This document shows, piece by piece, positions 1 to 64,000 of a DNA stretch of 64,000 nucleotides. The DNA is taken from assembly GCA_001542995.1 (NCBI GenBank), contig LFLA01000018.1, positions 161,501 to 225,500 on the forward strand. The letters are read 5' to 3'. Every line of letters starts with the position of its first letter. Within the stretch, counting starts at the first letter, position 1. The DNA is from Nitrospina sp. LS_NOB. Lineage in GTDB: Bacteria > Nitrospinota > Nitrospinia > Nitrospinales > VA-1. Below the pieces are notes generated by a model. That model was not told where the DNA came from, ran no database searches, and saw only the letters and a program-made list of their open reading frames with translations. The position numbers and the translations under genes are program-made.

Positions 1-1122
1 AAATTCTTCATAACCTTCTTCTTTTAGTTTCTCAACCGCAATAAACCTCATGGACGCCGAGTTGATGCAATACCGTAATCCTGCCGGTTTGGGACCATCA
101 TGAAATAAATGTCCCAAATGCGAGTCCGCAGATTTTGAACGTAACTCGATTCGAACCATGCCAAAGGAGATGTCCTTTTCTTGAACTATGTTTTCCTGCA
201 CCAGTGGCCGGGTGAAAGAAGGCCAGCCCGTGCCGGATTTGAATTTGTCTTTAGAACTGAACAGGGGTTCTCCAGAAACGATATCCACATAAATTCCGGC
301 TCGCTTATTGTCCCAGTACTCGTTTTTGTAGGCAGGCTCCGTGCCGTTTTTCTGGGTGACATTATATTGCATTTTAGTCAAGGCAGCTTTGGACCTTGCT
401 TTGCTGCCAATCAAGGTATATCGGGGAGCTTTTTTTTCATCAAATCCCATTTTGGAAATTTTGTATTCTTTGTCTTCCCCCCAGACACGGGTTATAAACT
501 CATCTCTTCCTGAGCCGGCCCGGTATACTTTGTAACGGATATAATTTTTCTTGAAAAAATCCTGATGGTATTCTTCTGCGGGGTAAAACTGGCCTGCCTG
601 AACAATTTTTGTGACGATTTTTTTACTGAACCGTTTTCCATCCGCCAGTCTTTTTTTTGATTGTTCCGCAGTTTGTTTTTGCTGTTCGCTTGTATAAAAA
701 ATCCCTGTTGTGTATTGTTTTCCTCGGTCCACAAATTGTCCACCTGCATCCGTTGGGTTGATATTTCTCCAGAAAATCTCTAAAAGATCATTGTAGGAAA
801 TTCTTTCTGGATCGTAATGGATCTCCACGGCTTCAACATGGGAAGTGGAACCTGAGGCGACTTGTTTATAGGTGGGATTTTTCTTTTTCCCGCCGGTATA
901 CCCGGAAATGACCTTTGAAATTCCCGGCAGGTCTTCATAAGGATGCTCCATGCACCAGAAACAACCTCCTGCAAAAATAGCCATCTCGGTTTTCCCGGAA
1001 TTTTCAGATACCTTTGTCGGAACTGTAGATTGGTTTGAAGCACTATTAACATTTTCTGGTGAAAAAGTTACGAGAAGAAAATAACTTAAAAATATTAAAA
1101 AGACCGCATAGAGTTTATTCAT
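1..1122 (-). CDS. msrAB: Secreted bifunctional peptide methionine sulfoxide reductase MsrA/MsrB (3' end cut by window edge)
   Basis: The frame is open from the ATG at 1122 to the window edge (374 codons visible). An N-terminal hydrophobic segment (residues about 4-20) suggests export, so it probably repairs oxidised methionines outside the cytoplasm. The MsrA domain starts at about residue 46 and carries GGCFWC with catalytic Cys54. The MsrB domain follows, with [17 protein letters not shown] and RYCINSASM (catalytic Cys352). The first CxxC zinc pair of typical MsrB is replaced by D and S ([10 protein letters not shown]), so this is a zinc-free MsrB. Domain order A-B matches many fused enzymes. 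No gene is visible on its promoter side for about 840 bases. Confidence 0.93.
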
Positions 1123-1367
1123 GATAAGTATCCTCGCAATGTGTGCTCATTCAATGTTGGTTTAATATGATAACAAATTTATACTAGTTAGATAACTGTA
1201 AATGAGTCGCGGGTATTTCAAAAAGCTTACAGAAAAAGCTTACAGAAGGTTGTCTGCGGAGGGTGTTTAGTTCAGGAAAAGGTTGATAAACGCTGGATTC
1301 CGGCGCAATGAGTTTTGAGGTTTATTTTGTGCTGAATCAGGATGGATGTTCATTGTAGTTCTTTTTG

Positions 1368-1388
1368 ACCGTTTAGACGGTTTTTTTT
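1368..1388 (+). terminator. Terminator-like hairpin with T8 tail
   Basis: ACCGT-TTAG-ACGGT forms a 5-bp stem and is followed by eight T on the plus strand. No plus-strand gene ends just upstream, so it may be a relic, the end of an unannotated transcript, or chance. It sits immediately before the dispersed-repeat cluster. Confidence 0.35.
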
Positions 1389-1800
1389 CAATGATCAGAA
1401 TGACAATACAATTGTTCAGCATGGCAATACCGGGCTATTTTGTCATTCCGAGGAATAAGGCTTTTTGTCATTCTGAGGAATAACGTGACGAAGAACCGAG
1501 ATTCTTCACTTCGTTCAGAATGACAATACAATTGTCCAGCATGGCAATACCGGGTTATTTTGTCATTCTGGGGAATAAGGCTATTTTGTCATTCTGAGGA
1601 ACAATGTGACGAAGAATCCCCAGTCTAAAGTTATGGATTCAAAACAGGGATTACCCCTTCGGGGCACGAAAGCTTAGGTGAAACATCACGTCTTCACTTC
1701 GTTCAGAATGACAATATAATTGTTCAGCATGGCAATACAAGGCTATTTTGTCATTCTGGGGAACAAGGCTTTTTGTCATGCTGAGCTAAGTGATATTTGA
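1389..1800. repeat. Cluster of about three copies of a palindromic dispersed repeat
   Basis: A unit of about 110-120 bases recurs near 1389-1499, 1500-1618 and 1690-1800. The best copy (1500-1618) starts GATTCTTCACTTCGTTCAG and ends GACGAAGAATC, so the ends are inverted copies. Inside are AGAATGACAA on the left and two TTTGTCATTCTG blocks on the right, so the unit can fold. A second motif, ACCCCTTCGGGGCACGAA near 1651, is the inverse of one near 3998. No coding capacity is evident. It resembles REP or MITE-like noncoding repeats. From 1123 to 1388 I see only a short tandem AAAGCTTACAGAA pair near 1222 and the hairpin above. From 1801 to 1963 there is nothing clear. Confidence 0.75.
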
Positions 1801-1963
1801 CCTTTGAATTCTTGCCCCGTAGGGGTATCTCGAAGCATCTCGATTCTTCGACTTATGCAAAGGTCTCGTTGGGGGGGCTGTTGCCATTTTCCGCCATGTT
1901 CTCCACTATGCCTTCTGACAACACCTTTCAGTTTTTCGATATTACCGAAAAGCTCAATATCCC

Positions 1964-2455
1964 TCATCCGCTCACAAGCTCTCCTTCTGCGGATTCTTCT
2001 TTTCCGGGCCCTTCTTTTCGTTTGTCCTTTTCGAGAATACGCTGATATCCTTTTTCTATTTCTTCCTGCTCCGCAACCTCTTCATCCGTACAACGCAACG
2101 GATGGACAATGGCATTATCATAATTGTAGCCACTGCCAGACATTCCATCCACCAAAATCCCTATCCCGCCGCCTATGAGTATATTTCCCATTACCCCTGC
2201 ACTCATAGACGATTCTCGAGCTTCAGTTTTTGAATATCCATTTTTGCTGCATTCTATCGTCAAATCATTCCATGATTTGTTTACTGTAACCGTTCCCGGC
2301 GTCTCTTTTATGAAATACAACCCCTCATCGTTCCTCAATTCACAGCCCGCCTTTGGACAAAACGGCGTTTCTACCGAAACGATCTGCGTGGAATCTCCGG
2401 TTAAAGTCGCACACGCCGGTAAAAGAAGAAAAAAGATCATGATTATTTTTTTCAT
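1964..2455 (-). CDS. Small lipoprotein with glycine-rich segment, function unknown
   Basis: 163 residues. The N-terminus is a lipoprotein signal with lipobox LLPAC (Cys15), so the mature protein should be lipid-anchored in an envelope membrane. The middle holds a glycine-rich hydrophobic stretch near residues 90-110 (GNILIGGGIGILVDGMSG), as in glycine-zipper lipoproteins. The C-terminal third is charged (E/K-rich). The region after the lipobox looks like the short beta-rich modules of PEGA-type proteins, but I cannot assign a family. It lies downstream of the outer-membrane barrel gene on the same strand with a 128-base gap, inside the repeat-bounded cassette. Confidence 0.7.
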   Translation of the reverse strand: MKKIIMIFFLLLPACATLTGDSTQIVSVETPFCPKAGCELRNDEGLYFIKETPGTVTVNKSWNDLTIECSKNGYSKTEARESSMSAGVMGNILIGGGIGILVDGMSGSGYNYDNAIVHPLRCTDEEVAEQEEIEKGYQRILEKDKRKEGPGKEESAEGELVSG

Positions 2456-2583
2456 TTTTTAAACACCCTTTGTTCTGTTAAATTTTTCTTAACCAATTAA
2501 AAAACCAAAGCGGGCGATCTGGAGGAGAAACGCCAGAAAACAGAGCACCAGAAGGAACTGCCACCTCCCGCCCTGGCCTGTCT

Positions 2584-3183
2584 TTAAAACGAATGCCTGA
2601 ATCCGAGTTCAAAGTTATGGGAACCCGCAGTGGCGGTGAGGTGCCCTTCGTTATAATCCAGGTCAGTCATGCCCGTGTAGCGGTAGCCAAAGATCAATTC
2701 ATTCTGGCTGGACATTTCAACATTTATCCCGGCTAAAAACTGATAAGCGAACTCTGCGCCCTCAGCTTCTCCTTCCCAGCCAACGCCCACGCCCGCACCC
2801 AGATAGGGGGTGATCATGGTGTTGTTTTGTATATCGTAAACCAGATTAGCCATAACAGTATGGACATCAATTTCTTCATTGAGGAGAGAGGTGGGAATGA
2901 TCAGAATCCCCAGCGTTAAATCGCCAATATCATTTTTTCTGTAGGAGTATTCAAGCTCTGCCCGCCAGCCGTTGCCGAATTTTTTACCGGCGGCCACGGA
3001 AAGCCCAAAGCCGGTATCTAACCCCAGCTCTGCTTTGATGTCACCAATCTCCAGCGTGGAATCTTCCGCAACCGAAACCATTCCCGAAAAGCTGACATAG
3101 GTAGAATTGTCTTTATTCCCAGCGAAACCGAGCGACGGGAACAGCAACAAGGCACAAACTGCAACAGATATAATATGTTTCAC
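2584..3183 (-). CDS. Outer-membrane beta-barrel protein
   Basis: 199 residues from a GTG at 3183, chosen because GAGGAGA lies just upstream and a clean signal peptide (ending SLGFAG) follows. An upstream ATG at 3255 would put 24 hydrophilic residues before the signal. The mature part alternates polar and hydrophobic residues in short strands separated by glycine turns, and ends in Phe (ELGFRHSF), the usual outer-membrane assembly signal. The size and layout match small OmpW/OmpX-like 8-strand porin-like families. It is divergent from an HTH regulator, and the shared 190-base promoter region carries a palindrome. Confidence 0.8.
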   Translation of the reverse strand: MKHIISVAVCALLLFPSLGFAGNKDNSTYVSFSGMVSVAEDSTLEIGDIKAELGLDTGFGLSVAAGKKFGNGWRAELEYSYRKNDIGDLTLGILIIPTSLLNEEIDVHTVMANLVYDIQNNTMITPYLGAGVGVGWEGEAEGAEFAYQFLAGINVEMSSQNELIFGYRYTGMTDLDYNEGHLTATAGSHNFELGFRHSF

Positions 3184-3287
3184 TCTTCTCTCCTCAGTGA
3201 AGGTTTGCCCAAGGTGATTTTCAACAACCCTCCTTATGTCTGTTGTCACCAGCATAGCAGACAGTCTAATAGTAGCAGTGTAGAACT

Positions 3288-3320
3288 AATTTATCAATAA
3301 ATATTTAATAATGATAAATT
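3288..3320. promoter_or_regulatory. Candidate operator: 33-bp AT-rich palindrome
   Basis: AATTTATC at 3288-3295 and GATAAATT at 3313-3320 are perfect 8-bp inverted arms. The 17-base centre is itself near-symmetric around AAATATTT. It lies between the divergent barrel gene and the HTH gene, where a dimeric repressor would control both. Binding by the adjacent regulator is inference. Confidence 0.5.
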
Positions 3321-3374
3321 AATTCCTTCCAGCAGACATTGATTTGTCTATTCTTTCTACAGAGGTGATAAATC

Positions 3375-3770
3375 ATGTCTGATATTGAGAAGAGGATTGG
3401 CGCGAGAATTACCGAAATCCGCCTTTCCCGCAGATTGACCCAGTTTCAGGTAGCCGAGAAGATCAATGTGAGCGTAGAAACGGTTTCCCGCCTGGAACGC
3501 GGTGTGAGCATCCCCTCGTTAAGAACCCTTGAGTTTCTTGCGGAAAAATTAAATGTTTCTCTTGGAACATTTTTTGATTTTGAAGAGGTTCCTGTAAAAC
3601 ACCCGGCCTTTGAAAGGGAAATTGCCAAGTTGATTAGCCTGTTAAGAGTTTTGTCCTACAAGGAGCTGAGGCTGCTTCACGAGGTTTTGAGGATTGTGAT
3701 TGGCAAAGTCAGATGGAGAGAACAACAGGGCCGGTCGGTAGTTACTACCGGGAGCGGAAAACAAGTTTAA
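3375..3770 (+). CDS. XRE-family helix-turn-helix transcriptional regulator
   Basis: 131 residues. An HTH_3 domain spans about residues 7-65: RITEIRLSRRLTQFQVAEKI gives helices 1-2, and VSVETVSRLERGVSIPSL gives the recognition helix region. The C-terminal half is a short helical segment that may mediate dimerisation. AGAGGTGATAAATC upstream gives a ribosome site. It is divergent from the outer-membrane protein gene and probably regulates it, itself, or both. It is bounded on its 3' side by dispersed repeats. No phage genes are nearby. Confidence 0.85.
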   Translation: MSDIEKRIGARITEIRLSRRLTQFQVAEKINVSVETVSRLERGVSIPSLRTLEFLAEKLNVSLGTFFDFEEVPVKHPAFEREIAKLISLLRVLSYKELRLLHEVLRIVIGKVRWREQQGRSVVTTGSGKQV

Positions 3771-3784
3771 TATAAGCCTTGCAT

Positions 3785-4030
3785 AGGCTTGGGGATTCTT
3801 CACTGCGTTCAGAATGACAAGAAACGCCGTTTTGTCATTCCGAGGAACAAGGCTATTTTGTCATTCTGAGGAACAACGTGACGAAGAATCTCGCCTTGCA
3901 CGGGCCTGGGGATTCTTCACTGCATTCAGAATGACAAGAAACGCCGGTTTGTCATTCTGAGGCACAACGTGACAAAGACGTGATATTTTTCCTTAACCTT
4001 CGTGCCCCGAAGGGGTAATCTCGCCTTGCA
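3785..4030. repeat. Second cluster of the palindromic dispersed repeat (two copies)
   Basis: Copy one (3794-3891) runs from GATTCTTCACTGCGTTCAG to GACGAAGAATC. Copy two starts at 3911 and decays after GTGACAAAGACG near 3979. Between and after them are TCTCGCCTTGCA motifs (3890-3900 and 4019-4030) and TTCGTGCCCCGAAGGGG near 3998. The same elements occur at 1389-1800, so the three genes between are flanked by repeat clusters. Confidence 0.75.
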
Positions 4031-4065
4031 TAGCAAAAAGTTGCAGGAGAAATTCTTACAGGTTT

Positions 4066-6096
4066 TTATTCCTGGATTTTTGCGGAGGGTGCGGCATGGT
4101 GGCAGGAAACGAACGAGTGGTTTCCCCCCATCTTTTCAGGATATTGGCCGGTGCAGTTTTTTGCCAATGCAGAACCCTGTTCCTCATTCAGATAAATGGG
4201 ACACCGGGGATGAAAATGGCAACCCGATGGTGGATTAAGGGGGGAGGGCACATCTCCCACCAAAGGCTTGAAAGGTTTGCGGATTTCCAGATCGGGTACC
4301 GACTCGAGAAGCGATTTTGTATATGGGTGACGGGGGTTCATGAAGAGTTCTTCTACAGGCGCCTGCTCCACAATTCTTCCCAAATACATGATGGCTACCG
4401 TGTCTGCCATATAGCGCACGACGCTTAGATTATGGCTGATGAATAGATAGGTAAGTGTATGTCGTGATTGTAATTCTTTAAGCAGGTTGAGAACCTGAGC
4501 CTGCACTGATACATCCAAAGCGCTTGTGGGTTCATCCAGCACCAGAAACTCCGGTTCCAGAATTAAAGCGCGCGCAATAGCGATGCGTTGCCGCTGGCCG
4601 CCGGAAAACTCATGCGGGTAGCGTTCCAGGATGGATGAACTCAGCCCCACCTCCTCTAAAACCCGGGAAATTTTTTGAGATCGTTCATCCGGTGAAAGCA
4701 AGGGCTGGTGAACCTCCAGTCCTTCGCCAACAATTCTTTCGATGGTCATGCGAGGTTGCAGGGAACCGAAAGGGTCTTGGAACACAATCTGCATATGCTT
4801 GCGAAATTGTTTCAAAGCTTCGCCTTTCAGGTTCATGATATTTTGATCATCGAAAAAGACTTCTCCACGCGCGTCGGGAACCAATTGCAAAATGGATTCG
4901 CCCAAGGTGGTTTTTCCGCAACCGGATTCTCCCACCAGAGCCACGGTTGCACCTTTGGGAATATCCAGACTAATATCGTCCACTGCTCGGATATGGTCAA
5001 CGACGCGCAGAAACACCCCCTTGCGGACAGGGAAATGGGTTTTTAAATTTCGTATCTTGATAAGCGGCGTGTTCTCAAGTTTGCGAACCGGTACAGGATC
5101 AGTTGTTCTGCTTTGCTTGCGGGCACTGCCCGATCCTTTCTCCATTAAGTGACAAACCGTTTTATGGTTGCCGGTGATGTGATGCACTTTGCTTTCCCGT
5201 TCATGGCAAATGTCCATGACTTCGGAACAGCGGTCAGCAAACCTGCATCCTTCTCCATACTCGGTGGCGGAAGGAACCAGGCCGGGAATGGTGTCCAGCA
5301 AAGTATCGCTTTTCTCAAGTTTGGGAATGGAACTGAAAAGTCTTTGCGTGTAGGGGTGGGTCATATTGTTAAAGATTTGCTCCCGGCTTCCATACTCTGC
5401 CACCCGGCCTCCGTACATGATGCACAAATCATCGGCCATCTGATTGACGATGCCCATGTCGTGGGTGATCAACAAAATCGCCATCCCGGTTTGATTCTGC
5501 AAATCGCTCATCAGGCTTAACACCTGCGCCTGAATAGTGACATCGAGAGCGGTGGTGGGTTCATCGGCGATGAGCAGTTTTGGCTCACAGGCCAGGGACA
5601 TGGCGATCATAACCCTCTGCTTCATGCCTCCTGAAAGCTGGTGTGGGAAATCATCAATGCGTTTATGAGGATCGGGAATTCCTACTCGTTCGAGAAGCTC
5701 CAGAGCCCGTTTCCGGGAATCCCTTTTTGCAACTTTGAGATGTTGCCTTAAAGGTTCTTCCAACTGGTCACCGATGCGGAACAAGGGATTGAGAGAGGTC
5801 ATCGGTTCCTGAAAAATCATGGCGATGTCATTTCCTCTCAAGCCTCGCATTTCTTCAGGGTTTAGCCCGAACAGGTTTTGTCCTTGAAAGTGGATCTCTC
5901 CCGTTGGATGGTAGCCGTTCTCGGCAATCAGCCGCATGATCGAAAACGCGGTCTGGGTTTTGCCGCAACCGGATTCCCCCACCAGAGCCAGGGTTTTGCC
6001 CTGCTCAAGATCAAAAGAGATGCCATCCACCGCCCGCGCAATTTTCCCGGGCCCGGCATGGAAATGGGTGGCTAGATTTTTTACTGATAACAACAT
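4066..6096 (-). CDS. yejF: Peptide/microcin C-type ABC importer, tandem ATP-binding protein YejF
   Basis: 676 residues with two complete ATP-binding domains of the oligopeptide/nickel family. Domain 1 has Walker A GESGCGKT (40-47), signature LSGGM (154-158) and Walker B LLIADEP (174-180), then a cysteine-bearing C-terminal region (CRFADRC, about 284-290). Domain 2 has Walker A at 389-396, a second LSGGQ-type signature (FSGGQRQR), LDEPTSALD, and its own cysteine tail (HFHPRCP). It is longer than enterobacterial YejF (about 530), since both halves keep the OppD/OppF-type tail. It is the last gene of yejABEF and energises uptake across the inner membrane. The start ATG at 6096 lacks a strong ribosome site. 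Confidence 0.93.
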
Positions 6097-6207
6097 TAGG
6101 GGTACATTGAAAAAATATTAACAGAAAGAAATCCCAGAAAAATTATCTCAAAAAACTGATATTTTAATTTTTCTGAATTTTGAAAGCCTGACATTTTTTG
6201 ATAGTCC

Positions 6208-7470
6208 TCATAAGGTCTTTCTTGGGTCGAAGGCATTGCGAATACCCTCTCCAACAAAAGTTAATAATGTGATCGTCAAAGTGAGCGACGCGAAGGTGGG
6301 CAGTAATATCCACAATGCCTGAAGGTTGTTCTTTCCCTGCGCCAGCAGTTCGCCCATGCTGGGTGCTGGGCTGGGGACTCCCAGGTTCAGGTAGTCCAAA
6401 CTCACCAGGGCGAGAATTCCTGCTGTGACTTCAAAGGGAAAAAATGTGACCACGGGAGTTAAGGCGTTAGGCAGGATATGTCGGCGCATGATGGTGAAAT
6501 TGGAAACTCCCAGCCCTTTAGCCGCTTTGACAAATTCAAAGTTGCGGACTTTTAAAAATTCCGCACGAATATAGGCGGCAATTCCCATCCATGCGGTGAG
6601 ATTTAAAATCAGAAACAGCAGTAATGCCGAAGGAACCAGAAAGGAACTCAAAATTATTAAAATATAGAGGCGCGGTATGGATCCCCAGATTTCCGTCAAC
6701 CGCTGGCCGACAAGGTCGACCCAACCACCCAGAAACCCTTGAGTCCCTCCAATCAGGCAACCGATCAGGGTGCCGGTGATTGCCAGCGAAGCGCCAAAGA
6801 GCATTGAAATGCGGAAGCCATAAAACAAACGCGCAAATACGTCCCTGCCCCGGTCATCGGTGCCGAGGTAATGCCCGTCTTCCCACGAAGACTCGATGAA
6901 CCCTTCACCATTGCGTGCGGGAGTGCGGTAGGGAGCGGCCAGCACAACATTGCCGGTCTTTGATTCGGTCGGAATATATTTGTAGTCGTAACGCACCGGC
7001 GGCCAGAGTATCCAGTAGTCTCTGGGCGAGAGGGAAAGTGCGACTTCGGCAGCAGGGGCAGGCGGGTCAACAGCATCCTCACTGTCATCAAAATCATCAA
7101 GCCCGATGCTGAACGCCGTTTTCAAACCCTCCTCTTCGAAGTCATCCAATTGCAAGCTGAAAGAGTTCTTCTCTTCTGTCGGCGTCGAAGGTGCCGCAGA
7201 CACCCCGTTTAAAATCCTTTGGAATCGGGCGGACTTATAATCCGGTTCGCTCGGCAGGGTACTACCAAAATCTTTTTCGCTGTAAGTGAAGAAGATGGGG
7301 AAATAAGCTTTCCCTCCCACAACGATCACAAGCGGACGCACATTACAGACCAGTTCGGCTGGCAGGGTCGCTAAAAAAAGAAAAGCCAGGATCAAAAAGC
7401 TGTAATAGGCCCGCTTGTCTTTTTTGTAGACATCTATTTTAACTTTCAGTTCTTTATCTAATTTCAGCAT
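6208..7470 (-). CDS. yejE: Peptide ABC importer permease YejE
   Basis: 420 residues. An N-terminal membrane segment (about 24-45) is followed by a periplasmic loop, then the DppC-type permease core with the EAA-like coupling region (EFVKAAKGLGVSNFTIMRRH). Compared with E. coli YejE (about 340) there is an extra acidic block at roughly residues 85-160 in the first loop. It is rich in D, E, S and P and contains two similar pieces (SLQLDDFEEE and SIGLDDFDD). YPF/ILWPPVRYDY features of YejE flank the insert. The gene starts 2 bases after yejB ends, so the two are translationally coupled. Confidence 0.93.
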   Translation of the reverse strand: MLKLDKELKVKIDVYKKDKRAYYSFLILAFLFLATLPAELVCNVRPLVIVVGGKAYFPIFFTYSEKDFGSTLPSEPDYKSARFQRILNGVSAAPSTPTEEKNSFSLQLDDFEEEGLKTAFSIGLDDFDDSEDAVDPPAPAAEVALSLSPRDYWILWPPVRYDYKYIPTESKTGNVVLAAPYRTPARNGEGFIESSWEDGHYLGTDDRGRDVFARLFYGFRISMLFGASLAITGTLIGCLIGGTQGFLGGWVDLVGQRLTEIWGSIPRLYILIILSSFLVPSALLLFLILNLTAWMGIAAYIRAEFLKVRNFEFVKAAKGLGVSNFTIMRRHILPNALTPVVTFFPFEVTAGILALVSLDYLNLGVPSPAPSMGELLAQGKNNLQALWILLPTFASLTLTITLLTFVGEGIRNAFDPRKTL

Positions 7471-7472
7471 GT

Positions 7473-8612
7473 TCAGCCCTGGGACTCATCGAAAGAAATT
7501 CTTCTATCAATTAAAACGTAAGACAGGTCGGTCAACAACTGGCCGACCAGTGCCATGAGTGAGAAAACAAACAGAGTGCCGAGGACAATGGGATAATCTC
7601 TCTGGATCACCGCCTGGTAGGAAAGAAGTCCCAGCCCGTCCAAAGTAAAAATTTGTTCCAGCAATAACGAACCCGAGAAAAACATGGCGAGAAAGGCAAT
7701 AGGGAATCCTGTCACAAGTGGAATGAGCGAATTTTTCAGCACATGTTTGAACAGGACGCGCTTTTCCGGCAGGCCCTTGGCTCGGGCCGTCAACACATAT
7801 TGTTTGCGCATTTCTTCCAGGAAGGCGTTTTTGGTCAACAGGGTCAGAGTGGCGAATCCACCGAGTACGTAGCACAACAAGGGGGCGGCCAGATGATGGA
7901 GGTAATCGGTCAGCTTCTCCCAGGCCGTCCACGACTCGTAACCGGGAGTTCCCGCCGATGTTAGGCCGGAGATCGGTACAAGATGGATGATGGCTCCATC
8001 TCCCGGACCAAACAGGACAATGATAAATATTGCCAGAACGAATCCAGGAACACTATAACCCACGAGCACGATCAAACTAGTCATGGTGTCAAAGCGGGTT
8101 CCATGCTTCACGGCTTTGGCGATGCCCAGAATGATGCAGATGGTGTAGGTCAAAAAAAAGCTGGTGACGCCCAGCGATGCGGAAACCGGCAACTTTTCCT
8201 TGATGAGTTCAAGAACGGATTTATTGCGGTAAAACGAGTTGCCAAATTTAAAAACGAGAAACCCTTCCCAGTTTTCACGGTTGAAAAAGTTCTCTACAAA
8301 GGGCGCATTTTTATTTTGCGGCGAGTACCACAAAAAGGTGCGCAGATATCTTTCCCAGAGCGGCCGGTCGAGATGATAGATTTTTTTTAATTGCTCCATA
8401 TGTTTGGGGTCTATATCGCCGAATTTTTTTCCGAGGTCGGTTATAGCCCCGCCGCCTGCCTCGGTCAAAGTGCCAGCGTGGCCTCTTAAAAGCGATTTTA
8501 TCTGGTCGATCGGACCCCCGGGAACGAATTGCGTGGCGATGAAGGTGATGGTGACGATCCCGATCAGAGTGGGAAGCATCAATAGAAGCCGGCGTATGAT
8601 GTAAGCGGTCAT
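7473..8612 (-). CDS. yejB: Peptide ABC importer permease YejB
   Basis: 379 residues, a DppB-type permease. The N-terminus MTAYIIRRLLLMLPTLIGIV is the typical first transmembrane segment. The large periplasmic loop is as in YejB rather than DppB. The binding-protein-dependent transport motif is in the C-terminal half (TARAKGLPEKRVLFKHVLKN). It forms the inner-membrane channel with YejE. It follows yejA by 27 bases and abuts yejE. Confidence 0.93.
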   Translation of the reverse strand: MTAYIIRRLLLMLPTLIGIVTITFIATQFVPGGPIDQIKSLLRGHAGTLTEAGGGAITDLGKKFGDIDPKHMEQLKKIYHLDRPLWERYLRTFLWYSPQNKNAPFVENFFNRENWEGFLVFKFGNSFYRNKSVLELIKEKLPVSASLGVTSFFLTYTICIILGIAKAVKHGTRFDTMTSLIVLVGYSVPGFVLAIFIIVLFGPGDGAIIHLVPISGLTSAGTPGYESWTAWEKLTDYLHHLAAPLLCYVLGGFATLTLLTKNAFLEEMRKQYVLTARAKGLPEKRVLFKHVLKNSLIPLVTGFPIAFLAMFFSGSLLLEQIFTLDGLGLLSYQAVIQRDYPIVLGTLFVFSLMALVGQLLTDLSYVLIDRRISFDESQG

Positions 8613-8639
8613 GGAATTATTCAGGGAAGTGCATGTTTA

Positions 8640-10502
8640 TTATTGGAGAGACGTTCCTTTTGATCTTGCGTCTTTCAGTTTTTGCGCTTTCTGCTCGTCC
8701 CACCACCACCATTGCAGGAGGTTGTTGAGTATAGAGCTTTGTGAAGGATTAATTTTTGGGCGGCTGAACTTGTTCCAATAGACGGCTCGGTCATAGGAAA
8801 TATACCAATGTGGGACCATATAAAACTGATGTGTGAGAATCCGGTCGAGGGCATGGAGATGAATGATCAGGTCCTTACGGGTTTTTGCTTTGATGATCCC
8901 ATCAATCAATTCATCGAGCGCGGGGTTTTTAATGCCCATATAGTTTCTGGTTCCGGGAGTTTCTGCCGCTTCACTTCCCCACATGGAGCGTTGTTCATTT
9001 CCCGGCGACCGGCTTTGGAAATAGTTTGCCACGATCATGCCGAATTTGAAATTGCGCAGGCGTTCTTCATATTCGGCGACCTGCACGGTCTTGATATCCA
9101 GATGTACGCCGATCTTTTTTAAATTATTCTTATAGGGTTCGGCGATGCGCTGAAACCCGGGCCCGGCCAAAAGAAGTTCAAACTGCAATCGCTGCTTGCC
9201 CTTTGTGCGAATACCATCGGAACCGATTTTCCATCCGGCGGAATCCAGCAAAGTATTGGCGACCTGGGTATTTTTGGCGGCCGACTGACCTTGTCCCGGT
9301 GCGCCCACCGGTTTGGTGATTGCAGTTTTAGGAACATGGCTTTTATATTTTTTCCGCAACTCAAGGAGAAGGGACTTGACCTCACCTTGGGCAATACCCG
9401 TGGCTTTCATTTCAGGATTGTTATCAAAATAGCATTCGTTTCGGGTGTATTGTCCATAAAACAGATTTTTATTACTCCATTTGAAGTCGAAAGCCATGGC
9501 GATGGCGGCCCGGACTTTGCGGGACTGGAAGAATTCATTCCTCATATTCATGGCGAATCCTTGCATGCCAGCAACGCGGGTGTGAGGAAACTCGCCACGG
9601 ATGTAATATCCTTTTTTGACAAAATCGCCTTTGTAGTCGAGGGCCCAGTCGCGGGAACTGTTGACCAACTGCATGTCGAACTCACCGCCCTTGAACGCTT
9701 CCCGCTGGGCTACCGGGTCGAGGTATATTCTGTATGTGACCCGGTCAAAATTATAGCGCCCCCGGTTGATGGCGACATCGTCGCCCCACCAATTTAGATC
9801 ACGCTTGAACGTAATGTATTTGCCGTATTCGTATCTCTCGACTGTGTAGGGTCCACTGGCGATGGCCATGTCATCGAAATCCGCACCGAAAGATTTTCCT
9901 TTTACGTCATAAACATGTTGTGGAAAAATTGTCATCTGGCCCGTTATCAATGGGAGTTCCTGATTGTAGAGTGCGAAGTGATAACGGACGGTGTGGGTAT
10001 CGATTTTTTCAATAGACTTGATGTCCTTGAAATATTCCTTAAAGAAGGGATGGTATTCCGGATCTTTAATAAGGTTGAACGAGAAAACAAAATCATCAGC
10101 CGTCAGTGGATGCCCATCGGAAAACCGTGCCTGTTTGTAGATCGTATAGGTCATGGAGAGCCGGTCTTCGGCCAGCTCGACCTTTTCCACCAGGTTGCCG
10201 TATAGCGAAAAGGCCTCGTTGTCATCCGTGGAACTGTCCATGGCAGATTGAAAGACCAACTGCCCGATACCGGGGGCGGTCACACCTTTGAGCGAGGCTG
10301 GATTCAGTTTGGTGAATGCGCCAAAATCTGACAGCACGAGATTACCGCCCTTGGGGGCGTTGGGGTTGGCGTGTTCATAATTCTGTCCGGGTTTGTATTT
10401 CAGGTCCTGAGGGCCATATAATGAAAGCCCGTGCTGGGGCGTTGCCCAGGTTTGTTGGGCCAAAGCCAGTATGAGGATGATAGATGAAAGAAATTTTGTC
10501 AT
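8640..10502 (-). CDS. yejA: Periplasmic peptide-binding protein YejA
   Basis: 620 residues, family-5 extracellular solute-binding protein. A signal peptide precedes about residue 21 (ALAQQTWA). Family features include HGLSLYGPQDLKY near the N-terminus, YNFDRVTYRIYLD, and the C-terminal YISYDRAVYWNKF with a W-rich run (LLQWWWWDEQ). The length is close to E. coli YejA (604). It captures peptides, microcin C-like conjugates or murein peptides in other bacteria; the substrate here is not shown. It is the first gene of the operon, divergent from a peptidoglycan hydrolase gene 75 bases away. Confidence 0.93.
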   Translation of the reverse strand: MTKFLSSIILILALAQQTWATPQHGLSLYGPQDLKYKPGQNYEHANPNAPKGGNLVLSDFGAFTKLNPASLKGVTAPGIGQLVFQSAMDSSTDDNEAFSLYGNLVEKVELAEDRLSMTYTIYKQARFSDGHPLTADDFVFSFNLIKDPEYHPFFKEYFKDIKSIEKIDTHTVRYHFALYNQELPLITGQMTIFPQHVYDVKGKSFGADFDDMAIASGPYTVERYEYGKYITFKRDLNWWGDDVAINRGRYNFDRVTYRIYLDPVAQREAFKGGEFDMQLVNSSRDWALDYKGDFVKKGYYIRGEFPHTRVAGMQGFAMNMRNEFFQSRKVRAAIAMAFDFKWSNKNLFYGQYTRNECYFDNNPEMKATGIAQGEVKSLLLELRKKYKSHVPKTAITKPVGAPGQGQSAAKNTQVANTLLDSAGWKIGSDGIRTKGKQRLQFELLLAGPGFQRIAEPYKNNLKKIGVHLDIKTVQVAEYEERLRNFKFGMIVANYFQSRSPGNEQRSMWGSEAAETPGTRNYMGIKNPALDELIDGIIKAKTRKDLIIHLHALDRILTHQFYMVPHWYISYDRAVYWNKFSRPKINPSQSSILNNLLQWWWWDEQKAQKLKDARSKGTSLQ

Positions 10503-10577
10503 GTTGTAAGAATCGCAAAGTTATTTGAATTTTTCATTATATTAGCATTCCTGAGTGTCGCCATAAAAACTTTAAGA

Positions 10578-11369
10578 TTGCATTCGTCCGGGTCAGAAGT
10601 TGAAGCATTGCAAAAAATGCTGAAGGAGAGTGGTTTTAATCCAGGGCCGATTGACGGTGAGTTCGGGCCGGGAACCGAATCGGCTCTGATGGCTTTTCAA
10701 AAAAGTAAGGGCCTGCTGGATGATGGCATAGCCGGGCCACGCACTCATTCTGCCTTGATCCCTGAAAATCCGATTGAGGTGGTTTCTATTCTTCCAGCGG
10801 CCACGGTTTCCATCGTGGCGCGAATGTTTCCTCATACGCCCGTTGCGAATATAGAAACATATCTCCCCTTTGTACTGAATGGTCTCGAACAGCAAGGGTT
10901 GGTGGATCAAGGAATGGTTCTGGTGGCTTTGGCAACCATTCGAGCAGAAACGGAAGGGTTCCGTCCTATCAGCGAATTTCGTTCCCGATTTAATACCTCG
11001 CCCGATGGGCACCCTTTCGACCTGTACGATTTCCGTGAAGACCTTGGTAACCAAGGACCTCCGGATGGTGAGCGGTTTAAAGGCCGTGGTTTTATCCAGT
11101 TGACCGGGCGTGATAATTACGTGGTTCATGGTAATGTTATTGAAGAGGACTTACTGGAGCAACCGGACCTGGCCAATGAGCCCGATATTGCCTCCCGCTT
11201 GTTGGCCAGTTTTTTAGCATCTAAAGAAATAAGAATCAAAAAGGAATTGCTGGAGGGAGACCTGAAAGGAGCGCGAAGGTTGGTCAATGGTGGCAGTCAT
11301 GGACTGGAGCGTTTCACATCGGCTTTTGCAATCGGTCGGGAACTCCTTCCTGATACAATGACAGCATGA
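10578..11369 (+). CDS. Peptidoglycan hydrolase: PG_binding_1 domain plus GH19/chitinase-like lysozyme domain
   Basis: 263 residues if translation starts at TTG 10578. No ATG occurs in this frame upstream; a CTG at 10551 is the other option, giving a few more residues typical of such domains. Residues 4-55 match a peptidoglycan-binding module (VEALQKMLKESGFNPG, FGPGTESALMAFQ). Residues about 75-260 match a GH19 lysozyme fold: IRAETEGFRPISE gives the first catalytic Glu, then GRGFIQLTGRDNY. There is no signal peptide from either start, so export would need another route, or the start is wrong. It is divergent from yejABEF, which suggests but does not prove coupling of wall turnover and muropeptide uptake. 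Confidence 0.8.
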   Translation: MHSSGSEVEALQKMLKESGFNPGPIDGEFGPGTESALMAFQKSKGLLDDGIAGPRTHSALIPENPIEVVSILPAATVSIVARMFPHTPVANIETYLPFVLNGLEQQGLVDQGMVLVALATIRAETEGFRPISEFRSRFNTSPDGHPFDLYDFREDLGNQGPPDGERFKGRGFIQLTGRDNYVVHGNVIEEDLLEQPDLANEPDIASRLLASFLASKEIRIKKELLEGDLKGARRLVNGGSHGLERFTSAFAIGRELLPDTMTA

Positions 11370-11505
11370 CCACTGAGCGTGGGGCCAGTAAGCAAAACAT
11401 TTGAATGCTGGCAACGACGCACTCGGCTTGAGGAGCCTTTGCCTCATTCCCACCGGGCGTGGCCCGACGGTTTCAAGTGCTCCTGTACTCTTAAAATGGA
11501 AACAA

Positions 11506-12609
11506 ATGAAATTTGCTGCACGTTATCTGGAATTGAGCCGGTCTGAGTTGGAGTCACGAGCCCAACAGGCCTATGAAATATATCGGGAATGCCGTGTGTG
11601 CCCGCATGCTTGCGAGGTGGACCGCACCCAGGGTCAAACCGGCTATTGCGGTCAAACCGATCTTTTAAGGGTTTCTTCCAGCGTCCGGCATTTTGGCGAA
11701 GAACCGCCTCTGGTCGGGACGGGTGGAGTGGGCAACCTGTTTGTCACGGCGTGCAATATGCGTTGTGATTATTGCCAGAATTTTCAGATTTCCCAGCTCT
11801 GGAAGAATCCGACGGATGCAGTCAGTCTGGAGCAATCCTGGCTGTCTACCGCTCAACAAATGCTGCGCTTGCAGGAGGAGGGGGTGCATTTCATCGGTTG
11901 GGTTTCTCCTTCCCATGTTGTTCCGGGACTTTTGAAAAGCTTGTCGCTTGCCCGGGAGATGGGTTTGAAAATCCCGATCATTTATAACACTAATGGTTAT
12001 GATGCCCTGCCCACTTTAAAACTTCTGGATGGGGTGGTGGACATTTATCTGCCGGATTTGAAATATGCCCATTCCGCTACAGCCAAGAAGATTTCACATA
12101 TTCAGGAATACCCGGAATTTTCCCGACAGGCGGTGTTGGAAATGTATCGGCAGGTCGGACCTCTGGAAATAGGGGAGGATGGTCTGGCCCAACGGGGATT
12201 ACTGGTTCGGCATCTGCTCTTGCCCGAAGACTATGCTGGAACCTGGGAGACCCTTTGCTTCATCGCTCTCGAATTGTCGCCGAGCGTGCCCTTGAGCCTG
12301 ATGAGCCAGTACCGTCCTGTTCATAAAGCCGCACTCCTAGCCGGAGGGGCAAATTTTCATCTCCGGTCAAAATCTTCTAATTTGGATTCGAACTTTTCCG
12401 CTGAACCACTACTGAACCGGGAAATCAGCCGGGAGGAATATGAAAGGGCCATCACTATGGCCCGGGAACTGGGATTTGAAAGTTTATACCTTCAATCCAT
12501 GGAAGCGACCGTGCATAATTTGCCGGATTTTAACAATACGGAAAACCCCTTCCCTCTGGATCGCACCCATAACCAGGAAAATTCCAGGGCGGGCCAACCT
12601 TCAGGATAA
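11506..12609 (+). CDS. Radical SAM protein, COG1313/PflX-like (putative pyruvate-formate-lyase-activating-type enzyme)
   Basis: 367 residues from ATG 11506. The frame is open further upstream to a TTG at 11401, but that part has no family match. An N-terminal cysteine cluster (CRVCPHAC, 29-36, then GYC) precedes the radical SAM motif CNMRCDYC (Cys83, 87, 90) that binds [4Fe-4S] and SAM. VSPSHVVP, IIYNTNGYD and VDIYLPDLKYA are typical of COG1313. No glycyl-radical enzyme, AMMECR1 or Memo gene is adjacent, so the substrate is unknown. A GC-rich inverted motif (CACCGGGCGTGGCCCG, 11451-11466) lies just upstream. Confidence 0.85.
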   Translation: MKFAARYLELSRSELESRAQQAYEIYRECRVCPHACEVDRTQGQTGYCGQTDLLRVSSSVRHFGEEPPLVGTGGVGNLFVTACNMRCDYCQNFQISQLWKNPTDAVSLEQSWLSTAQQMLRLQEEGVHFIGWVSPSHVVPGLLKSLSLAREMGLKIPIIYNTNGYDALPTLKLLDGVVDIYLPDLKYAHSATAKKISHIQEYPEFSRQAVLEMYRQVGPLEIGEDGLAQRGLLVRHLLLPEDYAGTWETLCFIALELSPSVPLSLMSQYRPVHKAALLAGGANFHLRSKSSNLDSNFSAEPLLNREISREEYERAITMARELGFESLYLQSMEATVHNLPDFNNTENPFPLDRTHNQENSRAGQPSG

Positions 12610-12686
12610 GAGCTTCCTTGTTCTGGAACCCTTTATTTGTTAATCTTTACCTTTGACCCAGAGGACCCTGCAGGAACGCAATATAT

Positions 12687-13841
12687 ATGAAACCGAGAAA
12701 AACACGAAAAATACGTATTGGCAGAGTTGAGATTGGTGGTGATGCCCCCATTGCAGTGCAAAGCATGGCGGCGACCCAAACTCAGAATCTGGAAGCCACG
12801 GCCAGACAGATTGAGGTTCTGGAAGCGGCTCAAGCCGATATTATTCGTATTGCCGTGGACAGCGAAAAGGATGTGGAAGCTCTTCGAATCCTGCGACAAA
12901 AATTTTCCGAAAGTGTGTGGTCGGTGGACCTGCAGGAAAATTATAAGCTGGCGCCTATCGTTGCTCCTTTAGTGAACAAGATTCGTTACAATCCGGGGCA
13001 CTTGTTCCATCTGGAAAAAGAAAAGTCCATTCGTGAAAAAGTGGAGTTCATCGTTAACGCGGCGAAGAAAAACGATTGCGCTATTCGTATCGGTGTCAAC
13101 TGTGGTTCGGTGGACCCGGACTATAAGGAACGTTATAAAGACGATTCGGTAGAGGCCATGGTCCGGTCTGCAGTTGATCATTGTCAGATGCTCGATGAGA
13201 TGGGTTTTGAAAATTATTGTGTTTCACTCAAAGATTCAGAATCTCAGAAAGTCATTGAAGCTAATCGTCGGTTTTCTAAAGAACGTCCAGATGTTCCTTT
13301 ACATCTGGGAGTGACCGAAGCGGGGCTTCCCCCTGAAGGTATCATTAAGACACGGATCGCTTTTGAGCAGTTGATATCCGCCGGGATTGGCGATACGATT
13401 CGCGTTTCCCTAACCCTGCCCAATGATGAGAAAGGCCAGGAAATTGAGGTTGGCCGGGAAATCCTGAAAGATATTGAGGAAGGCCGCTTCCGCTCTGTTC
13501 CCGAAAATTTTCTTGAAGGATTGAATATCATTGCTTGCCCCAGTTGTTCGAGGGTGGAGAATGATAAGTTTATCGCCCTGGCTCAGGACGTGCGGAAGAT
13601 GACCGAGTATGCTGAAAAGTATAAGCTGACCATCGCGGTGATGGGATGTCGGGTAAACGGTCCGGGAGAAACTGATGACGCGGACCTGGGGCTCTGGTGC
13701 GGACCTACACGGGTGAACCTGAAAAAGGGAACAGAAACGCTGGGATCTTTTCCCTATGAAGAGATACTGGGTCAGTTGAAAAAGGAAATCGACCAGATGA
13801 TCCTGGAAAAATTTCCAGGCGAGCCGCCGGTGCCAGCGTGA
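12687..13841 (+). CDS. ispG: 4-hydroxy-3-methylbut-2-enyl diphosphate synthase (flavodoxin/ferredoxin-dependent)
   Basis: 384 residues, full-length bacterial GcpE/IspG. It performs the penultimate reductive step of the MEP isoprenoid pathway. The N-terminus [20 protein letters not shown] leads into the TIM-barrel. The C-terminal [4Fe-4S] ligands are in CPSCSR and [10 protein letters not shown]. The electron donor would be a ferredoxin or flavodoxin. It is followed by the trigger factor gene after a 62-base gap, and preceded by the radical SAM gene by 77 bases. All three run on the plus strand. Confidence 0.97.
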
Positions 13842-13903
13842 AGCTGGAACTGAGATAACTCTTTGTTGTCAAAGAAACTTATTAGACATGAAAAGGTTTG
13901 AAA

Positions 13904-15265
13904 ATGGAATTTGATGTTGAAGAACTAGAAGGTTTGAAGCGAAAGATCAATATCACCATCCCGGAGGATGTGGTATCGAAGAGGGTGAAAGACGCTTATA
14001 AAGTGTTGAACAAGCAGGTTAAGATTCCGGGATTTCGACCAGGAAAGATTCCTCAGCAAATCCTTGAGAAACAGGTTCCCATGCAGTCTATGACGGAAAT
14101 GTTTCAGGAGTTGATGCAGGAATATTATGAAGAGGCACTTCATAAATCCGGACTCAAACCTATGGGCCAGCCGGAGATCGACCACTCTGGTATGCAGGAT
14201 ATGAAACGCGATGAGCCTTTGAAGTTTGCCGTGATTCTTGATATCAAACCGGAGTTAAAAGTTAAGGATTACAAAGGGCTTAAATTTAAAAAGAAGGAAG
14301 CGGTTGTCAAGGAAGAGGATGTTGAAGAAACCCTGACAAAGGTTCTCAGCCGCCAGGGTTCGCTGGAAGACATGCCTGCGGGTTACGCGGTTCAGGATGG
14401 AGACATCCTGACTTTGGATTTTAAAGGCACTATGAATGGGGAACCGTTGGAAAATGGCAGCGCGAAAGACCATGAAATGCGTGTAGGTGAAAAGAAAATG
14501 ATTCCCGGGTTCGAGGATCAGTTGATTGGGCATGTCCAGGATGAGGAATTTGAGGTGAAGGCCGTCCTCCCCGCTGACTGGAACCAGAAAATGCGTCGGA
14601 TCAGTTTCCCCATTCCGGGGGCCGACGAAAAGCAGGCAGATGACCGGGCCATCTTTAAAGTTAAAATTAAAAAAATAAGAAAACTGCACTTGCCGGAATT
14701 AACCGATGAAATTGCCCAGCGGGAAGGTTTTGACACCGTCCTTGAACTTCGTCGGGCCATCAAGATTGACCTGCAAAACCATAAAGAACAGCATGAAGAG
14801 CTAAGAATTAAAGAGGATATTTTTAACATGCTGGTCAAAGATGCCGAGGCGGATCCACCGGAATCGGTGATAGAGCGGGAATTGAAATTCATGATAGAAG
14901 GCATGAAATTTCAAATTGCCCAGTCAGGAATGAAGCTGGAGGACTCCGGATTTGAGCCTGAAAAAGCAATAAAGGAATGGAGAGAAAAAGCCATCTTTAA
15001 CACCACCGGTTATATGATGTTGGAGTCCGTTGCCGCTGCCGAAAATATTCATCTGACTCAACAGGACATGGAAGGCGAATATGAACTACTGGCCAAACAG
15101 ACGAAACAGAAGGTGGAAGATATCCAAAAACGCATCATGTCCAACCCGGATTCGTTGAGCCAGACCACGACCAAGTTGCTGGGGCAGAAAACCATGAACT
15201 TTATCTACTCAAACTGCGAGATTGAGTATTATAAAGAAGGCGAAGAGCCAGCAAAGGAAAGCTGA
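13904..15265 (+). CDS. tig: Trigger factor, ribosome-associated chaperone
   Basis: 453 residues from ATG 13904, chosen over TTG 13898 because AAAGG lies 7 bases upstream of the ATG. The N-terminal domain has the ribosome-docking signature GFRPGKIP (43-50). The FKBP-type prolyl isomerase domain spans about 150-245 (DGDILTLDFKGTMNGEPLEN, MIPGFEDQLIG). The rest is the SurA-like helical domain. It binds nascent chains at the ribosome exit. clpP/clpX, the usual followers, are absent; a Rieske gene comes 6 bases after the stop. Confidence 0.96.
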   Translation: MEFDVEELEGLKRKINITIPEDVVSKRVKDAYKVLNKQVKIPGFRPGKIPQQILEKQVPMQSMTEMFQELMQEYYEEALHKSGLKPMGQPEIDHSGMQDMKRDEPLKFAVILDIKPELKVKDYKGLKFKKKEAVVKEEDVEETLTKVLSRQGSLEDMPAGYAVQDGDILTLDFKGTMNGEPLENGSAKDHEMRVGEKKMIPGFEDQLIGHVQDEEFEVKAVLPADWNQKMRRISFPIPGADEKQADDRAIFKVKIKKIRKLHLPELTDEIAQREGFDTVLELRRAIKIDLQNHKEQHEELRIKEDIFNMLVKDAEADPPESVIERELKFMIEGMKFQIAQSGMKLEDSGFEPEKAIKEWREKAIFNTTGYMMLESVAAAENIHLTQQDMEGEYELLAKQTKQKVEDIQKRIMSNPDSLSQTTTKLLGQKTMNFIYSNCEIEYYKEGEEPAKES

Positions 15266-15271
15266 AACTTT

Positions 15272-15688
15272 ATGAAATACGTCAAAGTTATGACCGAGGA
15301 GGATCTTCCTATCGGTAAGTCTGCCATCATATCAGCGGGTGAGGATGAGATCGCTCTTTTTAACTATAAGGGAAAATATTATGCCATCGCCAACAAGTGT
15401 CCGCATAGAGGTGCGCCTTTAGGTGAAGGGCGTATTGAAGAAGGCATTGTGATCTGCCCGAATCATGAATGGCGTTTCAAACTGGAGAACGGGGCGAATA
15501 TGCAAAACCCGGAACTGTTTATCCCGACTTATCCGGTAAAGGTCAAAAACGCAAATATCTATATTGGACTGGAGGGGGAAAGCGGGAATATTGCCTACGG
15601 AAAAAAAGCCTCCACCTTGCCATCGAGCCTCAAGTTCACTGTCCCCACTATTCAGAAGCCGCGCAACCCCGACGAAGAATTGGATTAA
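15272..15688 (+). CDS. Rieske-type [2Fe-2S] ferredoxin
   Basis: 138 residues. Rieske ligands are Cys43 and His45 in CPHRGAPL and Cys62 and His65 in CPNHEW. There is no signal peptide or membrane segment, so it should be a soluble cytoplasmic electron carrier of the NirD/dioxygenase-ferredoxin type. The C-terminal 35 residues extend past the usual domain. It lies 6 bases after tig, so it is probably cotranscribed. The partner oxidoreductase is not evident. A second, shorter Rieske protein occurs at 57171. Confidence 0.88.
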   Translation: MKYVKVMTEEDLPIGKSAIISAGEDEIALFNYKGKYYAIANKCPHRGAPLGEGRIEEGIVICPNHEWRFKLENGANMQNPELFIPTYPVKVKNANIYIGLEGESGNIAYGKKASTLPSSLKFTVPTIQKPRNPDEELD

Positions 15689-15777
15689 ACTTCTCATAAT
15701 TCCAAACACTTTTTTGTAATTAGGACAACCCTCAAAATATATAAGCTTGGTGTTATCCGCAGGTATATGGAAATTTT

Positions 15778-16215
15778 TCAACCTGTGGGATTGTCATCTT
15801 CAATTTCGACCCACTTGGGATCGCCGTGGGCTTTAAAATTTTCTGTTCCGGCGAAGGTACCTTCATGATAGATATTGACCTTGAATTTTCCGCCACCATA
15901 TTTTTCGGTGATATAAGGAACCGGATCTTCGATTTCTATGAGTTCGGGGGTTTTATATTTCCCGATCAACTTGAACTCCATTCCCATTCCTGAAGGGAGC
16001 AAGACATAAAATTTCAGGTTGGTTCCGGCCAGGATTCTTTTAAAATCATCCTCGCAATCGTCGCGAGTATAATTAGGGCCTACCCTTTGCCGGGCCCGGC
16101 GTTTGAGGTGGTCTTCCAACAAGTTATAAAACCACCAGTTCTTCTGTTTGCGAGTGTCATGGAGAAACGGGTATTCCACAAACCCGTGTTTATTGATAAA
16201 AGGTTTTTTTGCCAT
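15778..16215 (-). CDS. Conserved-looking hypothetical protein
   Basis: 145 residues from ATG 16215, chosen because AAAAGGAG sits 7 bases upstream; the frame is open to 16272. There is no signal peptide or membrane segment. The N-terminal half is basic and aromatic (GFVEYPFLHDTRKQKNWWFY, then KRRARQR). The C-terminal half is beta-like and ends acidic. I do not recognise a family. It stands alone on the minus strand between plus-strand genes. Confidence 0.65.
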   Translation of the reverse strand: MAKKPFINKHGFVEYPFLHDTRKQKNWWFYNLLEDHLKRRARQRVGPNYTRDDCEDDFKRILAGTNLKFYVLLPSGMGMEFKLIGKYKTPELIEIEDPVPYITEKYGGGKFKVNIYHEGTFAGTENFKAHGDPKWVEIEDDNPTG

Positions 16216-16302
16216 CCAGTTACTCCTTTTGGTTACAGCAGTAATTATATTCTTTTGCCCAGTGGCTGACAAGTGGTTGAATTTTTAATTTTCAGGAAAA
16301 CC

Positions 16303-17052
16303 ATGAGCAAGTTTTACAGCAGGAACTATTGGTTGGTGGGATTTCAGTCCCGGCTCTATGACCGATTGTCTCCGGAATCCTATTTTGAATCGATGCGGCG
16401 GGTGGTTGCTGCTTTGCCGGACGGAAAATCCTTAAACCTGTTGGATGTGGGTTGTGGCTCCGGTCTGCTTTTGCGTTTTCTAAAAGCGCGTATTCGGGAG
16501 GGCATGGTTTATACCGGGTTGGATATCCTGGGAGCGGGGGTGGAACAGGCGTTGCTTCGTGCTCAAGAGTTGGGTATTGCCGACCGGGTTTCCTGTTTAC
16601 AGTCCGATTTGACATCTTCTTTCCCATTGGAGGGACAAAAATTTGATGTGGTCGTCGGGCATTTTTCACTTTATACCCTCGGGTCCCATGAAAACAGACA
16701 GAAGGCTTTGAAGAATTTAAAGGCTGTCATGAAACCGGAAGGATTGCTCATTCTCGAAAATCCTTCCGCCGATTATGATGCAGATTCCATTATTAAAGAG
16801 AGTATCAGGCTGGTCAGGGCTCGCGATGGATTCTTAGATAGTCTTATCAAGCGTTGCCTGATTTATCCTTTCACGAAGGCTATAGGATTGCGGTTCATTC
16901 AAAAGCAACTCAGATCGGGAGAGTGGAAGTCTTATACCCGCGAAGAGTTCTCTCTGGAAATGAAACGGGCGGATTTCGAGGTTCAGCATATTGAAGAGGT
17001 CTATGCCGGAAGTGCTTTCTTAGTAATCGGAAAATTAAAGTGCGCACCTTAA
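16303..17052 (+). CDS. Class I SAM-dependent methyltransferase
   Basis: 249 residues from ATG 16303 (a GTG at 16273 would add ten residues). Motif I is LLDVGCGSG (46-54). An acidic residue follows beta-2 (YTGLDILG), motif II/III-like VVGHFSLYTLGS and LLILENPS follow. It is similar to UbiE/Methyltransf_25 proteins that act on small molecules or lipids. The substrate cannot be inferred from the neighbours (an unknown gene and a sugar-type oxidoreductase). Confidence 0.82.
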   Translation: MSKFYSRNYWLVGFQSRLYDRLSPESYFESMRRVVAALPDGKSLNLLDVGCGSGLLLRFLKARIREGMVYTGLDILGAGVEQALLRAQELGIADRVSCLQSDLTSSFPLEGQKFDVVVGHFSLYTLGSHENRQKALKNLKAVMKPEGLLILENPSADYDADSIIKESIRLVRARDGFLDSLIKRCLIYPFTKAIGLRFIQKQLRSGEWKSYTREEFSLEMKRADFEVQHIEEVYAGSAFLVIGKLKCAP

Positions 17053-17078
17053 TTGGTGAGGATGCATGGAGGCATCAT

Positions 17079-18119
17079 TCAGGACAGAGGCACCCGGGTG
17101 CCGTTGTTGCGGTAACTGCGATAGACCGCTTCTGTAAAGCGCATGTATTCCACTCCGGTTGGAAACGAGGTGTGAGTGAATGGTGTTTTATTCCTGATCG
17201 CGTTGATGAATTCTTCTTCGACTTTCCAGGTCCCGCGCAGGTTTGGCGGAATAGGGACTTCTTCAGTTTGATCGTGGTGGCCAAAATATAATTTGCCGTC
17301 CGGGACCAACTCTAAAACCAGAGTTCCTCTTTCCCCGACGATTTTAACATTGGGTTTGTCCATATGAGAGCCTGTTTCGCTGATTAACAAAGTCCCGGAA
17401 ATCCCCTTGTGCAAACTCATTTGTACCGCGAGGTAGTCGGGAATTTCTATTTCAATGGATTCACCGGTTTCCGGATCAATAGCCGTACCGTTAAAAATTC
17501 GACCTTCTGCCTTGACCCATTGGGCGGCAGGCAACCAGCGGAGCAGGGTTTCATAAATTATCCCCAACGTCATGATGTTCATACCGCTGAACTTTATGTT
17601 CCTTCTCCAGTGCAAAGTTTTTTGCGGAGCTGCAAGAGGAGCGGATTGATAGTCCACATGAAAAAATAAAATTTCTCCCAGATCTCCACGCTCAATCATA
17701 TTGGCAATCAGGTTATCCGCATGAAGGGAAAAAGGAGCGGGAACAAGTTGCGCGACAAGGTTGGGATAGACCTGGGAAGCGTCCAGCATTTTCCGGGCTT
17801 CGGCGTGATTCATGGCCATGCGCGCTTCGCACAAGACATGTTTTCCGGATTCAAGCGCCAGGCAGGTGGCGGGACAATGAAGATTGGGCCAGGTTCCGAT
17901 GACGACTGCGTCCAGATCAGGAGAAGTGGCCACCTGTTCCCATGATTCTCGAACGGTCGCTATATTAAATTTTTCGGCAGGAATTTTTGCGGAACCAATA
18001 GTTCGGTTGGCGACTTCCCGGACTTCCACATCGGGCAGAGCCAGCAATTTGGGCAGGTGTATTTTTTTAGTATTTTGTCCAGCCCCAATAACTCCAATAC
18101 GGATTTTTTTAGTTTGCAA
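17079..18119 (-). CDS. Gfo/Idh/MocA-family NAD(P)-dependent oxidoreductase
   Basis: 346 residues. The N-terminal Rossmann fold starts IRIGVIGAGQNTKKIHL (GxGxxx near 11-17) and continues with VVIGTWPNLH and GKHVLCEARMAMN, where the usual EKP motif reads EAR: the catalytic-lysine position is changed. The C-terminal alpha/beta substrate domain is complete. These enzymes oxidise or reduce sugars and related compounds. The loss of the EKP lysine suggests altered chemistry or a biliverdin-reductase-like branch. No sugar pathway genes adjoin it. Confidence 0.8.
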   Translation of the reverse strand: MQTKKIRIGVIGAGQNTKKIHLPKLLALPDVEVREVANRTIGSAKIPAEKFNIATVRESWEQVATSPDLDAVVIGTWPNLHCPATCLALESGKHVLCEARMAMNHAEARKMLDASQVYPNLVAQLVPAPFSLHADNLIANMIERGDLGEILFFHVDYQSAPLAAPQKTLHWRRNIKFSGMNIMTLGIIYETLLRWLPAAQWVKAEGRIFNGTAIDPETGESIEIEIPDYLAVQMSLHKGISGTLLISETGSHMDKPNVKIVGERGTLVLELVPDGKLYFGHHDQTEEVPIPPNLRGTWKVEEEFINAIRNKTPFTHTSFPTGVEYMRFTEAVYRSYRNNGTRVPLS

Positions 18120-18265
18120 GGGCAGGGTTCCTTAAAAAGATGTCCGCTTAGGTCAATAGCCTTTAAAAACAATAGGTTTTTCTTGTATTTGGGCTTGTGC
18201 TACAGTGAATCTATTGTAGATGGTAAAATGGATGGTGGTTTGTCTCAGAATTCTGTGAATTTGCT

Positions 18266-18704
18266 ATGAATTATGACATTAATATTTTAATTGTCGAAGA
18301 TCTTTTAACGACCCGATTATTCTTGCGCCGGACCTTGAGGAAACTTGGCTATACGAATGTGGTCTTGAGTGAAGATGGAGAGGTGGCGTTGCAAGAACTC
18401 GAGCGAAAACCTTTTGATCTCATTATTTCTGACTGGCATATGCCCAAGATGGATGGTCTTGATTTTTTTTAAAGAGCTGAGCAAAAACCGAAAATGGAGT
18501 GAAATTCCCTTCTTATTGATCACTGCCGAAAAAGAGCGCGATAAAGTCATTGAGGCTGTGCAGGCGGGTATTAAAGATTATCTGGTAAAACCTGTTAAAC
18601 CGGAAAACCTAAGTGATAAAATTAAAGAAGTGGTTTTTGGGGGGGGCTGCCTGAACAGCTATCAAACACCCCCGGTCAAAACCACATCCTTCCTTGCTTT
18701 ATAA
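18266..18704 (+). pseudogene. CheY-like single-domain response regulator, frameshifted at a T8 run
   Basis: The first frame encodes 68 residues with acidic pair ED (11-12) and phosphoacceptor Asp56 in ISDWHMPKMDG, then meets TAA at 18470-18472. The T8 run at 18463-18470 causes this. With seven T the frame continues FFKELSKNR, LLITAE (conserved Thr) and LVKPVKP (conserved Lys), completing a receiver domain. A G8 run at 18639-18646 follows. With seven G the protein would stop at 18652-18654, a usual CheY length; as read it runs on to 18704, into the metK 3' end. This is either two homopolymer sequencing errors, a real pseudogene, or slippage. Confidence 0.8.
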
Positions 18705-19859
18705 TCCTGCATCCTTTTTGATGGCTTTGGCTTTATCTGTTTTCTCCCACGTGAAAGAACTTTCCTTTCTACCAAAATGTCCATAAGCCGCAGTTGACAG
18801 GTAACGGGGTTTTAAGAGATCCAGCGTTTTAACAATGCCCGCAGGCTTGAGGTTGAAATGGGACCGGACCAGGTCCTCCATGATATCCGGGTTGACGTTA
18901 TGGGTTCCAAAAGTTTCCACGCAAACTGAAACGGGGTCGGCAATCCCAATGGCGTAGGCAAGTTGAACTTCGCATCGGTGGACCACCTTGGCCGCAACCA
19001 GATTTTTAGCGATGTAGCGGGCCATATAGGCGGCGGAGCGGTCGACCTTGGACGGATCTTTTCCCGAAAAGGCACCTCCACCATGCCGGGCGAACCCGCC
19101 ATAGGTATCCACTATAATTTTTCTTCCCGTTAAACCGCAATCGCCGTGCGGGCCGCCAATGACAAAGCGTCCTGTTGGGTTGATATGGATTTTCATCTTT
19201 TTATGTTGCAGTTTTTTCGGGATGACTTTTTGAATTACAAGTTCCGTTATTTCGGAGCGTAATTGTTTGTTGGAGACGTCGGGATCATGCTGGGTTGAAA
19301 TGACGACCGTTTCAATGCTGACAGGTTTATTGTTCGCGTATCTGACCGAGACCTGAGATTTGCTGTCAGGTCTCAAATAGGGGAGTACTCCCTTTTTTCT
19401 CAATTCAGTAAGCTTACGCACCAGTTTATGGGAATACATAATGGGTGCTGGCATCAGTTCCGGAGTTTCATCACTGGCATAGCCGAACATCATTCCCTGG
19501 TCCCCGGCGCCTTGCTCGCGCTTGTCATCGTCTACCCCTTGGGCGATATCTTTGGATTGTTCGTCGAGTGCAACCATTACGCCGCAGGTTTCAAAATCAA
19601 AACCCATATCGGAGTGGGAGAACCCTATATTTTTTATGGTGTTCCTGACAATTTTAGGAATTTCCACATAACAGTCGGTCGAGATTTCTCCAGCAATTAC
19701 AGCGAAGCCAGTGGTGATCATCGTTTCACAAGCAACTCTTGCTTTGGGGTCCTGCTCTAATATCGCGTCCAGAATGGAATCGGAAACCTGATCCGCTATT
19801 TTGTCGGGATGTCCTTCCGATACAGATTCTGAGGTGAATAAATAATTTCCTGAGCTCAT
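18699..19859 (-). CDS. metK: S-adenosylmethionine synthetase
   Basis: 386 residues, full length. It makes SAM from methionine and ATP. The N-terminus has [19 protein letters not shown]. The signature [12 protein letters not shown] and the P-loop-like [16 protein letters not shown] are intact. AAGGAAG precedes the start. It follows ptsI by 72 bases on the same strand, and its end meets the response-regulator fragment tail to tail. Confidence 0.97.
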
Positions 19860-19931
19860 TAAAAACTTCCTTATTTTGGGATGGTTAAAAATTAAATTTA
19901 GATAAATAGTTTATTTATTGTTTCAGTAATG

Positions 19932-21701
19932 TCAGGCGGGATTCAATTTCTCCTCAAAGCTGAGGTCCCGATCAAAATCTTCTGGAAATCGGATTCTCAT
20001 TGCATTGGTGATGAAGGATGTTATTTCGTCGGGGCAACTCATCTCCAAAACATCATCGGCTAATTGGCGTGCTTCTTCAAGCCGAATGGTGCGAATGATT
20101 TTTTTTACTTTTGGAACCGAATGAGGCTCCATGCTCAAATCATCAATTTTTCCCAAGCCTAATAACAGCATGGTTGCTATCGGGTCTCCCCCAAGCTCTC
20201 CACAAATGGAAACCTTTTTGCCAGCATTTTCTGCAGACTGCATAATATTTTTTAATGATCTTAACACGGAAGGATGAAAGGGCTGATACAGGTGCGCGAC
20301 GCTCTCATTGACTCGATCTACTGCCAGAAGATACTGGATTAAATCATTGGTGCCAATACTGATGAAGTCCACTTCTTTGAGAATATGATCAATGCAGATG
20401 GCCGCTGCCGGGGTTTCTATCATGGCGCCGACTTCTATTTCTTCATTAAATGGAATTTGCTCTTTCCGCAATTGGTTCTTTGCGTCCCCCAGAATCTTGT
20501 TGGCTTGAATAATTTCCGTTGTCGAAGAGATCATGGGATAAAGAATTTTCACATTTCCATATAAGCTCGCCCTTAATATGCCTTTTAACTGGTTTATAAA
20601 TAGCTGAGGTTGGGCGAGAGACAAGCGAATGCCTCTTAAGCCGAGGGCGGGATTGTCTTCATCGCTGCTTCTGGCATCGCTGAATTGTTTGTCCATTCCG
20701 ATATCCAGGGTGCGAATAACAACGGGCCGAGTGTCCATTTCCTGGACAACTTGTTTGAAATTTTCATAGAGTTCTCTTTCTCCCGGCAGGGTAGCTGCCG
20801 CCAAATAAAGGAACTCTGTGCGGTAAAGTCCTACGCCTTCGACCCCAAACTTATGCAAGCTTTTGACTTCCTGATTGGACTCGATATTGGCCAGCAGTTT
20901 AATATGGTGTCCGTCGAGTGTTTCTGCCGGTTGATGGATATTGGCCAATAACCTTTCTTCGTATTTGCGGTAGTTCTCTTTTTTCTTTGAGTACTGTTGT
21001 ATCGTTTCACTGGAGGGGCTGATGATGACCTCGCCATCAATGCCGTCAACAATGATCTGATCCCCTGAGTTTATTTTTGAAGTGATCTCTTTAACTCCGG
21101 TGATAGCAGGGATTCCCAGCGCAGCGGCAAATATGCCCACATGGGATGTCTTCCCTCCCGCCTCGGTGACCAGACCTTTGACGAAGGTTTTGGGCATCAT
21201 TATGGTGTCGGAGGGACTCAGGGAATGGGTTGCAATAATAACTGGCTCCTGAATATCAGACAGGGATTCCTGGGAATGGCCAATGAGGTTCTTTAGAATA
21301 GTCTGAACCAGCAGGTCGAGGTCGTCTTTTTTACCCTTCAAATAGTCATCGTTGATATTGTCAAACAGTTTTAAAAAATTATTTAAAGTTTGGGTGAGGG
21401 CCCATTCTGCATTGGTTTTATATTTTTTGATATTTTCAATGGTATCGTTAACCAGGATGTCATCATCCAGAAGCAGGGTGTAGGTATCCAAAATAACCGC
21501 ATATTTATCGGCAATTTTTTCAGCGCGCTTTTTTATTTCTGCCATTTGGAGCTTGGTTTTTTCAATGGCTTCGCGAAAGCGCTCAACCTCTTTTTCTGCT
21601 TCAAGTTCGCTGACCTGGTGCTTGATGATGCAGAACTTGGTTGAATCAAGCAGGTACGCTTTTCCGATTGCAACACCTTTTGATACGGCGATACCTTTCA
21701 T
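19932..21701 (-). CDS. ptsI: Phosphoenolpyruvate-protein phosphotransferase, PTS enzyme I
   Basis: 589 residues from ATG 21701 (a TTG two codons upstream is also possible). The phosphohistidine motif is GGKTSHVGIFAAALGIPA. The PEP-binding half has EFLYL, DIGMDKQ, GLRGIRLSL and GTNDLIQYLLAVDR. No N-terminal GAF domain is present, so this is ordinary EI rather than PtsP. The gene starts 6 bases after ptsN. No HPr gene or sugar permease is in the window, which suggests a regulatory PTS fed by an HPr encoded elsewhere. Confidence 0.95.
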   Translation of the reverse strand: MKGIAVSKGVAIGKAYLLDSTKFCIIKHQVSELEAEKEVERFREAIEKTKLQMAEIKKRAEKIADKYAVILDTYTLLLDDDILVNDTIENIKKYKTNAEWALTQTLNNFLKLFDNINDDYLKGKKDDLDLLVQTILKNLIGHSQESLSDIQEPVIIATHSLSPSDTIMMPKTFVKGLVTEAGGKTSHVGIFAAALGIPAITGVKEITSKINSGDQIIVDGIDGEVIISPSSETIQQYSKKKENYRKYEERLLANIHQPAETLDGHHIKLLANIESNQEVKSLHKFGVEGVGLYRTEFLYLAAATLPGERELYENFKQVVQEMDTRPVVIRTLDIGMDKQFSDARSSDEDNPALGLRGIRLSLAQPQLFINQLKGILRASLYGNVKILYPMISSTTEIIQANKILGDAKNQLRKEQIPFNEEIEVGAMIETPAAAICIDHILKEVDFISIGTNDLIQYLLAVDRVNESVAHLYQPFHPSVLRSLKNIMQSAENAGKKVSICGELGGDPIATMLLLGLGKIDDLSMEPHSVPKVKKIIRTIRLEEARQLADDVLEMSCPDEITSFITNAMRIRFPEDFDRDLSFEEKLNPA

Positions 21702-21707
21702 GGCCAA

Positions 21708-22172
21708 TTAAATAAACTTTGAGTCTTCTTCAAGAAGAAGTGAATAGATTTGATTTGCGTCCTGTAGCTTTAGAATACCATCGCGCAAATTCTGGTTTTT
21801 AAAAATCCTTGATATGCGAGCCAGCGCTTTTAAATGTTGCCCTGTGGAATTAGAGGGGGCGATAACCATGCATACAAAATGAACAGGCTTTTGGTCAAGG
21901 GATTCAAAATCCACCCCATTTAATGAACGTGCAAAGACCGTAATGATTTGGGAAAGTTCATCGGATTTTCCGTGTGGAATAGCCACATTTTCACCAATTC
22001 CCGTGCTTCCCAGTTTTTCCCTCTCCATCAAGGTATTGAGCAAGGTCTCCTTGTCCTTGATAAGGCCCTGCTCTTGCAAGAAATCGGTGATTTCCCGGAG
22101 GACTTCTTCCTTATTGGTTCCAGCCAAATTGGCAATGATGGAACCCTTTTTTAAAATATCGTCAATTTTCAT
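21708..22172 (-). CDS. ptsN: Nitrogen-type PTS IIA protein (EIIA-Ntr)
   Basis: 154 residues, PTS_EIIA_2 fold, with the phosphorylated His67 in NVAIPHGKS. In other bacteria it relays EI phosphorylation to control potassium transport, sigma-54 genes or the envelope response. It has no membrane-domain partner here. It sits 32 bases after hpf and directly before ptsI, in the rpoN-hpf-ptsN order common in proteobacteria. Confidence 0.93.
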   Translation of the reverse strand: MKIDDILKKGSIIANLAGTNKEEVLREITDFLQEQGLIKDKETLLNTLMEREKLGSTGIGENVAIPHGKSDELSQIITVFARSLNGVDFESLDQKPVHFVCMVIAPSNSTGQHLKALARISRIFKNQNLRDGILKLQDANQIYSLLLEEDSKFI

Positions 22173-22204
22173 TTTAATGGGAGCAAGTTATGGATAATGT
22201 CGGT

Positions 22205-22534
22205 TCAGTCCTGATTTTTCAGTTTGGACTGCGAGCCTTTTTTGTTTCTAAGTGCCTGGGCTTTTTCCTTGTGTTTTCTTAATTGCTTTTCCATTTTTGT
22301 CAGAGCATTATCCATCGAAGCATAGAGGTCGTTGGTCTCCTCCGTGCTGTGTACCGTAAACCCCTTTGTTTTTACGGTGACCTCCGCAAAATGCCGGTGC
22401 TTTTCTACAGACAGTGCCACGTGGACGTCTGCTTTCCCGCCCAGTTCGTTGATGGTCTTATCCATTTTGTTTTGCAAGTGCTCCCGGATGCCATCCGTGA
22501 TTTCAATGTTTCGTCCAGCTACAGTCAGTTTCAT
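22205..22534 (-). CDS. hpf: Ribosome hibernation-promoting factor (HPF/RaiA family, short form)
   Basis: 109 residues from ATG 22534, preceded by GGAGAGATCA. The N-terminal HPF fold is MKLTVAGRNIEITDGIREHL, then VEKHRHFAEVTVKTKG and DLYASMDNALTKMEKQLRKH. The basic tail is short, so it is a short-form factor without the dimerising domain of long HPF. It inactivates ribosomes under starvation. It lies immediately downstream of rpoN. Confidence 0.93.
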   Translation of the reverse strand: MKLTVAGRNIEITDGIREHLQNKMDKTINELGGKADVHVALSVEKHRHFAEVTVKTKGFTVHSTEETNDLYASMDNALTKMEKQLRKHKEKAQALRNKKGSQSKLKNQD

Positions 22535-22627
22535 TGATCTCTCCAAGATCTCTCCAAAAAAAACGTCAACAGCGTATGATGATTAAAGCACGCTAAAGGT
22601 GCATAAATTACTAAAAGGCAGGGGAAA

Positions 22628-24058
22628 TTAAAACAACTTTTTTCTCTTGCTCGCAGGTGGGATATTCAGCTCTTTTCGGTATTTGGCGATTGTCCTTCTC
22701 GCTATTTTAGCATTTTTTCTCATTAATGCCTCCACCATTTGGTCATCTGTCAATGGATTATTTTTGTCTTCCTCGTTGACAATTTCTTTGATCATGTTTT
22801 TTACACGGATGGAGGACATGGAGCTTCCCATATAGGACTTGATGCCGCTATGGAAAAAGAATTTCAGCTCAAAAACTCCCTGCGGTGTATCTATATATTT
22901 GTTAGTGGTAATTCTGCTTACCGTCGATTCATGCATTTCAATATCCCTAGCCACATCTTTTAGAACCATGGGCTGTAAATAGGACAAGCCATCGTCCAAA
23001 AAATTCTTTTGCAGTTTTACGATACTTTTTCCAACCTTGTAAATGGTTTGTCTTCTCTGGGCGATGCTTTTAATCAGCCACAAAGCAGATCGGTATTTGT
23101 CTTCCAGATATTCTTTGGTTTGCCCTTCCTTAGTGGTTTTTAATAGGTTGTGATAATAAGAGCTGATCCTCAGGTTAGGAACCCCTTCATCGTTCAAGGC
23201 CACATCGTAACCCTTATCCGTTTTTACTACCACAAGGTCGGGAATCACATAATCGATCCCTTCGGAACTGAATAAAAGGCCTGGTTTCGGACAAAAACCC
23301 TTGATGATTTCTAAGGCTCCTAAAACTTCTTCTAAATCAATTTTTAATTCAGAGGCAACCTTTTGCAGGAACCTGTCCTCAAGTCGCTCGAGATAATTTT
23401 CAATAAGCACTTCGACGTAGGCATTTTTGTCGGAAAGGGCAAGGGCTTGAATCATCAGGCATTCTTTCAAGGATCGGGCGGCAACCCCAGTAGGTTCAAA
23501 GGTTTGTATGATTTTTAAAACCCTCAGTACACTTTCTTCATTGGATTGGCTGATGCCAGCAATTTCCTGCAGGTCCGCGCAAAGGTACCCATCGTTCTGA
23601 ATGTTGCCGATAATGCAGGAGCCAATAAACTTATCTTCTTCAGAGTCAACGGACAAATCCAGTTGCCACATGAGGTGGTCTGCCAAAGTAGCTTCTTTTT
23701 TGTAGGTGGCCTCAATAGAAGGTTTTTCGGCATAGCTTTCGATCGACATCCCCCGGTCAATGTTGTCTTGGAAATAATTATCCCAGTCGATTTCCTGTTC
23801 CTGAGAGCTTGTATCCTGTTCCGTGTCGGAGGTGGTGGATTCTTCAGTCGGTTGTTCTTCTTTCTGGCTATCTTCCTGCTCGTTTTCGTCTTCAAGTAAT
23901 TCTTCCAGGACCGGATTTTCTATGATTTCCTGTCTTACTAATTGGGCGAGTTCCAGGCGTGCCAATAGCAGGAGCTTGATGGCCTGTTGAAGCATGGGGG
24001 TCATGACCAGCTTCTGGCTCATCTTCAGGTTCAAACTCATTTTCATTTCCATTGCCAT
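22628..24058 (-). CDS. rpoN: RNA polymerase sigma-54 factor
   Basis: 476 residues. The N-terminal activator-responding region is glutamine/leucine-rich (QKLVMTPMLQQAIKLLLLAR). An acidic linker follows at about 55-110. The core-binding and HTH domains lead to the C-terminal RpoN box ARRTIAKYRKELNIP, which contacts the -24 element. GGGAG lies upstream of the ATG. It sits between lptB and hpf, a widely conserved order. The activator at 47139 would work with it. Confidence 0.96.
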   Translation of the reverse strand: MAMEMKMSLNLKMSQKLVMTPMLQQAIKLLLLARLELAQLVRQEIIENPVLEELLEDENEQEDSQKEEQPTEESTTSDTEQDTSSQEQEIDWDNYFQDNIDRGMSIESYAEKPSIEATYKKEATLADHLMWQLDLSVDSEEDKFIGSCIIGNIQNDGYLCADLQEIAGISQSNEESVLRVLKIIQTFEPTGVAARSLKECLMIQALALSDKNAYVEVLIENYLERLEDRFLQKVASELKIDLEEVLGALEIIKGFCPKPGLLFSSEGIDYVIPDLVVVKTDKGYDVALNDEGVPNLRISSYYHNLLKTTKEGQTKEYLEDKYRSALWLIKSIAQRRQTIYKVGKSIVKLQKNFLDDGLSYLQPMVLKDVARDIEMHESTVSRITTNKYIDTPQGVFELKFFFHSGIKSYMGSSMSSIRVKNMIKEIVNEEDKNNPLTDDQMVEALMRKNAKIARRTIAKYRKELNIPPASKRKKLF

Positions 24059-24075
24059 ATATGTTTACTCCCGGC

Positions 24076-24798
24076 TCAAAATGAAAACTGGTTGCCCAGA
24101 TAAATCTGTTTCACTTTTTCATCCTGGGCAACATCCATCGGTTTACCTGACGCGATGATTTTGCCCTCGTTGATAATGTAGGCACGATCGGTAATGCTTA
24201 AAGTTTCCCGCACATTGTGATCGGTGATCAAAACTCCAATACCCTTTTTTTTCAACTGCGATATTATGGATTGAATATCCGCCACGGCGATAGGGTCGAT
24301 GCCTGCAAAGGGTTCGTCCAAGAGAATAAACACTGGAGACGTTGCCAAAGCTCGACTGATCTCCACCCGTCTTCGTTCTCCACCTGAAAGCGAATAAGCT
24401 TTGGAATCTTTTATGTGGAGGATGTTGAGTTCCCGAAGCAACGCACGGGCCTTTTTTTTGCGGTCAAAACTTGAGAGCTTCTGAGATTCCAGTACCGCGA
24501 TGATATTCTCTTCCACTGTCAATTTTCTGAACACCGAAGGCTCCTGCGGTAAATAACTCACCCCTTTTTTGGCGCGCTGATGCATGGGAAAACAGGTGAC
24601 GTCCTCATCATTTAATAAAACTTTACCGTTATCTGGGCGAGTTAGCCCCACAACCATGTAAAAAGTAGTGGTTTTGCCAGCGCCGTTTGGACCCAGGAGG
24701 CTGACAATTTCGCCTTGATTGACTTCAATACTTACATTATTGACTACTTTTCGAGTCCGATATGACTTGACAAGGTTTTCAGTTCTCAGGCCAGCCAC
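24076..24798 (-). CDS. lptB: LPS export ABC transporter ATP-binding protein LptB
   Basis: 240 residues from a GTG. Walker A is GPNGAGKTT, the Q-loop region reads [18 protein letters not shown] (an LptB hallmark), then signature [15 protein letters not shown] and Walker [14 protein letters not shown]. It powers LPS extraction from the inner membrane with LptFG, which are not in this window. It lies between lptA and rpoN. Confidence 0.96.
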
Positions 24799-24834
24799 TT
24801 TTTTATTTGGGAGAGGAAAGTTGGTTTTTATTAG

Positions 24835-25368
24835 TTAGCTTAGACTTTTTTTTTTCGGGGTTTTCTTTGTTTCCTCATCTTTTGGATAAATCTTCATGTG
24901 CACTCTTTCATTGACCACAAACCGGTCTTTATCCAAAAGAAAAATCATTTCCCGACCTTCAATCATATTTCCATCTTCCCATGCGGTGGCCTTGGGAGTA
25001 CCCGTCAAAATGATTTTTTGCAATTTATCCAAATAGATCGCCCGGTCTCCCATAGCTCTTTTCCCCCCCCAGGTAATAAAAACATTTCCGATGGCTACAA
25101 TTTCATCCGTTTCTTTTTTGTCTGCGGAATTGTAGACCTCCAGGATGTCAGAGGTGATTTTCAAGTCACCCTTGTAACTCACGACATTCCCGGAAAATAT
25201 GATTTTTACTCCCCCATCTTCATACCGCATTCGGTCGGAGGTTATCTCTAAAGGCTCCTTGTCCTGCTTGGATTTTTGCGAGCTCTGGCTTTGAGCCACG
25301 TTAGGTATAGCCATCAATACCCAGGTGACAAGAAAAATAAGTCCGGTTTCTATGCTTTTATTCTTCAT
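24835..25368 (-). CDS. lptA: LPS transport periplasmic protein LptA
   Basis: 177 residues with a signal peptide (about 1-27) and an OstA/LptA beta-jellyroll (EPLEITSDRMRYEDGG, FSGNVVSYKGDLKITSD, IYLDKLQKIILTG). It bridges LPS from the inner to the outer membrane. The C-terminus is lysine-rich. A run of eight C on the plus strand at 25063-25070 falls in the reading frame without disrupting it. It starts 16 bases after lptC ends. Confidence 0.92.
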   Translation of the reverse strand: MKNKSIETGLIFLVTWVLMAIPNVAQSQSSQKSKQDKEPLEITSDRMRYEDGGVKIIFSGNVVSYKGDLKITSDILEVYNSADKKETDEIVAIGNVFITWGGKRAMGDRAIYLDKLQKIILTGTPKATAWEDGNMIEGREMIFLLDKDRFVVNERVHMKIYPKDEETKKTPKKKSLS

Positions 25369-25384
25369 GCAGTTCCATTTGTTA

Positions 25385-25810
25385 TCAGTTGCTTTTCTCG
25401 GAATTGATACTCAGCCTTTGCTTTAATCCTTCTGCGGAGCCCACAAGTTTTACATTACCGTCAAGAGTCACATCATCGGTTTTGCTTTTATAGATACCAA
25501 AATCGGCGGAAATGGTGTATTGCCTGTTTTCTCCCTTGTGGAGAATCATTTCCACATTCTGTAACTTTGTCAAATTTTGCCGATTGTCGATTTGCGCTAA
25601 ATCTGCTTTGAGTTCCCACTCCTTAACCCCTTTATTTTCGTGGATTATCTTGAAATTCTCAATTTCGACATCGACTCCTTTTTCCATCACCTTGATTTTG
25701 ATGTTCTCCATTTCAACAGAAGTACCCAAGGTTTTGAAAAAGTAAAACCCTGCCATTCCAATTACGCTGAAGGCCACTAATAGTAAAGCTCTCCTGACCG
25801 TATTAATCAT
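25385..25810 (-). CDS. lptC: LPS export protein LptC
   Basis: 141 residues, one N-terminal membrane anchor (about 8-27), then a jellyroll with KEWELKADLAQIDN and FGIYKSKTDDVTLDGNVKL, typical of LptC. It docks LptA to the inner-membrane transporter. It heads the lptC-lptA-lptB-rpoN-hpf-ptsN-ptsI run. The AT-rich 76 bases upstream (25811-25886) probably hold its promoter. Confidence 0.88.
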   Translation of the reverse strand: MINTVRRALLLVAFSVIGMAGFYFFKTLGTSVEMENIKIKVMEKGVDVEIENFKIIHENKGVKEWELKADLAQIDNRQNLTKLQNVEMILHKGENRQYTISADFGIYKSKTDDVTLDGNVKLVGSAEGLKQRLSINSEKSN

Positions 25811-25886
25811 TTAAATGTTTAATTTATAATACATTAAAATTTTATGCAAATGGCATACCATAAGCCAATCATGGCATAGCGGGTCT

Positions 25887-26369
25887 TTAAAGTAAAGTGA
25901 AAACAGGGGAGGATCGGGGTTCCGGAAAAAAGGAATGGAAGGTGAATTCACGTTCGGAGTCGCTGATAATTTTTATATTAATTTCTATTCGATCCTGGAT
26001 GTTCAGGATGAGACTTTCAGGGTTTTTGGGCGAGCGTAGTTTTTCTGCCCATTCAATGACGGTGACTCCCTGGTTAAATAAAATTTCCTCAAGGCCCAGA
26101 GAATAGATTTCTTCCTGGTTCTCGATCCGGTATAGATCGATATGGTAAATAGGAAGTCGGCCCAGGTATTCGTTAATCAGTGTGAAGGTTGGACTGCGAA
26201 TATAGGAACCCTTGTCCAGTTCCAAACCGTAACAGATTCCCTGGGTCAGGTGGGTTTTGCCTGCGCCGAGGTCTCCAAATAGAAGAACAATGTCACCGGC
26301 GATCAATGAGCTGCCGAGAGATTTTCCCAATTGTAGAGTTTCTTCAGGACTGTGGGATATTTTTTTCAT
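25887..26369 (-). CDS. tsaE: tRNA N6-threonylcarbamoyladenosine biosynthesis ATPase TsaE
   Basis: 160 residues from ATG 26369, which matches the family N-terminus (MKKISHSPEETLQLGKSLG). The frame is open to an ATG at 26414 that overlaps nnr and has a GGAG upstream, so a longer form cannot be excluded. P-loop GDLGAGKTHL, then SPTFTLINEY, YHIDLYR and VIEWAEK are all present. It works with TsaB and TsaD in t6A formation. It follows nnr closely. Confidence 0.93.
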   Translation of the reverse strand: MKKISHSPEETLQLGKSLGSSLIAGDIVLLFGDLGAGKTHLTQGICYGLELDKGSYIRSPTFTLINEYLGRLPIYHIDLYRIENQEEIYSLGLEEILFNQGVTVIEWAEKLRSPKNPESLILNIQDRIEINIKIISDSEREFTFHSFFPEPRSSPVFTLL

Positions 26370-26377
26370 TTTTGATA

Positions 26378-27922
26378 TCAGGGAAGTATGCGTTTCAGGG
26401 TTTCCGGCAAGCATCTTAATAAATCTCCCGCGATCAAAGTGGTTTGGCTTTCACTTTCGGCAAAATAATCTCCTGCCTCGCCGTGTATATAAGCTCCAGC
26501 AATGGAAGCCTGTGCGGTGGAAAAACCCTGAGCCATTAACCCTGCAATGATTCCGGTCAAAACGTCTCCCGACCCACCGGTCGCCATGCCAGCATTGCCT
26601 GTGGGATTGATGACCAGTGATCCATCGGCCAATGCAATCAGGCTTGGAGAACCTTTTAAGATCAGGGTCAAGGAATGATTGCTGGAAAATTTAGAGGCCG
26701 TGGTAATACGGTTTTTTTGAATTTCTTCCGTTGGCATTCCAGTTAAACGGGACATTTCTTTCGGATGTGGGGTGAGAACGGTTTCGGGTTTCAACTTTTC
26801 CAGCCAATCCTTATGCAACGATAACGCGTTTAGAGCATCCGCATCCAGCACTAGCGGGCACTGAATCTGCGGCAGTATCTCACCGATCAAAGCAACCGTT
26901 TCCGGATCGGTGGAGATTCCTGGTCCAACAGCTACTGCAGACTTACCCTCGAGAAGATTCAGAATGGATTCTTTTGCCTTCAAGGATAATGTGCCGCTGG
27001 TGGTTTCAGGTAGTGGGACGGTCATCACTTCCATAGGATGAACCGCCTTCTGGCTGGAGTCTGGAAGCGCGAGTGTGCATAAACCGGCTCCGGCCCGTAG
27101 AACAGCGAGAGCCGTCAACCCTGCGGCACCGCTTTTGCCTCTCGACCCGGCAAGCACCAGAACATGACCATAATCGCCTTTGTGGGAATTGGGGTTGCGT
27201 TTTTGGAAATAAGATTTTATGTCCTTCTCTTCGGACTGATGAACCTGGATATTCTGACTTTCACAGGCCTTTGCCGGGATTCCAATATCAATGAGCCTGA
27301 TTTCTTTCATGACCCCAGCTGACGGGTGGAGCAAATGGCTTTGCTTGTAGTAGGCGAGGGCAAGGGTCAGGTCAGATTTGACATGCGGTCCCATTAACTG
27401 GCCGCTATCGGAGTCCACTCCAGAATTGATATCCACCGAGACCACAAACTTTTCAAACTGGTTGATTTTATCGATGACTTTTTCCATGAATCCCGAGACA
27501 GGTTTGTTTAAACCGGTCCCGAACACAGCATCAATGATGATATCGCAATGGCGTAGTTTATGATCATGGCGGTTCAAATGTTTAGAGCCTAGTTCATCAA
27601 CCTGGATGCCGATATTTCGGGCGGAGTTGGCGTTGATTCCAGCATCTCCTTTAAGTTCCGACAATTTTCCGGCCGAGAGGACCGTCACTTCAGAACCCAG
27701 GTTGGCCAGATGCCGGGCAATGACGAATCCATCTCCCCCGTTATTGCCCATGCCGCAAAATATGAATATCTTTTTTTGATGCAGATCGGGAAAACGCTTT
27801 TGCAGTTCATGGACAACCCCAATACCGGCGTTTTCCATGAGGGTGATACCGGGAATGGCAAATCCATCAATCGCCTGCCGGTCGATGGCCTGCATCTGTT
27901 CTGCTGTAACAACAGGGAACAA
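26378..27922 (-). CDS. nnr: Bifunctional NAD(P)H-hydrate repair enzyme (epimerase plus dehydratase)
   Basis: 514 residues. Start TTG 27922 is supported by TAGGAG upstream and by homology-like residues before the first ATG (27895). The N-terminal YjeF_N epimerase domain (about 1-215) has GNNGGDGFVIARHL and DAVFGTGL. The C-terminal ribokinase-like dehydratase domain (about 225-510) has LDADALNAL, LTPHPKEMSRL and GSGDVLTGIIAGL. It restores hydrated NADH and NADPH. The nnr-tsaE pairing is common. Confidence 0.95.
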   Translation of the reverse strand: MFPVVTAEQMQAIDRQAIDGFAIPGITLMENAGIGVVHELQKRFPDLHQKKIFIFCGMGNNGGDGFVIARHLANLGSEVTVLSAGKLSELKGDAGINANSARNIGIQVDELGSKHLNRHDHKLRHCDIIIDAVFGTGLNKPVSGFMEKVIDKINQFEKFVVSVDINSGVDSDSGQLMGPHVKSDLTLALAYYKQSHLLHPSAGVMKEIRLIDIGIPAKACESQNIQVHQSEEKDIKSYFQKRNPNSHKGDYGHVLVLAGSRGKSGAAGLTALAVLRAGAGLCTLALPDSSQKAVHPMEVMTVPLPETTSGTLSLKAKESILNLLEGKSAVAVGPGISTDPETVALIGEILPQIQCPLVLDADALNALSLHKDWLEKLKPETVLTPHPKEMSRLTGMPTEEIQKNRITTASKFSSNHSLTLILKGSPSLIALADGSLVINPTGNAGMATGGSGDVLTGIIAGLMAQGFSTAQASIAGAYIHGEAGDYFAESESQTTLIAGDLLRCLPETLKRILP

Positions 27923-28015
27923 CGAATTTCTCCTAATTCAGCAAGTCTAATAAAATGTTTTTATCTCTATCAATATTAGTTTATATTTTCCAATTAAAAT
28001 GAAAAGGGAAAACTC

Positions 28016-28366
28016 GTGAGTAACAAAAATAACAGTATAAATTATATTGAATTTCCTATGGTTAAAAATGCCGAAACAAAAAATTTCTATAATCAGGTAT
28101 TTGATTGGGAGTTTTCAGATTGGGGGCCAAAATACATCAGTTTTTCTGGAGCAAATATTGACGGTGGTTTTAATGGGGAAGGGGATGCCCAAGTATCGAG
28201 TGGGGGTGTTCTGGTTGTCCTATATGCCAACGACCTGAATCAAAAATTTGAAGAAGTGAAAAAGGCGGGAGGCGAAATCGTTAAACCCATCTTTGAATTT
28301 CCTGGAGGAAAAAGATTCCATTTTAGTGATCCCAATGGGAATGAGATTGCGGTATGGTCAGAATAA
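28016..28366 (+). CDS. VOC/glyoxalase-family protein
   Basis: 116 residues from GTG 28016 with AAAAGGG upstream. One vicinal-oxygen-chelate module: NYIEFPMVKNAETKNFYNQV at the start, FDWEFSDWGP, and FEFPGGKRFHFSDPNGNEIA at the end (metal-ligand Glu region). It is similar to the small PhnB/YdeN-like proteins whose substrates are mostly unknown. It lies 18 bases upstream of tag, so the two are probably cotranscribed. Confidence 0.85.
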   Translation: MSNKNNSINYIEFPMVKNAETKNFYNQVFDWEFSDWGPKYISFSGANIDGGFNGEGDAQVSSGGVLVVLYANDLNQKFEEVKKAGGEIVKPIFEFPGGKRFHFSDPNGNEIAVWSE

Positions 28367-28384
28367 TTCTTTAAGAGGTCAATT

Positions 28385-28963
28385 GTGATAATACGGTGTG
28401 CCTGGCTTGGTCATAATTCAAAACCCTCAGAGTTGGATATTACATATCATGATGAGGAATGGGGAGTTCCGGTTCATGATGACAGAACATTTTTTGAGTT
28501 CCTAATTTTAGAAGGCGCACAGGCAGGGCTTAGCTGGACGACGGTTCTTAAAAAACGCGATAATTATCGTAAGGCCTATGATAATTTTGAACCTAAAAAG
28601 GTCGCAAAATATAATGATTCTAATCAGCGGGAACTCTTGCAAAATGCAGGTATTGTTCGGAATCGTTTGAAAGTGGCGGCTTCAGTTACCAATGCCAAGG
28701 CATTTTTAGAAGTACAAAAAGAGTTTGGTAGTTTTAATAAATATATTTGGGGATTTGTCGACAATAAAACCATACAAAATAGCTGGAAATCGTTGAAAAA
28801 AATCCCCGCCACTACAAATGAATCAGATACGATGAGCAAGGATTTAAAAAAGCGCGGTTTCAAATTTGTGGGTTCCACCATCTGCTATGCCTTCATGCAG
28901 GCAACCGGCATGGTCAATGACCATACAACCACTTGCTTCAGATATAAAAGCTTGCATGGTTGA
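28385..28963 (+). CDS. tag: DNA-3-methyladenine glycosylase I
   Basis: 192 residues from GTG 28385. It removes 3-methyladenine from alkylated DNA. The N-terminal RCAWLG...YHDEEWG contributes zinc ligands Cys5 and a His, and the C-terminal GMVNDHTTTCF gives the other His and Cys. The helix-hairpin region EGAQAGLSWTTVLKKRDNYR is well conserved. The length equals the family norm. Confidence 0.95.
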   Translation: MIIRCAWLGHNSKPSELDITYHDEEWGVPVHDDRTFFEFLILEGAQAGLSWTTVLKKRDNYRKAYDNFEPKKVAKYNDSNQRELLQNAGIVRNRLKVAASVTNAKAFLEVQKEFGSFNKYIWGFVDNKTIQNSWKSLKKIPATTNESDTMSKDLKKRGFKFVGSTICYAFMQATGMVNDHTTTCFRYKSLHG

Positions 28964-29053
28964 ACTTCAAAGGATCCCCCCTATGTATGCTTCCCTATTT
29001 TTTTCTGCCTACGCCTTAAGAGCATTGTATTTAGTCCGCATGGGTGATTAGCT

Positions 29054-29662
29054 TTACACAAAAACCGTGTAAGGATAATCTTGGGATTCTTTAAGGGCCA
29101 TTTCTTCCCGTGTCGGGATTAGGCCATTGACGACACCAAACAGGCAGGGGCAGTCGTACACGGTTTTATCCTCCGATTTAAGCGAATTGAAATGCTCGGG
29201 GTCGATCAGGAATGATTGATTGAAGAAATAGTTGCTGACAAAATTGCCAAGATATACAGGCTTGCCCTTTAACTCAGGAAGGTGTGATGACTTCTCCTGC
29301 AAACTGTCATGGTTGTAGTCAAAAGAAAAGCGCACCAACACATCATACAAAAAACAAAAATGGTAAGTATTCATATGCTGCCAGCATGAAGCCTGGATTA
29401 ATCCGAGCCGCAATATTCTCAGGATCTCTTTAAGCGAGTGCAAAGAATTGATTCTTCCCGAGTGGGGATAAAACTGTTTGAAATCCTCTTTCCAGTACAT
29501 TTGGGGCTGGTGTTCAATGAATGACAGGACATCTTCTTCTTGATTTAATGCCACTTCAACAAAATGGCGGGGATCGAAACAGGAATTGTAGTCCGAGTCG
29601 GGGCAAGGAATCAGTTTGCCGGGGGACGAGGTGTCATAAATATTGTTTTTGAAAACGAGCAT
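29054..29662 (-). CDS. Unknown protein, paralogue of the gene at 30400-30999
   Basis: 202 residues, no signal peptide or membrane segment. It aligns end to end with the 199-residue protein encoded at 30400. Shared landmarks: MLVFKxNI at the start, MN-YH in the middle (NTYHFCFLYD / NAYHMTYLFD), LPEL-G, a YFF pair before FL-D-E-FN, and PCLFGV-N-LIP-EE--LK-S at the end. I recognise no family. It is rich in aromatic residues and His. No ribosome site is clear. It lies opposite in strand to the glutathione peroxidase between the paralogues. Confidence 0.65.
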   Translation of the reverse strand: MLVFKNNIYDTSSPGKLIPCPDSDYNSCFDPRHFVEVALNQEEDVLSFIEHQPQMYWKEDFKQFYPHSGRINSLHSLKEILRILRLGLIQASCWQHMNTYHFCFLYDVLVRFSFDYNHDSLQEKSSHLPELKGKPVYLGNFVSNYFFNQSFLIDPEHFNSLKSEDKTVYDCPCLFGVVNGLIPTREEMALKESQDYPYTVFV

Positions 29663-29794
29663 TTGACGAATTTGCTATTTGGTTTTTTCAGTAATCTGCT
29701 ATATTTTAAGGAGCCTTGTTTCTATGGCTCTCACCACCATATATTATACCTGAACTGCAGGACCCAATTCGGTTTCTAATCCCAAGTTTGGACT

Positions 29795-30376
29795 ATGAAC
29801 TTTTTAGATAAAAACATCTATGACTTTGAAGCTCGATCCATTGCCGGAGAGGTGTCCGGGCTTGGTAAATATCAGGGGAGGGTTTTGCTGATTGTCAATG
29901 TGGCCTCGGATTGTGGATTCACTCCTCAATATTCGGGGCTGCAAAAACTCTATGAGCAATATCGAGATCAGGGATTAAGTATTCTGGCTTTTCCTTCTAA
30001 TGACTTTGGCGCGCAGGAGCCCGGTTCCGACGAGGAGATCAAAAATTTTTGCCAGAAAAATTTTAACGTAACGTTTGATCTTTTCAGTAAGGTGCCTGTT
30101 CTGGGCCCGCCAAAACTTGATCTTTACCAATATCTATATAATTGTGACTTGAAGCATCAAGGCGGTGAGGGATTTCGGTCGCAAATATTTGGACTGGTAA
30201 AATGGGTGTTATACCGGTTAAAAGGAAAGTGGGTGCCAGAAAAAAATGAAGCGCAATGGAATTTTCATAAATTCCTAATTGGGAAAAATGGAATACCCGT
30301 GGCTAGTTTTTTGAGTGAGGTGACACCGGACTCCAGCCTTCTGATCCAGAAACTGGAAGAGGAGTTAGGGAAATAG
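29795..30376 (+). CDS. Glutathione peroxidase-family thiol peroxidase
   Basis: 193 residues. Peroxidatic Cys40 lies in NVASDCGFTPQY. The tetrad partners are Gln in FGAQEPG and Trp/Asn in QWNFHKFLI. The usual resolving-Cys motif FPCNQF reads FPSNDF, so the common resolving Cys is absent. A 20-residue stretch before the WNF motif is longer than in BtuE. There is no signal peptide. It probably reduces hydroperoxides using thioredoxin or another thiol. It is nested between two paralogous unknown genes on the other strand. Confidence 0.9.
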   Translation: MNFLDKNIYDFEARSIAGEVSGLGKYQGRVLLIVNVASDCGFTPQYSGLQKLYEQYRDQGLSILAFPSNDFGAQEPGSDEEIKNFCQKNFNVTFDLFSKVPVLGPPKLDLYQYLYNCDLKHQGGEGFRSQIFGLVKWVLYRLKGKWVPEKNEAQWNFHKFLIGKNGIPVASFLSEVTPDSSLLIQKLEEELGK

Positions 30377-30399
30377 CGCATTTCTTATCGGCATGGTTT

Positions 30400-30999
30400 T
30401 TATTCAGGGGAGTAGGGGGTTTGCAGGCTTTTTTTGAGCACAACTTCTTCTTCAGCAGGGATCAGCCTGTTGATCACCCCGAACAGGCAGGGATCGGTGA
30501 GTTTCAGGTCTTTCTTTTCTTCCGGCGGCATATTGTTGAATCGTTCGGCATCCATTAAAAATGCGGTCCCAAAAAAATAACTTTCCAGAAAATGATCAAA
30601 GTTAATAGCATCCCCGTGAAGCTCGGGAAATATTTCTTTCCTTTGCGCCGGTTCCGAGTAGCTGTAGTCCTCAAAAGTACCATGCAGACTGTCGAACAAA
30701 TATGTCATATGATATGCATTCATGGAGTACCACTGGTTTTTGTCGATCAATCCTTCCAGGAGCGACCGGGAGAAACTGTTGATCAGCGAAATGGAACCAA
30801 ATCTGGATACATGAGGGAATAAAGTCTTGAAACGATCCTGACCTTCCGCTTGAGGAAGCTGTTGTAGTCCGTAAAAGATTTCTCGGTCGGTGGTCAGCGA
30901 CCTGAAAATAAAAGCAAAAGGATCCAGGTTTTGCTGGGCCTCATTTTCAGGATGATGGGAGTGAGAGGTGTTGTGGATATTTTTTTTAAATACCAGCAT
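30400..30999 (-). CDS. Unknown protein, paralogue of the gene at 29054-29662
   Basis: 199 residues. It has the same architecture and landmarks as the protein at 29054 (MLVFKKNI, NAYHMTYLFD, FPELHG, ESYFFGTAFLMDAERFN, PCLFGVINRLIPAEEE). Divergence is strongest at residues 12-60, where this copy is His/Asn-rich. AAGG lies 13 bases before the start. Function is unknown. The retained Tyr-His and Phe-rich motifs suggest a shared fold rather than drift. Confidence 0.65.
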   Translation of the reverse strand: MLVFKKNIHNTSHSHHPENEAQQNLDPFAFIFRSLTTDREIFYGLQQLPQAEGQDRFKTLFPHVSRFGSISLINSFSRSLLEGLIDKNQWYSMNAYHMTYLFDSLHGTFEDYSYSEPAQRKEIFPELHGDAINFDHFLESYFFGTAFLMDAERFNNMPPEEKKDLKLTDPCLFGVINRLIPAEEEVVLKKSLQTPYSPE

Positions 31000-31082
31000 G
31001 GACAGGCCTTATAAAAGCAACTTGCAAAAAAGCAGCAAGTCCTTGCAAGGTTATCACGAAAAAACAGCTTTAGGATTCCAGT

Positions 31083-32444
31083 ATGTTAGACAGTGAAGAT
31101 TCTTTATGGAATGAGTTGGGCAAATTACTTGAAAGTTCCCAATTAAGCAATTATTGGGAGATGATCACCCAGTTCCGCCATGGACCGTCTAAGGTTCAGG
31201 ACTGGAGTTCCATAATGACCCCCGACTCCAGCAACCTGTTGGATTTTTCCAGTCTGCCACCTCCGAAACATTCCCAGATCGCACGCCAATTATCAAAGCT
31301 TGTTGTGGGCAAGCTCAATGGTGGCATGGGTACCAGCATGGGCTGTGTGGGGCCAAAGTCTCTGGTTGAGGTGCGGGACAATAAATCCTTTCTGGATTTG
31401 ATATTAGAACAAATCGAGAGCCTGAATCGGGAATGGGATCAAAAAATCCCTCTCCTCTTGATGAACAGTTTCTACACGCATGAGAAAACCCAGGCCCATT
31501 TGAATGCCTTGAAGTTCTCTTCAGAAATAATAGGTTTTCAACAAAGCAAATTCCCTCGCCTGCATTTAGAGGGCCTGAGTCCGCTCACCCCTGATAAGTG
31601 GGGGGATCAGGCATACTATCCTCCCGGGCATGGAGATTTTTATCAATGTGTCTGGCAACAGGGAATTTTACAAAAGCTGATAGATGCGGGCAGGGAAATT
31701 CTTTTTATTTCCAATGCCGATAACCTTGGCGCGGTTGTGGACCCTGTCATCCTGAATTATATGGATGAATTCAACATCCCTTTCTTAATGGAAATGGCAG
31801 CTAAAACCCCAGCGGATGTTAAGGGGGGTACTCTTTACCAGCAGAATGGAAAGCTCAAGCTGTTGGAGATTGCCCGCGTTCCCGATGATAAGGTCGATGA
31901 GTTTTGTGACCAGAAAAAATTCAAGGTTTTCAATACCAATAATATCTGGATAAACCTGGTGGCTCTGAACAACAGGCTAAAAAAAGGCTCTCTGGAATTA
32001 AGTGTGATGGTGAACCGGAAAAATGTTGAAGAAAATCCTGTAGTTCAACTTGAAACGGCTATCGGTTCGGGTTTGGAATGCTTCGAGGGGGCGGTAGGCC
32101 TCACTGTTTCGCGTGAGCGTTTTTTGCCGGTTAAAAAGACGGATGATTTGCTGTTGGTCCGCTCCAACCTTTTTAGCTTGAGCAATGGAAAGTTAATTAG
32201 AGACCGAAAGTCCCATCCATTACCCTTAATAGAGCTGGGGGACTTCCTGCAAGATATAGAAAATTTTCAAAACGCTTTTTCCATCATTCCGGACCTTGTA
32301 GATTTGAAGGAACTGAAGATAGATGGCGATGTTCGATTTGAAGGAGCGGCTTGCCTCAAAGGCAAGGTTCATTTGCAAGGATTGAAAAAGACTTTAGTCC
32401 TACTTTCAGGAGTGGTGCTTACCGATGAAAGCCGACAAGGTTGA
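31083..32444 (+). CDS. UTP--glucose-1-phosphate uridylyltransferase, UDPGP (eukaryote-type) family
   Basis: 453 residues. It converts UTP and glucose-1-phosphate to UDP-glucose for glycan and envelope synthesis. The nucleotide-binding loop KLNGGMGTSMGCVGPKS is the UDPGP hallmark, followed by LLMNSFYTHEKT, PPGHGDFYQ, ISNADNLGAVVD and a C-terminal left-handed beta-helix region. This family is unlike bacterial GalU, and occurs in eukaryotes and scattered bacteria. AGGA precedes the ATG. The gene stands alone, with a 431-base gap after it. Confidence 0.92.
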   Translation: MLDSEDSLWNELGKLLESSQLSNYWEMITQFRHGPSKVQDWSSIMTPDSSNLLDFSSLPPPKHSQIARQLSKLVVGKLNGGMGTSMGCVGPKSLVEVRDNKSFLDLILEQIESLNREWDQKIPLLLMNSFYTHEKTQAHLNALKFSSEIIGFQQSKFPRLHLEGLSPLTPDKWGDQAYYPPGHGDFYQCVWQQGILQKLIDAGREILFISNADNLGAVVDPVILNYMDEFNIPFLMEMAAKTPADVKGGTLYQQNGKLKLLEIARVPDDKVDEFCDQKKFKVFNTNNIWINLVALNNRLKKGSLELSVMVNRKNVEENPVVQLETAIGSGLECFEGAVGLTVSRERFLPVKKTDDLLLVRSNLFSLSNGKLIRDRKSHPLPLIELGDFLQDIENFQNAFSIIPDLVDLKELKIDGDVRFEGAACLKGKVHLQGLKKTLVLLSGVVLTDESRQG

Positions 32445-32624
32445 TGGACGGTGCCGGAGATACGTGCCGCAATATCAGGTTAATACCCCAATCAATTATA
32501 GGATAAACACTTAATATGTGATCGGATGTTATGAGGCTCTGCCCTTGGTTGCTTGCGGGCATTCAGGGCTAGTTATATAACTTATTGTAAATAAAGCGGT
32601 TTAATCCAGCACTGGAAATAAACG

Positions 32625-32652
32625 TTGACATGTTTTAGCGCATAAGTATACT
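32625..32652 (+). promoter_or_regulatory. Sigma-70 type promoter
   Basis: TTGACA (32625-32630), 16-base spacer, TATACT (32647-32652). The -35 box is consensus and the -10 box is one base off. A start near 32659 would give a 5' leader of roughly 215 bases before the ATG at 32876. Confidence 0.7.
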
Positions 32653-32680
32653 TTGTCTAAATCCGAGACCGGGCTTATTA

Positions 32681-32700
32681 AAGTAGGATATTTCCTACTT
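32681..32700 (+). promoter_or_regulatory. Perfect leader hairpin
   Basis: AAGTAGGA-TATT-TCCTACTT is an 8-bp perfect stem with a 4-base loop, about 22 bases after the predicted transcript start. There is no T tract, so it is not a terminator. It may stabilise the mRNA 5' end, bind a protein, or be a DNA operator at the promoter. Confidence 0.5.
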
Positions 32701-32875
32701 GTCAGTTTTGGGAAAAGCGCCGAAAACCACTCCAGTCGTTAGGAGCTCAGGTGCTGAAATGTTCTTTGAGAAATTTCTTTTAGTTCTAATGGGAGGGGGC
32801 TAATTCCTTGGAATTTGCCTCGTTTAGAATATTAGTAGGTGAACGTTTGTTAACTAGGGTAAGGGAGAATTTATC

Positions 32876-33304
32876 ATGAAAAAACTCGCTATTGTTTTAG
32901 TTGTAACCATTGCGTCTTTCTGTCTCGCCAGTTCTGCATTTGCAGGAATGTTGTCGGCGGGCGCGATGACTAAATGCACCGACGCTAAATCCATCAAAAT
33001 TGAAGCTGGGGGTGGCGGAGCTGAAGATCGGGGTGAAGCAAATGCTTCGGTCTGGTTTTCTTCAACTCATATCACGAGTGCTATAAGCTTGGCCCCGAAT
33101 GCGAATATGGGTTTTCCCACGAACGGTGGTGGAGCTGCAGGTAATTCCTCAGTGAAAATGGGCAGCAAGCATTCCATGGGGAAAAAATCTGTGACATTGG
33201 TTAGGCAAAATAACTTCAGCCGTGGCGATTCCATTTCAGACATCAATGGCGAAGTTAGAATCACCAATAATGGTACAACCGATCTTATTATAACCTGTGG
33301 TTAA
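32876..33304 (+). CDS. Small secreted protein, unknown family
   Basis: 142 residues with a clean signal peptide (cleavage after SSAFA, about residue 23). The mature protein is glycine/serine/asparagine-rich, with a GGGGAEDRGEA segment and repeated short polar strands, and has two cysteines, Cys34 and Cys141, that could close a disulfide across the whole chain. AAGGGAG precedes the ATG. A consensus promoter, a long leader and a strong terminator surround it, so it is probably a highly expressed single-gene unit. I recognise no family; a structural or adhesion role is only a guess. Confidence 0.8.
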   Translation: MKKLAIVLVVTIASFCLASSAFAGMLSAGAMTKCTDAKSIKIEAGGGGAEDRGEANASVWFSSTHITSAISLAPNANMGFPTNGGGAAGNSSVKMGSKHSMGKKSVTLVRQNNFSRGDSISDINGEVRITNNGTTDLIITCG

Positions 33305-33324
33305 TTCTTTCTAGTTTTATTACT

Positions 33325-33354
33325 AAGCCGGCCTGTTTACAGGCCGGCTTTTTT
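33325..33354 (+). terminator. Strong intrinsic terminator
   Basis: AAGCCGGCCTG-TTTA-CAGGCCGGCTT is an 11-bp perfect GC-rich stem followed by TTTT. It ends the secreted-protein transcript. The leading A-rich side is weaker, but it could also serve uppP from the other strand. Confidence 0.92.
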
Positions 33355-33367
33355 ATTGCCACTCTCC

Positions 33368-34174
33368 TCAGTAATAAAGCAGAATCCCGCCCGCGAGAAT
33401 CACCCTGTATATGATAAAGGGTAAAAGACCCACTCTCTCAACGATCTTGAGAAGAAGTTGAATAGCCAGCAAACCAACCAGAAAGCTTATCCCCATCCCA
33501 ATTACAAGATGGAGGTTGGAATAGGTTTGTTCTGCAACCGGGTGTGAAATAAACTGCATCAGCTTGTGCATGCCTGCTGCAAAAATAATTGGAGTTCCCA
33601 GGAGAAAAGAAAACCGGGTTGCTGAAGTGTGCGAGAGGTTGCTGAAGAGTCCCGCGGCGATGGTGATGCCAGACCGTGAGGTTCCCGGCAACAGGGCAAC
33701 GGCCTGGGCGCACCCGATAAATAAAATTTGCCGGAGGCTCAACCGGTTTAATTCTGTGTTGGGGTTGGAGCTTTTTGAGCCGTACCGGTCTGCCACCAGG
33801 AATATGAGGGACCAGAAAAAAAGATTGTACCCGACAAAAGTGGGGTTCCTCAAGTTGGCTTCAATCCATCCTCCGCCAAACAGTCCTATCAGCCCCGCCG
33901 GGAACGAAGCAATGATAATGCACCATGCAAGGTGGTGAGTCTCCGGAGAACCCTGGCGGTCAAACAATCCCTTGGCTAAATCTATTAGTTCTTTGCGGAA
34001 GAAGATTATGATTGCCAGAAGGGTGCCTAAATGCAAAATGGCATCGAGAGCAAGACCCTGATCTTCAAGATTGAAGATTAGAGGAGCCAATATTAGATGT
34101 CCGGAACTGGAGATAGGCAGAAACTCAGTGAGTCCCTGAATAATGCTCAATAAAATTATTTGAAAAAATTCCAT
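33368..34174 (-). CDS. uppP: Undecaprenyl-diphosphatase (bacitracin resistance protein)
   Basis: 268 residues from ATG 34174 (TTG 34180 would add two). It is a polytopic inner-membrane BacA/UppP protein. Catalytic motifs are QGLTEFLPISSSGHLIL near the N-terminus and PGTSRSGITIAAG in the middle. It recycles the undecaprenyl carrier for peptidoglycan and O-antigen synthesis. It is convergent with the secreted-protein gene and shares the terminator region. Confidence 0.95.
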   Translation of the reverse strand: MEFFQIILLSIIQGLTEFLPISSSGHLILAPLIFNLEDQGLALDAILHLGTLLAIIIFFRKELIDLAKGLFDRQGSPETHHLAWCIIIASFPAGLIGLFGGGWIEANLRNPTFVGYNLFFWSLIFLVADRYGSKSSNPNTELNRLSLRQILFIGCAQAVALLPGTSRSGITIAAGLFSNLSHTSATRFSFLLGTPIIFAAGMHKLMQFISHPVAEQTYSNLHLVIGMGISFLVGLLAIQLLLKIVERVGLLPFIIYRVILAGGILLYY

Positions 34175-34327
34175 GTGCAATTGGAGGAAGATGATCTGGC
34201 TAAGCCCGGAAGATCACCGGGAGTGGATTTTGTCCGCCATTCCCGGATCAATCTGGAAAGAAACCTGCAAGCGGGAACCAACGAGATGATTGTCGACCAT
34301 CTCAAGGGCAAATACTACTCTCTGTAA
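34160..34327 (+). CDS. Possible small protein or gene remnant of 55 codons
   Basis: An open frame runs from TTG 34160 (or GTG 34175) to TAA 34325. It overlaps the 5' end of uppP on the other strand by 15 bases. The predicted chain is basic and looks protein-like: LAKPGRSPGVDFVRHSRI, then NLERNLQAGTNEMIVDHLKG, ending YYSL. It could be the 3' end of a lost longer gene. No ribosome site is evident for TTG, and I recognise no family. Confidence 0.35.
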   Translation: MKKFHVQLEEDDLAKPGRSPGVDFVRHSRINLERNLQAGTNEMIVDHLKGKYYSL

Positions 34328-34618
34328 AAGGCCAGAATCAAGAAAAAAGAATCAATGGATTCTTCGGTGGGGGAAAGCGGCTTCCCCCTCAAGGCTTTAG
34401 GTTTGCCGGGTTTTGCAAATTATGTTATGTTACGCGGGCATTCGGCCGGATTCCCTTGGAAATTAACAGGTTGCCTCCTGACAAACCCTGACTGACCAGG
34501 ATTTTTTTGCGGTTTGGCCTGTCTTATTTAAGGGCACCCTTAATGTTTAAGATTCCTATTCCCGGTTATCAATCATCGGGACGTGATCGGCCACTGCCAC
34601 CAATAACATTTTGAAGCC
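34328..34618. other. Intergenic stretch with no clear gene
   Basis: It holds an inverted pair around GAATC near 34350 (GAATCAATGGATTC) and a GGGGGAAAGCGGCTTCCCCC hairpin near 34370-34389 (stem GGGGGAAG-like, no T tract). The promoter of the aminotransferase operon should lie here, but no box pair stands out. Confidence 0.3.
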
Positions 34619-35785
34619 ATGAGAGAATTTTCCAGAATTCAGCGCCTTCCTCCCTATGTTTTGGGGATCGTCAACGAGCTCAAGTATGATGCCCGTCGAC
34701 GCGGGGAAGATATTATCGACTTTGGCTTGGGAAATCCTGATATGCCGACCCCCAAGCATATTGTGGATAAATTAATAGAAGCTGCGAACAAGGAAGGCAA
34801 TCACCGCTATTCCGTATCCAAGGGCATATATAAGCTCCGTCTCGCTATCACCGACTGGTACAAACGTAACCATGGTGTGGACCTGGATCCGGATTCTGAA
34901 GCCATTGCAACGATTGGCTCGAAAGAAGGTATTGCTCACCTGGCACTGGCGATCACCACTCCGGGTGATTCGGTTCTGGTGCCAACGCCGACTTATCCCA
35001 TTCATACTTACGCGTTCATTTTGGCGAACGGTGATGTCATTCATGTGCCGCTTAGCGCCGAGATAAATTTTTTTGATGCTCTGCTCGACGCCTTCAAGAG
35101 CAATTGGCCCAGACCGAAGGTGATGGTCATCAATTTCCCGCATAACCCCACGACCCAGGTGGTGGGTGTAGATTTTTTTGAGAAGGTGGTGGACTTTGCC
35201 AAAGAACATGACCTGATTGTGATCCACGACTTTGCTTATGGGGACATTGTTTTTGACGGTTATCGGGCTCCCAGCTTTATGCAAGTTAAAGGAGCAAAAG
35301 AGGTGGGAATAGAGTTTTTTAGTTTGTCAAAAAGTTATAATATGCCTGGGTGGCGGGTTGGTTTTGCGGTAGGAAATGCTGAAATTATTCATGCCCTGGC
35401 GCGTATCAAAAGTTATCAGGATTATGGCATGTTTCAGCCGATCCAGATCGCGGCCACGGTGGCTCTGAATGGTCCGCGTGACTGTGTAGAAGAAATTCGG
35501 GAAAGGTACCGAAGCCGACGAGATGTCTTGTGCGAATCGTTGAATCGAATTGGCTGGGAAGTGACACCGCCGAAAGCAACGATGATGGTCTGGGCAGAAA
35601 TTCCGGATCGTTTCAAGAAAATGGGATCCTTGGAGTTTTCCAAGATGTTGCTGGAAAAAGCCAAGGTGGCGGTTGCACCTGGCATCGGATTTGGAGAGGG
35701 TGGTGACCATTTTGTACGTTTTTCGCTGGTCGAAAACGAACACAGGATCAGGCAGGCCGTCCGGGGAATTAAAGAGATTTTTTAA
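34619..35785 (+). CDS. PLP-dependent class I/II aminotransferase, AlaC-like (alanine/aspartate type)
   Basis: 388 residues. [36 protein letters not shown] and the PLP-lysine motif [12 protein letters not shown] identify the AlaC/AspC-like branch. It transfers amino groups between 2-oxo acids and alanine, glutamate or aspartate. It lies 9 bases before hom, and a transaminase next to hom and thrC fits aspartate supply for threonine. AlaC-hom pairing is seen in several proteobacteria, but the substrate is not fixed by sequence. Confidence 0.88.
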
Positions 35786-35794
35786 GGAAAGACG

Positions 35795-37099
35795 ATGAAA
35801 ACGGTAAAGGTGGGCATGATCGGTTTTGGCACCATAGGTGCCGGCGTGGCTAAAATTCTCACGCAAAACAGTGAAATTATCAAGAAAAGGTTGGGAGCCG
35901 GGGTGGAGCTGGTTAAAGTCGCGGATCTGGATATCACCACAGACCGAGGTGTCAAACTGGCCTCCGATGTGTTGACGACTTCTGCCGATGAAGTGATCAA
36001 TCACCCTGACATTGATGTGGTCATCGAATTGATTGGCGGATACGAACCGGCCAAAAAATTTCTTCTCCAAGCCATTAGCCAGGGAAAACATGTGGTGACG
36101 GCCAACAAAGCTCTGCTGGCCAAACATGGAGACGAAATTTTTTCAGCGGTTACTGAAAAAGGCCTGTCGATTGGATTCGAAGCTTCTATAGGGGGGGCCA
36201 TTCCTATAATTCGGTCGATTCGGGAGGCGTTCGTCGCTAACCGTATTCAGACCATTGAAGGCATCGTCAATGGCACCGCAAATTATATTCTCAGTAAAAT
36301 GTCGGATGAGAATTGCGATTTCAATACCGCCTTGAAAGAAGCACAGGAAAAAGGTTTCGCTGAAGCGGACCCGACTTTTGATATTGAAGGCATCGATTCT
36401 GCCCACAAGATAGCGGTATTGACTCGTCTGGCTTATGGGACCCCTGTGTCGTTTGACGATATAACTGTTTCCGGTATTTCAGGCATCACCTCGGAAGACA
36501 TCGAATGCGCACGGGAGTTTGGTTACCGCATCAAACTGCTTGCCATATCCAAATACGATGGCGAGAAGATTGATATTCGTGTCCATCCAGCCATGATTCC
36601 AATTACGCACCCGATGGCCAATGTCAACGGAGTGTTAAACGCTATTCGTGTCTGTGATGATATGATGGATGAAAATGTACTGATTGGTCATGGGGCAGGT
36701 GCTCTGCCTACTGGCAGTGCGGTGGTGGGCGATGTCGTCGAAATTGCCCGCAACATCCTCTCAGGTGTGGGAGAAAGGTTACCTGTTGGGTCTTTCCAGA
36801 GTGAAGAGATCAAAAGCATTCCCCTCAAGGATATCAGTGAAATCGAGTCTGAATATTTTCTGCGTTTCAGTGTGGTGGATCATCCGGGCGTACTTTCAAA
36901 AATATCCGGGATACTGGGCAAACATTCTATCAGCATTGAGTCCATGATCCAGAGGGGACGGGGAGACCGTGGCAAAGGGGTGCCACTGGTGATGATGTGT
37001 CACAAAGCCAGTGAGAAAAATATTCAGTCTGCTTTAAAGGAAATAGAAGAACTGGATGTGGTGTGTGAAAAGTCTAACTTGATTCGTGTGGAAAGGTAA
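35795..37099 (+). CDS. hom: Homoserine dehydrogenase
   Basis: 434 residues. It reduces aspartate semialdehyde to homoserine. The NAD(P) fold reads [16 protein letters not shown]. The catalytic domain has [28 protein letters not shown] and the catalytic Lys region. The C-terminal ACT domain ([16 protein letters not shown], from about 350) allows threonine feedback. AAGGAAAGACG precedes the ATG. thrC follows 2 bases after its stop. Confidence 0.96.
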
Positions 37100-37101
37100 T
37101 A

Positions 37102-38433
37102 ATGGGATTTAAAGCCTGGTTTCAATGCATCAACCTGGATTGCCAAAGCCGGTACGAACTGACCGACATCATCTATCGTTGCAGGGAGTGTGATGAACTT
37201 CTGGAAGTGCAACATGATATGGAGCAGCTAAAAAAACGATCTCCTGAAGAGTGGAGAGCCCTGCTTGAGAGCCGGTACCGGCGCAATGAATGGCCTTATG
37301 GCAGTTCCGTATGGGGCAAAAGGGAACTGGTGTGCCCGAATGTGGAAGACGAAAATATTGTCTCCACTTATGAAGGGGGCACTAACCTGTTCTGGGCCGA
37401 ACGGTTGGGCCAACAGATTGGCCTCAATGATCTATGGGTCAAACAGTGCGGCATGGCGCATACGGGGTCCTTCAAGGATTTGGGGATGACCGTGCTGGTC
37501 TCCATGGTCAAGCAAATGATTTCTTCCGGGAAAAATATCAGGGCGGTGGCCTGTGCCTCAACCGGGGATACCTCAGCCGCGCTGGCCGCATATTGCGCCG
37601 TAGCCGGAATTCCTGCCATTGTTTTCTTACCCAAAAATAAAGTCTCGTTGACACAGTTGATTCAACCCATCACGCACGGTGTCCTCACTTTGTCTTTGGA
37701 TACTGATTTTGATGGATGCATGAAACTGGTTCAGGAGGTTTGCCAGAAAAACGATATCTATCTGGCAAACTCAATGAATTCCCTGAGAATCGAAGGCCAA
37801 AAAACCATCAGTTTCGAGTTGGTCCAGCAGTTCAACTGGGAAGTGCCAGATTTTGTAATCGTCCCCGGTGGCAATCTGGGGAATGTCAGCGCTATCGGCA
37901 AAGGATTCCAGATGTTCCATGACCTGGGGCTGATCGATAAGCTCCCGCGTCTGGTTTGTGCCCAGGCACAACAGGCCGATCCTCTTTACCGCAGTTATAT
38001 AAAAGGATTCGAATCATTTGAGTCTGTCCAGGCGAAAACGACCTTGGCAAGTGCCATTCAAATTGGAGATCCGGTCAGTTATAAAAAAGCCATTCGTGCT
38101 CTCCAGGCTTTTGATGGCATCGTCGAAGAGGCGACCGAAAGTGAGTTGGCTTATGCAGTGGGTAGGGCCAATAAAACAGGACTGCTCTGTTGTCCGCATA
38201 CCGGGGTGGCTCTCGCCGTTCTTGAGAAACTGACTCAGCGTGGGGAAATTAAGAAAAAGGATAAGGTAGTGGTGATCTCCACCGCGAACGGATTGAAGTT
38301 CACCGATTTTCTTTTCAAATACCACACGGATCAATTGAAGGGAATTCAGTCGGAGCACGCCTTCTCCCCGATCGAACTGGATGCAGACTATGAACAGATT
38401 AAAAAAGCAATTTTGGATAAAATAGAAGTATGA
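37102..38433 (+). CDS. thrC: Threonine synthase
   Basis: 443 residues. It converts O-phosphohomoserine to threonine with PLP. The N-terminal zinc-ribbon-like part (CINLDC, YRCREC) is typical of the longer ThrC type. The PLP lysine is in [10 protein letters not shown], and the phosphate loop is [10 protein letters not shown]. thrB is not in the cluster. It follows hom by 2 bases, and its stop overlaps the next start in an ATGA. Confidence 0.94.
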
Positions 38434-39128
38434 TCTTTCCCCATTTTAAACGGGTTTTGTTTCTGATCGTTTTCATGGCGCATTCCCCCGTTGAAGTGGA
38501 GTCTGTGGCTATGCAGGCTTTGATTCCGGCCGGTGAATACAATTTGGGGAGTCTTTACTGCGAAGAAGAGCAGGGTAACGCCGACTGGTGTAGCGATGAG
38601 GTTCCCCACAAGGTGAAACTCGATGTTTTCTGGATCGATAAATATGAGGTCACTAATGCCGATTACCGGGAATGCTTCATTGCCGGAGTTTGCGAACCAT
38701 CGGTATTGCATGAGGACCGCCCGCAAGACTTTAATAAACCCCACCAACCGGCGTTGTTTGTGAACTGGGAAGACGCCAGAACCTATTGTTCCTGGCGTGG
38801 AGGAAACCTCCCGAGCGAGGCGCAATGGGAGGCAGCGGCCGAAGGCAAAAGACTGGGTGGTGCCCATTATGACCAACCTTATGGAACGGGTGCTCCAGAA
38901 AAAATTGGTAAGTTTGAGGCCAATTCTTACGGTCTCTACGATATGATGGGCAATGCCTATGAATGGACTTTGAGCTGGTACAGTGAAGGGTCCGAAAAAA
39001 ACAGGGTGGTGCGGGGTGGATCGTGGAGCTCTCCCAGCCATTTTTTAAGAACCTCTGATCGGGTCAAAAAAGATCCCGAATTGAGATACAGCGATGTTGG
39101 ATTTCGCTGTGTGAAGCCCACTCGGTGA
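38430..39128 (+). CDS. FGE-sulfatase-fold (SUMF1-like) protein, probably periplasmic
   Basis: 232 residues. An N-terminal hydrophobic segment (about 4-22) suggests export. FGE-fold landmarks are [51 protein letters not shown] and a C-terminal VGFRC. No sulfatase is nearby, and the copper-binding cysteine pair of true FGE is not obvious, so it is more likely a structural or ergothioneine/EgtB-like relative of unknown role. It is translationally coupled to thrC by a 4-base overlap, which is unexpected for its predicted location. Confidence 0.85.
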
Positions 39129-39230
39129 GGAACCAATAAGAAATAACTGTTTCAGGCGAGCAAAGAGTTTTGGCGGCTCAACGGGTCGTTGCTATATTCT
39201 CACCGGGCATGGCCCGGTAGAAAGGGAGTT

Positions 39231-40184
39231 ATGCCGGATATTAAGAATGTTGTCATCGTCGGTTCGGGGCCTGCCGGGCATACCGCCGCAATTTATTCTG
39301 CCAGGGCCAATCTCAGCCCTTTTATGTTTGAAGGTTATGTCATGGGGGGTTCCGCTGGGGGACAGTTGACCACCACCACGGATGTCGAAAACTATCCCGG
39401 ATTCCCCGAAGGGGTTGAAGGGCCGGAACTGATGCAGTTGTTCCGCAAACAGTCCGAGCGTTTTGGCACCGAAATGGTTCAGGAAGATGTTATCTCGGCC
39501 GATTTCAGTAAACGGCCTTTTGTTTTGAAATCCGAGAACCGTGAAGTGCTAGCGCATTCGGTGATCATTTCCACCGGCGCGACAGCAAAAAGGATGGGTG
39601 TTCCCAATGAAGAAAAAATGTGGAACAACGGCATGTCGGCCTGCGCGGTTTGTGATGGTGCGCTTCCCATGTTCCGCAACCAGCCGCTGATGGTCATTGG
39701 GGGAGGGGACACCGCAGTAGAAGAAGCCACCTATCTGGCCAAGTTTGGTTCGGTGGTTTATCTGGTACACCGGCGCGACCAACTCAGAGCTTCCAAGATC
39801 ATGCAGGAGAGAGCTCTTAAACATCCCAAACTGGAAATCCTCTGGGACACAGTGCTCGAAGACGCCATCGGCGAGGATTTTTTGACCGGGGCTCGTCTGA
39901 AAAACGTCAAGACCCATGAAGTGCGGGAGATGGAAGTCGCAGGTCTTTTTTATGCCATCGGTCACACTCCCAACACGTCCATCTTCAACGGGCAGTTAGA
40001 TCTGGACAATGCAGGTTACATCAAACTGAAACTGGGAACCCAGGAAACCAATATAGAAGGCGTCTTTGCCGCTGGTGATGTGCATGACCATAAATACAGG
40101 CAGGCCGTCACCGCTGCAGGTACCGGTTGTGCTGCATCTTTGGAGGCTGAGCGCTGGCTCGCCGAAAAGGGATTGGCGGGGTAG
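39231..40184 (+). CDS. trxB: Thioredoxin reductase
   Basis: 317 residues from ATG 39231, preceded by AAAGGGAG. FAD motif is VIVGSGPAGHTAAIYSARAN, redox pair CAVCDGA, NADPH motif VIGGGDTAVEEATYL, and the C-terminal FAD contact is GVFAAGDVHDHKYRQA. It keeps thioredoxins reduced in the cytoplasm. A GC-rich inverted repeat (ACCGGGC-ATG-GCCCGGT, 39202-39218) lies in its leader. Confidence 0.95.
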   Translation: MPDIKNVVIVGSGPAGHTAAIYSARANLSPFMFEGYVMGGSAGGQLTTTTDVENYPGFPEGVEGPELMQLFRKQSERFGTEMVQEDVISADFSKRPFVLKSENREVLAHSVIISTGATAKRMGVPNEEKMWNNGMSACAVCDGALPMFRNQPLMVIGGGDTAVEEATYLAKFGSVVYLVHRRDQLRASKIMQERALKHPKLEILWDTVLEDAIGEDFLTGARLKNVKTHEVREMEVAGLFYAIGHTPNTSIFNGQLDLDNAGYIKLKLGTQETNIEGVFAAGDVHDHKYRQAVTAAGTGCAASLEAERWLAEKGLAG

Positions 40185-40196
40185 GGTCTCTGAATT

Positions 40197-41204
40197 TTGA
40201 ATACTGAGCGGATTCGAAAAATCCTTGAAAAGGTCATTGAGCACCGGGACTATTCGCTGAGGATTGATCAATCAGAAGATGATCCCTTGGTCGAGTTGAT
40301 CAACACCGTGCTGGCAGAAACAGAAAAGCGCGGTACCAAAATTGAACTTCATAAAAAATCCCTCCAGGATCAGGTTGCTGTACGTACGGCAGATCTGGAA
40401 AAATCTAATCAGCGGTTGGTTCTCGATAAACGCGAAGCCGAAACTTTCAGCTTGAGTAAATCCGTCTTTCTCGCCAACCTCAGCCATGAACTGAGGACTC
40501 CTCTCAACCACATCATTGGTTACAGTGAAATGATTCAGGAAGAACATGGTTTGGATGATCTGGTCGTCGATTTAAGGAAAATCCGCGAGTCCAGCAATCA
40601 GTTGATGAAGTGGGTCGAAGAAATTATAGACCTGTCCAAAATCGAAATGGGGCGCTCTGAATTGGAGCATCAGTTGTTTTCTATTACCGATTTGGTGAAC
40701 GAAGTGGTGGAAAAAATCAGGCCGGATGTTGAAAAAGTGGGAAATATCTTGACCGTTGACCTTGCTGATTCGCTGGGAGAGTTGATGGGTGACCGGGAGA
40801 GGGTGGAACGGGTCTTATTCAATCTTTTAGAGAACGCCGTTACCAAAAACGGAAAGATATCGCTTAAAGCGAGTCGAGAAACAGTGGGAGAAACGGACTG
40901 GCTGACTTTTGTAGTGCAGGACAATGGTGCGGGCATAAGCCCGAAGATTTTGGAAAACCTGTTTAAAGGTTTCACCCAAGCGGATGAAACGCTTTCAAGC
41001 GGATTCGGTGCCGACGCGTTGATGCTGGCCATCACCCACAGACTGGTTCTGGTGATGGGAGGAAACCTGAATGGGGGAAGCGAGTTGGGGGCTGGTTCCA
41101 CCTTCACCCTACGCCTGCCCGCCGACATGAAATTACATTTAGAGAAACCGCATGTGGTGAGAGCCACCAACCTCTTTATCCGTGATATCCTGAACTTGAA
41201 GTGA
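40197..41204 (+). CDS. Soluble orphan sensor histidine kinase with degenerate G2 box
   Basis: 335 residues from TTG 40197. No membrane segment. The N-terminal helical part (about 1-80) is coiled-coil-like (LEKSNQRLVLDKREAETFSL). The HisKA H-box is FLANLSHELRTPLNHI (His97). The ATPase domain has N-box LLENAVTKNGK, G1 DNGAGI and F-box LFKGFTQ, but the G2 lid reads GFGADALMLAI instead of GxGLGLAI. It lacks a cognate regulator beside it. It starts 12 bases after trxB, so it is probably in that operon. Confidence 0.88.
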   Translation: MNTERIRKILEKVIEHRDYSLRIDQSEDDPLVELINTVLAETEKRGTKIELHKKSLQDQVAVRTADLEKSNQRLVLDKREAETFSLSKSVFLANLSHELRTPLNHIIGYSEMIQEEHGLDDLVVDLRKIRESSNQLMKWVEEIIDLSKIEMGRSELEHQLFSITDLVNEVVEKIRPDVEKVGNILTVDLADSLGELMGDRERVERVLFNLLENAVTKNGKISLKASRETVGETDWLTFVVQDNGAGISPKILENLFKGFTQADETLSSGFGADALMLAITHRLVLVMGGNLNGGSELGAGSTFTLRLPADMKLHLEKPHVVRATNLFIRDILNLK

Positions 41205-41244
41205 CCGCCATAAGTCTGGTATAAGCTTATGACTGTCTGGCTTA

Positions 41245-41436
41245 TTAATGATGGTTGATCAATAAGCCTGCGCTCCTCTTTTTTCTTACCGGCTTGGAAG
41301 AACTTTTCTTCGGGTAGATACTCAGACTCTCTTCCGATCGTTGAAACATCATCCAGTGCCGGTCGTGCAGCTCCTGGGGAGAGATGGTCTGTTTAATATT
41401 TCCGAAAGCATCTAAAATTCTCGTTTCGTAGAACAT
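41245..41436 (-). CDS. Small basic protein, unknown
   Basis: 63 residues. The first half is well-formed (MFYETRILDAFGNIKQTISP, then QELHDRHWMMFQRSEE) and the tail is Lys/Ser/Arg-rich (KKSSSKPVRKKR). GGGGGG lies 9 bases before the ATG. There is no signal or membrane segment. The AT-rich divergent region upstream suits a promoter. It is probably a genuine small gene, though I know no family for it. Confidence 0.55.
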   Translation of the reverse strand: MFYETRILDAFGNIKQTISPQELHDRHWMMFQRSEESLSIYPKKSSSKPVRKKRSAGLLINHH

Positions 41437-41695
41437 GTGGCACCCCCCATTAAAAGGTAAGTGGTTATGTGTCTAAGTAATAAATTTATATTAACAGAAG
41501 TTGTTAATTTGTCAAGCGTTTAAGTTGCTGGTCTAATTAGTATTTATTTTTCAATTAGTTAGATTATATTTTTTAGTAATGTTTCTTAAGGATTGATTCG
41601 CATTGGTTTTAAGTAAAATGGCCAATCCATTTTATTATCAAGGTATGCGGGGCAGAAGTCGTTTTCAGGAATCCTGATTTGAAAGGTAACTACAA

Positions 41696-42277
41696 ATGAT
41701 TCATAAAGATTTTTTGCCAACGCGACAGGCAATAGCTGTTAATTTCACTCAATGGGTTTTGGTAGGACTGATTTTAATGTGTTCCGCCAACATGGCCTTT
41801 TCGGAAACCGCCAGGGAAATAGATGTGAGCGTGGATATCACTCTGGAGCGTTTTAATAAGGAAATTCCAGGTGCCGAGAGCTTCATCAAAAAAGCCAAAG
41901 GTGTTCTGATTTTTCCCCAGGTTATCAAAGTCGGATTTGGCATTGGCGGAGAATATGGTGAAGGGGCTTTGCAAATTGGTGGTAAGACTGTCGATTATTA
42001 CAGTACGATGGCCGCTTCAATTGGGTTTCAGTTCGGTGCCCAGGCAAAATCCATCGTTTTGGTATTTACTAAAGAGGATGCTTTGAAGGCTTTTAGAAAG
42101 AGTGATGGCTGGAAAGCCGGAGTGGATGGATCTGTGGCATTGATCAATCTGGGTATGGGGGATTCTCTGGACACCATCAATGTTGAGGATCCTATTGTCG
42201 CATTTATATTTGGCCAGAAAGGTCTGATGTATAATTTGACCTTGGAAGGGTCTAAGTTCAGTAAACTGGAAAGATAA
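41696..42277 (+). CDS. SYLF-domain (Ysc84/DUF500) lipid-binding protein, exported
   Basis: 193 residues with an N-terminal signal-like segment (about 15-36, ending ANMAFSE). The SYLF domain follows: FIKKAKGVLIFPQVIKVGFG, GGEYGEGAL, YYSTMAASIGFQFG, AQAKSIVLVFTKEDAL. Bacterial members are periplasmic or lipid-associated and mostly uncharacterised. AAAGG precedes the start. A 260-base AT-rich gap upstream (41437-41695) separates it from the small gene. pgi follows 21 bases later. Confidence 0.9.
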   Translation: MIHKDFLPTRQAIAVNFTQWVLVGLILMCSANMAFSETAREIDVSVDITLERFNKEIPGAESFIKKAKGVLIFPQVIKVGFGIGGEYGEGALQIGGKTVDYYSTMAASIGFQFGAQAKSIVLVFTKEDALKAFRKSDGWKAGVDGSVALINLGMGDSLDTINVEDPIVAFIFGQKGLMYNLTLEGSKFSKLER

Positions 42278-42298
42278 ACAGGATTTCATACATCTAGC

Positions 42299-43594
42299 AT
42301 GTCAAACCTTTCCCTTGATTGCGAAAACCTGAAGCCCTTTGTTTCCGACCTGGAGGTCAATGACTTACAGCCGCAAGTTAACCTATGCCATGATGAGTTA
42401 GAGGATGGGTCTGGTCAGGGCTCGGACTATCTGGGCTGGATGCGCCTGCCTTCTTGCTTTTCCGATTCGGCTGAGATTGATTCCGCAGCAGACACCATTC
42501 GCAATTCATGTGATGTTTTTATCGTTGTGGGGATCGGCGGGTCTTATCTGGGAGCCCGGGCCGGGATTTCCTACCTGAACTCTTCTTTTTCTAATCAGTT
42601 GCAGGGTGGGCCGGAAATATATTTTGCCGGACAGAATATCAGTTCCGATTACCATGCCGACCTTTTCGACCTGATAGAGGGCCGCGATGTTTGTCTCAAC
42701 GTGATCTCCAAGTCGGGCACCACCACCGAACCGGCTGTTGCCTTCCGCCTGCTAAAGCAGATGATGGAAAAAAAATATGGAGCTAACGGGGCTCGGAACC
42801 GGATAGTCGTCACCACTGATTCCAGCCGAGGAGCTCTTAAAAGTCTTGCCGATGAATTGGGGTATAGGACTTTTGTGATTCCGGATGATGTGGGAGGCCG
42901 ATATTCAGTATTAACTCCTGTGGGGCTTTTTCCCATGGCGGTGGCGGGGATCAATATTAAGGAATTGATGGAGGGAGCCCGTCAGGGTGAAAAATTATAT
43001 TCGAAGCCCTCTCTGGATCAAAACGATGCTTACTATTATGCTGTGATGCGTCAGTTGCTCTACCAGAAGGGAAAAACCACTGAAATTCTTGCAACCTTCC
43101 AACCCGCTTTTCATTATCTCGCGGATTGGTGGAAACAATTGGCCGGTGAAAGCGAGGGCAAGGATCTGAAAGGGATTTTCCCCTCGTCGGTGGAGTTTAC
43201 CTCCGACCTTCATTCCATGGGTCAATGGATTCAAGAGGGCAATCGCAATATTTTTGAGACTTTTTTAATTCTCGAGTCCTCCCGGCGGCAGTTGAAAATA
43301 CCCACTTTTAAAAATGATGCGGACGGTTTAAACTACCTCGCTGGTGAAACGCTCGATACGGTTAATGAGAAAGCATGGCTAGGAACGGCAAGTGCTCATA
43401 AGGAGGGAGGCGTTCCCAACATGACCCTTAAAATTAAAGATCGTTCGCCATACTCTTTGGGCCAGGTTTTTTATTTTTTTGAAAGGGCGGTGGCAATGAC
43501 CGGCTATCTGAATGGAGTGAATCCTTTTGATCAGCCGGGTGTTGAGTTTTATAAGAAAAATATGTTCAAGCTTTTGGGGAAACCCGGGTTTTAG
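42299..43594 (+). CDS. pgi: Glucose-6-phosphate isomerase
   Basis: 431 residues, of the shorter bacterial type. VVGIGGSYLGARAG and SKSGTTTEPAVAFRL are the sugar-phosphate loops. PDDVGGRYSVLTPVGLFP and QPGVEFYK near the C-terminus are conserved. It interconverts glucose- and fructose-6-phosphate. It begins the pgi-tal-glk sugar-phosphate group. Confidence 0.96.
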   Translation: MSNLSLDCENLKPFVSDLEVNDLQPQVNLCHDELEDGSGQGSDYLGWMRLPSCFSDSAEIDSAADTIRNSCDVFIVVGIGGSYLGARAGISYLNSSFSNQLQGGPEIYFAGQNISSDYHADLFDLIEGRDVCLNVISKSGTTTEPAVAFRLLKQMMEKKYGANGARNRIVVTTDSSRGALKSLADELGYRTFVIPDDVGGRYSVLTPVGLFPMAVAGINIKELMEGARQGEKLYSKPSLDQNDAYYYAVMRQLLYQKGKTTEILATFQPAFHYLADWWKQLAGESEGKDLKGIFPSSVEFTSDLHSMGQWIQEGNRNIFETFLILESSRRQLKIPTFKNDADGLNYLAGETLDTVNEKAWLGTASAHKEGGVPNMTLKIKDRSPYSLGQVFYFFERAVAMTGYLNGVNPFDQPGVEFYKKNMFKLLGKPGF

Positions 43595-43607
43595 AGAGGA
43601 TAACGAT

Positions 43608-44852
43608 ATGGATACTGTGAGCCAAAAGCTGGAAGAGGTTCTGCATAGGCTGGCTTTTGAAAAGATTGAAGGGGAGTCACCCCGGAGCGAATCTGATCCT
43701 TTATTAGCCAGATTGAAAGCCCTTGGCAGTGAGGTTTGGATTGACACCGGTGAGTTGGAGAAAGCCAAAGAGATATGGAAAAACGAACTCACGGCTTTGA
43801 CCACCAATAACACCTTGGCAAACCAGGTGGTGCAAAGTGGGATCATGGATAAGGTCATTGAAGACACCATCCAAAAAATTCGGCAGGAAGGGCTGGAGTT
43901 GTCTGAAGAGGAAATGATTTTGGAGGTGGGTTTTGTGATCAATTGCAAGATTGCCCTGCGCCTGGTTCAGGCTTTCAAGGTGAAAGTCAGTGTCGAATTG
44001 TACCCGGCCGTGTCCCGAAATATAGAGCGCACCCTTCATTTTGGTCGCCGATATTACAAGGTTTGCCCGGAATATTTTACTGTTAAAGTACCCCTGACTC
44101 CTGAAGGGTATCTGGCGGTTCGCACTTTAAGACAGGAAGGAGTTCCCATTAATTTTACTTTGGGATTTTCGGTCCGGCAAAACTATCTGGCAGCGCGTTT
44201 GGCCAATCCTGATTTTGTGAACGTGTTTTTGGGCAGGTTGAATCAAGTGGTGATGGACCATAAAGCCGGAACGGGAGAACTGGTGGGTGAAAAAGTGACG
44301 TTGGCGACCCAACAAGCGTTGCGGTTAGCGCGGGATAACCACAAAGATGTGGGATCACGATTGATTGCCGCCAGTATAAGAAACGGCGAACAGGTGGCTT
44401 TTCTGGCCGGGCTGGATGTGTTGACCATTCCTCCTAAGGCTATGAAAGAGTTTCAGGAATCCGGAAAATCCTCTGAGCAGGTGGAGTCTCATATTAATGA
44501 TCCTATTGAACCGGGGATTGATCCGCAACACGCACTTGCAAAGCGTTTTCCAGAGCTCTGGCAACTGTCTGACGAGTTCAAAGATTTTGTGAATGCTCTG
44601 ATTGACACACCGGAACTGGATTCCATGCAGGGAAAGGAACTGGCTGGAATTGCGCGTGATCGAGGAGTTAACCTGTTTCATCCTTTCAGCGATGACGATT
44701 TAAAGAAAATCCAAGATCATGGGAAAATTCCTGACTTGTCGGCTTGGCCCGAATCTGTTGCGCTGGATGACTTGATGACGCAATCGGCGTTACAGTCTTT
44801 CACCAAAGACCAGAATGCGCTGGACGAGCGCATCCGTTCGTTTCTCAGATGA
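43608..44852 (+). CDS. tal: Transaldolase, long form
   Basis: 414 residues from ATG 43608 (GAGAGG upstream). The frame extends back into pgi, but that part is not family-like. Core motifs: WIDTGELEKAKEIW, LTTNNTL (usual TTNPSL), SVELYPAVSRN, and TVKVPLTPEG with the Schiff-base Lys160. Normal bacterial transaldolases are about 220-320 residues. The extra C-terminal 100 or so residues contain LAKRFPELWQLSDEFKDFV. The 3' end overlaps glk by 4 bases. It links pentose-phosphate and glycolytic pools. Confidence 0.9.
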   Translation: MDTVSQKLEEVLHRLAFEKIEGESPRSESDPLLARLKALGSEVWIDTGELEKAKEIWKNELTALTTNNTLANQVVQSGIMDKVIEDTIQKIRQEGLELSEEEMILEVGFVINCKIALRLVQAFKVKVSVELYPAVSRNIERTLHFGRRYYKVCPEYFTVKVPLTPEGYLAVRTLRQEGVPINFTLGFSVRQNYLAARLANPDFVNVFLGRLNQVVMDHKAGTGELVGEKVTLATQQALRLARDNHKDVGSRLIAASIRNGEQVAFLAGLDVLTIPPKAMKEFQESGKSSEQVESHINDPIEPGIDPQHALAKRFPELWQLSDEFKDFVNALIDTPELDSMQGKELAGIARDRGVNLFHPFSDDDLKKIQDHGKIPDLSAWPESVALDDLMTQSALQSFTKDQNALDERIRSFLR

Positions 44853-45781
44853 TACTGGCGGGGGATATCGGGGGAACCAAGGTCAACCTGGCTCTTTTTG
44901 ATGGCAGAACACGGATAACGGAAAAGCGTTACGAGAGCCGGGACTTTTCCAGTATTGAGAAGGTACTGGACGATTTTTTAAAGAACAACGATTCAAAGGT
45001 TGAGAAAGCCTGCTTTGGCGTAGCCGGTCGTGTCATTGACGGAAAATGCCAGTTGACCAACCTTTCCTGGCAGGTTGAGGCAGAGCGCTTAAGGGAAAAT
45101 TTAGGCGTGGATGCGGTCTGGTTGATCAACGATTTGGCCGCGATGGCATATGCGATTCCTTTATTGGGTTCAGAATCCTTTGAGATCATTCAAGCCGGAA
45201 CCCCTGTAAATGAAGCAAGAATATCGGTGGTTTCAGCGGGCACGGGTTTGGGACAGGCCTTTCTGGTGCCTGAGAAAAATGGCAAATATATTGTTATGGA
45301 TTCCGAGGGAGGACATTGTGATTTTTCTCCCCGGAATGAATTGGAAGCGGAGCTTTTATTTTTTCTGCAAAAAAAATATTCCAGGGTCAGCATAGAGCGC
45401 GTATTATCAGGGTCCGGCTTGTTGGATATTTATGGATTTTTCAAGACGGCGGAACATGAGATTGTCGATTCTCCTGCTACTATCGTTGAAAGAGCCCTCG
45501 CAAAAACTTCTCCGGTTTGTGAGAAAACTATAAAACTATTTATTTCCCTGTATGGAGCCTTGGCAGGAAATTTAGCGTTGCAATATTTATCAGATGGCGG
45601 GGTTTATCTTGGCGGAGGCATTGCTCCGAAGATCGTACCCTTGTTACAAGAAGGGGAATTTATGGAGGCGTTTCTTTCCAAGGGCAGGTTCGAAAAGTAT
45701 CTTTTGGAAACCCCTGTGAAAGTGGTGATGGATGAATATGCTCCTTTGCTGGGGGCTGCCCAATATGCCCTTGTTTCGTGA
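44849..45781 (+). CDS. glk: Glucokinase
   Basis: 310 residues of the Glk (PF02685) family: MILAGDIGGTKVNLALFDG for phosphate binding, AGRVIDGKCQLTNLSWQVEA, LINDLAAMAYAIP and GTGLGQAFLVPE. It phosphorylates glucose with ATP. The start codon overlaps the tal stop (ATGA), so translation is coupled. Confidence 0.95.
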   Translation: MILAGDIGGTKVNLALFDGRTRITEKRYESRDFSSIEKVLDDFLKNNDSKVEKACFGVAGRVIDGKCQLTNLSWQVEAERLRENLGVDAVWLINDLAAMAYAIPLLGSESFEIIQAGTPVNEARISVVSAGTGLGQAFLVPEKNGKYIVMDSEGGHCDFSPRNELEAELLFFLQKKYSRVSIERVLSGSGLLDIYGFFKTAEHEIVDSPATIVERALAKTSPVCEKTIKLFISLYGALAGNLALQYLSDGGVYLGGGIAPKIVPLLQEGEFMEAFLSKGRFEKYLLETPVKVVMDEYAPLLGAAQYALVS

Positions 45782-45844
45782 ATTGACCATTGTTTGAATT
45801 CGGGATTACTACCGGAATTCTTTAACTTGGAAAAGAAAGCAGTT

Positions 45845-47050
45845 ATGGCAACTAAATTTAAGAAAATTGTATTGGCCTACTCAGGTGGACTGGATACCTC
45901 CGTCATTATCAAATGGCTTAAGGAAAAATATGATTGTGAAATCATCGCTTTTGCTGCTGATGTGGGGCAGGGTCAGGAATTGGAACTGGTCAGGGAGAAG
46001 GCCCTGGCAACCGGAGCCAGCAAGGTTTATATCGAAGACCTGCGGGAAGAATTTATTAGGGATTTTGTCTTTCCTATGCTTCGGGCCAATGCGTTTTATG
46101 AACACAATTATCTTTTGGGAACCGCCATTGCCCGGCCCTTGATTTCCAAAGAGCAGATACGAATTGCCAACTTGGAAGGGGCAGATGGGGTGTCGCATGG
46201 TTCGACGGGTAAGGGCAACGACCAGGTTCGTTTTGAGCTGGCTTACCACACGCTCAATCCCGAAATAAAGATTATTTCCCCCTGGCGTGAATGGGATCTT
46301 AATTCCAGGACGGCATTGATCGATTATGCAGTGACGCACGGGATTTCCGTTCCTGTCACTAAGGCCAAGCCCTATAGCACGGATCGTAATTTGTTTCATA
46401 TTAGCTATGAGGGAGGGGTGTTGGAAGATCCGTGGTATGAGCCGCATGATGATATGTTTTTGTTGTCAGTGACCCCTGAAGCGGCCCCCGATAAGCCCAC
46501 CACCATAGAGATTGCTTACGAGCAGGGAAATCCTGTTTCCATAAACGGAAAGAAAATGAGCCCGGCATCTTTGCTGGAGCGTCTAAACCAGTATGGTGGG
46601 GAAAACGGAATAGGTCGTATTGATATTGTGGAGAACCGCTTTGTCGGGATGAAGTCACGCGGGGTCTATGAAACCCCGGGTGGAACGATTCTGCATGAAG
46701 CTCATCGGGCAGTTGAATCTGTTACCCTGGACCGGGAAGTCGCTTTTCTCCGCGATTCTTTGATTCCCTCCTACGCCAGGATGATCTACAACGGTTTCTG
46801 GTTTTCTCCCGAAAGGGAGCTACTCCAGCAAACTATGGACCATGCTCAGGCCAATGTTACTGGCGAAGTCAGGCTGAAACTGTATAAGGGCAACTGCATT
46901 GTTATAGGCCGAAAGGCTGAAAAATCGCTATACAACCAGAATATTGCCAGTTTCGAAGAGAGTCATGGTTACAGCCAGGATGATGCGGAAGGATTCATAA
47001 AACTCAACGCCCTGCGTTTAAAGCTCTATGCGGAAACCTTTAACCGTTGA
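45845..47050 (+). CDS. argG: Argininosuccinate synthase
   Basis: 401 residues from ATG 45845. It joins citrulline and aspartate using ATP. The PP-loop is [35 protein letters not shown] and [15 protein letters not shown] are intact. The frame is open from 45794, but the segment before the ATG is not family-like. It stands 63 bases after glk; argH is not seen. Confidence 0.97.
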
Positions 47051-47102
47051 TGTGGCTCATCCAGGCTAGTCTTCATTTCGCAAAAGTTTTCATGAACCTT
47101 TA

Positions 47103-47132
47103 TTGATTTACAGGTAAGAATGGCGATAAAAT
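47103..47132 (+). promoter_or_regulatory. Possible sigma-70 promoter, near-leaderless
   Basis: TTGATT (47103-47108), 18-base spacer, TAAAAT (47127-47132). The transcript would start at or next to the ATG at 47139, giving almost no leader. Both boxes are two bases or fewer from consensus; still a weak call. Confidence 0.3.
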
Positions 47133-47138
47133 CTTAGT

Positions 47139-48530
47139 ATGAGTTCCATTCTGGTTGCGGACGATGAAAAAAGCTTGCGGGACTTCATGGTCATTATGCT
47201 TGAAGAGGAAGGTTATCAGGTTGTCACCGCTCCCAGTGTCGAAAAAGCTATCAAGCTGATTCGTGAAAATAACTTTGGTCTGGTTCTGACCGATATCCGC
47301 ATGGGGCGCTCCAATGGTATAGATGTTTTGGATGCGGCCCGGAATGCCCTGCCCGATACCCCCGTTGTGATGATGACGGCTTATGCTTCTGCAGAAACTG
47401 CTGTGACCGCCATGAAAAAGGGTGCCTACGATTATATTTCCAAGCCATTCAAAATCGAAGATATTCAGTTGATCGTCAAGAACGCTTTAGAAAAGCGAAA
47501 ACTTTCTACGGAAAACCGGTTTTTAAAAACCGCATTGAATGACCGTTTTCAGATTTCAAATGTCATAGGAAAGTCCGGTGCGATACAGAAAATATTTGAT
47601 CTGGTGGAAAAGGTTGCCCAGAGCAAAGCAACCGTATTGATCACTGGCGAAAGTGGTACGGGCAAGGAGCTCATCGCGAAAGCCATCCACTTTAATGGTA
47701 ATAGAAAAAATTATCCCTTTGTCTCCATCAATTGTGGAGCCATGCCGGAAAACCTTCTTGAAAGTGAATTGCTCGGGCATGAAAAAGGAGCGTTCACTAG
47801 TGCTGATTCCCTGAAATTGGGGTTGATGGAATCTGCCAATAAGGGTTCATTCTTTTTTGATGAAGTGGGCGAGGCTCCTTTGTCAATCCAGGTCAAACTG
47901 CTGCGTGTTCTGCAGGAGAATGAAATCATGCGATTGGGCGGCACCAAGTCTATTCCTGTGGACTTGAGAATCATTGCGGCGACCAATAGCAACCTTTCGG
48001 AATTAGTGGAGAAGAAATCCTTCCGTGAAGATTTGTATTACCGGTTAAATGTCATCCCTATTCATCTTCCTCCTTTGAGAGAACGCAAGGAGGATATTCC
48101 AGATCTGGTTGAATTTTTTCTCAATAAGTATAATGCCCGGCACAATAAAACCTATATTAACGGCATAGATCCGGATGCCTTGAAAGTTTTTGAGTGGTAT
48201 CCATGGCCGGGCAATGTGAGAGAACTGGAAAATGTCATTGAAAGGGCAGTCGTTCTGGAAACAGAGGAAAGGATTCGCAAAACCAGCTTGCCGGATGAAC
48301 TACTAGGTCAATTTTCTCCTGATAAAATACAGGTTCCTGGGCTCGAGCAGAGTGATATTGACCTGGAAAAAACTCTGGATCAAATCGAAAAGAAAATGAT
48401 AGCCAATGCCCTGATGCGCTCTGATGGCATTATTAACAAGGCGGCAGAAAAATTGAATCTTAGTTTTCGCTCAATGAGGTATCGGATTGAAAAGCATAAA
48501 TTAAAAGATAAATCAAAAAATGATGATTAA
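47139..48530 (+). CDS. Sigma-54-dependent response regulator (NtrC/PilR family) with GAFTSA variant
   Basis: 463 residues. The receiver domain has phosphoacceptor Asp52 (LTDIRMG). The AAA+ domain has Walker A GESGTGKE (170-177) and the sigma-54 contact loop reading GAFTSA (217-222) instead of GAFTGA, then FFDEVGEAP. The Fis-type C-terminal HTH is NKAAEKLNLSFRSMRYRIEK, close to PilR. It activates sigma-54 promoters after phosphorylation. No histidine kinase adjoins it; the next gene overlaps it by 11 bases. Confidence 0.93.
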   Translation: MSSILVADDEKSLRDFMVIMLEEEGYQVVTAPSVEKAIKLIRENNFGLVLTDIRMGRSNGIDVLDAARNALPDTPVVMMTAYASAETAVTAMKKGAYDYISKPFKIEDIQLIVKNALEKRKLSTENRFLKTALNDRFQISNVIGKSGAIQKIFDLVEKVAQSKATVLITGESGTGKELIAKAIHFNGNRKNYPFVSINCGAMPENLLESELLGHEKGAFTSADSLKLGLMESANKGSFFFDEVGEAPLSIQVKLLRVLQENEIMRLGGTKSIPVDLRIIAATNSNLSELVEKKSFREDLYYRLNVIPIHLPPLRERKEDIPDLVEFFLNKYNARHNKTYINGIDPDALKVFEWYPWPGNVRELENVIERAVVLETEERIRKTSLPDELLGQFSPDKIQVPGLEQSDIDLEKTLDQIEKKMIANALMRSDGIINKAAEKLNLSFRSMRYRIEKHKLKDKSKNDD

Positions 48531-50556
48531 TAGGAATTCAAAAATCGATTTGAGAACAGTTAGAATTAATTTTATTTTGCTTTGTCTGTTTATCATTTGC
48601 GGACTGGCCTATGCTGGGCCTGAAGAAAATGTTTCCGGAAATGGCAGAATAGAGCAGACCATTCCTGATTTTCAGGAGGATCCTTTCTTGCAGGCCGAGT
48701 ACCTGTTCCATTCGGGAGATTTTCTCGGTGCCAAGCCGTTTTATCACGACTATTTATCGCTAAATCCATCAGGAAAAAGAAGTCATCAGGCGTTATTTCG
48801 TCTTGGTCGTATAGATCAGTCAAGCCGCTCTTATTCCACGGCCATCCGTTTTTATCAAATTCTTTTGCAGAGTTTTTCGGGTTCTCTTTTCGCAAATTCA
48901 GCGAGATTCAACATGGCCGTCTGCCATTATGAACTGGCGAATTATGACCGCGCGGAATCCTTGTTTAAAATGGTTTTACGATCATCTCCGGATAAAAAGC
49001 GTAAATGGAAGATTATGATTAACTTGGCCAGGATTGACGGTGGCCGGATGGATTATGAAAAAGCTTTTACCAAGTTGAAACAAGTCCATGGTCAGATTGA
49101 GAACAAAGAAATTCGTCAACACGCAGTCGAGGTAGCTGAAAACCTGATTAATGAAAAACTTGGGACGGCCCAGGTCTCAGCATTGATTCGGAAGTTAGGC
49201 AATGGTTTTCCGGTAGACCTTCTAATGTTGAGAAAAATTTCTTCTTTCAGGGAAGTCAGGGATATTGCCGGCTACATGGCAAACCTTGAGAAGTTCATCG
49301 CAAATTTTCCCACCCATTCTCGTAAAGCTGAAGTGGAGAATTGGTTAAACCAGATTAAGGTAGATACTGGATCGAAAATTAAAATAGGCGTGGTTCTTCC
49401 CTTGACCGGTAAACTTGCACTGACAGGGCAAAGGGTGCTGCAAGGAATTCAATTGGCAGTGAATCAGCTTCCTTTCCAGGCTCGTGAAAAACTGGCGCTG
49501 GAGGTGAGGGATTCGGGCCACCAGTTGCCGATGAATGAAATTATAGCTGAATTGTCTGGATTGCCTAATGTTGTAGGTATCATTGGGCCCTTGTTAAGCG
49601 ATGAGGTCAAAGTTGCCGGTGAGGTTGCTCGGCATTATCGAATCCCCATATTTTCACCCACAGCCTCAACTCAGGGACTGGTGGATTTGAATCCATTTAT
49701 ATTCCGCAATGCCTTGACTCGGGAGATTCAGGCTAAATTCCTGGCGCAGTATTCTGTCAACACTCTCCAGTTGAGAAGATTTGCTGTTCTTCATCCTTTT
49801 GAACCTTTTGGATTGGAATTGAAAGATATTTTCATCAGCGAAGTGGAGTCCTTGGGTGGAGAGGTGGTTGCAGTTGCTGGATATGAACGCACCCAAAACG
49901 ATTTTAAAAAACAGATTTTGGAACTAGGGGGTGTCGAAGATGATGCCTTGGAAAAGATTGCTCGCGAATTATTGTTGAGCGAGGGTGTGACACAGGACTT
50001 CAGTGATGCATCTGTTTTATCTCGGCCAATGCTTGATATGGGGCATTGGTCGGAGAATGATATTGAAAAATTGAAAGTGTCGCTGGAGTTGAGTTATGAC
50101 GCGATTTTTATTCCCGGGGTCTACGATAAAGTGGGTCTGATCATTCCACAATTGGCTTTTTATAATGTCAATAATATTACCTTGCTGGGAGCAAATGGCT
50201 GGAACTCCCCCGAACTGGTCAAAATAGGGGGAAAATATTTGAAGACGGTTTATTTTGTTGATGGTTACTATCCCGATTCTCACCAGATAGAGGTAAGAAA
50301 ATTTGTTGAGGATTTTAAAACCAATTTTGGTGAAGAGCCTGCCTACTTGTCGGCTCAGGCTTTTGATGCGGCAAACATAGTCATAAAAAATATTCTTGCA
50401 GGTGTGGATAACCGAATCAAACTGAAGGAAAGCTTAAAAACCGTTAAAAACTTTCCCGGTGTTACAGGAAAGACCACCTTGCTTCCATCCGGAGATTCTG
50501 AGAAAATTATTTTTGCGTTGACGGTAAAAAGAAAAAAAATTGTTCAGCAAAACTAG
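48520..50556 (+). CDS. Exported TPR plus periplasmic-binding-fold protein, LpoA-like PBP activator candidate
   Basis: 678 residues (start ATG 48520 or 48523). A signal peptide ends near residue 32 (IICGLAYAG). TPR-like helices span about 55-215 (AEYLFHSGDFLGAKPFYHDY, RAESLFKMVLRSSP). A type I periplasmic-binding domain fills about 290-678 (KIGVVLPLTGKLALTGQRVL, VVGIIGPLLSDEV, YLSAQAFDAANI). This layout is that of E. coli LpoA and of Leu/Ile/Val-binding-like proteins. The next gene, convergent 12 bases away, is PBP1A, the LpoA partner in enteric bacteria. Confidence 0.85.
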   Translation: MMINRNSKIDLRTVRINFILLCLFIICGLAYAGPEENVSGNGRIEQTIPDFQEDPFLQAEYLFHSGDFLGAKPFYHDYLSLNPSGKRSHQALFRLGRIDQSSRSYSTAIRFYQILLQSFSGSLFANSARFNMAVCHYELANYDRAESLFKMVLRSSPDKKRKWKIMINLARIDGGRMDYEKAFTKLKQVHGQIENKEIRQHAVEVAENLINEKLGTAQVSALIRKLGNGFPVDLLMLRKISSFREVRDIAGYMANLEKFIANFPTHSRKAEVENWLNQIKVDTGSKIKIGVVLPLTGKLALTGQRVLQGIQLAVNQLPFQAREKLALEVRDSGHQLPMNEIIAELSGLPNVVGIIGPLLSDEVKVAGEVARHYRIPIFSPTASTQGLVDLNPFIFRNALTREIQAKFLAQYSVNTLQLRRFAVLHPFEPFGLELKDIFISEVESLGGEVVAVAGYERTQNDFKKQILELGGVEDDALEKIARELLLSEGVTQDFSDASVLSRPMLDMGHWSENDIEKLKVSLELSYDAIFIPGVYDKVGLIIPQLAFYNVNNITLLGANGWNSPELVKIGGKYLKTVYFVDGYYPDSHQIEVRKFVEDFKTNFGEEPAYLSAQAFDAANIVIKNILAGVDNRIKLKESLKTVKNFPGVTGKTTLLPSGDSEKIIFALTVKRKKIVQQN

Positions 50557-50568
50557 CAGCCAACTGAA

Positions 50569-52962
50569 TCAAAAGGTGTCTTCAAAGGAATCTCCCAGAA
50601 AAGGTTCTTCATTGTCTGGGAGGTGATCCTGTAAGAAAATTTCGAACTCGGAGCCGGGCTCGTCGAACGTAGCCGGCTCTCCTGCTTCTGGCTGGATTCT
50701 TAAATACTGAATATCCCTTGGAGCTTGAAAATTAGTGATGGGCTTATTTACAAGAGCCTCCTGCATGAATTGTAGCCAGATGGGTATGGCAGTGCGAGAT
50801 CCCGTTTCATTTCTTCCTAAAGATCCATCCTTGTCTTTACCGACCCAAACCCCGGTTACCAAATCAGGTGTGTAGCCCATGAACCAGGCATCCACGTAAT
50901 TATTAGTGGTGCCTGTTTTTCCTGCTACAGGTCGATTAAGTACCCTAACTTTTTTTCCGGTTCCGTGTTCCACAACACTTTGCAATAAACTTGTGATGGT
51001 ATAAGCGACACCTGGCGCAATCGGCTGGGTGATTTCGGGAGTGGAAGTGTATAGAATTTCTCCTTTACGGTTTTGAATATTTCTGATTGCGTTGGGTTTG
51101 ATCAGGGTTCCGTTATTGGCAAATGCCGAATAGGCAGAAGTGAGTTGGAAAAGTGTTAAACCCGATGATCCCAGAGAAATGGACAGGTTGGGTTCCAGTT
51201 TGCTTGAGATTCCCAAACTCTTTGCCAGCCTGATGGTCCCCTTTATTCCAATATTTTGCATGAGTTTGACCGTCACCACATTGCGGGAGTGGGTGAGGGC
51301 GGTTCTCAGTGATGTTGGTCCATAAAATTTTTCCTCGAAATTCACCGGTTTCCATTGGTCAAAAGCATTTTCCTTTTCTTTAAATATTATCGGCGAGTCT
51401 ATGATGATGCTGGCAGGGGAAAAACCTTCTTTGATGGCCGCGGCATAAATGATGGGTTTGAAGGCGGAGCCGGGTTGCCGAATGGCTTGTACGGCTCGGT
51501 TAAACTGGCTCTTGGAGAAGTTATAACCTCCGACCATTGCTTTCAAATGGCCGGTTTTAGGATCCAGGCTTACCAGACTGCCTTCCACATCCGGCTCTTG
51601 CTCGAGAGCCAGCGACCAGCCTCCATTTTTAATCCTGAGTGGTTTTACTAAAATCAAATCTCCCGGAGCAAGAGCCTGGCTTGGCCTTCTGATTTTTTCC
51701 CACCTTCCATCAAGCCGAGTGTTGGGAGGCCGTGCCCAATTCATATCGAGAATATCAATGGTCCCAAAATCGAGCCCTAAAAGAACCTCTACCTGTTTTT
51801 CATCCACCGACCAAACAACACCTTTGATAATACTGCCTTCTGTGATGCTTTGACCCTCTTCAAATTGGTTCATTTTGATAAGAGATTTCTGGATGGCCAA
51901 TTCTCCTTTGGATAAATACAGGGTACCTAACGGGCCTCGATATCCATATCGTTTGTCTGCGATTCTTAAATTTTCTTTGATAGCTCTCTGAGCGGATTCC
52001 TGTAAATCAATATCGAGAGTGGTATAAACTTTTAAACCGCCGCGATAAAGTTTGGTGCTGCCATATTTCTCTTCAAGAAATTGCCGTATATGTTCCACAA
52101 AATAAGGAGCCCTGTTGAGCATGGAGGTGACTTCACCCAGATGAAACCCTTCATTCAGGGCCTGTTTTTTTTCTTCTCGGGTGATGAAGGAGAGGTAGGC
52201 CATTCTGCGGATAGTATGGTTTCTTCTTTTTCGACCACGCTCCGGATCCTTATAAGGCGAGTAGTGATTGGGGGCTTTAGGAAGACTGGCAATCAGGGCG
52301 CACTCCGCTATGGTTAAAGCAGCAACACCTTTGCCAAAATAGGTGTGGGCGGCGGCTTCCACACCGTAACTGCCATGGCCGTAATAAATCTGGTTGAGAT
52401 ACATTTCAAGTATATGATCCTTAGTGAAAACCAGTTCCAGTCTGACAGCTAGAATGGCTTCCTTGATTTTTCGGGGTAATGTGCGTTCGCGAGATAAAAA
52501 TAGTGTTTTGGACAATTGCTGGGTGATGGTGCTTCCACCTTCAACCACATGTCCGGCCTTCAGGTTTGTGATAAAAGCCCTGAAAATAGCTTTCGGGTCA
52601 ATGCCAAAGTGATAGTAGAAGTTAGAGTCCTCAACCGCTAGAGTGGCCTGCTTCAAGGCTAGGGGAATATTCTCAAGCGGGATCATGATGCGCTTTTCTA
52701 TATAAAACTCGGCGATTTTTTCATTCCCATCCGAATAAATCTGGGTAATGGTGCTGGGGTGATAATTTTTCAATTCACGGACATCGGGAAGGCCCTGAGA
52801 ATAGTGGAAATATATAAAGCCTGCTCCGACAAAGCCTGCGACCAAACAAAAAAGGGTGATGGAATAAAACGTGATAAAGAAAATCTTTCCAAACCTGGAA
52901 CGTTCTTTTTTCTTTTTTAGTTTGGTGGGTTTCTGGTTTTTCAGTGATTTTTTCATGGTCAA
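50569..52962 (-). CDS. Class A penicillin-binding protein 1A
   Basis: 797 residues. A basic cytoplasmic N-terminus (KLKKKKERSRFGK) and one membrane span (about 27-50) precede a GT51 glycosyltransferase domain (VEDSNFYYHFGIDPKAI, STITQQLSKTLFLSRERTLP). An OB-like insert follows, then the transpeptidase with SxxK in QPGSAFKPIIYAAAI, SRN and KTGTTNNYVDAWFMGYT. The C-terminal tail is acidic. It polymerises and crosslinks peptidoglycan. ponA/mrcA are the usual names. Confidence 0.94.
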   Translation of the reverse strand: MTMKKSLKNQKPTKLKKKKERSRFGKIFFITFYSITLFCLVAGFVGAGFIYFHYSQGLPDVRELKNYHPSTITQIYSDGNEKIAEFYIEKRIMIPLENIPLALKQATLAVEDSNFYYHFGIDPKAIFRAFITNLKAGHVVEGGSTITQQLSKTLFLSRERTLPRKIKEAILAVRLELVFTKDHILEMYLNQIYYGHGSYGVEAAAHTYFGKGVAALTIAECALIASLPKAPNHYSPYKDPERGRKRRNHTIRRMAYLSFITREEKKQALNEGFHLGEVTSMLNRAPYFVEHIRQFLEEKYGSTKLYRGGLKVYTTLDIDLQESAQRAIKENLRIADKRYGYRGPLGTLYLSKGELAIQKSLIKMNQFEEGQSITEGSIIKGVVWSVDEKQVEVLLGLDFGTIDILDMNWARPPNTRLDGRWEKIRRPSQALAPGDLILVKPLRIKNGGWSLALEQEPDVEGSLVSLDPKTGHLKAMVGGYNFSKSQFNRAVQAIRQPGSAFKPIIYAAAIKEGFSPASIIIDSPIIFKEKENAFDQWKPVNFEEKFYGPTSLRTALTHSRNVVTVKLMQNIGIKGTIRLAKSLGISSKLEPNLSISLGSSGLTLFQLTSAYSAFANNGTLIKPNAIRNIQNRKGEILYTSTPEITQPIAPGVAYTITSLLQSVVEHGTGKKVRVLNRPVAGKTGTTNNYVDAWFMGYTPDLVTGVWVGKDKDGSLGRNETGSRTAIPIWLQFMQEALVNKPITNFQAPRDIQYLRIQPEAGEPATFDEPGSEFEIFLQDHLPDNEEPFLGDSFEDTF

Positions 52963-53047
52963 TCGTTATAACGTCAAGCGGGGAACAGGCTGGTAAAAAC
53001 GGGTGGTCGTTGCATGAGCGAAAAGGGTCGAAAAATATCGATAAAAA

Positions 53048-53470
53048 TTATTTTGGCGGCAAGCGGCCTTCTTCCAGATCCAGAAGGTCGACCCAGGTGT
53101 TGATATCTGTTCTCGAGGGATCAATCTTGTCACGGGTTTCATAAAAATATTTCAGTCGATCCTCAGAGCCAGGTCTTCGCTCAAGAATCTGATCATTGAT
53201 GAAATCGAACTCTGAGGCTTTTTTGTTTTTTAATGTTTCTTTGGACCACGCGCTGATTTCGTCATCTCCACAATCCATGGTCTTTGTGGCGAATTCGTCA
53301 GAGTCGATACGCAGGAAATTGAGGATAATTTTATCGAGTGGGCAGGGGTAAATATAGTCCGCGATCTGGTCTTCTTTAAAGGACCGGGCTTTATCGATCA
53401 TTCGTGCTAATTGCACCAACCCAGCCATTTTTTCTTTTGGGCTGCGTGGATAGGCTCTTGATAGATCCAT
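53048..53470 (-). CDS. DUF5069 family protein
   Basis: 140 residues. The N-terminus LSRAYPRSPKEKMAGLVQLA, then RMIDKARS, followed by YIYPCPLDKIILNFLRID matches my recollection of the DUF5069 family, a small soluble protein of unknown function. There is no signal or membrane segment. It lies 8 bases downstream of the LRR protein gene, so the two are probably cotranscribed. Confidence 0.75.
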   Translation of the reverse strand: MDLSRAYPRSPKEKMAGLVQLARMIDKARSFKEDQIADYIYPCPLDKIILNFLRIDSDEFATKTMDCGDDEISAWSKETLKNKKASEFDFINDQILERRPGSEDRLKYFYETRDKIDPSRTDINTWVDLLDLEEGRLPPK

Positions 53471-53478
53471 TTTACGAT

Positions 53479-53973
53479 TCAGTCGAGCCTGAGACGGCTC
53501 ACTCTCCTAAAATTTTTTGAGGATTTGATGGCTTTAGAGCCAGCTTCTCCAATCCGGTTGCGAAAGAGGTCTAATGTAGTCAGGTTTATAAGGGTTTCTG
53601 ATTGTGCCAGGTATTGTGCTCCCTGTTCGCCTATACGGTTGAATTTTAAAATTAATTGTTCCAGTTTGACCAAATTGGGTGCCTGGGCTAAGGACTGCGC
53701 TCCTGCTTCGGTTATATTATTGGATTTCAAATTTAACGATTTCAGGTTTTTTATGTAAGGGGACTGGCAAAGCACTGCTAAACCTTGGTCGCTGATATTA
53801 TTTTCACCCAAATCCAGATGGGTCACTTCGGCTAAAATTTCCATTTCTGACAGGCGAATGATTTCATCATCGCCCAGCTTTTTGTTTTCCAGCCCAAGGC
53901 TGACATCCGCAACCCCTCTTTCCATTTTTTCGGAAACCAGCTTGTCTAAATCAATAATTTTCTCTTCGGGCAT
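53479..53973 (-). CDS. Leucine-rich repeat protein (ribonuclease-inhibitor-type repeats)
   Basis: 164 residues from ATG 53973. The frame is open to 54057 and other starts (54033, 54057) are possible, none with a strong ribosome site. About four repeats of 27-30 residues follow the LxxLxLxxNxI pattern: VTHLDLGENNISDQGLAVL, LKSLNLKSNNITEAGAQSL, LEQLILKFNRIGEQGAQYL and LTTLDLFRNRIGEAGSKAI. No catalytic domain is attached. It is probably a protein-binding scaffold in the cytoplasm. Role unknown. Confidence 0.8.
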   Translation of the reverse strand: MPEEKIIDLDKLVSEKMERGVADVSLGLENKKLGDDEIIRLSEMEILAEVTHLDLGENNISDQGLAVLCQSPYIKNLKSLNLKSNNITEAGAQSLAQAPNLVKLEQLILKFNRIGEQGAQYLAQSETLINLTTLDLFRNRIGEAGSKAIKSSKNFRRVSRLRLD

Positions 53974-54168
53974 AAAAAAGTTCAGGCGAAAAAAATCATT
54001 AAATACAATGCTTTGCTCATTACAGCTTATCATAAACTTATTGCTGGGTCGGGTCAAATTTAACGATATTTATTTATCCGATTGGGTCAATAAATATGCT
54101 AAATTAAATGAAACCTGATTCAGTATTTTTTGAGGTAATTGGAAACTTAACATTAAAGGAGTTTTGAT

Positions 54169-54549
54169 ATGCGAACTATACTTTCAGTTGTTTTTGCCTT
54201 ATTTCTGATTTCTGTGCCTCTCACAGCTGTTGCTGCTGAAGGGCCTATGTCTGTTGCTGCTGAAGGGCCTATGTCGCTTCCGGCAGGATCTAATTCCGGC
54301 GCTGATATGCACAACAAAGCTGGAATTAAGAATTGGAATGAGGGCAATATCAAGGGGGCGTTAAAACATTTCCAGGAAGCCAGTGCGGAAGATGGCTCCC
54401 TGGCGGAAACACATTTTAATGAAGCGGTATCTTTGGATAAACTGGGTGATCATGGCGCGGCGACCATGCATTTTAAAGCAGCAAAAAAACACGCCAAGGG
54501 AAATAAAGCGATTCTGGACTCTCCCATTTTAAATGGGCATTTGCGCTAG
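54169..54549 (+). CDS. Small exported TPR-like protein
   Basis: 126 residues with a signal peptide (about 1-22, ending TAVAAEG). After it comes a duplicated AAEGPMS unit, then a TPR-like helix pair (GIKNWNEGNIKGALKHFQEA, ETHFNEAVSLDKLGDHGAAT). It would act in the periplasm as a binding module. AAAGGAG lies before the ATG, and a strong terminator follows. No family beyond TPR. Confidence 0.78.
   Translation: MRTILSVVFALFLISVPLTAVAAEGPMSVAAEGPMSLPAGSNSGADMHNKAGIKNWNEGNIKGALKHFQEASAEDGSLAETHFNEAVSLDKLGDHGAATMHFKAAKKHAKGNKAILDSPILNGHLR
54227..54274 (+). repeat. Perfect 24-bp tandem duplication inside the TPR protein gene
   Basis: CTGTTGCTGCTGAAGGGCCT plus ATGT occurs twice in a row (54227-54250 and 54251-54274). 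It keeps the frame and duplicates eight residues at the signal-peptide cleavage region (AAEGPMSV type). It is a young, possibly variable-number repeat. Confidence 0.9.
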
Positions 54550-54578
54550 CTGTAAGGCAACTTGAAGTACTTTCGATT

Positions 54579-54612
54579 CGGGAACCCGGAAATACCGGGT
54601 TCCCGTTTTATT
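54579..54612 (+). terminator. Intrinsic terminator
   Basis: CGGGAACCCGG-AAATA-CCGGGTTCCCG is an 11-bp perfect stem followed by TTTTATTTT. It ends the TPR protein transcript. Confidence 0.93.
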
Positions 54613-54754
54613 TTCTGAAGTTAGGGTGAGCTTTTAAAGGCGGGTATTTATATAAGAAGCAGGATTAGCGGAGAGGTACTAAATTCCTGTCAATTCAGCT
54701 GTTATTTTGTTAGACTGGCATCCAAATCAGATCAGCCAAAAGGAGAAAAAGCTT

Positions 54755-55195
54755 ATGATGGGAATAGGTTTTCCAGAGTTAATGGTAATCTTGGTCATTA
54801 TCATGATCATTTTTGGAGCCGGAAAGCTCCCAGAGATTGGTTCGGCATTTGGAAGAAGTATCAAAAACTTTAAAAGCTCCATGAAAGAGGCCGAAGAACT
54901 GGAATCAGAGTCCGCTACTGAAACCGCTGAAGCACCCGTAGCTGCAGAAGGGACAAGCGAAAGCACCGAGGCTAGTGAAGGGGCTAGTGAGCCCAAAAAA
55001 GAGGCAAAGAAAGCCGCCAAAAAAGAAACGGACCTGATTGAGGAAGCGGCGAAAGAGATCAGAGAAAACCGCATTGGGACCATTCATACCAAGCATGACG
55101 GTCTGGTTCAGCAGGGAGATGTCTTCACCACTTCCCTGGGCCGCACTCCAGGTGGAAGAGGGCGTGACCGAGGGGTTAGTCGAGATACCTTTTAA
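54755..55195 (+). CDS. tatA: Twin-arginine translocase subunit TatA/TatB
   Basis: 146 residues from ATG 54755, 9 bases after AGGAG. One membrane span ([20 protein letters not shown]) is followed by [20 protein letters not shown], the TatA signature hinge and amphipathic helix. The tail is long and charged, with repeated S/E/A and K/A segments, and ends in an R/G-rich piece. It forms the pore for folded proteins. tatC is not in the window. Short TatA are 60-90 residues, so the tail is unusual. Confidence 0.9.
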
Positions 55196-55428
55196 GGGAT
55201 TAACCCCTGTCGTCGAGGGAATCTGCCTGCAGTCGATAGGGCTTTTCCCTCCTAACGTCCCACCATCTCCAGACCTGTTCCCTCCTTTGCGTACCAGCGA
55301 AACAGTCATAGAAAAACCCCAACGCTTTGAATATCAAATTAAACCGCCTTCCTCAATTGCCAAACCTGTTTGCTGTATGATAGGTAGGGAAAACCTGATT
55401 GATGAATGTGTAGTTGGCTAGGGCTTCA
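55196..55428. other. Gene-poor stretch after tatA
   Basis: A frame open from 55038 to 55421 continues through here with a somewhat protein-like C-terminal half ([19 protein letters not shown], later FEYQIKPPSSIAKPVC). It overlaps tatA in another frame and has no start signal, so it may be a remnant. No hairpin with a T tract is seen. Confidence 0.3.
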
Positions 55429-55882
55429 ATGGTGTTCATGCAATGCGTGGTGCTTTTTACTCTTTTAGTATTATTCGGGTGTAGCCCGAGCAAAGAAAAA
55501 GCGGAAACTGGAGAAGAAAGGGAAGCTGTTTCCGGTATAAAAACCCCGGTGTTGGTTAAAAAAGCATTGCAGATTGTGGCCTCTGGAAGAGTACTCTTCC
55601 CCGACGAATCAATGAAATGACAACGATGGTCGATGTTAAAAGCTCCGACTTAACTTTGACTTATTTTTACGTTTAGAGGACCCACCTTTTGGGGAAATAG
55701 ATGGAGATGATTTTTATGAGCAAATGGCGGGGCAATTGACCCATAGTCTTTGCAATGAAGAGAAGGTGCTTTCTAATTTAAAAAAAGGAGTTACCTACGC
55801 CTACAATTATCAGGATAATGATGGCTCAATCATTGCTGAAATAGATTTCACTATCAATGATTGCGAAGATGCAGAGGGATGA
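55429..55882 (+). pseudogene. Lipoprotein gene broken by two single-base frameshifts
   Basis: ATG 55429 starts a lipoprotein signal with lipobox LFGC. The frame continues to GRVLFPDES, then stops at 55618. In the next frame NEMTTMVDVKSSDLTLTY follows at once, stopping at 55675. The third frame picks up LRLEDPPFGEIDGDDFYEQM and runs through QLTHSLCNEEKVLSNLKKG and DNDGSIIAEIDFTINDC to TGA 55880-55882. Adding one A near 55610 and one T in the T5 run at 55664-55668 gives one coherent chain of about 151 residues. Both sites are homopolymeric. Either a recent pseudogene or assembly error. The family is unknown. Confidence 0.8.
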
Positions 55883-55963
55883 AAAGAAACTTTTTCTCTT
55901 CAACGTTACTTTGAAGAGAAATTATTAATCATTCAAGCTGACTGAAACGAAAGAGGAGACAAC

Positions 55964-56260
55964 ATGCTGGAGATTCAATGCACCCAGTGCAAGGCTTTTA
56001 TAGCCCGTTACAGGGGATCTGGGGAATTGGTCTGGCTCTACCTCGATCGGGTCGTCAAGCCTGCGTCATTGGCAAAACTCAAGTCAGCGGCAAACAAAGC
56101 CGATCTGCCCATATTGATTTGTCATGAGTGCGGTCGTCGCATTGGGACACCTGCGGTTCGTGAAGAGGGCCGACTTGCCTATCGCATGTCCAAAGGTTCT
56201 TTTAAGCGGAAGGGTGTTGTGAAGGCCATGACCACAAGCCCGCATACAAGTTGGAAGTGA
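55964..56260 (+). CDS. Small zinc-ribbon-like protein
   Basis: 98 residues. Two Cys pairs, CTQC near residue 6 and CHEC near residue 53, could bind one zinc. Sequences between are basic and beta-like (FIARYRGSGELVWLYLDRVV). GAAAGAGGAG precedes the ATG. No partner is implied by neighbours. A zinc-ribbon role is inference from the cysteines. Confidence 0.75.
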   Translation: MLEIQCTQCKAFIARYRGSGELVWLYLDRVVKPASLAKLKSAANKADLPILICHECGRRIGTPAVREEGRLAYRMSKGSFKRKGVVKAMTTSPHTSWK

Positions 56261-56302
56261 CTTTTGGTCAATCTCCTTTTGTCATTTTTCAGTTTGCTGA
56301 TT

Positions 56303-56617
56303 TTAATTATAATCGGGAGGAACGGGAAGGTTCGAAACACTTCCAGATGTTTTGGTATTTGCGGAACGCGAAACACAATCGAAGTCGGCAGTTGTGTATT
56401 TGGTAATGGTTCTTGTTGGTTCCGTTCTAAACCTGGCCTTTTTACCTTCTTGTGAGCAAATATAGAGAGCTTCATTAAGAGCAACTTCATAATCTGATAT
56501 GACCGGGTCAAATTCCACCGAGACAATATCACTTAGACCACTTACAAGACCTGGAGTACTTGCTATTCCACACCCGCTCACAGTCAAAGCCAAAACTAAT
56601 ATCAAAATAGTTTTCAT
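56303..56617 (-). CDS. Small lipoprotein, unknown
   Basis: 104 residues with lipobox VSGC (Cys16) after a short hydrophobic signal. The mature part has three further cysteines (near 53, 81) and a Thr-rich stretch (TEPTRTITKYTTADFDCV). It is convergent with the zinc-ribbon gene. I recognise no family. Confidence 0.7.
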   Translation of the reverse strand: MKTILILVLALTVSGCGIASTPGLVSGLSDIVSVEFDPVISDYEVALNEALYICSQEGKKARFRTEPTRTITKYTTADFDCVSRSANTKTSGSVSNLPVPPDYN

Positions 56618-56767
56618 TTCATATACCCGTGGAGCCGTAGGTGCATTGTCTTCCCAAAAGCCTTAGCCGTTTTTCCCAGCAACACTCTCAGCAACAGAAC
56701 AGACTTCTCTATTTTCTGTAAATTCTTCGATTTGTTATAGATTAACATAAAGGAGGGACTGTCAGGT

Positions 56768-56956
56768 ATGATAGCTGTACGATCAAATCTTAGCTACTAC
56801 ATATTATTGGTAATGGATATATTCATAAAATTCATGATTACGCTCTCTGCTTTTTGGGTGGCAGTGAATTTTTTTATGAAGTTCTTGCCACAATATGCTA
56901 CTCAACTCCCGCTTTCTGTTTATTCATTTTTATATGCTCTAACGGCTCAACCCTGA
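56768..56956 (+). CDS. Possible small membrane protein
   Basis: 62 residues, strongly hydrophobic, with one or two potential membrane segments (ILLVMDIFIKFMITLSAFWV, then AVNFFM). AAGGAGGG lies 11 bases before the ATG, which favours translation. There is no family match, and it sits in a decayed region, so chance is possible. Confidence 0.35.
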   Translation: MIAVRSNLSYYILLVMDIFIKFMITLSAFWVAVNFFMKFLPQYATQLPLSVYSFLYALTAQP

Positions 56957-56984
56957 ATGATCCCGGGTGTCAACTCCTGTTATC

Positions 56985-57065
56985 GATGGTTTGGATGATG
57001 TGATACTGGGCAAGATGATTAAAGAGGCGGGGATGTTTTATAAGATGGAGTTGGAGAGGGAGTGA
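56985..57065 (+). pseudogene. Gene-tail remnant, copy A
   Basis: A short frame reads DGLDDVILGKMIKEAGMFYK, then MELERE and a stop. It has no start of its own and follows a stop upstream. The same tail occurs at 57559-57644 with about 85 percent identity by eye, so both are remains of one duplicated gene end. Confidence 0.6.
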
Positions 57066-57170
57066 ATCTTTCACAGGGAACTTGAATCATAAATGATATG
57101 GTTTCAATTATTTTATTTATTACATGTTCCAAAAAACTTTGAAAAGCTTTTTGATATAGGAGAACTGATT

Positions 57171-57473
57171 ATGGCAGCTCATAAATTAGCAAAACAATCG
57201 GATTTGGCAGAAGGAACAGGGAAAACCTTTACGGTAGAAGGGCAAAGGGTTGCCGTGTTTAACGTGGGAGGAAAGTTTGTTGCCATAGACGATACCTGTT
57301 TGCATAAAGGAGGATCACTGGGCACCGGGGAATTGGAGGGAAGCATCATCACTTGTCCTCTGCACGGGTGGCAATATGATGTTACCAGCGGGGAATGCAA
57401 GATGAATCCGCAAGCAAAGCTCAATACTTTCGCGGTTAAGGTCGAGGGCGATGAAATTGTGGTAGAAATATAA
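57171..57473 (+). CDS. Rieske-type [2Fe-2S] ferredoxin (small, NirD-like)
   Basis: 100 residues from ATG 57171, preceded by TAGGAGA. Ligands are in CLHKGGSL and CPLHGWQYD. The size is that of a soluble single-domain Rieske ferredoxin. No signal or membrane segment. It lies between two copies of a gene tail and next to a ferredoxin fragment on the other strand, so its surroundings are rearranged. The partner enzyme is not identifiable. Confidence 0.88.
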   Translation: MAAHKLAKQSDLAEGTGKTFTVEGQRVAVFNVGGKFVAIDDTCLHKGGSLGTGELEGSIITCPLHGWQYDVTSGECKMNPQAKLNTFAVKVEGDEIVVEI

Positions 57474-57477
57474 CGGA

Positions 57478-57543
57478 TTAACCCTCCTCATACTTGATCA
57501 CATCAACAGGACAGCCGTCGGAGGCCTCTTTAATTTTATCCCC
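57478..57543 (-). pseudogene. C-terminal fragment of a [4Fe-4S] ferredoxin
   Basis: Read on the minus strand, 21 codons give GDKIKEASDGCPVDVIKYEE plus Gly and a TAA stop at 57478-57480. SDGCPVDVI is the C-terminal cluster-ligand motif of single-cluster ferredoxins. A few more ferredoxin-like residues (QAVYPL) precede it to about 57561, then the sequence becomes the gene-tail copy B. The N-terminal cluster motif CxxCxxC is missing, so the gene is truncated. Confidence 0.75.
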
Positions 57544-57558
57544 TAAAGGATATACCGC

Positions 57559-57644
57559 CTGATGATTTGGATGATGTAATACTGGACAAGATGATTAAAT
57601 GAGGCCGGAGTCTTTTATCAAATGGAGTTGGGGAGGATAAAATG
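57559..57644 (+). pseudogene. Gene-tail remnant, copy B, with one-base insertion
   Basis: The frame reads DDLDDVILDKMIK then TGA. If one T is removed after AAA, it continues EAGVFYQMELGRIK and a stop, matching copy A at 56985-57065. Its last bases (AAAATGA) contain the start codon of the next gene. Confidence 0.6.
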
Positions 57645-58163
57645 AATAGAAAATTACTTATTCTTATAACCATTAGCGTTCTTGTGGGGGGCACAGCGGT
57701 ATTTTTGAAAAATATTGAAAGTGATTTACCTGTTGGTACTATTGAAATCAGGAACAAAGTAAACGGTAAATATTTAGCGGTCGATAACAAAACTGGATAT
57801 GTAATCCAAGGACAAGAAAATGCGAAAAGTTTCTGTTGGTTGCCTATCCCTCAACCTGATGAGACGACTGCTTTTCAATATGTATGTTCAGGGAAATATC
57901 ATAATCATTATTTAGATATAGAGGATAGTGTGACATCGGATGAATATCTCCGACTTATGGTTCGTCAACTATTAGTGCCGGGGGCGAATTGGCATGTTGG
58001 GTCTAAGGGTGATGCGACTTATACGTACGAGAACTCCCATGCCAGTTTCAAAGGCTATTATTCTGCTATTGAGGATGATGGGCTGCCTAAGATTTTGTTT
58101 GGGGATATAGGGCCCAGGGCCAGATGGAATCAAAATAGCTTTATCTTAAAGAAGGGGGTATAA
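57642..58163 (+). CDS. Membrane-anchored or secreted protein, unknown
   Basis: 173 residues with an N-terminal signal anchor (about 4-24). The rest is beta-rich with many Tyr and Trp (GKYLAVDNKTGYVIQGQE, KSFCWLPIP, KYHNHYLDIED, ARWNQNSFIL). It looks like a beta-trefoil or lectin-like repeat fold, but I cannot assign it. GGGGAGG lies before the ATG. Its 5' end overlaps the gene-tail remnant B. Confidence 0.7.
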   Translation: MNRKLLILITISVLVGGTAVFLKNIESDLPVGTIEIRNKVNGKYLAVDNKTGYVIQGQENAKSFCWLPIPQPDETTAFQYVCSGKYHNHYLDIEDSVTSDEYLRLMVRQLLVPGANWHVGSKGDATYTYENSHASFKGYYSAIEDDGLPKILFGDIGPRARWNQNSFILKKGV

Positions 58164-58252
58164 ACGCCAAACCGACGACCGCAAAACTCTACACAAATAG
58201 GTATTCAATGAATTGGCAATATGCGGTGGGTTCTGGTTGGTAGGAGTTTTTA

Positions 58253-59443
58253 CTAGCGGTCGCACTCTCCGCCGATCATATTGATCATGTCAAAGGTAGG
58301 GATGATGTCGGCAAGCATTTGGCCCTTGCACATTTCACCCATCGCAGCAGTCAGTGTGAAAGAGGGTGGGCGAACCCGGCATTTGTAGGGCTTGCCGGAG
58401 CCATCACTGACCAGGTAGAAACCCAACTCCCCATTTGCCGCTTCAGTCGGAAAATAAACTTCTCCAACGGGGGGTTTGATGCCATCAATGACCATTTTGA
58501 AATGCGCGATCATTTCTTCCATCCGGGCATAGATATCCGGTTTGGCCGGGCTCCGCAAGTAGGGATTTTTAACATTGATGGGGCCGTCAGGCATATCCTG
58601 CATTGCCTGTTTGATGATCCTGAAACTTTGTTTGATTTCTTCCATCCTGATGAGGTAACGGTCAAAATTGTCGCCGGTCTTACCCAGGGGGATATCAAAA
58701 TCGATCTTGTCGTAGCAAAGATAAGGATGATTTTTGCGGACGTCATAGTCAACGCCGCTGGCACGCAGGCAGGGACCGGTAAACCCCCAGGAGATGGCGC
58801 TTTCTACCGGGATGGCGCCGGTGTCGCGCATGCGGTCTATAAAAATCCGGTTTTTAGTGAGCAGGTTATCCACATCTTCAAAAAGTGAGTCGAGTTTAGG
58901 ATAGGCCACTTTAAGATCCTCATCGAATCCCGGTGGCAAGTCGCACATCAGACCACCAATGCGGATGTAGTTTGAGGTCAGCCGGGCACCGCAAACCTTT
59001 TCCAACAAATCCCAGACAATTTCGCGGGCTTCCACGAAATAAATAAAAGCCGTCAACGCGCCCAGTTCCAGAGCCGCGGCGGCAACATTGGTGTAATGGT
59101 CCGAAATTCGTGCCAGTTCATTAGTGACCACCCGGATATATGAGCACCGCTCGGTTATTTTGATGTCGCAGAGTTTTTCCACTGCCAGGGCAAAGCCAAT
59201 ATTGTTCATGATGGCAGAGCAATAATTCAGCCGATCGGTGTAGGGAAAAACGTTCGCGTAGGTCACGCTCTCGCACATTTTTTCAAAGCCGCGGTGCAGA
59301 TAACCAATTTCGGTTTCCAGGTTGACGATTGTTTCTCCATCGAGAGTCAGGAGAAACTTTACCGTCCCATGCGTAGCCGGGTGCGAAGGGCCCATATTCA
59401 GGACCATATGATCGGTGTGTAGATTTTCTTTTAAGTCTGCCAT
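58253..59443 (-). CDS. nuoD: NADH-quinone oxidoreductase subunit D (49-kDa subunit)
   Basis: 396 residues, full length. NMGPSHPATHGTVKFLLTLD, GYLHRGFEKM, DRLNYCSAIMNN, GFTGPCLRASGVDYDVRK and the C-terminal PSFTLTAAMGEMCKGQMLAD with DIIPTFDMINMIGGECDR are typical. It forms part of the quinone-binding module of complex I. It lies downstream of nuoG, an unusual position: nuoB and nuoC usually precede it. Confidence 0.97.
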   Translation of the reverse strand: MADLKENLHTDHMVLNMGPSHPATHGTVKFLLTLDGETIVNLETEIGYLHRGFEKMCESVTYANVFPYTDRLNYCSAIMNNIGFALAVEKLCDIKITERCSYIRVVTNELARISDHYTNVAAAALELGALTAFIYFVEAREIVWDLLEKVCGARLTSNYIRIGGLMCDLPPGFDEDLKVAYPKLDSLFEDVDNLLTKNRIFIDRMRDTGAIPVESAISWGFTGPCLRASGVDYDVRKNHPYLCYDKIDFDIPLGKTGDNFDRYLIRMEEIKQSFRIIKQAMQDMPDGPINVKNPYLRSPAKPDIYARMEEMIAHFKMVIDGIKPPVGEVYFPTEAANGELGFYLVSDGSGKPYKCRVRPPSFTLTAAMGEMCKGQMLADIIPTFDMINMIGGECDR

Positions 59444-59479
59444 AGCGGCTTGGAGTCCCGTTGCCGGGATAAAATGATG

Positions 59480-62101
59480 TTAACCTGATTTAGAAATCTT
59501 TACGTTTATTAAACCCTCTTCCCCGTTTCGCAACGCGGTAACAGGAACACCCGTCCAGTTTTTCGGAATGTACAGCATTCCTCGGCTGGTTACTTTGCTG
59601 GTCTTGACTTTCACCTCTACCTTGCCTGAGGAAGACTCAACCACGATTTGGTCCCCGGTAGCGATTCCCAAATCCTTGGCATCTTCAGGGTGCAACTCGG
59701 CAACGCATTCGGGCCCGATTTCCACTAATGCCTTAGAGTATTGGGTGTAGCTTCCTATATGGAACATGTGGTTGTTGGTTTGCAGGGTGAAGCCTTCTGC
59801 ATTGCCATTTTGTCCGGTTGAATCGGCATTGATATGGAAATTGGGTTTCACGTTTGTAGAATCCGGTTTCCATTGAACAGATTTGTTCCCAGGAAAAACT
59901 CCCTTGTAGGCGGGTGTGACGTTTGCGATCTCTTGTTGCACAGTGGTGATATCTGTGTTTTGGAAGGGTTTGCCCAGCGCCTCTGCCAATTCAATCAATA
60001 TATCGAAATCCGGTTTGGAAACTCCCTGGGGAAGCACTGCCGGCGCGACCCGTTGAACATGTCGGGACATATTGGTGTAGCTGCCTTCCTTCTCTGCGAA
60101 GGTCGATGAAGGAAGAACCAGATCTGCCATTCTCGCAGTGTCAGTCATGAAAACATCGGTGACGACCAGAAACGGCACGGTGCGCAAAGCTTCTTTTACC
60201 AATTGCGGCTTGTAATAAGACTGAACAGGATCTTCTCCCGCGATATAGAGGAATTTCACGGCGCCACTTATGCAATTTTGCAATAAATCAGTGGCCAGAT
60301 TGGTATCGCTAAGAGAACAGGTGCCCCATTCAGCAGTGAATTTTTTCAGAGCCGCAGAATCCTTGGTCGATTGATAGCCCGGTAAAAACTCAGGAGTACA
60401 GCCCATGTCATTAACCCCCTGCGAATTACAATGTTCTCTTGGGGGATAAACGCTCACGCTGCCTGTGCTGCCGTGCTGAACCAGGGTGCAAAGGTTGAGC
60501 AGGGCATTGAGGGTTTCTTCACCATGGCCTGTATCAAGGACATCGTTGCCGATAATGACGAAGCGGTCTGCATCTCTGGCAAATCTTTCTGCTGCGCGGG
60601 TGAGAACGTCATCCGGTAACCCGGTAGTTTGTTCAACCGTTTTGGCTGTGTATGAAGCTAAAGACTGAACCCAGTCTTTATAGTTTGGGATGGCAGACTG
60701 TGCTTTTCCGGTGTCGACCAGTTTGTTGTCGATGATGATGCGGGCCAACCGGGAAGCAACGGCCAAATCAGAGCCATGCTTGTAAGTCATTCGCACATCG
60801 ACTTGGGCATTGCTGTCAAAAACCACTTTTCTTGGATTGGCAATCAATATGTCGGTATTGGTGAAGACCGTTCCGAACCGGATTGAGTTTCCACCTACAG
60901 GATACTCAGAGGGCAGGTCGGAGTTGAAAATCAGCACCACATCGGCTTCTTGCAGTTTCGTGATGGGTTGTGACTCAATCCCGTTCTCAAAGCAGTTCAG
61001 CGTGAACTGGTTCAGATAAGGTGCTCTTAAATTTACAAGGTTGGTAACCTGATTGGAACCGAGCAGACTGCGGAATAATTTTTGAAAAAGGTAGTTCTCC
61101 TCATTGGTCAATTTTTCCGACCCAATTCCCGCGAGGCTGTCAGGCCCACTGCGGTTCACCGTTGTCTCCATGCGATCAGCAATGGCCTTCAAAGCTTCTT
61201 CCCAGGTTACTTCCTTATGGGTTCCACCTACATTCATGAGAGGCGCCTCGATGCGCTGGTCGTTATGAATGATGCCATGTCCCAAACGACCTTTGGCGCA
61301 GAGATTGCCTTCATTGATGCCGACATTGTAACTTTCATCTGCTTCAATGCGGACAACCTGACCCTTTTTACTTTCGAGTTTGAAGGTGCATCCCCATGAA
61401 CAGTAGTTGCAGGTGGTGTGCGTTTCGGTGAACATGGCTGCTAAACCACGTGCTTGCGAAGTCATATCCATCAAAGCCCCTGTGGGACAAACCGTGATGC
61501 ATTGTCCGCAAAATTCGCAGTCGAGAGGCTCGTCGTTGGCGGTGCCGATACTAACGCTCATTCCGCGTTTATGATAGTCGAGGGCTTGAACTCCTTGAGT
61601 TTCATCACAGGCGCGAACACACAATCCACACATGATGCAACGGTTGAGGTAAAACTCAATGATCGGATTGGTTTTGATGCTGGGTTCGTTACGTCTTTGA
61701 ATCTCAAACCGTCCATCGAACAGTTGCAACAAATCTGTGTTGTCCTGCAGGGGGCAAACCCCCGATTTGTCACATATTGGGCAGTCCAGGGGATGCTCAA
61801 CCAACAGCATCTCAAGGCAGGCCTTGTTGTAGCGATCGGTCTCTTCGGTTCCAGTGTTGACTTCCATGCCATCGCAAACGGGCTGGGTGCAGGAATAAAC
61901 CAGTTCTTTTTTGCCATCAACCACTGTCTCGACCATGCAGGTTCGGCAGGCGGCAAAAGGTTTCAGTTTTCTGTTGTAACAGAGATTGGAGACCGGCACT
62001 TCATTCTGGTTACAGGCCTCAAGGATAACCATACCCTCAGGCACCGAAACCGCTTTGCCATTAATACTTACGTTGCAGTCTTTTTTGGTAACGGTGCTCA
62101 T
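59480..62101 (-). CDS. nuoG: NADH-quinone oxidoreductase subunit G (75-kDa iron-sulfur subunit)
   Basis: 873 residues. The N-terminal 2Fe-2S domain (CRTCMVE), the His-Cys 4Fe-4S segment (HPLDCPICDKSGVCPLQD), two 4Fe-4S sets (CIMCGLCVRACDE, CEFCGQCITVCPTGAL) and the molybdopterin-oxidoreductase-type cluster (CNYCSWGC) are in order, followed by the large oxidoreductase body. It carries electrons from the NADH side to the quinone module. The start overlaps the nuoE stop by one base. Confidence 0.95.
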   Translation of the reverse strand: MSTVTKKDCNVSINGKAVSVPEGMVILEACNQNEVPVSNLCYNRKLKPFAACRTCMVETVVDGKKELVYSCTQPVCDGMEVNTGTEETDRYNKACLEMLLVEHPLDCPICDKSGVCPLQDNTDLLQLFDGRFEIQRRNEPSIKTNPIIEFYLNRCIMCGLCVRACDETQGVQALDYHKRGMSVSIGTANDEPLDCEFCGQCITVCPTGALMDMTSQARGLAAMFTETHTTCNYCSWGCTFKLESKKGQVVRIEADESYNVGINEGNLCAKGRLGHGIIHNDQRIEAPLMNVGGTHKEVTWEEALKAIADRMETTVNRSGPDSLAGIGSEKLTNEENYLFQKLFRSLLGSNQVTNLVNLRAPYLNQFTLNCFENGIESQPITKLQEADVVLIFNSDLPSEYPVGGNSIRFGTVFTNTDILIANPRKVVFDSNAQVDVRMTYKHGSDLAVASRLARIIIDNKLVDTGKAQSAIPNYKDWVQSLASYTAKTVEQTTGLPDDVLTRAAERFARDADRFVIIGNDVLDTGHGEETLNALLNLCTLVQHGSTGSVSVYPPREHCNSQGVNDMGCTPEFLPGYQSTKDSAALKKFTAEWGTCSLSDTNLATDLLQNCISGAVKFLYIAGEDPVQSYYKPQLVKEALRTVPFLVVTDVFMTDTARMADLVLPSSTFAEKEGSYTNMSRHVQRVAPAVLPQGVSKPDFDILIELAEALGKPFQNTDITTVQQEIANVTPAYKGVFPGNKSVQWKPDSTNVKPNFHINADSTGQNGNAEGFTLQTNNHMFHIGSYTQYSKALVEIGPECVAELHPEDAKDLGIATGDQIVVESSSGKVEVKVKTSKVTSRGMLYIPKNWTGVPVTALRNGEEGLINVKISKSG

Positions 62102-62649
62102 TAAGCTGTGGCCTCCTCGGTTTCCGGCGTTTCGGCATCACCGAGCGTGTATTCGCCCAGAATATCCAGTGTTTTTTCGGGGTCTATGTTTCCGTAAGTG
62201 TCATCGCCAATGATGGCCATGGGGGCGGCCCCGCAGTTGCCCAGGCAAGAAGCGGTTTGCAAAGTAAACAGTTTTGTGGGATCTGTATCGCCAGGGCGCA
62301 TATGATAACGTTCATGCATCTTGTCACCGATTATGGGTGCCCCCTTTACAAAGCAGGCAGTACCATAACAGAGCTTAATAATGTATTTTCCTGGCTCGGT
62401 TGTGAGTAGCACAGGATAAAATGAGATCACCCCATATATTTCCGCCCGGGTAATATTGAGAAACTCCGATAGCAACTCCATAGCGGGTGGGGGCAAATAT
62501 CTGTATGCAACCTGGATTTTCTGCAAAGTCGGGATAAGATGGCTGCGTGAATTGTCCGGGAGATTTTTGATTATCTCTTCCGCCGGAGCAAGATTGATCT
62601 CTTCTTGCTCGGTGTCTTCGGTCGCGGTTGCGGTCTCGTTGGTTTCCAC
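62101..62649 (-). CDS. nuoE: NADH-quinone oxidoreductase subunit E (24-kDa, 2Fe-2S)
   Basis: 182 residues from GTG 62649, with AAAGG upstream. The thioredoxin-like 2Fe-2S domain has ligands in LCYGTAC and ASCLGNC. The first 25 residues are acidic and low-complexity, as is the tail. It normally pairs with NuoF, the NADH-binding flavoprotein, but here nuoG follows directly, so nuoF must be elsewhere or replaced. TAATG junction couples the two genes. Confidence 0.94.
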   Translation of the reverse strand: METNETATATEDTEQEEINLAPAEEIIKNLPDNSRSHLIPTLQKIQVAYRYLPPPAMELLSEFLNITRAEIYGVISFYPVLLTTEPGKYIIKLCYGTACFVKGAPIIGDKMHERYHMRPGDTDPTKLFTLQTASCLGNCGAAPMAIIGDDTYGNIDPEKTLDILGEYTLGDAETPETEEATA

Positions 62650-62668
62650 GGGATAAACCTTTACTGAA

Positions 62669-62698
62669 TTAATAAAATCAGCGTACTTTGCTTATCAA
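62669..62698 (-). promoter_or_regulatory. Candidate promoter for nuoEGD
   Basis: On the minus strand: TTGATA (62698-62693), 18-base spacer, TATTAA (62674-62669), ending 19 bases before the nuoE start. The -35 box is one base and the -10 box two bases from consensus. Confidence 0.35.
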
Positions 62699-63144
62699 TC
62701 TATCAAAAAAATAGCGCAGTTCAGGAAAAAAGTATAACAATCTCTTATATTTTCATGGGTTACGTTTGTTACCCTGAATCCCGCTTGGAGGCCGAAGTAT
62801 ATAAGTTCAACGGATTTACTGTCAACTTATTTATTTTTATAGGTTTTGATCGGTTAATCCCTTTAATTTTATTGGGTTAGACGGTCAATCTTGCGGCAGT
62901 ATCAACCATCTGTTTATTTGGCCGACAGGAGAGGGATGGGCAAGTCACAGGGAGAACAAAATAAAAGGACTCACCGTCTAAACGATCTTGGAGTCAGCAG
63001 GAAGGTTGGTGGTACGGCTTCGATAAAACAGCTTTCATCCATCAACGCCCAGAAACTCCAAACCATAAACACATCGCAACTCTTTTTAATAGTTTTGCCT
63101 GCACATCGACAGGCAATGACACGGTTTAACAGACTAGTCCCTTA
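62699..63144. other. Intergenic stretch with an inverted repeat
   Basis: Arms TTAGACGGT (62877-62885) and ACCGTCTAA (62973-62981) are a perfect 9-bp inverted pair about 87 bases apart. Near 63100-63121 TTGCCTG-CACATCGA-CAGGCAA forms a hairpin with no T run, so at best a weak amt terminator. No supported gene is seen; the open frame 62891-63265 overlaps amt and lacks family features. Confidence 0.4.
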
Positions 63145-64000
63145 TCAAAACCTGCTGGTAGCATCTTCTGGATTGGACTCGATATTATGGATAGCAAGGT
63201 CCGATCCTCTTTGTTCATCCTCTTTACTGAGACGAATCCCGACTGTTTTATCCAATACTTTGTAGACGGTGAAACCAAACACCAAGGCCACCACTATGGC
63301 AAAAAGAGTCCCAACAAGCTGCGCAATAAAGCTGACTTGGCCCAGTCCTCCCAGTGCCTCCTGACCAAAGATTCCACAGGCGATTCCACCCCATGAACCG
63401 GCGAGACCGTGTAAAGGCCAAACGCCCAGAACATCATCGATCTTTAATTTTTCCTGTTCCCAGGTAAAGCCTTTGACAAAAATAATTCCGGCAATCGCTC
63501 CAATGACCACGGCACCAATCGGGTGAACCTGATCGGAACCGGCACAAATGGCAACGAGACCTGCCAGGGCTCCATTGTGTATGAATCCCGGGTCATTTTT
63601 TGAAATTAGCAAGGCTGCGATAATTCCCCCTGCCATGGCAAAAAGCGAGTTGATCGCTACCAAGCCCGATATCCCCTCCATTGTGGCAGCAGACATGACA
63701 TTAAAACCAAACCACCCTATGCAAAGCATCCAGCTTCCCAATGCCATGAACGGAACATTGCTGATCGGGATGGGACGGCTACGGCCCTGCGAATCCCATC
63801 TTCCAAAACGTGGTCCGAGCACAATAACCGCTGCCAAGGCGATCCATCCCCCCATGGAGTGGACAACTACAGATCCCGCATAGTCATGAAAAGGCACTCC
63901 TCCGGTCAGGTTAGCCAGCCAGGAACCCTCCTGGCCCAGGAAAGTGATTTGTCCCCAGACCATACCTTCAAACAAAGGGTAGGCGATGCCGACAAAAATA
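63145..64000 (-). CDS. amt: Ammonium transporter (N-terminal part beyond the window)
   Basis: About 285 residues visible; the frame continues past 64000. Amt landmarks: DYAGSVVVHSMGGWIALAAV with the first pore His, GWFGFNVMSA, and VWPLHGLAGSWGGI with the second pore His. The last membrane segment (FIAQLVGTLFAIVVALVFGF) is followed by a cytoplasmic tail about 50 residues long. It moves ammonium into the cell. Neighbouring nuo genes run in the same direction, 495 bases downstream. Confidence 0.95.
   Translation of the reverse strand, partial: IFVGIAYPLFEGMVWGQITFLGQEGSWLANLTGGVPFHDYAGSVVVHSMGGWIALAAVIVLGPRFGRWDSQGRSRPIPISNVPFMALGSWMLCIGWFGFNVMSAATMEGISGLVAINSLFAMAGGIIAALLISKNDPGFIHNGALAGLVAICAGSDQVHPIGAVVIGAIAGIIFVKGFTWEQEKLKIDDVLGVWPLHGLAGSWGGIACGIFGQEALGGLGQVSFIAQLVGTLFAIVVALVFGFTVYKVLDKTVGIRLSKEDEQRGSDLAIHNIESNPEDATSRF

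Follow-up and report, generated by a model that had tools for sequence, protein, structure and literature searches.

A lineage-restricted family of four paralogous proteins in Nitrospinota, two of which flank a glutathione peroxidase gene

Genes A and B, which enclose a glutathione peroxidase gene (gpx) in the stretch of DNA analysed here (the window, 64,000 nucleotides from a marine nitrite-oxidising bacterium), encode two members of a family of four paralogues (A-D) that was found in every sampled genome of one order, which we take to be Nitrospinales. The explanation that we tentatively favor overall is that of an order-wide family of non-catalytic binding proteins, of which B would be linked to carbohydrate metabolism, with gpx as a passenger in the locus. 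The family itself is new, with no detectable relation to any searched family or solved structure; its predicted fold may be new as well, and its function is a guess from sequence. As a kind of finding, lineage-restricted families are common and not unusual.

The A/B locus

The window belongs to a 2.65-Mb genome (G000) that is 98.8% complete. An open reading frame check placed A, B and the enclosed gpx as follows, together with their neighbors.

25887..26414, minus strand: TsaE-like gene, continuing the conserved run beyond Nnr
26378..27922, minus strand: NAD(P)HX epimerase/dehydratase (Nnr; PF01256+PF03853)
29054..29662, minus strand: paralogue A, 202 aa, predicted soluble and all-helical, N-terminus MLVFKNNIY, in the A group on the tree
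29663..29794: A/gpx intergenic region of 132 bp between divergent starts, a putative shared promoter region
29795..30376, plus strand: glutathione-peroxidase-family gene (gpx), Cys type (PF00255, E 1.4e-38)
30400..30999, minus strand: paralogue B, 199 aa, tail to tail with gpx
31083..32444, plus strand: UTP-glucose-1-phosphate uridylyltransferase (UGP), UDPGP family (PF01704, E 1.9e-143)

A and B were aligned by BLASTP co-linearly from residue 1 to 199, with 70 of 201 positions identical (35%; 126 bits, E 2e-41). The initial annotation had described a paralogous pair sharing landmarks from end to end; every landmark it named lies within this alignment, and the similarity is far beyond chance. 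The Pfam GSHPx match likewise bore out its naming of the enclosed plus-strand gene as a glutathione peroxidase. The best NCBIfam model for gpx was PRK10606 (E 1.1e-47, below the cut-off of the model), and the motifs NVASDCGFT, QEPG and WNFHKF, read from the sequence, are as expected of a Cys-type Gpx.

Across 41 A/B loci the consensus order was UGP<-, (GlgP->), B->, (<-gpx), A->, Nnr->, TsaE->, LptC->, LptA->, LptB, with arrows giving direction, brackets marking genes not always present and GlgP standing for glycogen phosphorylase (PF00343). Downstream of A, Nnr usually comes next on the same strand (median gap 62 bp, 34 loci), and the genes that follow it in the run are presumably TsaE, LptC, LptA, LptB and RpoN, names given by sequence recognition. 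In the window and in a few congeners, two opposite-strand genes are inserted between A and Nnr (28016-28963), which by recognition we take to be VOC/glyoxalase-like and DNA-3-methyladenine-glycosylase-like genes. A small secreted-looking protein of 142 aa (32876-33304), which had no Pfam match, is encoded near UGP in many A/B loci.

Search for a known family

In profile searches, A and B scored above the curated cut-off of no family in Pfam or NCBIfam, and C and D gave noise only (the match to PRS2_N, with E 0.16, is noise too). This was in agreement with the earlier description of the family as unrecognised, and gave no clear match to a characterised family unrelated to redox. When 77 family members were searched against Pfam and NCBIfam, only scattered matches of one or two members each were obtained (best E 0.0026). 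PDB sequence profiles yielded no relative (only AbpA, at E 0.22), and no mention of the A/B family was found in literature on Nitrospina and Gpx or on signature and lineage-specific families. The dN/dS against the nearest relative was about 0.12 for A and about 0.11 for B, and ranged from 0.05 to 0.17 across close pairs of the family; A and B are under purifying selection.

Small, paired, paralogous orphan genes may suggest a selfish or mobile-element origin, such as toxin-antitoxin or phage-derived genes. We regard this as highly improbable. A, B, C and D had no convincing match in PHROGs and only AbiEi at noise level in PADLOC (E 0.028), and no relative of the family was present in phages, plasmids or IMG/VR viral contigs. 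Moreover, the chromosomal position is fixed, inheritance is vertical and presence in the order is universal. A phage, defence or toxin-antitoxin protein was rejected on the lack of PHROGs or PADLOC matches and of a mobile context.

Distribution and the four paralogues

In a profile search of 77 genomes of Nitrospinota, the family was detected in all 64 genomes of the order of the window genome and in 1 of the 13 others. The family is almost certainly real, universal in the sampled order and nearly confined to it within the phylum. Being common to all sampled genomes of the order and nearly absent elsewhere, it is a good candidate for a lineage-particular trait. The sole relative outside the order was partial (genome G067, L168:1486-1887, E 5.9e-13), an open-ended ORF of 134 aa at the end of its contig that shares YHFLILHDII..HND..YFWDTDFLIP with the family; it lies beside a PEP-utilising-enzyme-like gene. 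A scan of contigs from 85k species with a single N-terminal peptide pattern as query returned 53 loci, all of them labelled Nitrospinota/Nitrospinae or from apparently mislabelled MAGs. The labels of related contigs were Nitrospina, Nitrospinaceae and Nitrospinota, with a few Nitrospirae/Nitrospirota. One contig of an Emcibacteraceae MAG (L118), with an A copy about 83% identical and a B homologue, is probably mis-binned Nitrospina DNA. For a possible link with nitrite oxidation, the type II DMSO-reductase beta model TIGR03478 proved too unspecific, and the sample too MAG-limited, to be informative.

Exactly four matches were found in most nearly complete genomes of the order by profile search, and the A/B pair of the window is likewise part of a four-member family within its one genome. 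The usual set consists of A, B and two paralogues of about 290 aa, C and D, which in the window genome are located as follows.

G000:C24:260370-261092, minus strand: paralogue C (ORF in L003)
G000:C24:406410-407135, plus strand: paralogue D (ORF in L004)

C and D have the core domain of the family and, at the N-terminus, an MLxFAKDI segment, and are extended by a further C-terminal part. In the tree, the split between C/D and A/B had 100% support and that between B and A 99%, and the A group was less firmly resolved; as judged from these sequences, the four paralogues are ancient within the order. A-D resemble other lineage-restricted orphan families in being almost limited to one order, unannotated and conserved, but differ from the usual ones in that four ancient paralogues are fixed order-wide and that a confident model has no PDB fold match. 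A and/or B were present in 54 genomes and both were missing from 10 genomes of the order. Among the latter, one of the same genus as the window (G005; 1.7 Mb, 97% complete) is without A, B, full Gpx and GlgP and retains C and D.

Relationship with glutathione peroxidase

Each of the order's 30 full-length Gpx genes was located in the A/B slot, adjoining A and/or B. Other PF00255 matches in the order were weak and partial, and are most likely thioredoxin-like relatives. The gpx gene lies on the strand opposite to A and B. Its median gap is 10 bp to B, tail to tail (23 loci), and 96 bp to A, head to head (25 loci). In addition, the 10 order genomes without A and B were all without full-length Gpx. 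In organisms lacking catalase and SOD, as described for Nitrospina (PMC3578206; PMC8026999), A and/or B could sense, regulate, inhibit or protect Gpx, and the shared slot, the head-to-head starts of A and gpx and the joint absences agree with such a role. On the other hand, of the 54 genomes that carry A and/or B, 24 were without intact Gpx, including whole genera (g5, g8, g10, g12-g16, plus the genomes G016 and G053, the absence in G053 being uncertain because the MAG is fragmented). A or B may also be missing beside Gpx, no gpx was found near C or D among 20 sampled loci, and the joint absence of A, B and Gpx is confounded by missing contigs and common synteny. We therefore rate a role in peroxide handling as unlikely; it is possible especially for A, which shares the divergent region with gpx, but most of the evidence favors a passenger gpx.

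A, B and gpx have been lost independently: A and gpx occurred without B (L059, L075, L089), B without A (L081, L083, L084-L087, L090) and A without B or gpx (L069). When the presence of gpx was placed on the Nnr tree, 3 changes were required compared with 13.9 for shuffled labels, the kind of clustering that vertical descent would lead one to expect. In G016, a 65-aa gpx remnant lies next to B (L081:8126-8320), A is lost too, and the gpx slot is decaying.

The neighborhood survey thus recovered homologues near a peroxidase again and again, and the repeated association proposed in the initial annotation stood as far as position is concerned (30 of 30 full-length Gpx); functional dependence did not (24 of 54 without intact Gpx). 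The peroxide-specific function suggested there found no support, in view of these same absences, the C and D loci, the opposite strand and the vertical descent of gpx in one slot. An obligate Gpx accessory family was rejected on the same 24 genomes, and it is very likely that gpx is not an obligate partner of A/B. A PF00255/BtuE-like PRK10606 glutathione peroxidase is a physical neighbor of A/B in 30 genomes, but bears no sequence relation to them, and A/B do not require it. Probably gpx is a long-standing neighbor rather than a working partner of A/B; it would have stayed there as an old passenger, sharing at the very most its regulation with A through the divergent region.

Relationship with glycogen phosphorylase and UGP

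The tightest same-strand link of B was with GlgP. In ten loci from families f1, f2 and f4, all in genera other than that of the window (L061, L072, L073, L074, L081, L084-L087, L090), GlgP lies directly upstream of B, separated from it by -14 to +35 bp. In G016 the GlgP-B linkage is kept, though UGP, Nnr and Lpt genes are no longer adjacent. UGP, divergent from B in the window, is a conserved neighbor that adjoins in nearly all complete A/B loci, and Nitrospina stores glycogen (PMC3578206). These observations would fit a role of B, and perhaps of A, as a subunit dedicated to regulating or localising GlgP. However, several genomes that are 96-97% complete (G026, G050, G025) keep B but have no full GlgP, indicating that GlgP is not obligate. 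Furthermore, GlgP, usually present as one full-length copy per genome, is unlinked in most of f1 and is found elsewhere in the window genome (G000:C4), and A, C and D do not generally adjoin GlgP. A dedicated GlgP subunit is doubtful. B resembles the accessory genes of glycogen phosphorylase (PF00343) operons in standing immediately behind glgP in the ten loci, but it has no Pfam or NCBIfam relation to known glgP accessory families and also occurs without GlgP.

In the binding-protein reading that we prefer, B was probably co-expressed ancestrally with glycogen phosphorylase, beside UDP-glucose pyrophosphorylase, which makes a role with stored carbohydrate the most concrete guess. From gene neighborhood, a tie of B to the use of glycogen or stored carbohydrate is possible but less likely than not; synteny alone is weak as evidence of function. 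It is quite improbable that the helical family forms a regulatory layer joining glycogen/UDP-glucose metabolism (B-GlgP-UGP) with peroxide handling (A-gpx). If true, such a layer would be lineage-specific, in nitrite oxidisers without catalase and SOD.

Predicted structure and conserved residues

Structure prediction with AlphaFold2, using a 77-sequence alignment for A, gave a confident model of A (mean pLDDT 92.4, pTM 0.90) with twelve helices and strands that are all very short. A C protein was modelled at pLDDT 88.6 and pTM 0.85, its C-terminus being less certain. Foldseek returned nothing at E < 0.001 against the PDB (best E 2.8 for A and 1.8 for C, TM < 0.3) or BFVD (best E 1.8). By comparison of these models with PDB and BFVD, the fold of the family may be a new one. 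A glutathione peroxidase/thioredoxin fold for A/B was rejected, as there was no GSHPx profile match and the A model is all-helical.

Most members share W94, N98, Y100, D107, Y116, F146, F151, L190 and Y198, as well as MLxF.K.(N/D)I at the N-terminus. A and B both retain H101, D107 and E187. This conservation, together with the description of superoxide defence in Nitrospinota as a mystery (PMC8026999), could point to a novel enzyme or metal/redox protein, acting in superoxide/peroxide defence or in another activity of H101/D107/E187. However, C has Tyr in place of H101 and D has lost E187, no conserved cysteine was found across the family alignment, a conserved Cys/His ligand set is absent, and Foldseek gave no redox-fold match in PDB and BFVD. 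We consider a novel enzyme or metal/redox protein improbable. Because H101 and E187 are not kept in all paralogues and no Cys is conserved, there is no family-wide catalytic or metal site, from which we infer a binding protein; the missing common catalytic set may also be compatible with paralogue-specific chemistry. Whether A/B belong to a family of non-catalytic binding proteins is, on these sequences, an even call. A-D would then act as non-catalytic regulatory or adaptor subunits, and binding might proceed via the aromatic/Asn/Asp core W94-N98-Y100-D107-Y116-F146-F151-Y198 and the N-terminal MLxFKKNI segment.

Neighbors of C and D

The neighbors of C were SPFH/HflKC-like, TrkA/TrkH-like and radical-SAM genes, and D stands behind a small unnamed gene, near an NAD-synthetase-like gene. 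Because these neighbors are quite different from those of A/B, a single pathway common to A-D is not evident. C is often divergent from the radical-SAM gene (PF04055, E 3.7e-9; L093:6392-7456; also L097, L099, L101-L103, L108), the product of which has a C-terminal Cys cluster of SPASM-like appearance; in other genera, C is found beside the SPFH/HflKC-like and TrkA/TrkH-like genes instead. A small conserved protein of 148 aa without a Pfam match (LPFKPVYDACKK..., L094:4944-5390; also L096, L111) was encoded immediately upstream of D or close by on that side in all three D loci examined, near the NAD-synthetase-like gene.

Follow-up and report, generated by a model that had tools for sequence, protein, structure and literature searches.

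The E. coli ompA 5' UTR is reportedly a stabilising leader, and its effect on stability is said to have been measured. The STAB-SD and polypurine 5' stabilisers of Bacillus are located close to the 5' end, or else at the start codon. Riboswitches are widespread. PMC2358910 presents a mycobacterial case of a polypurine 5' stabiliser, and according to PMC10839748, a study of Nitrospinota genomes, no other known nitrite oxidisers are as abundant in the marine water column as the Nitrospinota. We analysed a window of 64,000 nucleotides from a Nitrospinota MAG (2.65 Mb; the locus is on a contig of 227,869 bases) in which a long leader precedes the gene for a small secreted protein. Judged from its sequence, this leader belongs to a known kind, the structured cis-acting 5' UTRs, of which it is a case not described before. 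The open-access literature on Nitrospina and Nitrospinae yielded nothing on the protein, its leader or its post-transcriptional control, and term searches in PMC8026999, PMC10839748 and PMC3578206 yielded nothing on the protein or the leader.

A unit of promoter, leader, orphan gene and terminator

A promoter, a long leader, a gene for a 142-residue orphan protein and a terminator make up a real unit that recurs in relatives. The promoter, on the forward strand, has a −35 element TTGACA starting at position 32625, a spacer of 16 nt and a −10 element TATACT ending at 32652, with 11 of 12 consensus matches. Consensus-type promoter matches as such are not rare in this DNA (6 found versus 2.8 expected). 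The extended pattern TTGACATG-N10-TAAGTATACT (32625–32652), with at most one mismatch, was present as a single copy in 26 of 60 genomes, and all 26 matches precede the gene for the 142-residue protein, as checked by hand against the list of homologues; the reversed pattern, used as a control, had no match in the 60 genomes. The near-consensus promoter proposed in an earlier, sequence-only reading of this DNA is thereby confirmed, and by these matches it is real and specific to the secreted-protein gene. Farther upstream lies the element TAGGATAAACACTTA (32499–32513, forward strand), and similar elements are found before several paralogues. With up to one mismatch it occurs once in its own genome, and the reversed-pattern control was likewise found once per strand. 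The upstream regions of the paralogues (L046–L052 and L060–L072) are different; the pattern TAGGAYAAACACYTA (at 32499 here), with up to two mismatches, was found upstream of 12 of the 25 paralogues as well as 6 of the 46 orthologues in a search run without a shuffle control. None of these paralogues matched the leader model.

The leader had been put at about 215 bases. About 217 nt are conserved in blocks, a length that assumes transcription starting near 32659, which we infer rather than map, and going by the conserved promoter alone the leader is presumably co-transcribed with the gene. At the other end of the unit, an intrinsic terminator (33325–33350, forward strand) consists of an 11-bp stem with a T-rich tail. 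A similar downstream stem was present at 28 of 28 loci examined with our own stem finder, used without a shuffle control, and the strong terminator previously noted at the gene's end is upheld. Since it sits between the secreted-protein gene and a convergent gene (33368–34180), presumably for an undecaprenyl-diphosphatase from its resemblance, it may serve both. The codon usage of the 142-residue gene scores 0.776, close to the 0.70–0.80 of ribosomal-protein genes (a reference that includes a few doubtful ORFs), and ranks third among 60 ORFs of the window.

The predicted secreted protein (32876–33304, forward strand) starts with what by eye resembles a signal peptide, and two cysteines, C34 and C141, are invariant in 51 aligned sequences. 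Relatives were found in 57 of the 100 genomes searched, namely 57 of 64 from the order and 0 of 36 from outside it; those with names come from Nitrospinaceae, Nitrospina and Nitrospinota MAGs. The protein had no match in Pfam and none above cut-off in NCBIfam, the 51 aligned family members gave only weak Pfam matches (best E 0.011), sequence matches in the PDB were confined to the signal peptide and its vicinity (best E 0.031), and a search for a phage relative found none. Fold prediction was poor without an alignment (pLDDT 39.4); with the 51 sequences it gave a beta-rich model (pLDDT 76.5, pTM 0.64). Foldseek returned one match at E ≤0.001, a Cry5B chain with a TM of 0.33 by query length. 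The best VIA-align match was the nucleoplasmin core (rmsd 2.5 over 86 residues), at Z 8.1, a range in which the tool warns of a mere common arrangement. We drew no function from either structural match. The genome also carries a second copy of the family (L050, G000:C5:132138-132536), which has a premature TGA and is the only family match with an internal stop among the matches listed.

Conservation and folding of the leader

Conservation of the promoter and of the leader in blocks is established by mean pairwise identity over 12 loci of the genus. The DNA preceding the promoter has 47% identity, the promoter itself 84%, the 27 nt that follow it 44%, a palindrome 66%, a middle hairpin 48%, a 14-codon mini-ORF 63% and the portion of this mini-ORF before a 3' domain 55%; that domain (32785–32842) has 80% and the translation-start region (32843–32875) 89%. 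In the coding sequence the values are 84% for the signal-peptide codons, 74% for the remainder and 56.5% for third codon positions; the terminator has 91%. Both the 3' domain and the start region are thus more conserved than the mature coding part, though the signal-peptide codons are at 84%, and both exceed the third codon positions and the DNA preceding the promoter. Folding stability of the leader as a whole is hardly above that of shuffled sequences (z −0.66 for this leader and a mean of −1.15 over 18 leaders), and we set aside unusual stability as weak. The predicted mean unpaired fraction was 0.33 for the Shine-Dalgarno (SD) sequence, 0.52 for an internal purine box and 0.37 for the leader, with no clear signal of either sequestration or opening of the SD. 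No Rfam family reached its gathering score in the window and none matched 32600–32900 up to an E of 10; the leader is thus not assigned to a known Rfam cis-regulatory RNA or riboswitch.

The middle hairpin (32716–32755, forward strand) has an outer helix of 6 bp (AGCGCC/GGTGCT), an inner helix (CTCC/GGAG) and the loop AGTCGTTA. In 10 related leaders of the genus, aligned by hand with the structure in view, 56 of 60 cells of the outer helix are paired and double changes occur at all six pairs; arms shuffled among leaders matched this in 1 of 5000 trials. These are the compensatory changes of a structured cis-acting 5' UTR, and on this alignment the hairpin preserves its structure while its sequence varies. 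The covariation that the sequence-only reading had proposed to look for in the leader is therefore present here, in one helix. The inner helix is weaker, with 47 of 59 cells paired and shuffles as good in 137 of 5000 trials; a second genus of the family contributed five leaders, aligned over the inner helix alone, with 36 of 40 cells paired. Of 15 leaders compared, 6 have the same loop, AGTCGCTG. The middle hairpin is not indispensable: it cannot be fitted to L004 and L011, two leaders of the first genus, it is absent from L013, and in L012 most of the leader is missing.

The 3' hairpin (32784–32829, forward strand) was compared in 13 leaders and is formed by an outer helix TTCTAA/TTAGAA, an inner helix GGGGC/GCCTC and a short TTC/GAA helix near the loop, with 84.6%, 100% and 92.3% of cells paired, respectively. 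These helices hold a single double change, in the inner helix. Because the region hardly varies, the structure as a whole shows no clear excess over shuffles, 98 of 500 of which reach it. The entire domain (32784–32842) includes a GGGAG box and the inner hairpin. At the corresponding place in genus g8 and a neighbour, helices of the forms AAGATG/CATCTT, AAGGTG/CATCTT and AAGGTG/CACCTT can be seen by eye, and the detail of the helices varies across genera and families. A covariance model of the 3' domain had 27 matches in 26 of 64 genomes, of which 13 are its training rows and several others are weak; the stricter filters of this search may have lost weak matches. By a hand check against the list of homologues, 26 of the matches adjoin the start of the secreted-protein gene and the remaining one, away from it, is weak (E 0.099); among the genomes searched, the leader model is in effect limited to this gene. 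It had no match before the listed paralogues in the 64 genomes under strict filters, which may drop weak ones.

Within this domain is the conserved, SD-like purine box GGGAGGGGGC (32791–32800, forward strand; GGGAGGAGGC and similar sequences in relatives), about 130 nt from the presumed 5' end. The translation-start region contains TTAACTAGGGTAAGGGAG (32850–32867, forward strand), with the SD at 32863–32867. Its pattern TTAACNAGGGTAAGG was found in 20 of 60 genomes, where 19 of the 20 matches precede the secreted-protein gene, compared with 2 matches for the control. In L012, from a genome of 1.7 Mb (G005), the leader is just about 135 nt long; the −35 element (TTGACATG) and the translation-start region are retained, but the middle hairpin and the greater part of the 3' domain are missing. 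The hairpin at 32716–32755, the 3' domain and the conservation of the start region were all absent from the sequence-only reading.

A palindrome in or near the promoter

The leader had also been said to hold a perfect 8-bp hairpin. This element (32681–32700) has the sequence AAGTAGGA-TATT-TCCTACTT with a core TAGGA-N4-TCCTA, and its perfect pairing was confirmed. A role as an RNA helix did not find support: over 18 leaders from two genera we detected no covariation, and the pairing was no better than with shuffled partners (77.8% versus 76.7% of cells; 42–51% for slid versions), with a covariation score of 0.158 versus 0.155 for shuffled partners and no double change in the five core pairs. 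The core itself is well conserved over the 18 leaders. Among 19 leaders of genera g1 and g6, 6 have the exact TAGGA-N4-TCCTA and 10 the looser TAGG-N6-CCTA. Genus g14 belongs to another family (f2). In three of its six leaders the full core is found immediately 5' of the −35 box, and five of the six have TAGGA half-sites spaced by 23–24 bp. Such TAGGA repeats with a spacing of 23–24 bp abut the −35 box on its upstream side in the f2 leaders L025, L028–L030 and L039. Related TAGG/CCTA pairs are found upstream in 4 of 5 leaders of genus g8, and palindromes of the TAGG/CCTA type were not detected in the four leaders of family f4.

The lack of covariation and the full core upstream of the −35 box in another family make it more likely that the palindrome is a DNA site, putatively tied to the secreted-protein gene family and probably bound by a transcription factor. 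It does not qualify as the site of a genome-wide regulon, since 60 genomes hold 81 sites (summed by hand) versus 175 for the reversed-pattern control; being rarer than the control, it can at most be specific to the secreted-protein gene family. By a hand count of the 75 sites listed of these 81, 11 precede a family gene by at most 700 bp and 8 of the 11 by at most 300 bp; some of these come from close relatives.

Readings of the leader and comparison with known systems

The sequence-only reading suggested post-transcriptional control, possibly through translation of a leader peptide, and pointed to a 14-codon frame with AGGAG upstream. The frame does exist in the window (ATG at 32759, TAA at 32801–32803, forward strand), but it is not conserved: just one of 18 leaders has an ATG at the aligned column, and L013 has one near this position, displaced by a gap. 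AGGAG (32741–32745) is 13 nt from the ATG and forms the 3' side of the inner helix of the covarying middle hairpin, and is thus a helix arm rather than an evident ribosome site. We therefore reject the frame as a leader peptide and do not regard it as a gene; from this comparison it looks like an accident. A peptide might instead start from a TTG, which 8 of 18 leaders have at a suitable distance 3' of the purine box. The start and stop of a 9-codon TTG frame are common to L015, L020 and L023, all of one genus, and L003 and L011 have in common a 23-codon frame that ends at the ATG of the secreted-protein gene. Against this, 10 of the 18 leaders have no TTG frame and the frames of the others end at several different stops. 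The TTG is also part of the loop of a conserved hairpin, a position that may account for its presence and makes these frames weak evidence for a peptide. L010 and L019 have an SD-preceded short frame in common elsewhere in the leader; among the 18 leaders no group larger than two or three was found with a common start and stop for such a frame, nor did these leaders show a short ORF whose start, frame and ribosome site are all conserved, as in a leader-peptide attenuator. Leader-peptide control through either kind of frame is accordingly very improbable.

Another reading holds that DNA-level signals and the translation-start region suffice, that is, the promoter, operator-like palindromes and the SD, and that the RNA helices are by-products. 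It would fit a palindrome that does not covary and that changes its position relative to the promoter with lineage, a promoter conserved as a long block, and a leader that is not unusually stable, but it does not account for the double changes at 6 of 6 outer pairs of the middle helix or for a 3' domain that is 80% identical, and we consider it unlikely. The leader could also be a switch, in which a metabolite, a CsrA-kind RNA-binding protein or temperature shifts the pairing between CUCC/GCCUC-type arms and three GGGAG-type boxes (in the middle hairpin, in the internal box and at the SD), thereby switching translation on or off. The recurrence of purine boxes and complementary arms across leaders, together with the loop that is identical in 6 of 15, is consistent with such a switch; the missing Rfam match and the confinement to one gene of one order, which is unlike riboswitches, argue against it and leave it rather unlikely. 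That it constitutes an undescribed cis-regulatory RNA class private to the order, with one copy per genome, in which GGGAG boxes and CUCC/GCCUC arms compete and so adjust the production of the lineage-specific secreted protein to some signal, seems quite unlikely.

The reading that we favour, tentatively and a little short of calling it probable, is that of a gene-specific 5' UTR that raises the mRNA stability or the translation of an abundant secreted protein. A strong, gene-specific promoter would produce a single-gene transcript with a long cis-acting 5' UTR, whose folded middle and 3' hairpins and internal purine box resembling a ribosome-binding site would keep the mRNA long-lived and loaded with ribosomes; such an mRNA would yield large amounts of the small secreted protein. 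The TAGGA/TCCTA palindrome would then be a site in its own right, acting as DNA and probably bound by a transcription factor. The leader would thus probably set the amount of secreted protein made. We arrive at this gene-specific 5' UTR because the presumed single-gene transcript, the strong promoter, the terminator stems at 28 of 28 loci, the codon usage and the long conserved leader resemble those of leaders that stabilise messages or boost translation of abundant envelope proteins. Also in its favour are the promoter, which precedes the secreted-protein gene in 26 of 26 matches, the conserved leader blocks, the double changes at all six outer pairs of the middle hairpin, the fully paired 3' inner helix of 13 leaders, the 26 of 27 model matches adjoining the gene, and the 11 palindrome sites upstream of family genes. 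Counting against it are the mean stability z of −1.15, an SD that is not predicted to be open, the 98 of 500 shuffles that reach the 3' structure, the internal position of the purine box, the exceptions L004, L011, L012 and L013, the variation of helices between genera and families, and the 81 palindrome sites versus 175 in the control. The broader suggestion of post-transcriptional control or a regulatory RNA is supported in part: conserved blocks and a covarying hairpin speak for a cis-acting RNA leader, and the leader-peptide form finds no support. The promoter and leader belong to a single orphan gene and persist through the family, which suggests that the protein is important to the cell and needed in a set amount, and the locus offers a concrete gene, hairpin and purine box that can be tested.

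Among the described systems, the locus resembles the ompA 5' UTR in that a long structured leader would belong to one abundant envelope protein gene. It differs in that the hairpins here are internal and the stability effect is inferred, whereas that of ompA is a measured one. With the STAB-SD and polypurine stabilisers of Bacillus it has in common an SD-like purine box in the leader that is not followed by a start codon common to all relatives; unlike in those stabilisers, the box is internal and its effect is only putative. A leader whose fold is conserved and includes SD-like as well as complementary arms is also a feature of translational riboswitches, from which the present leader is set apart by having no Rfam match and by belonging to one gene of one order.
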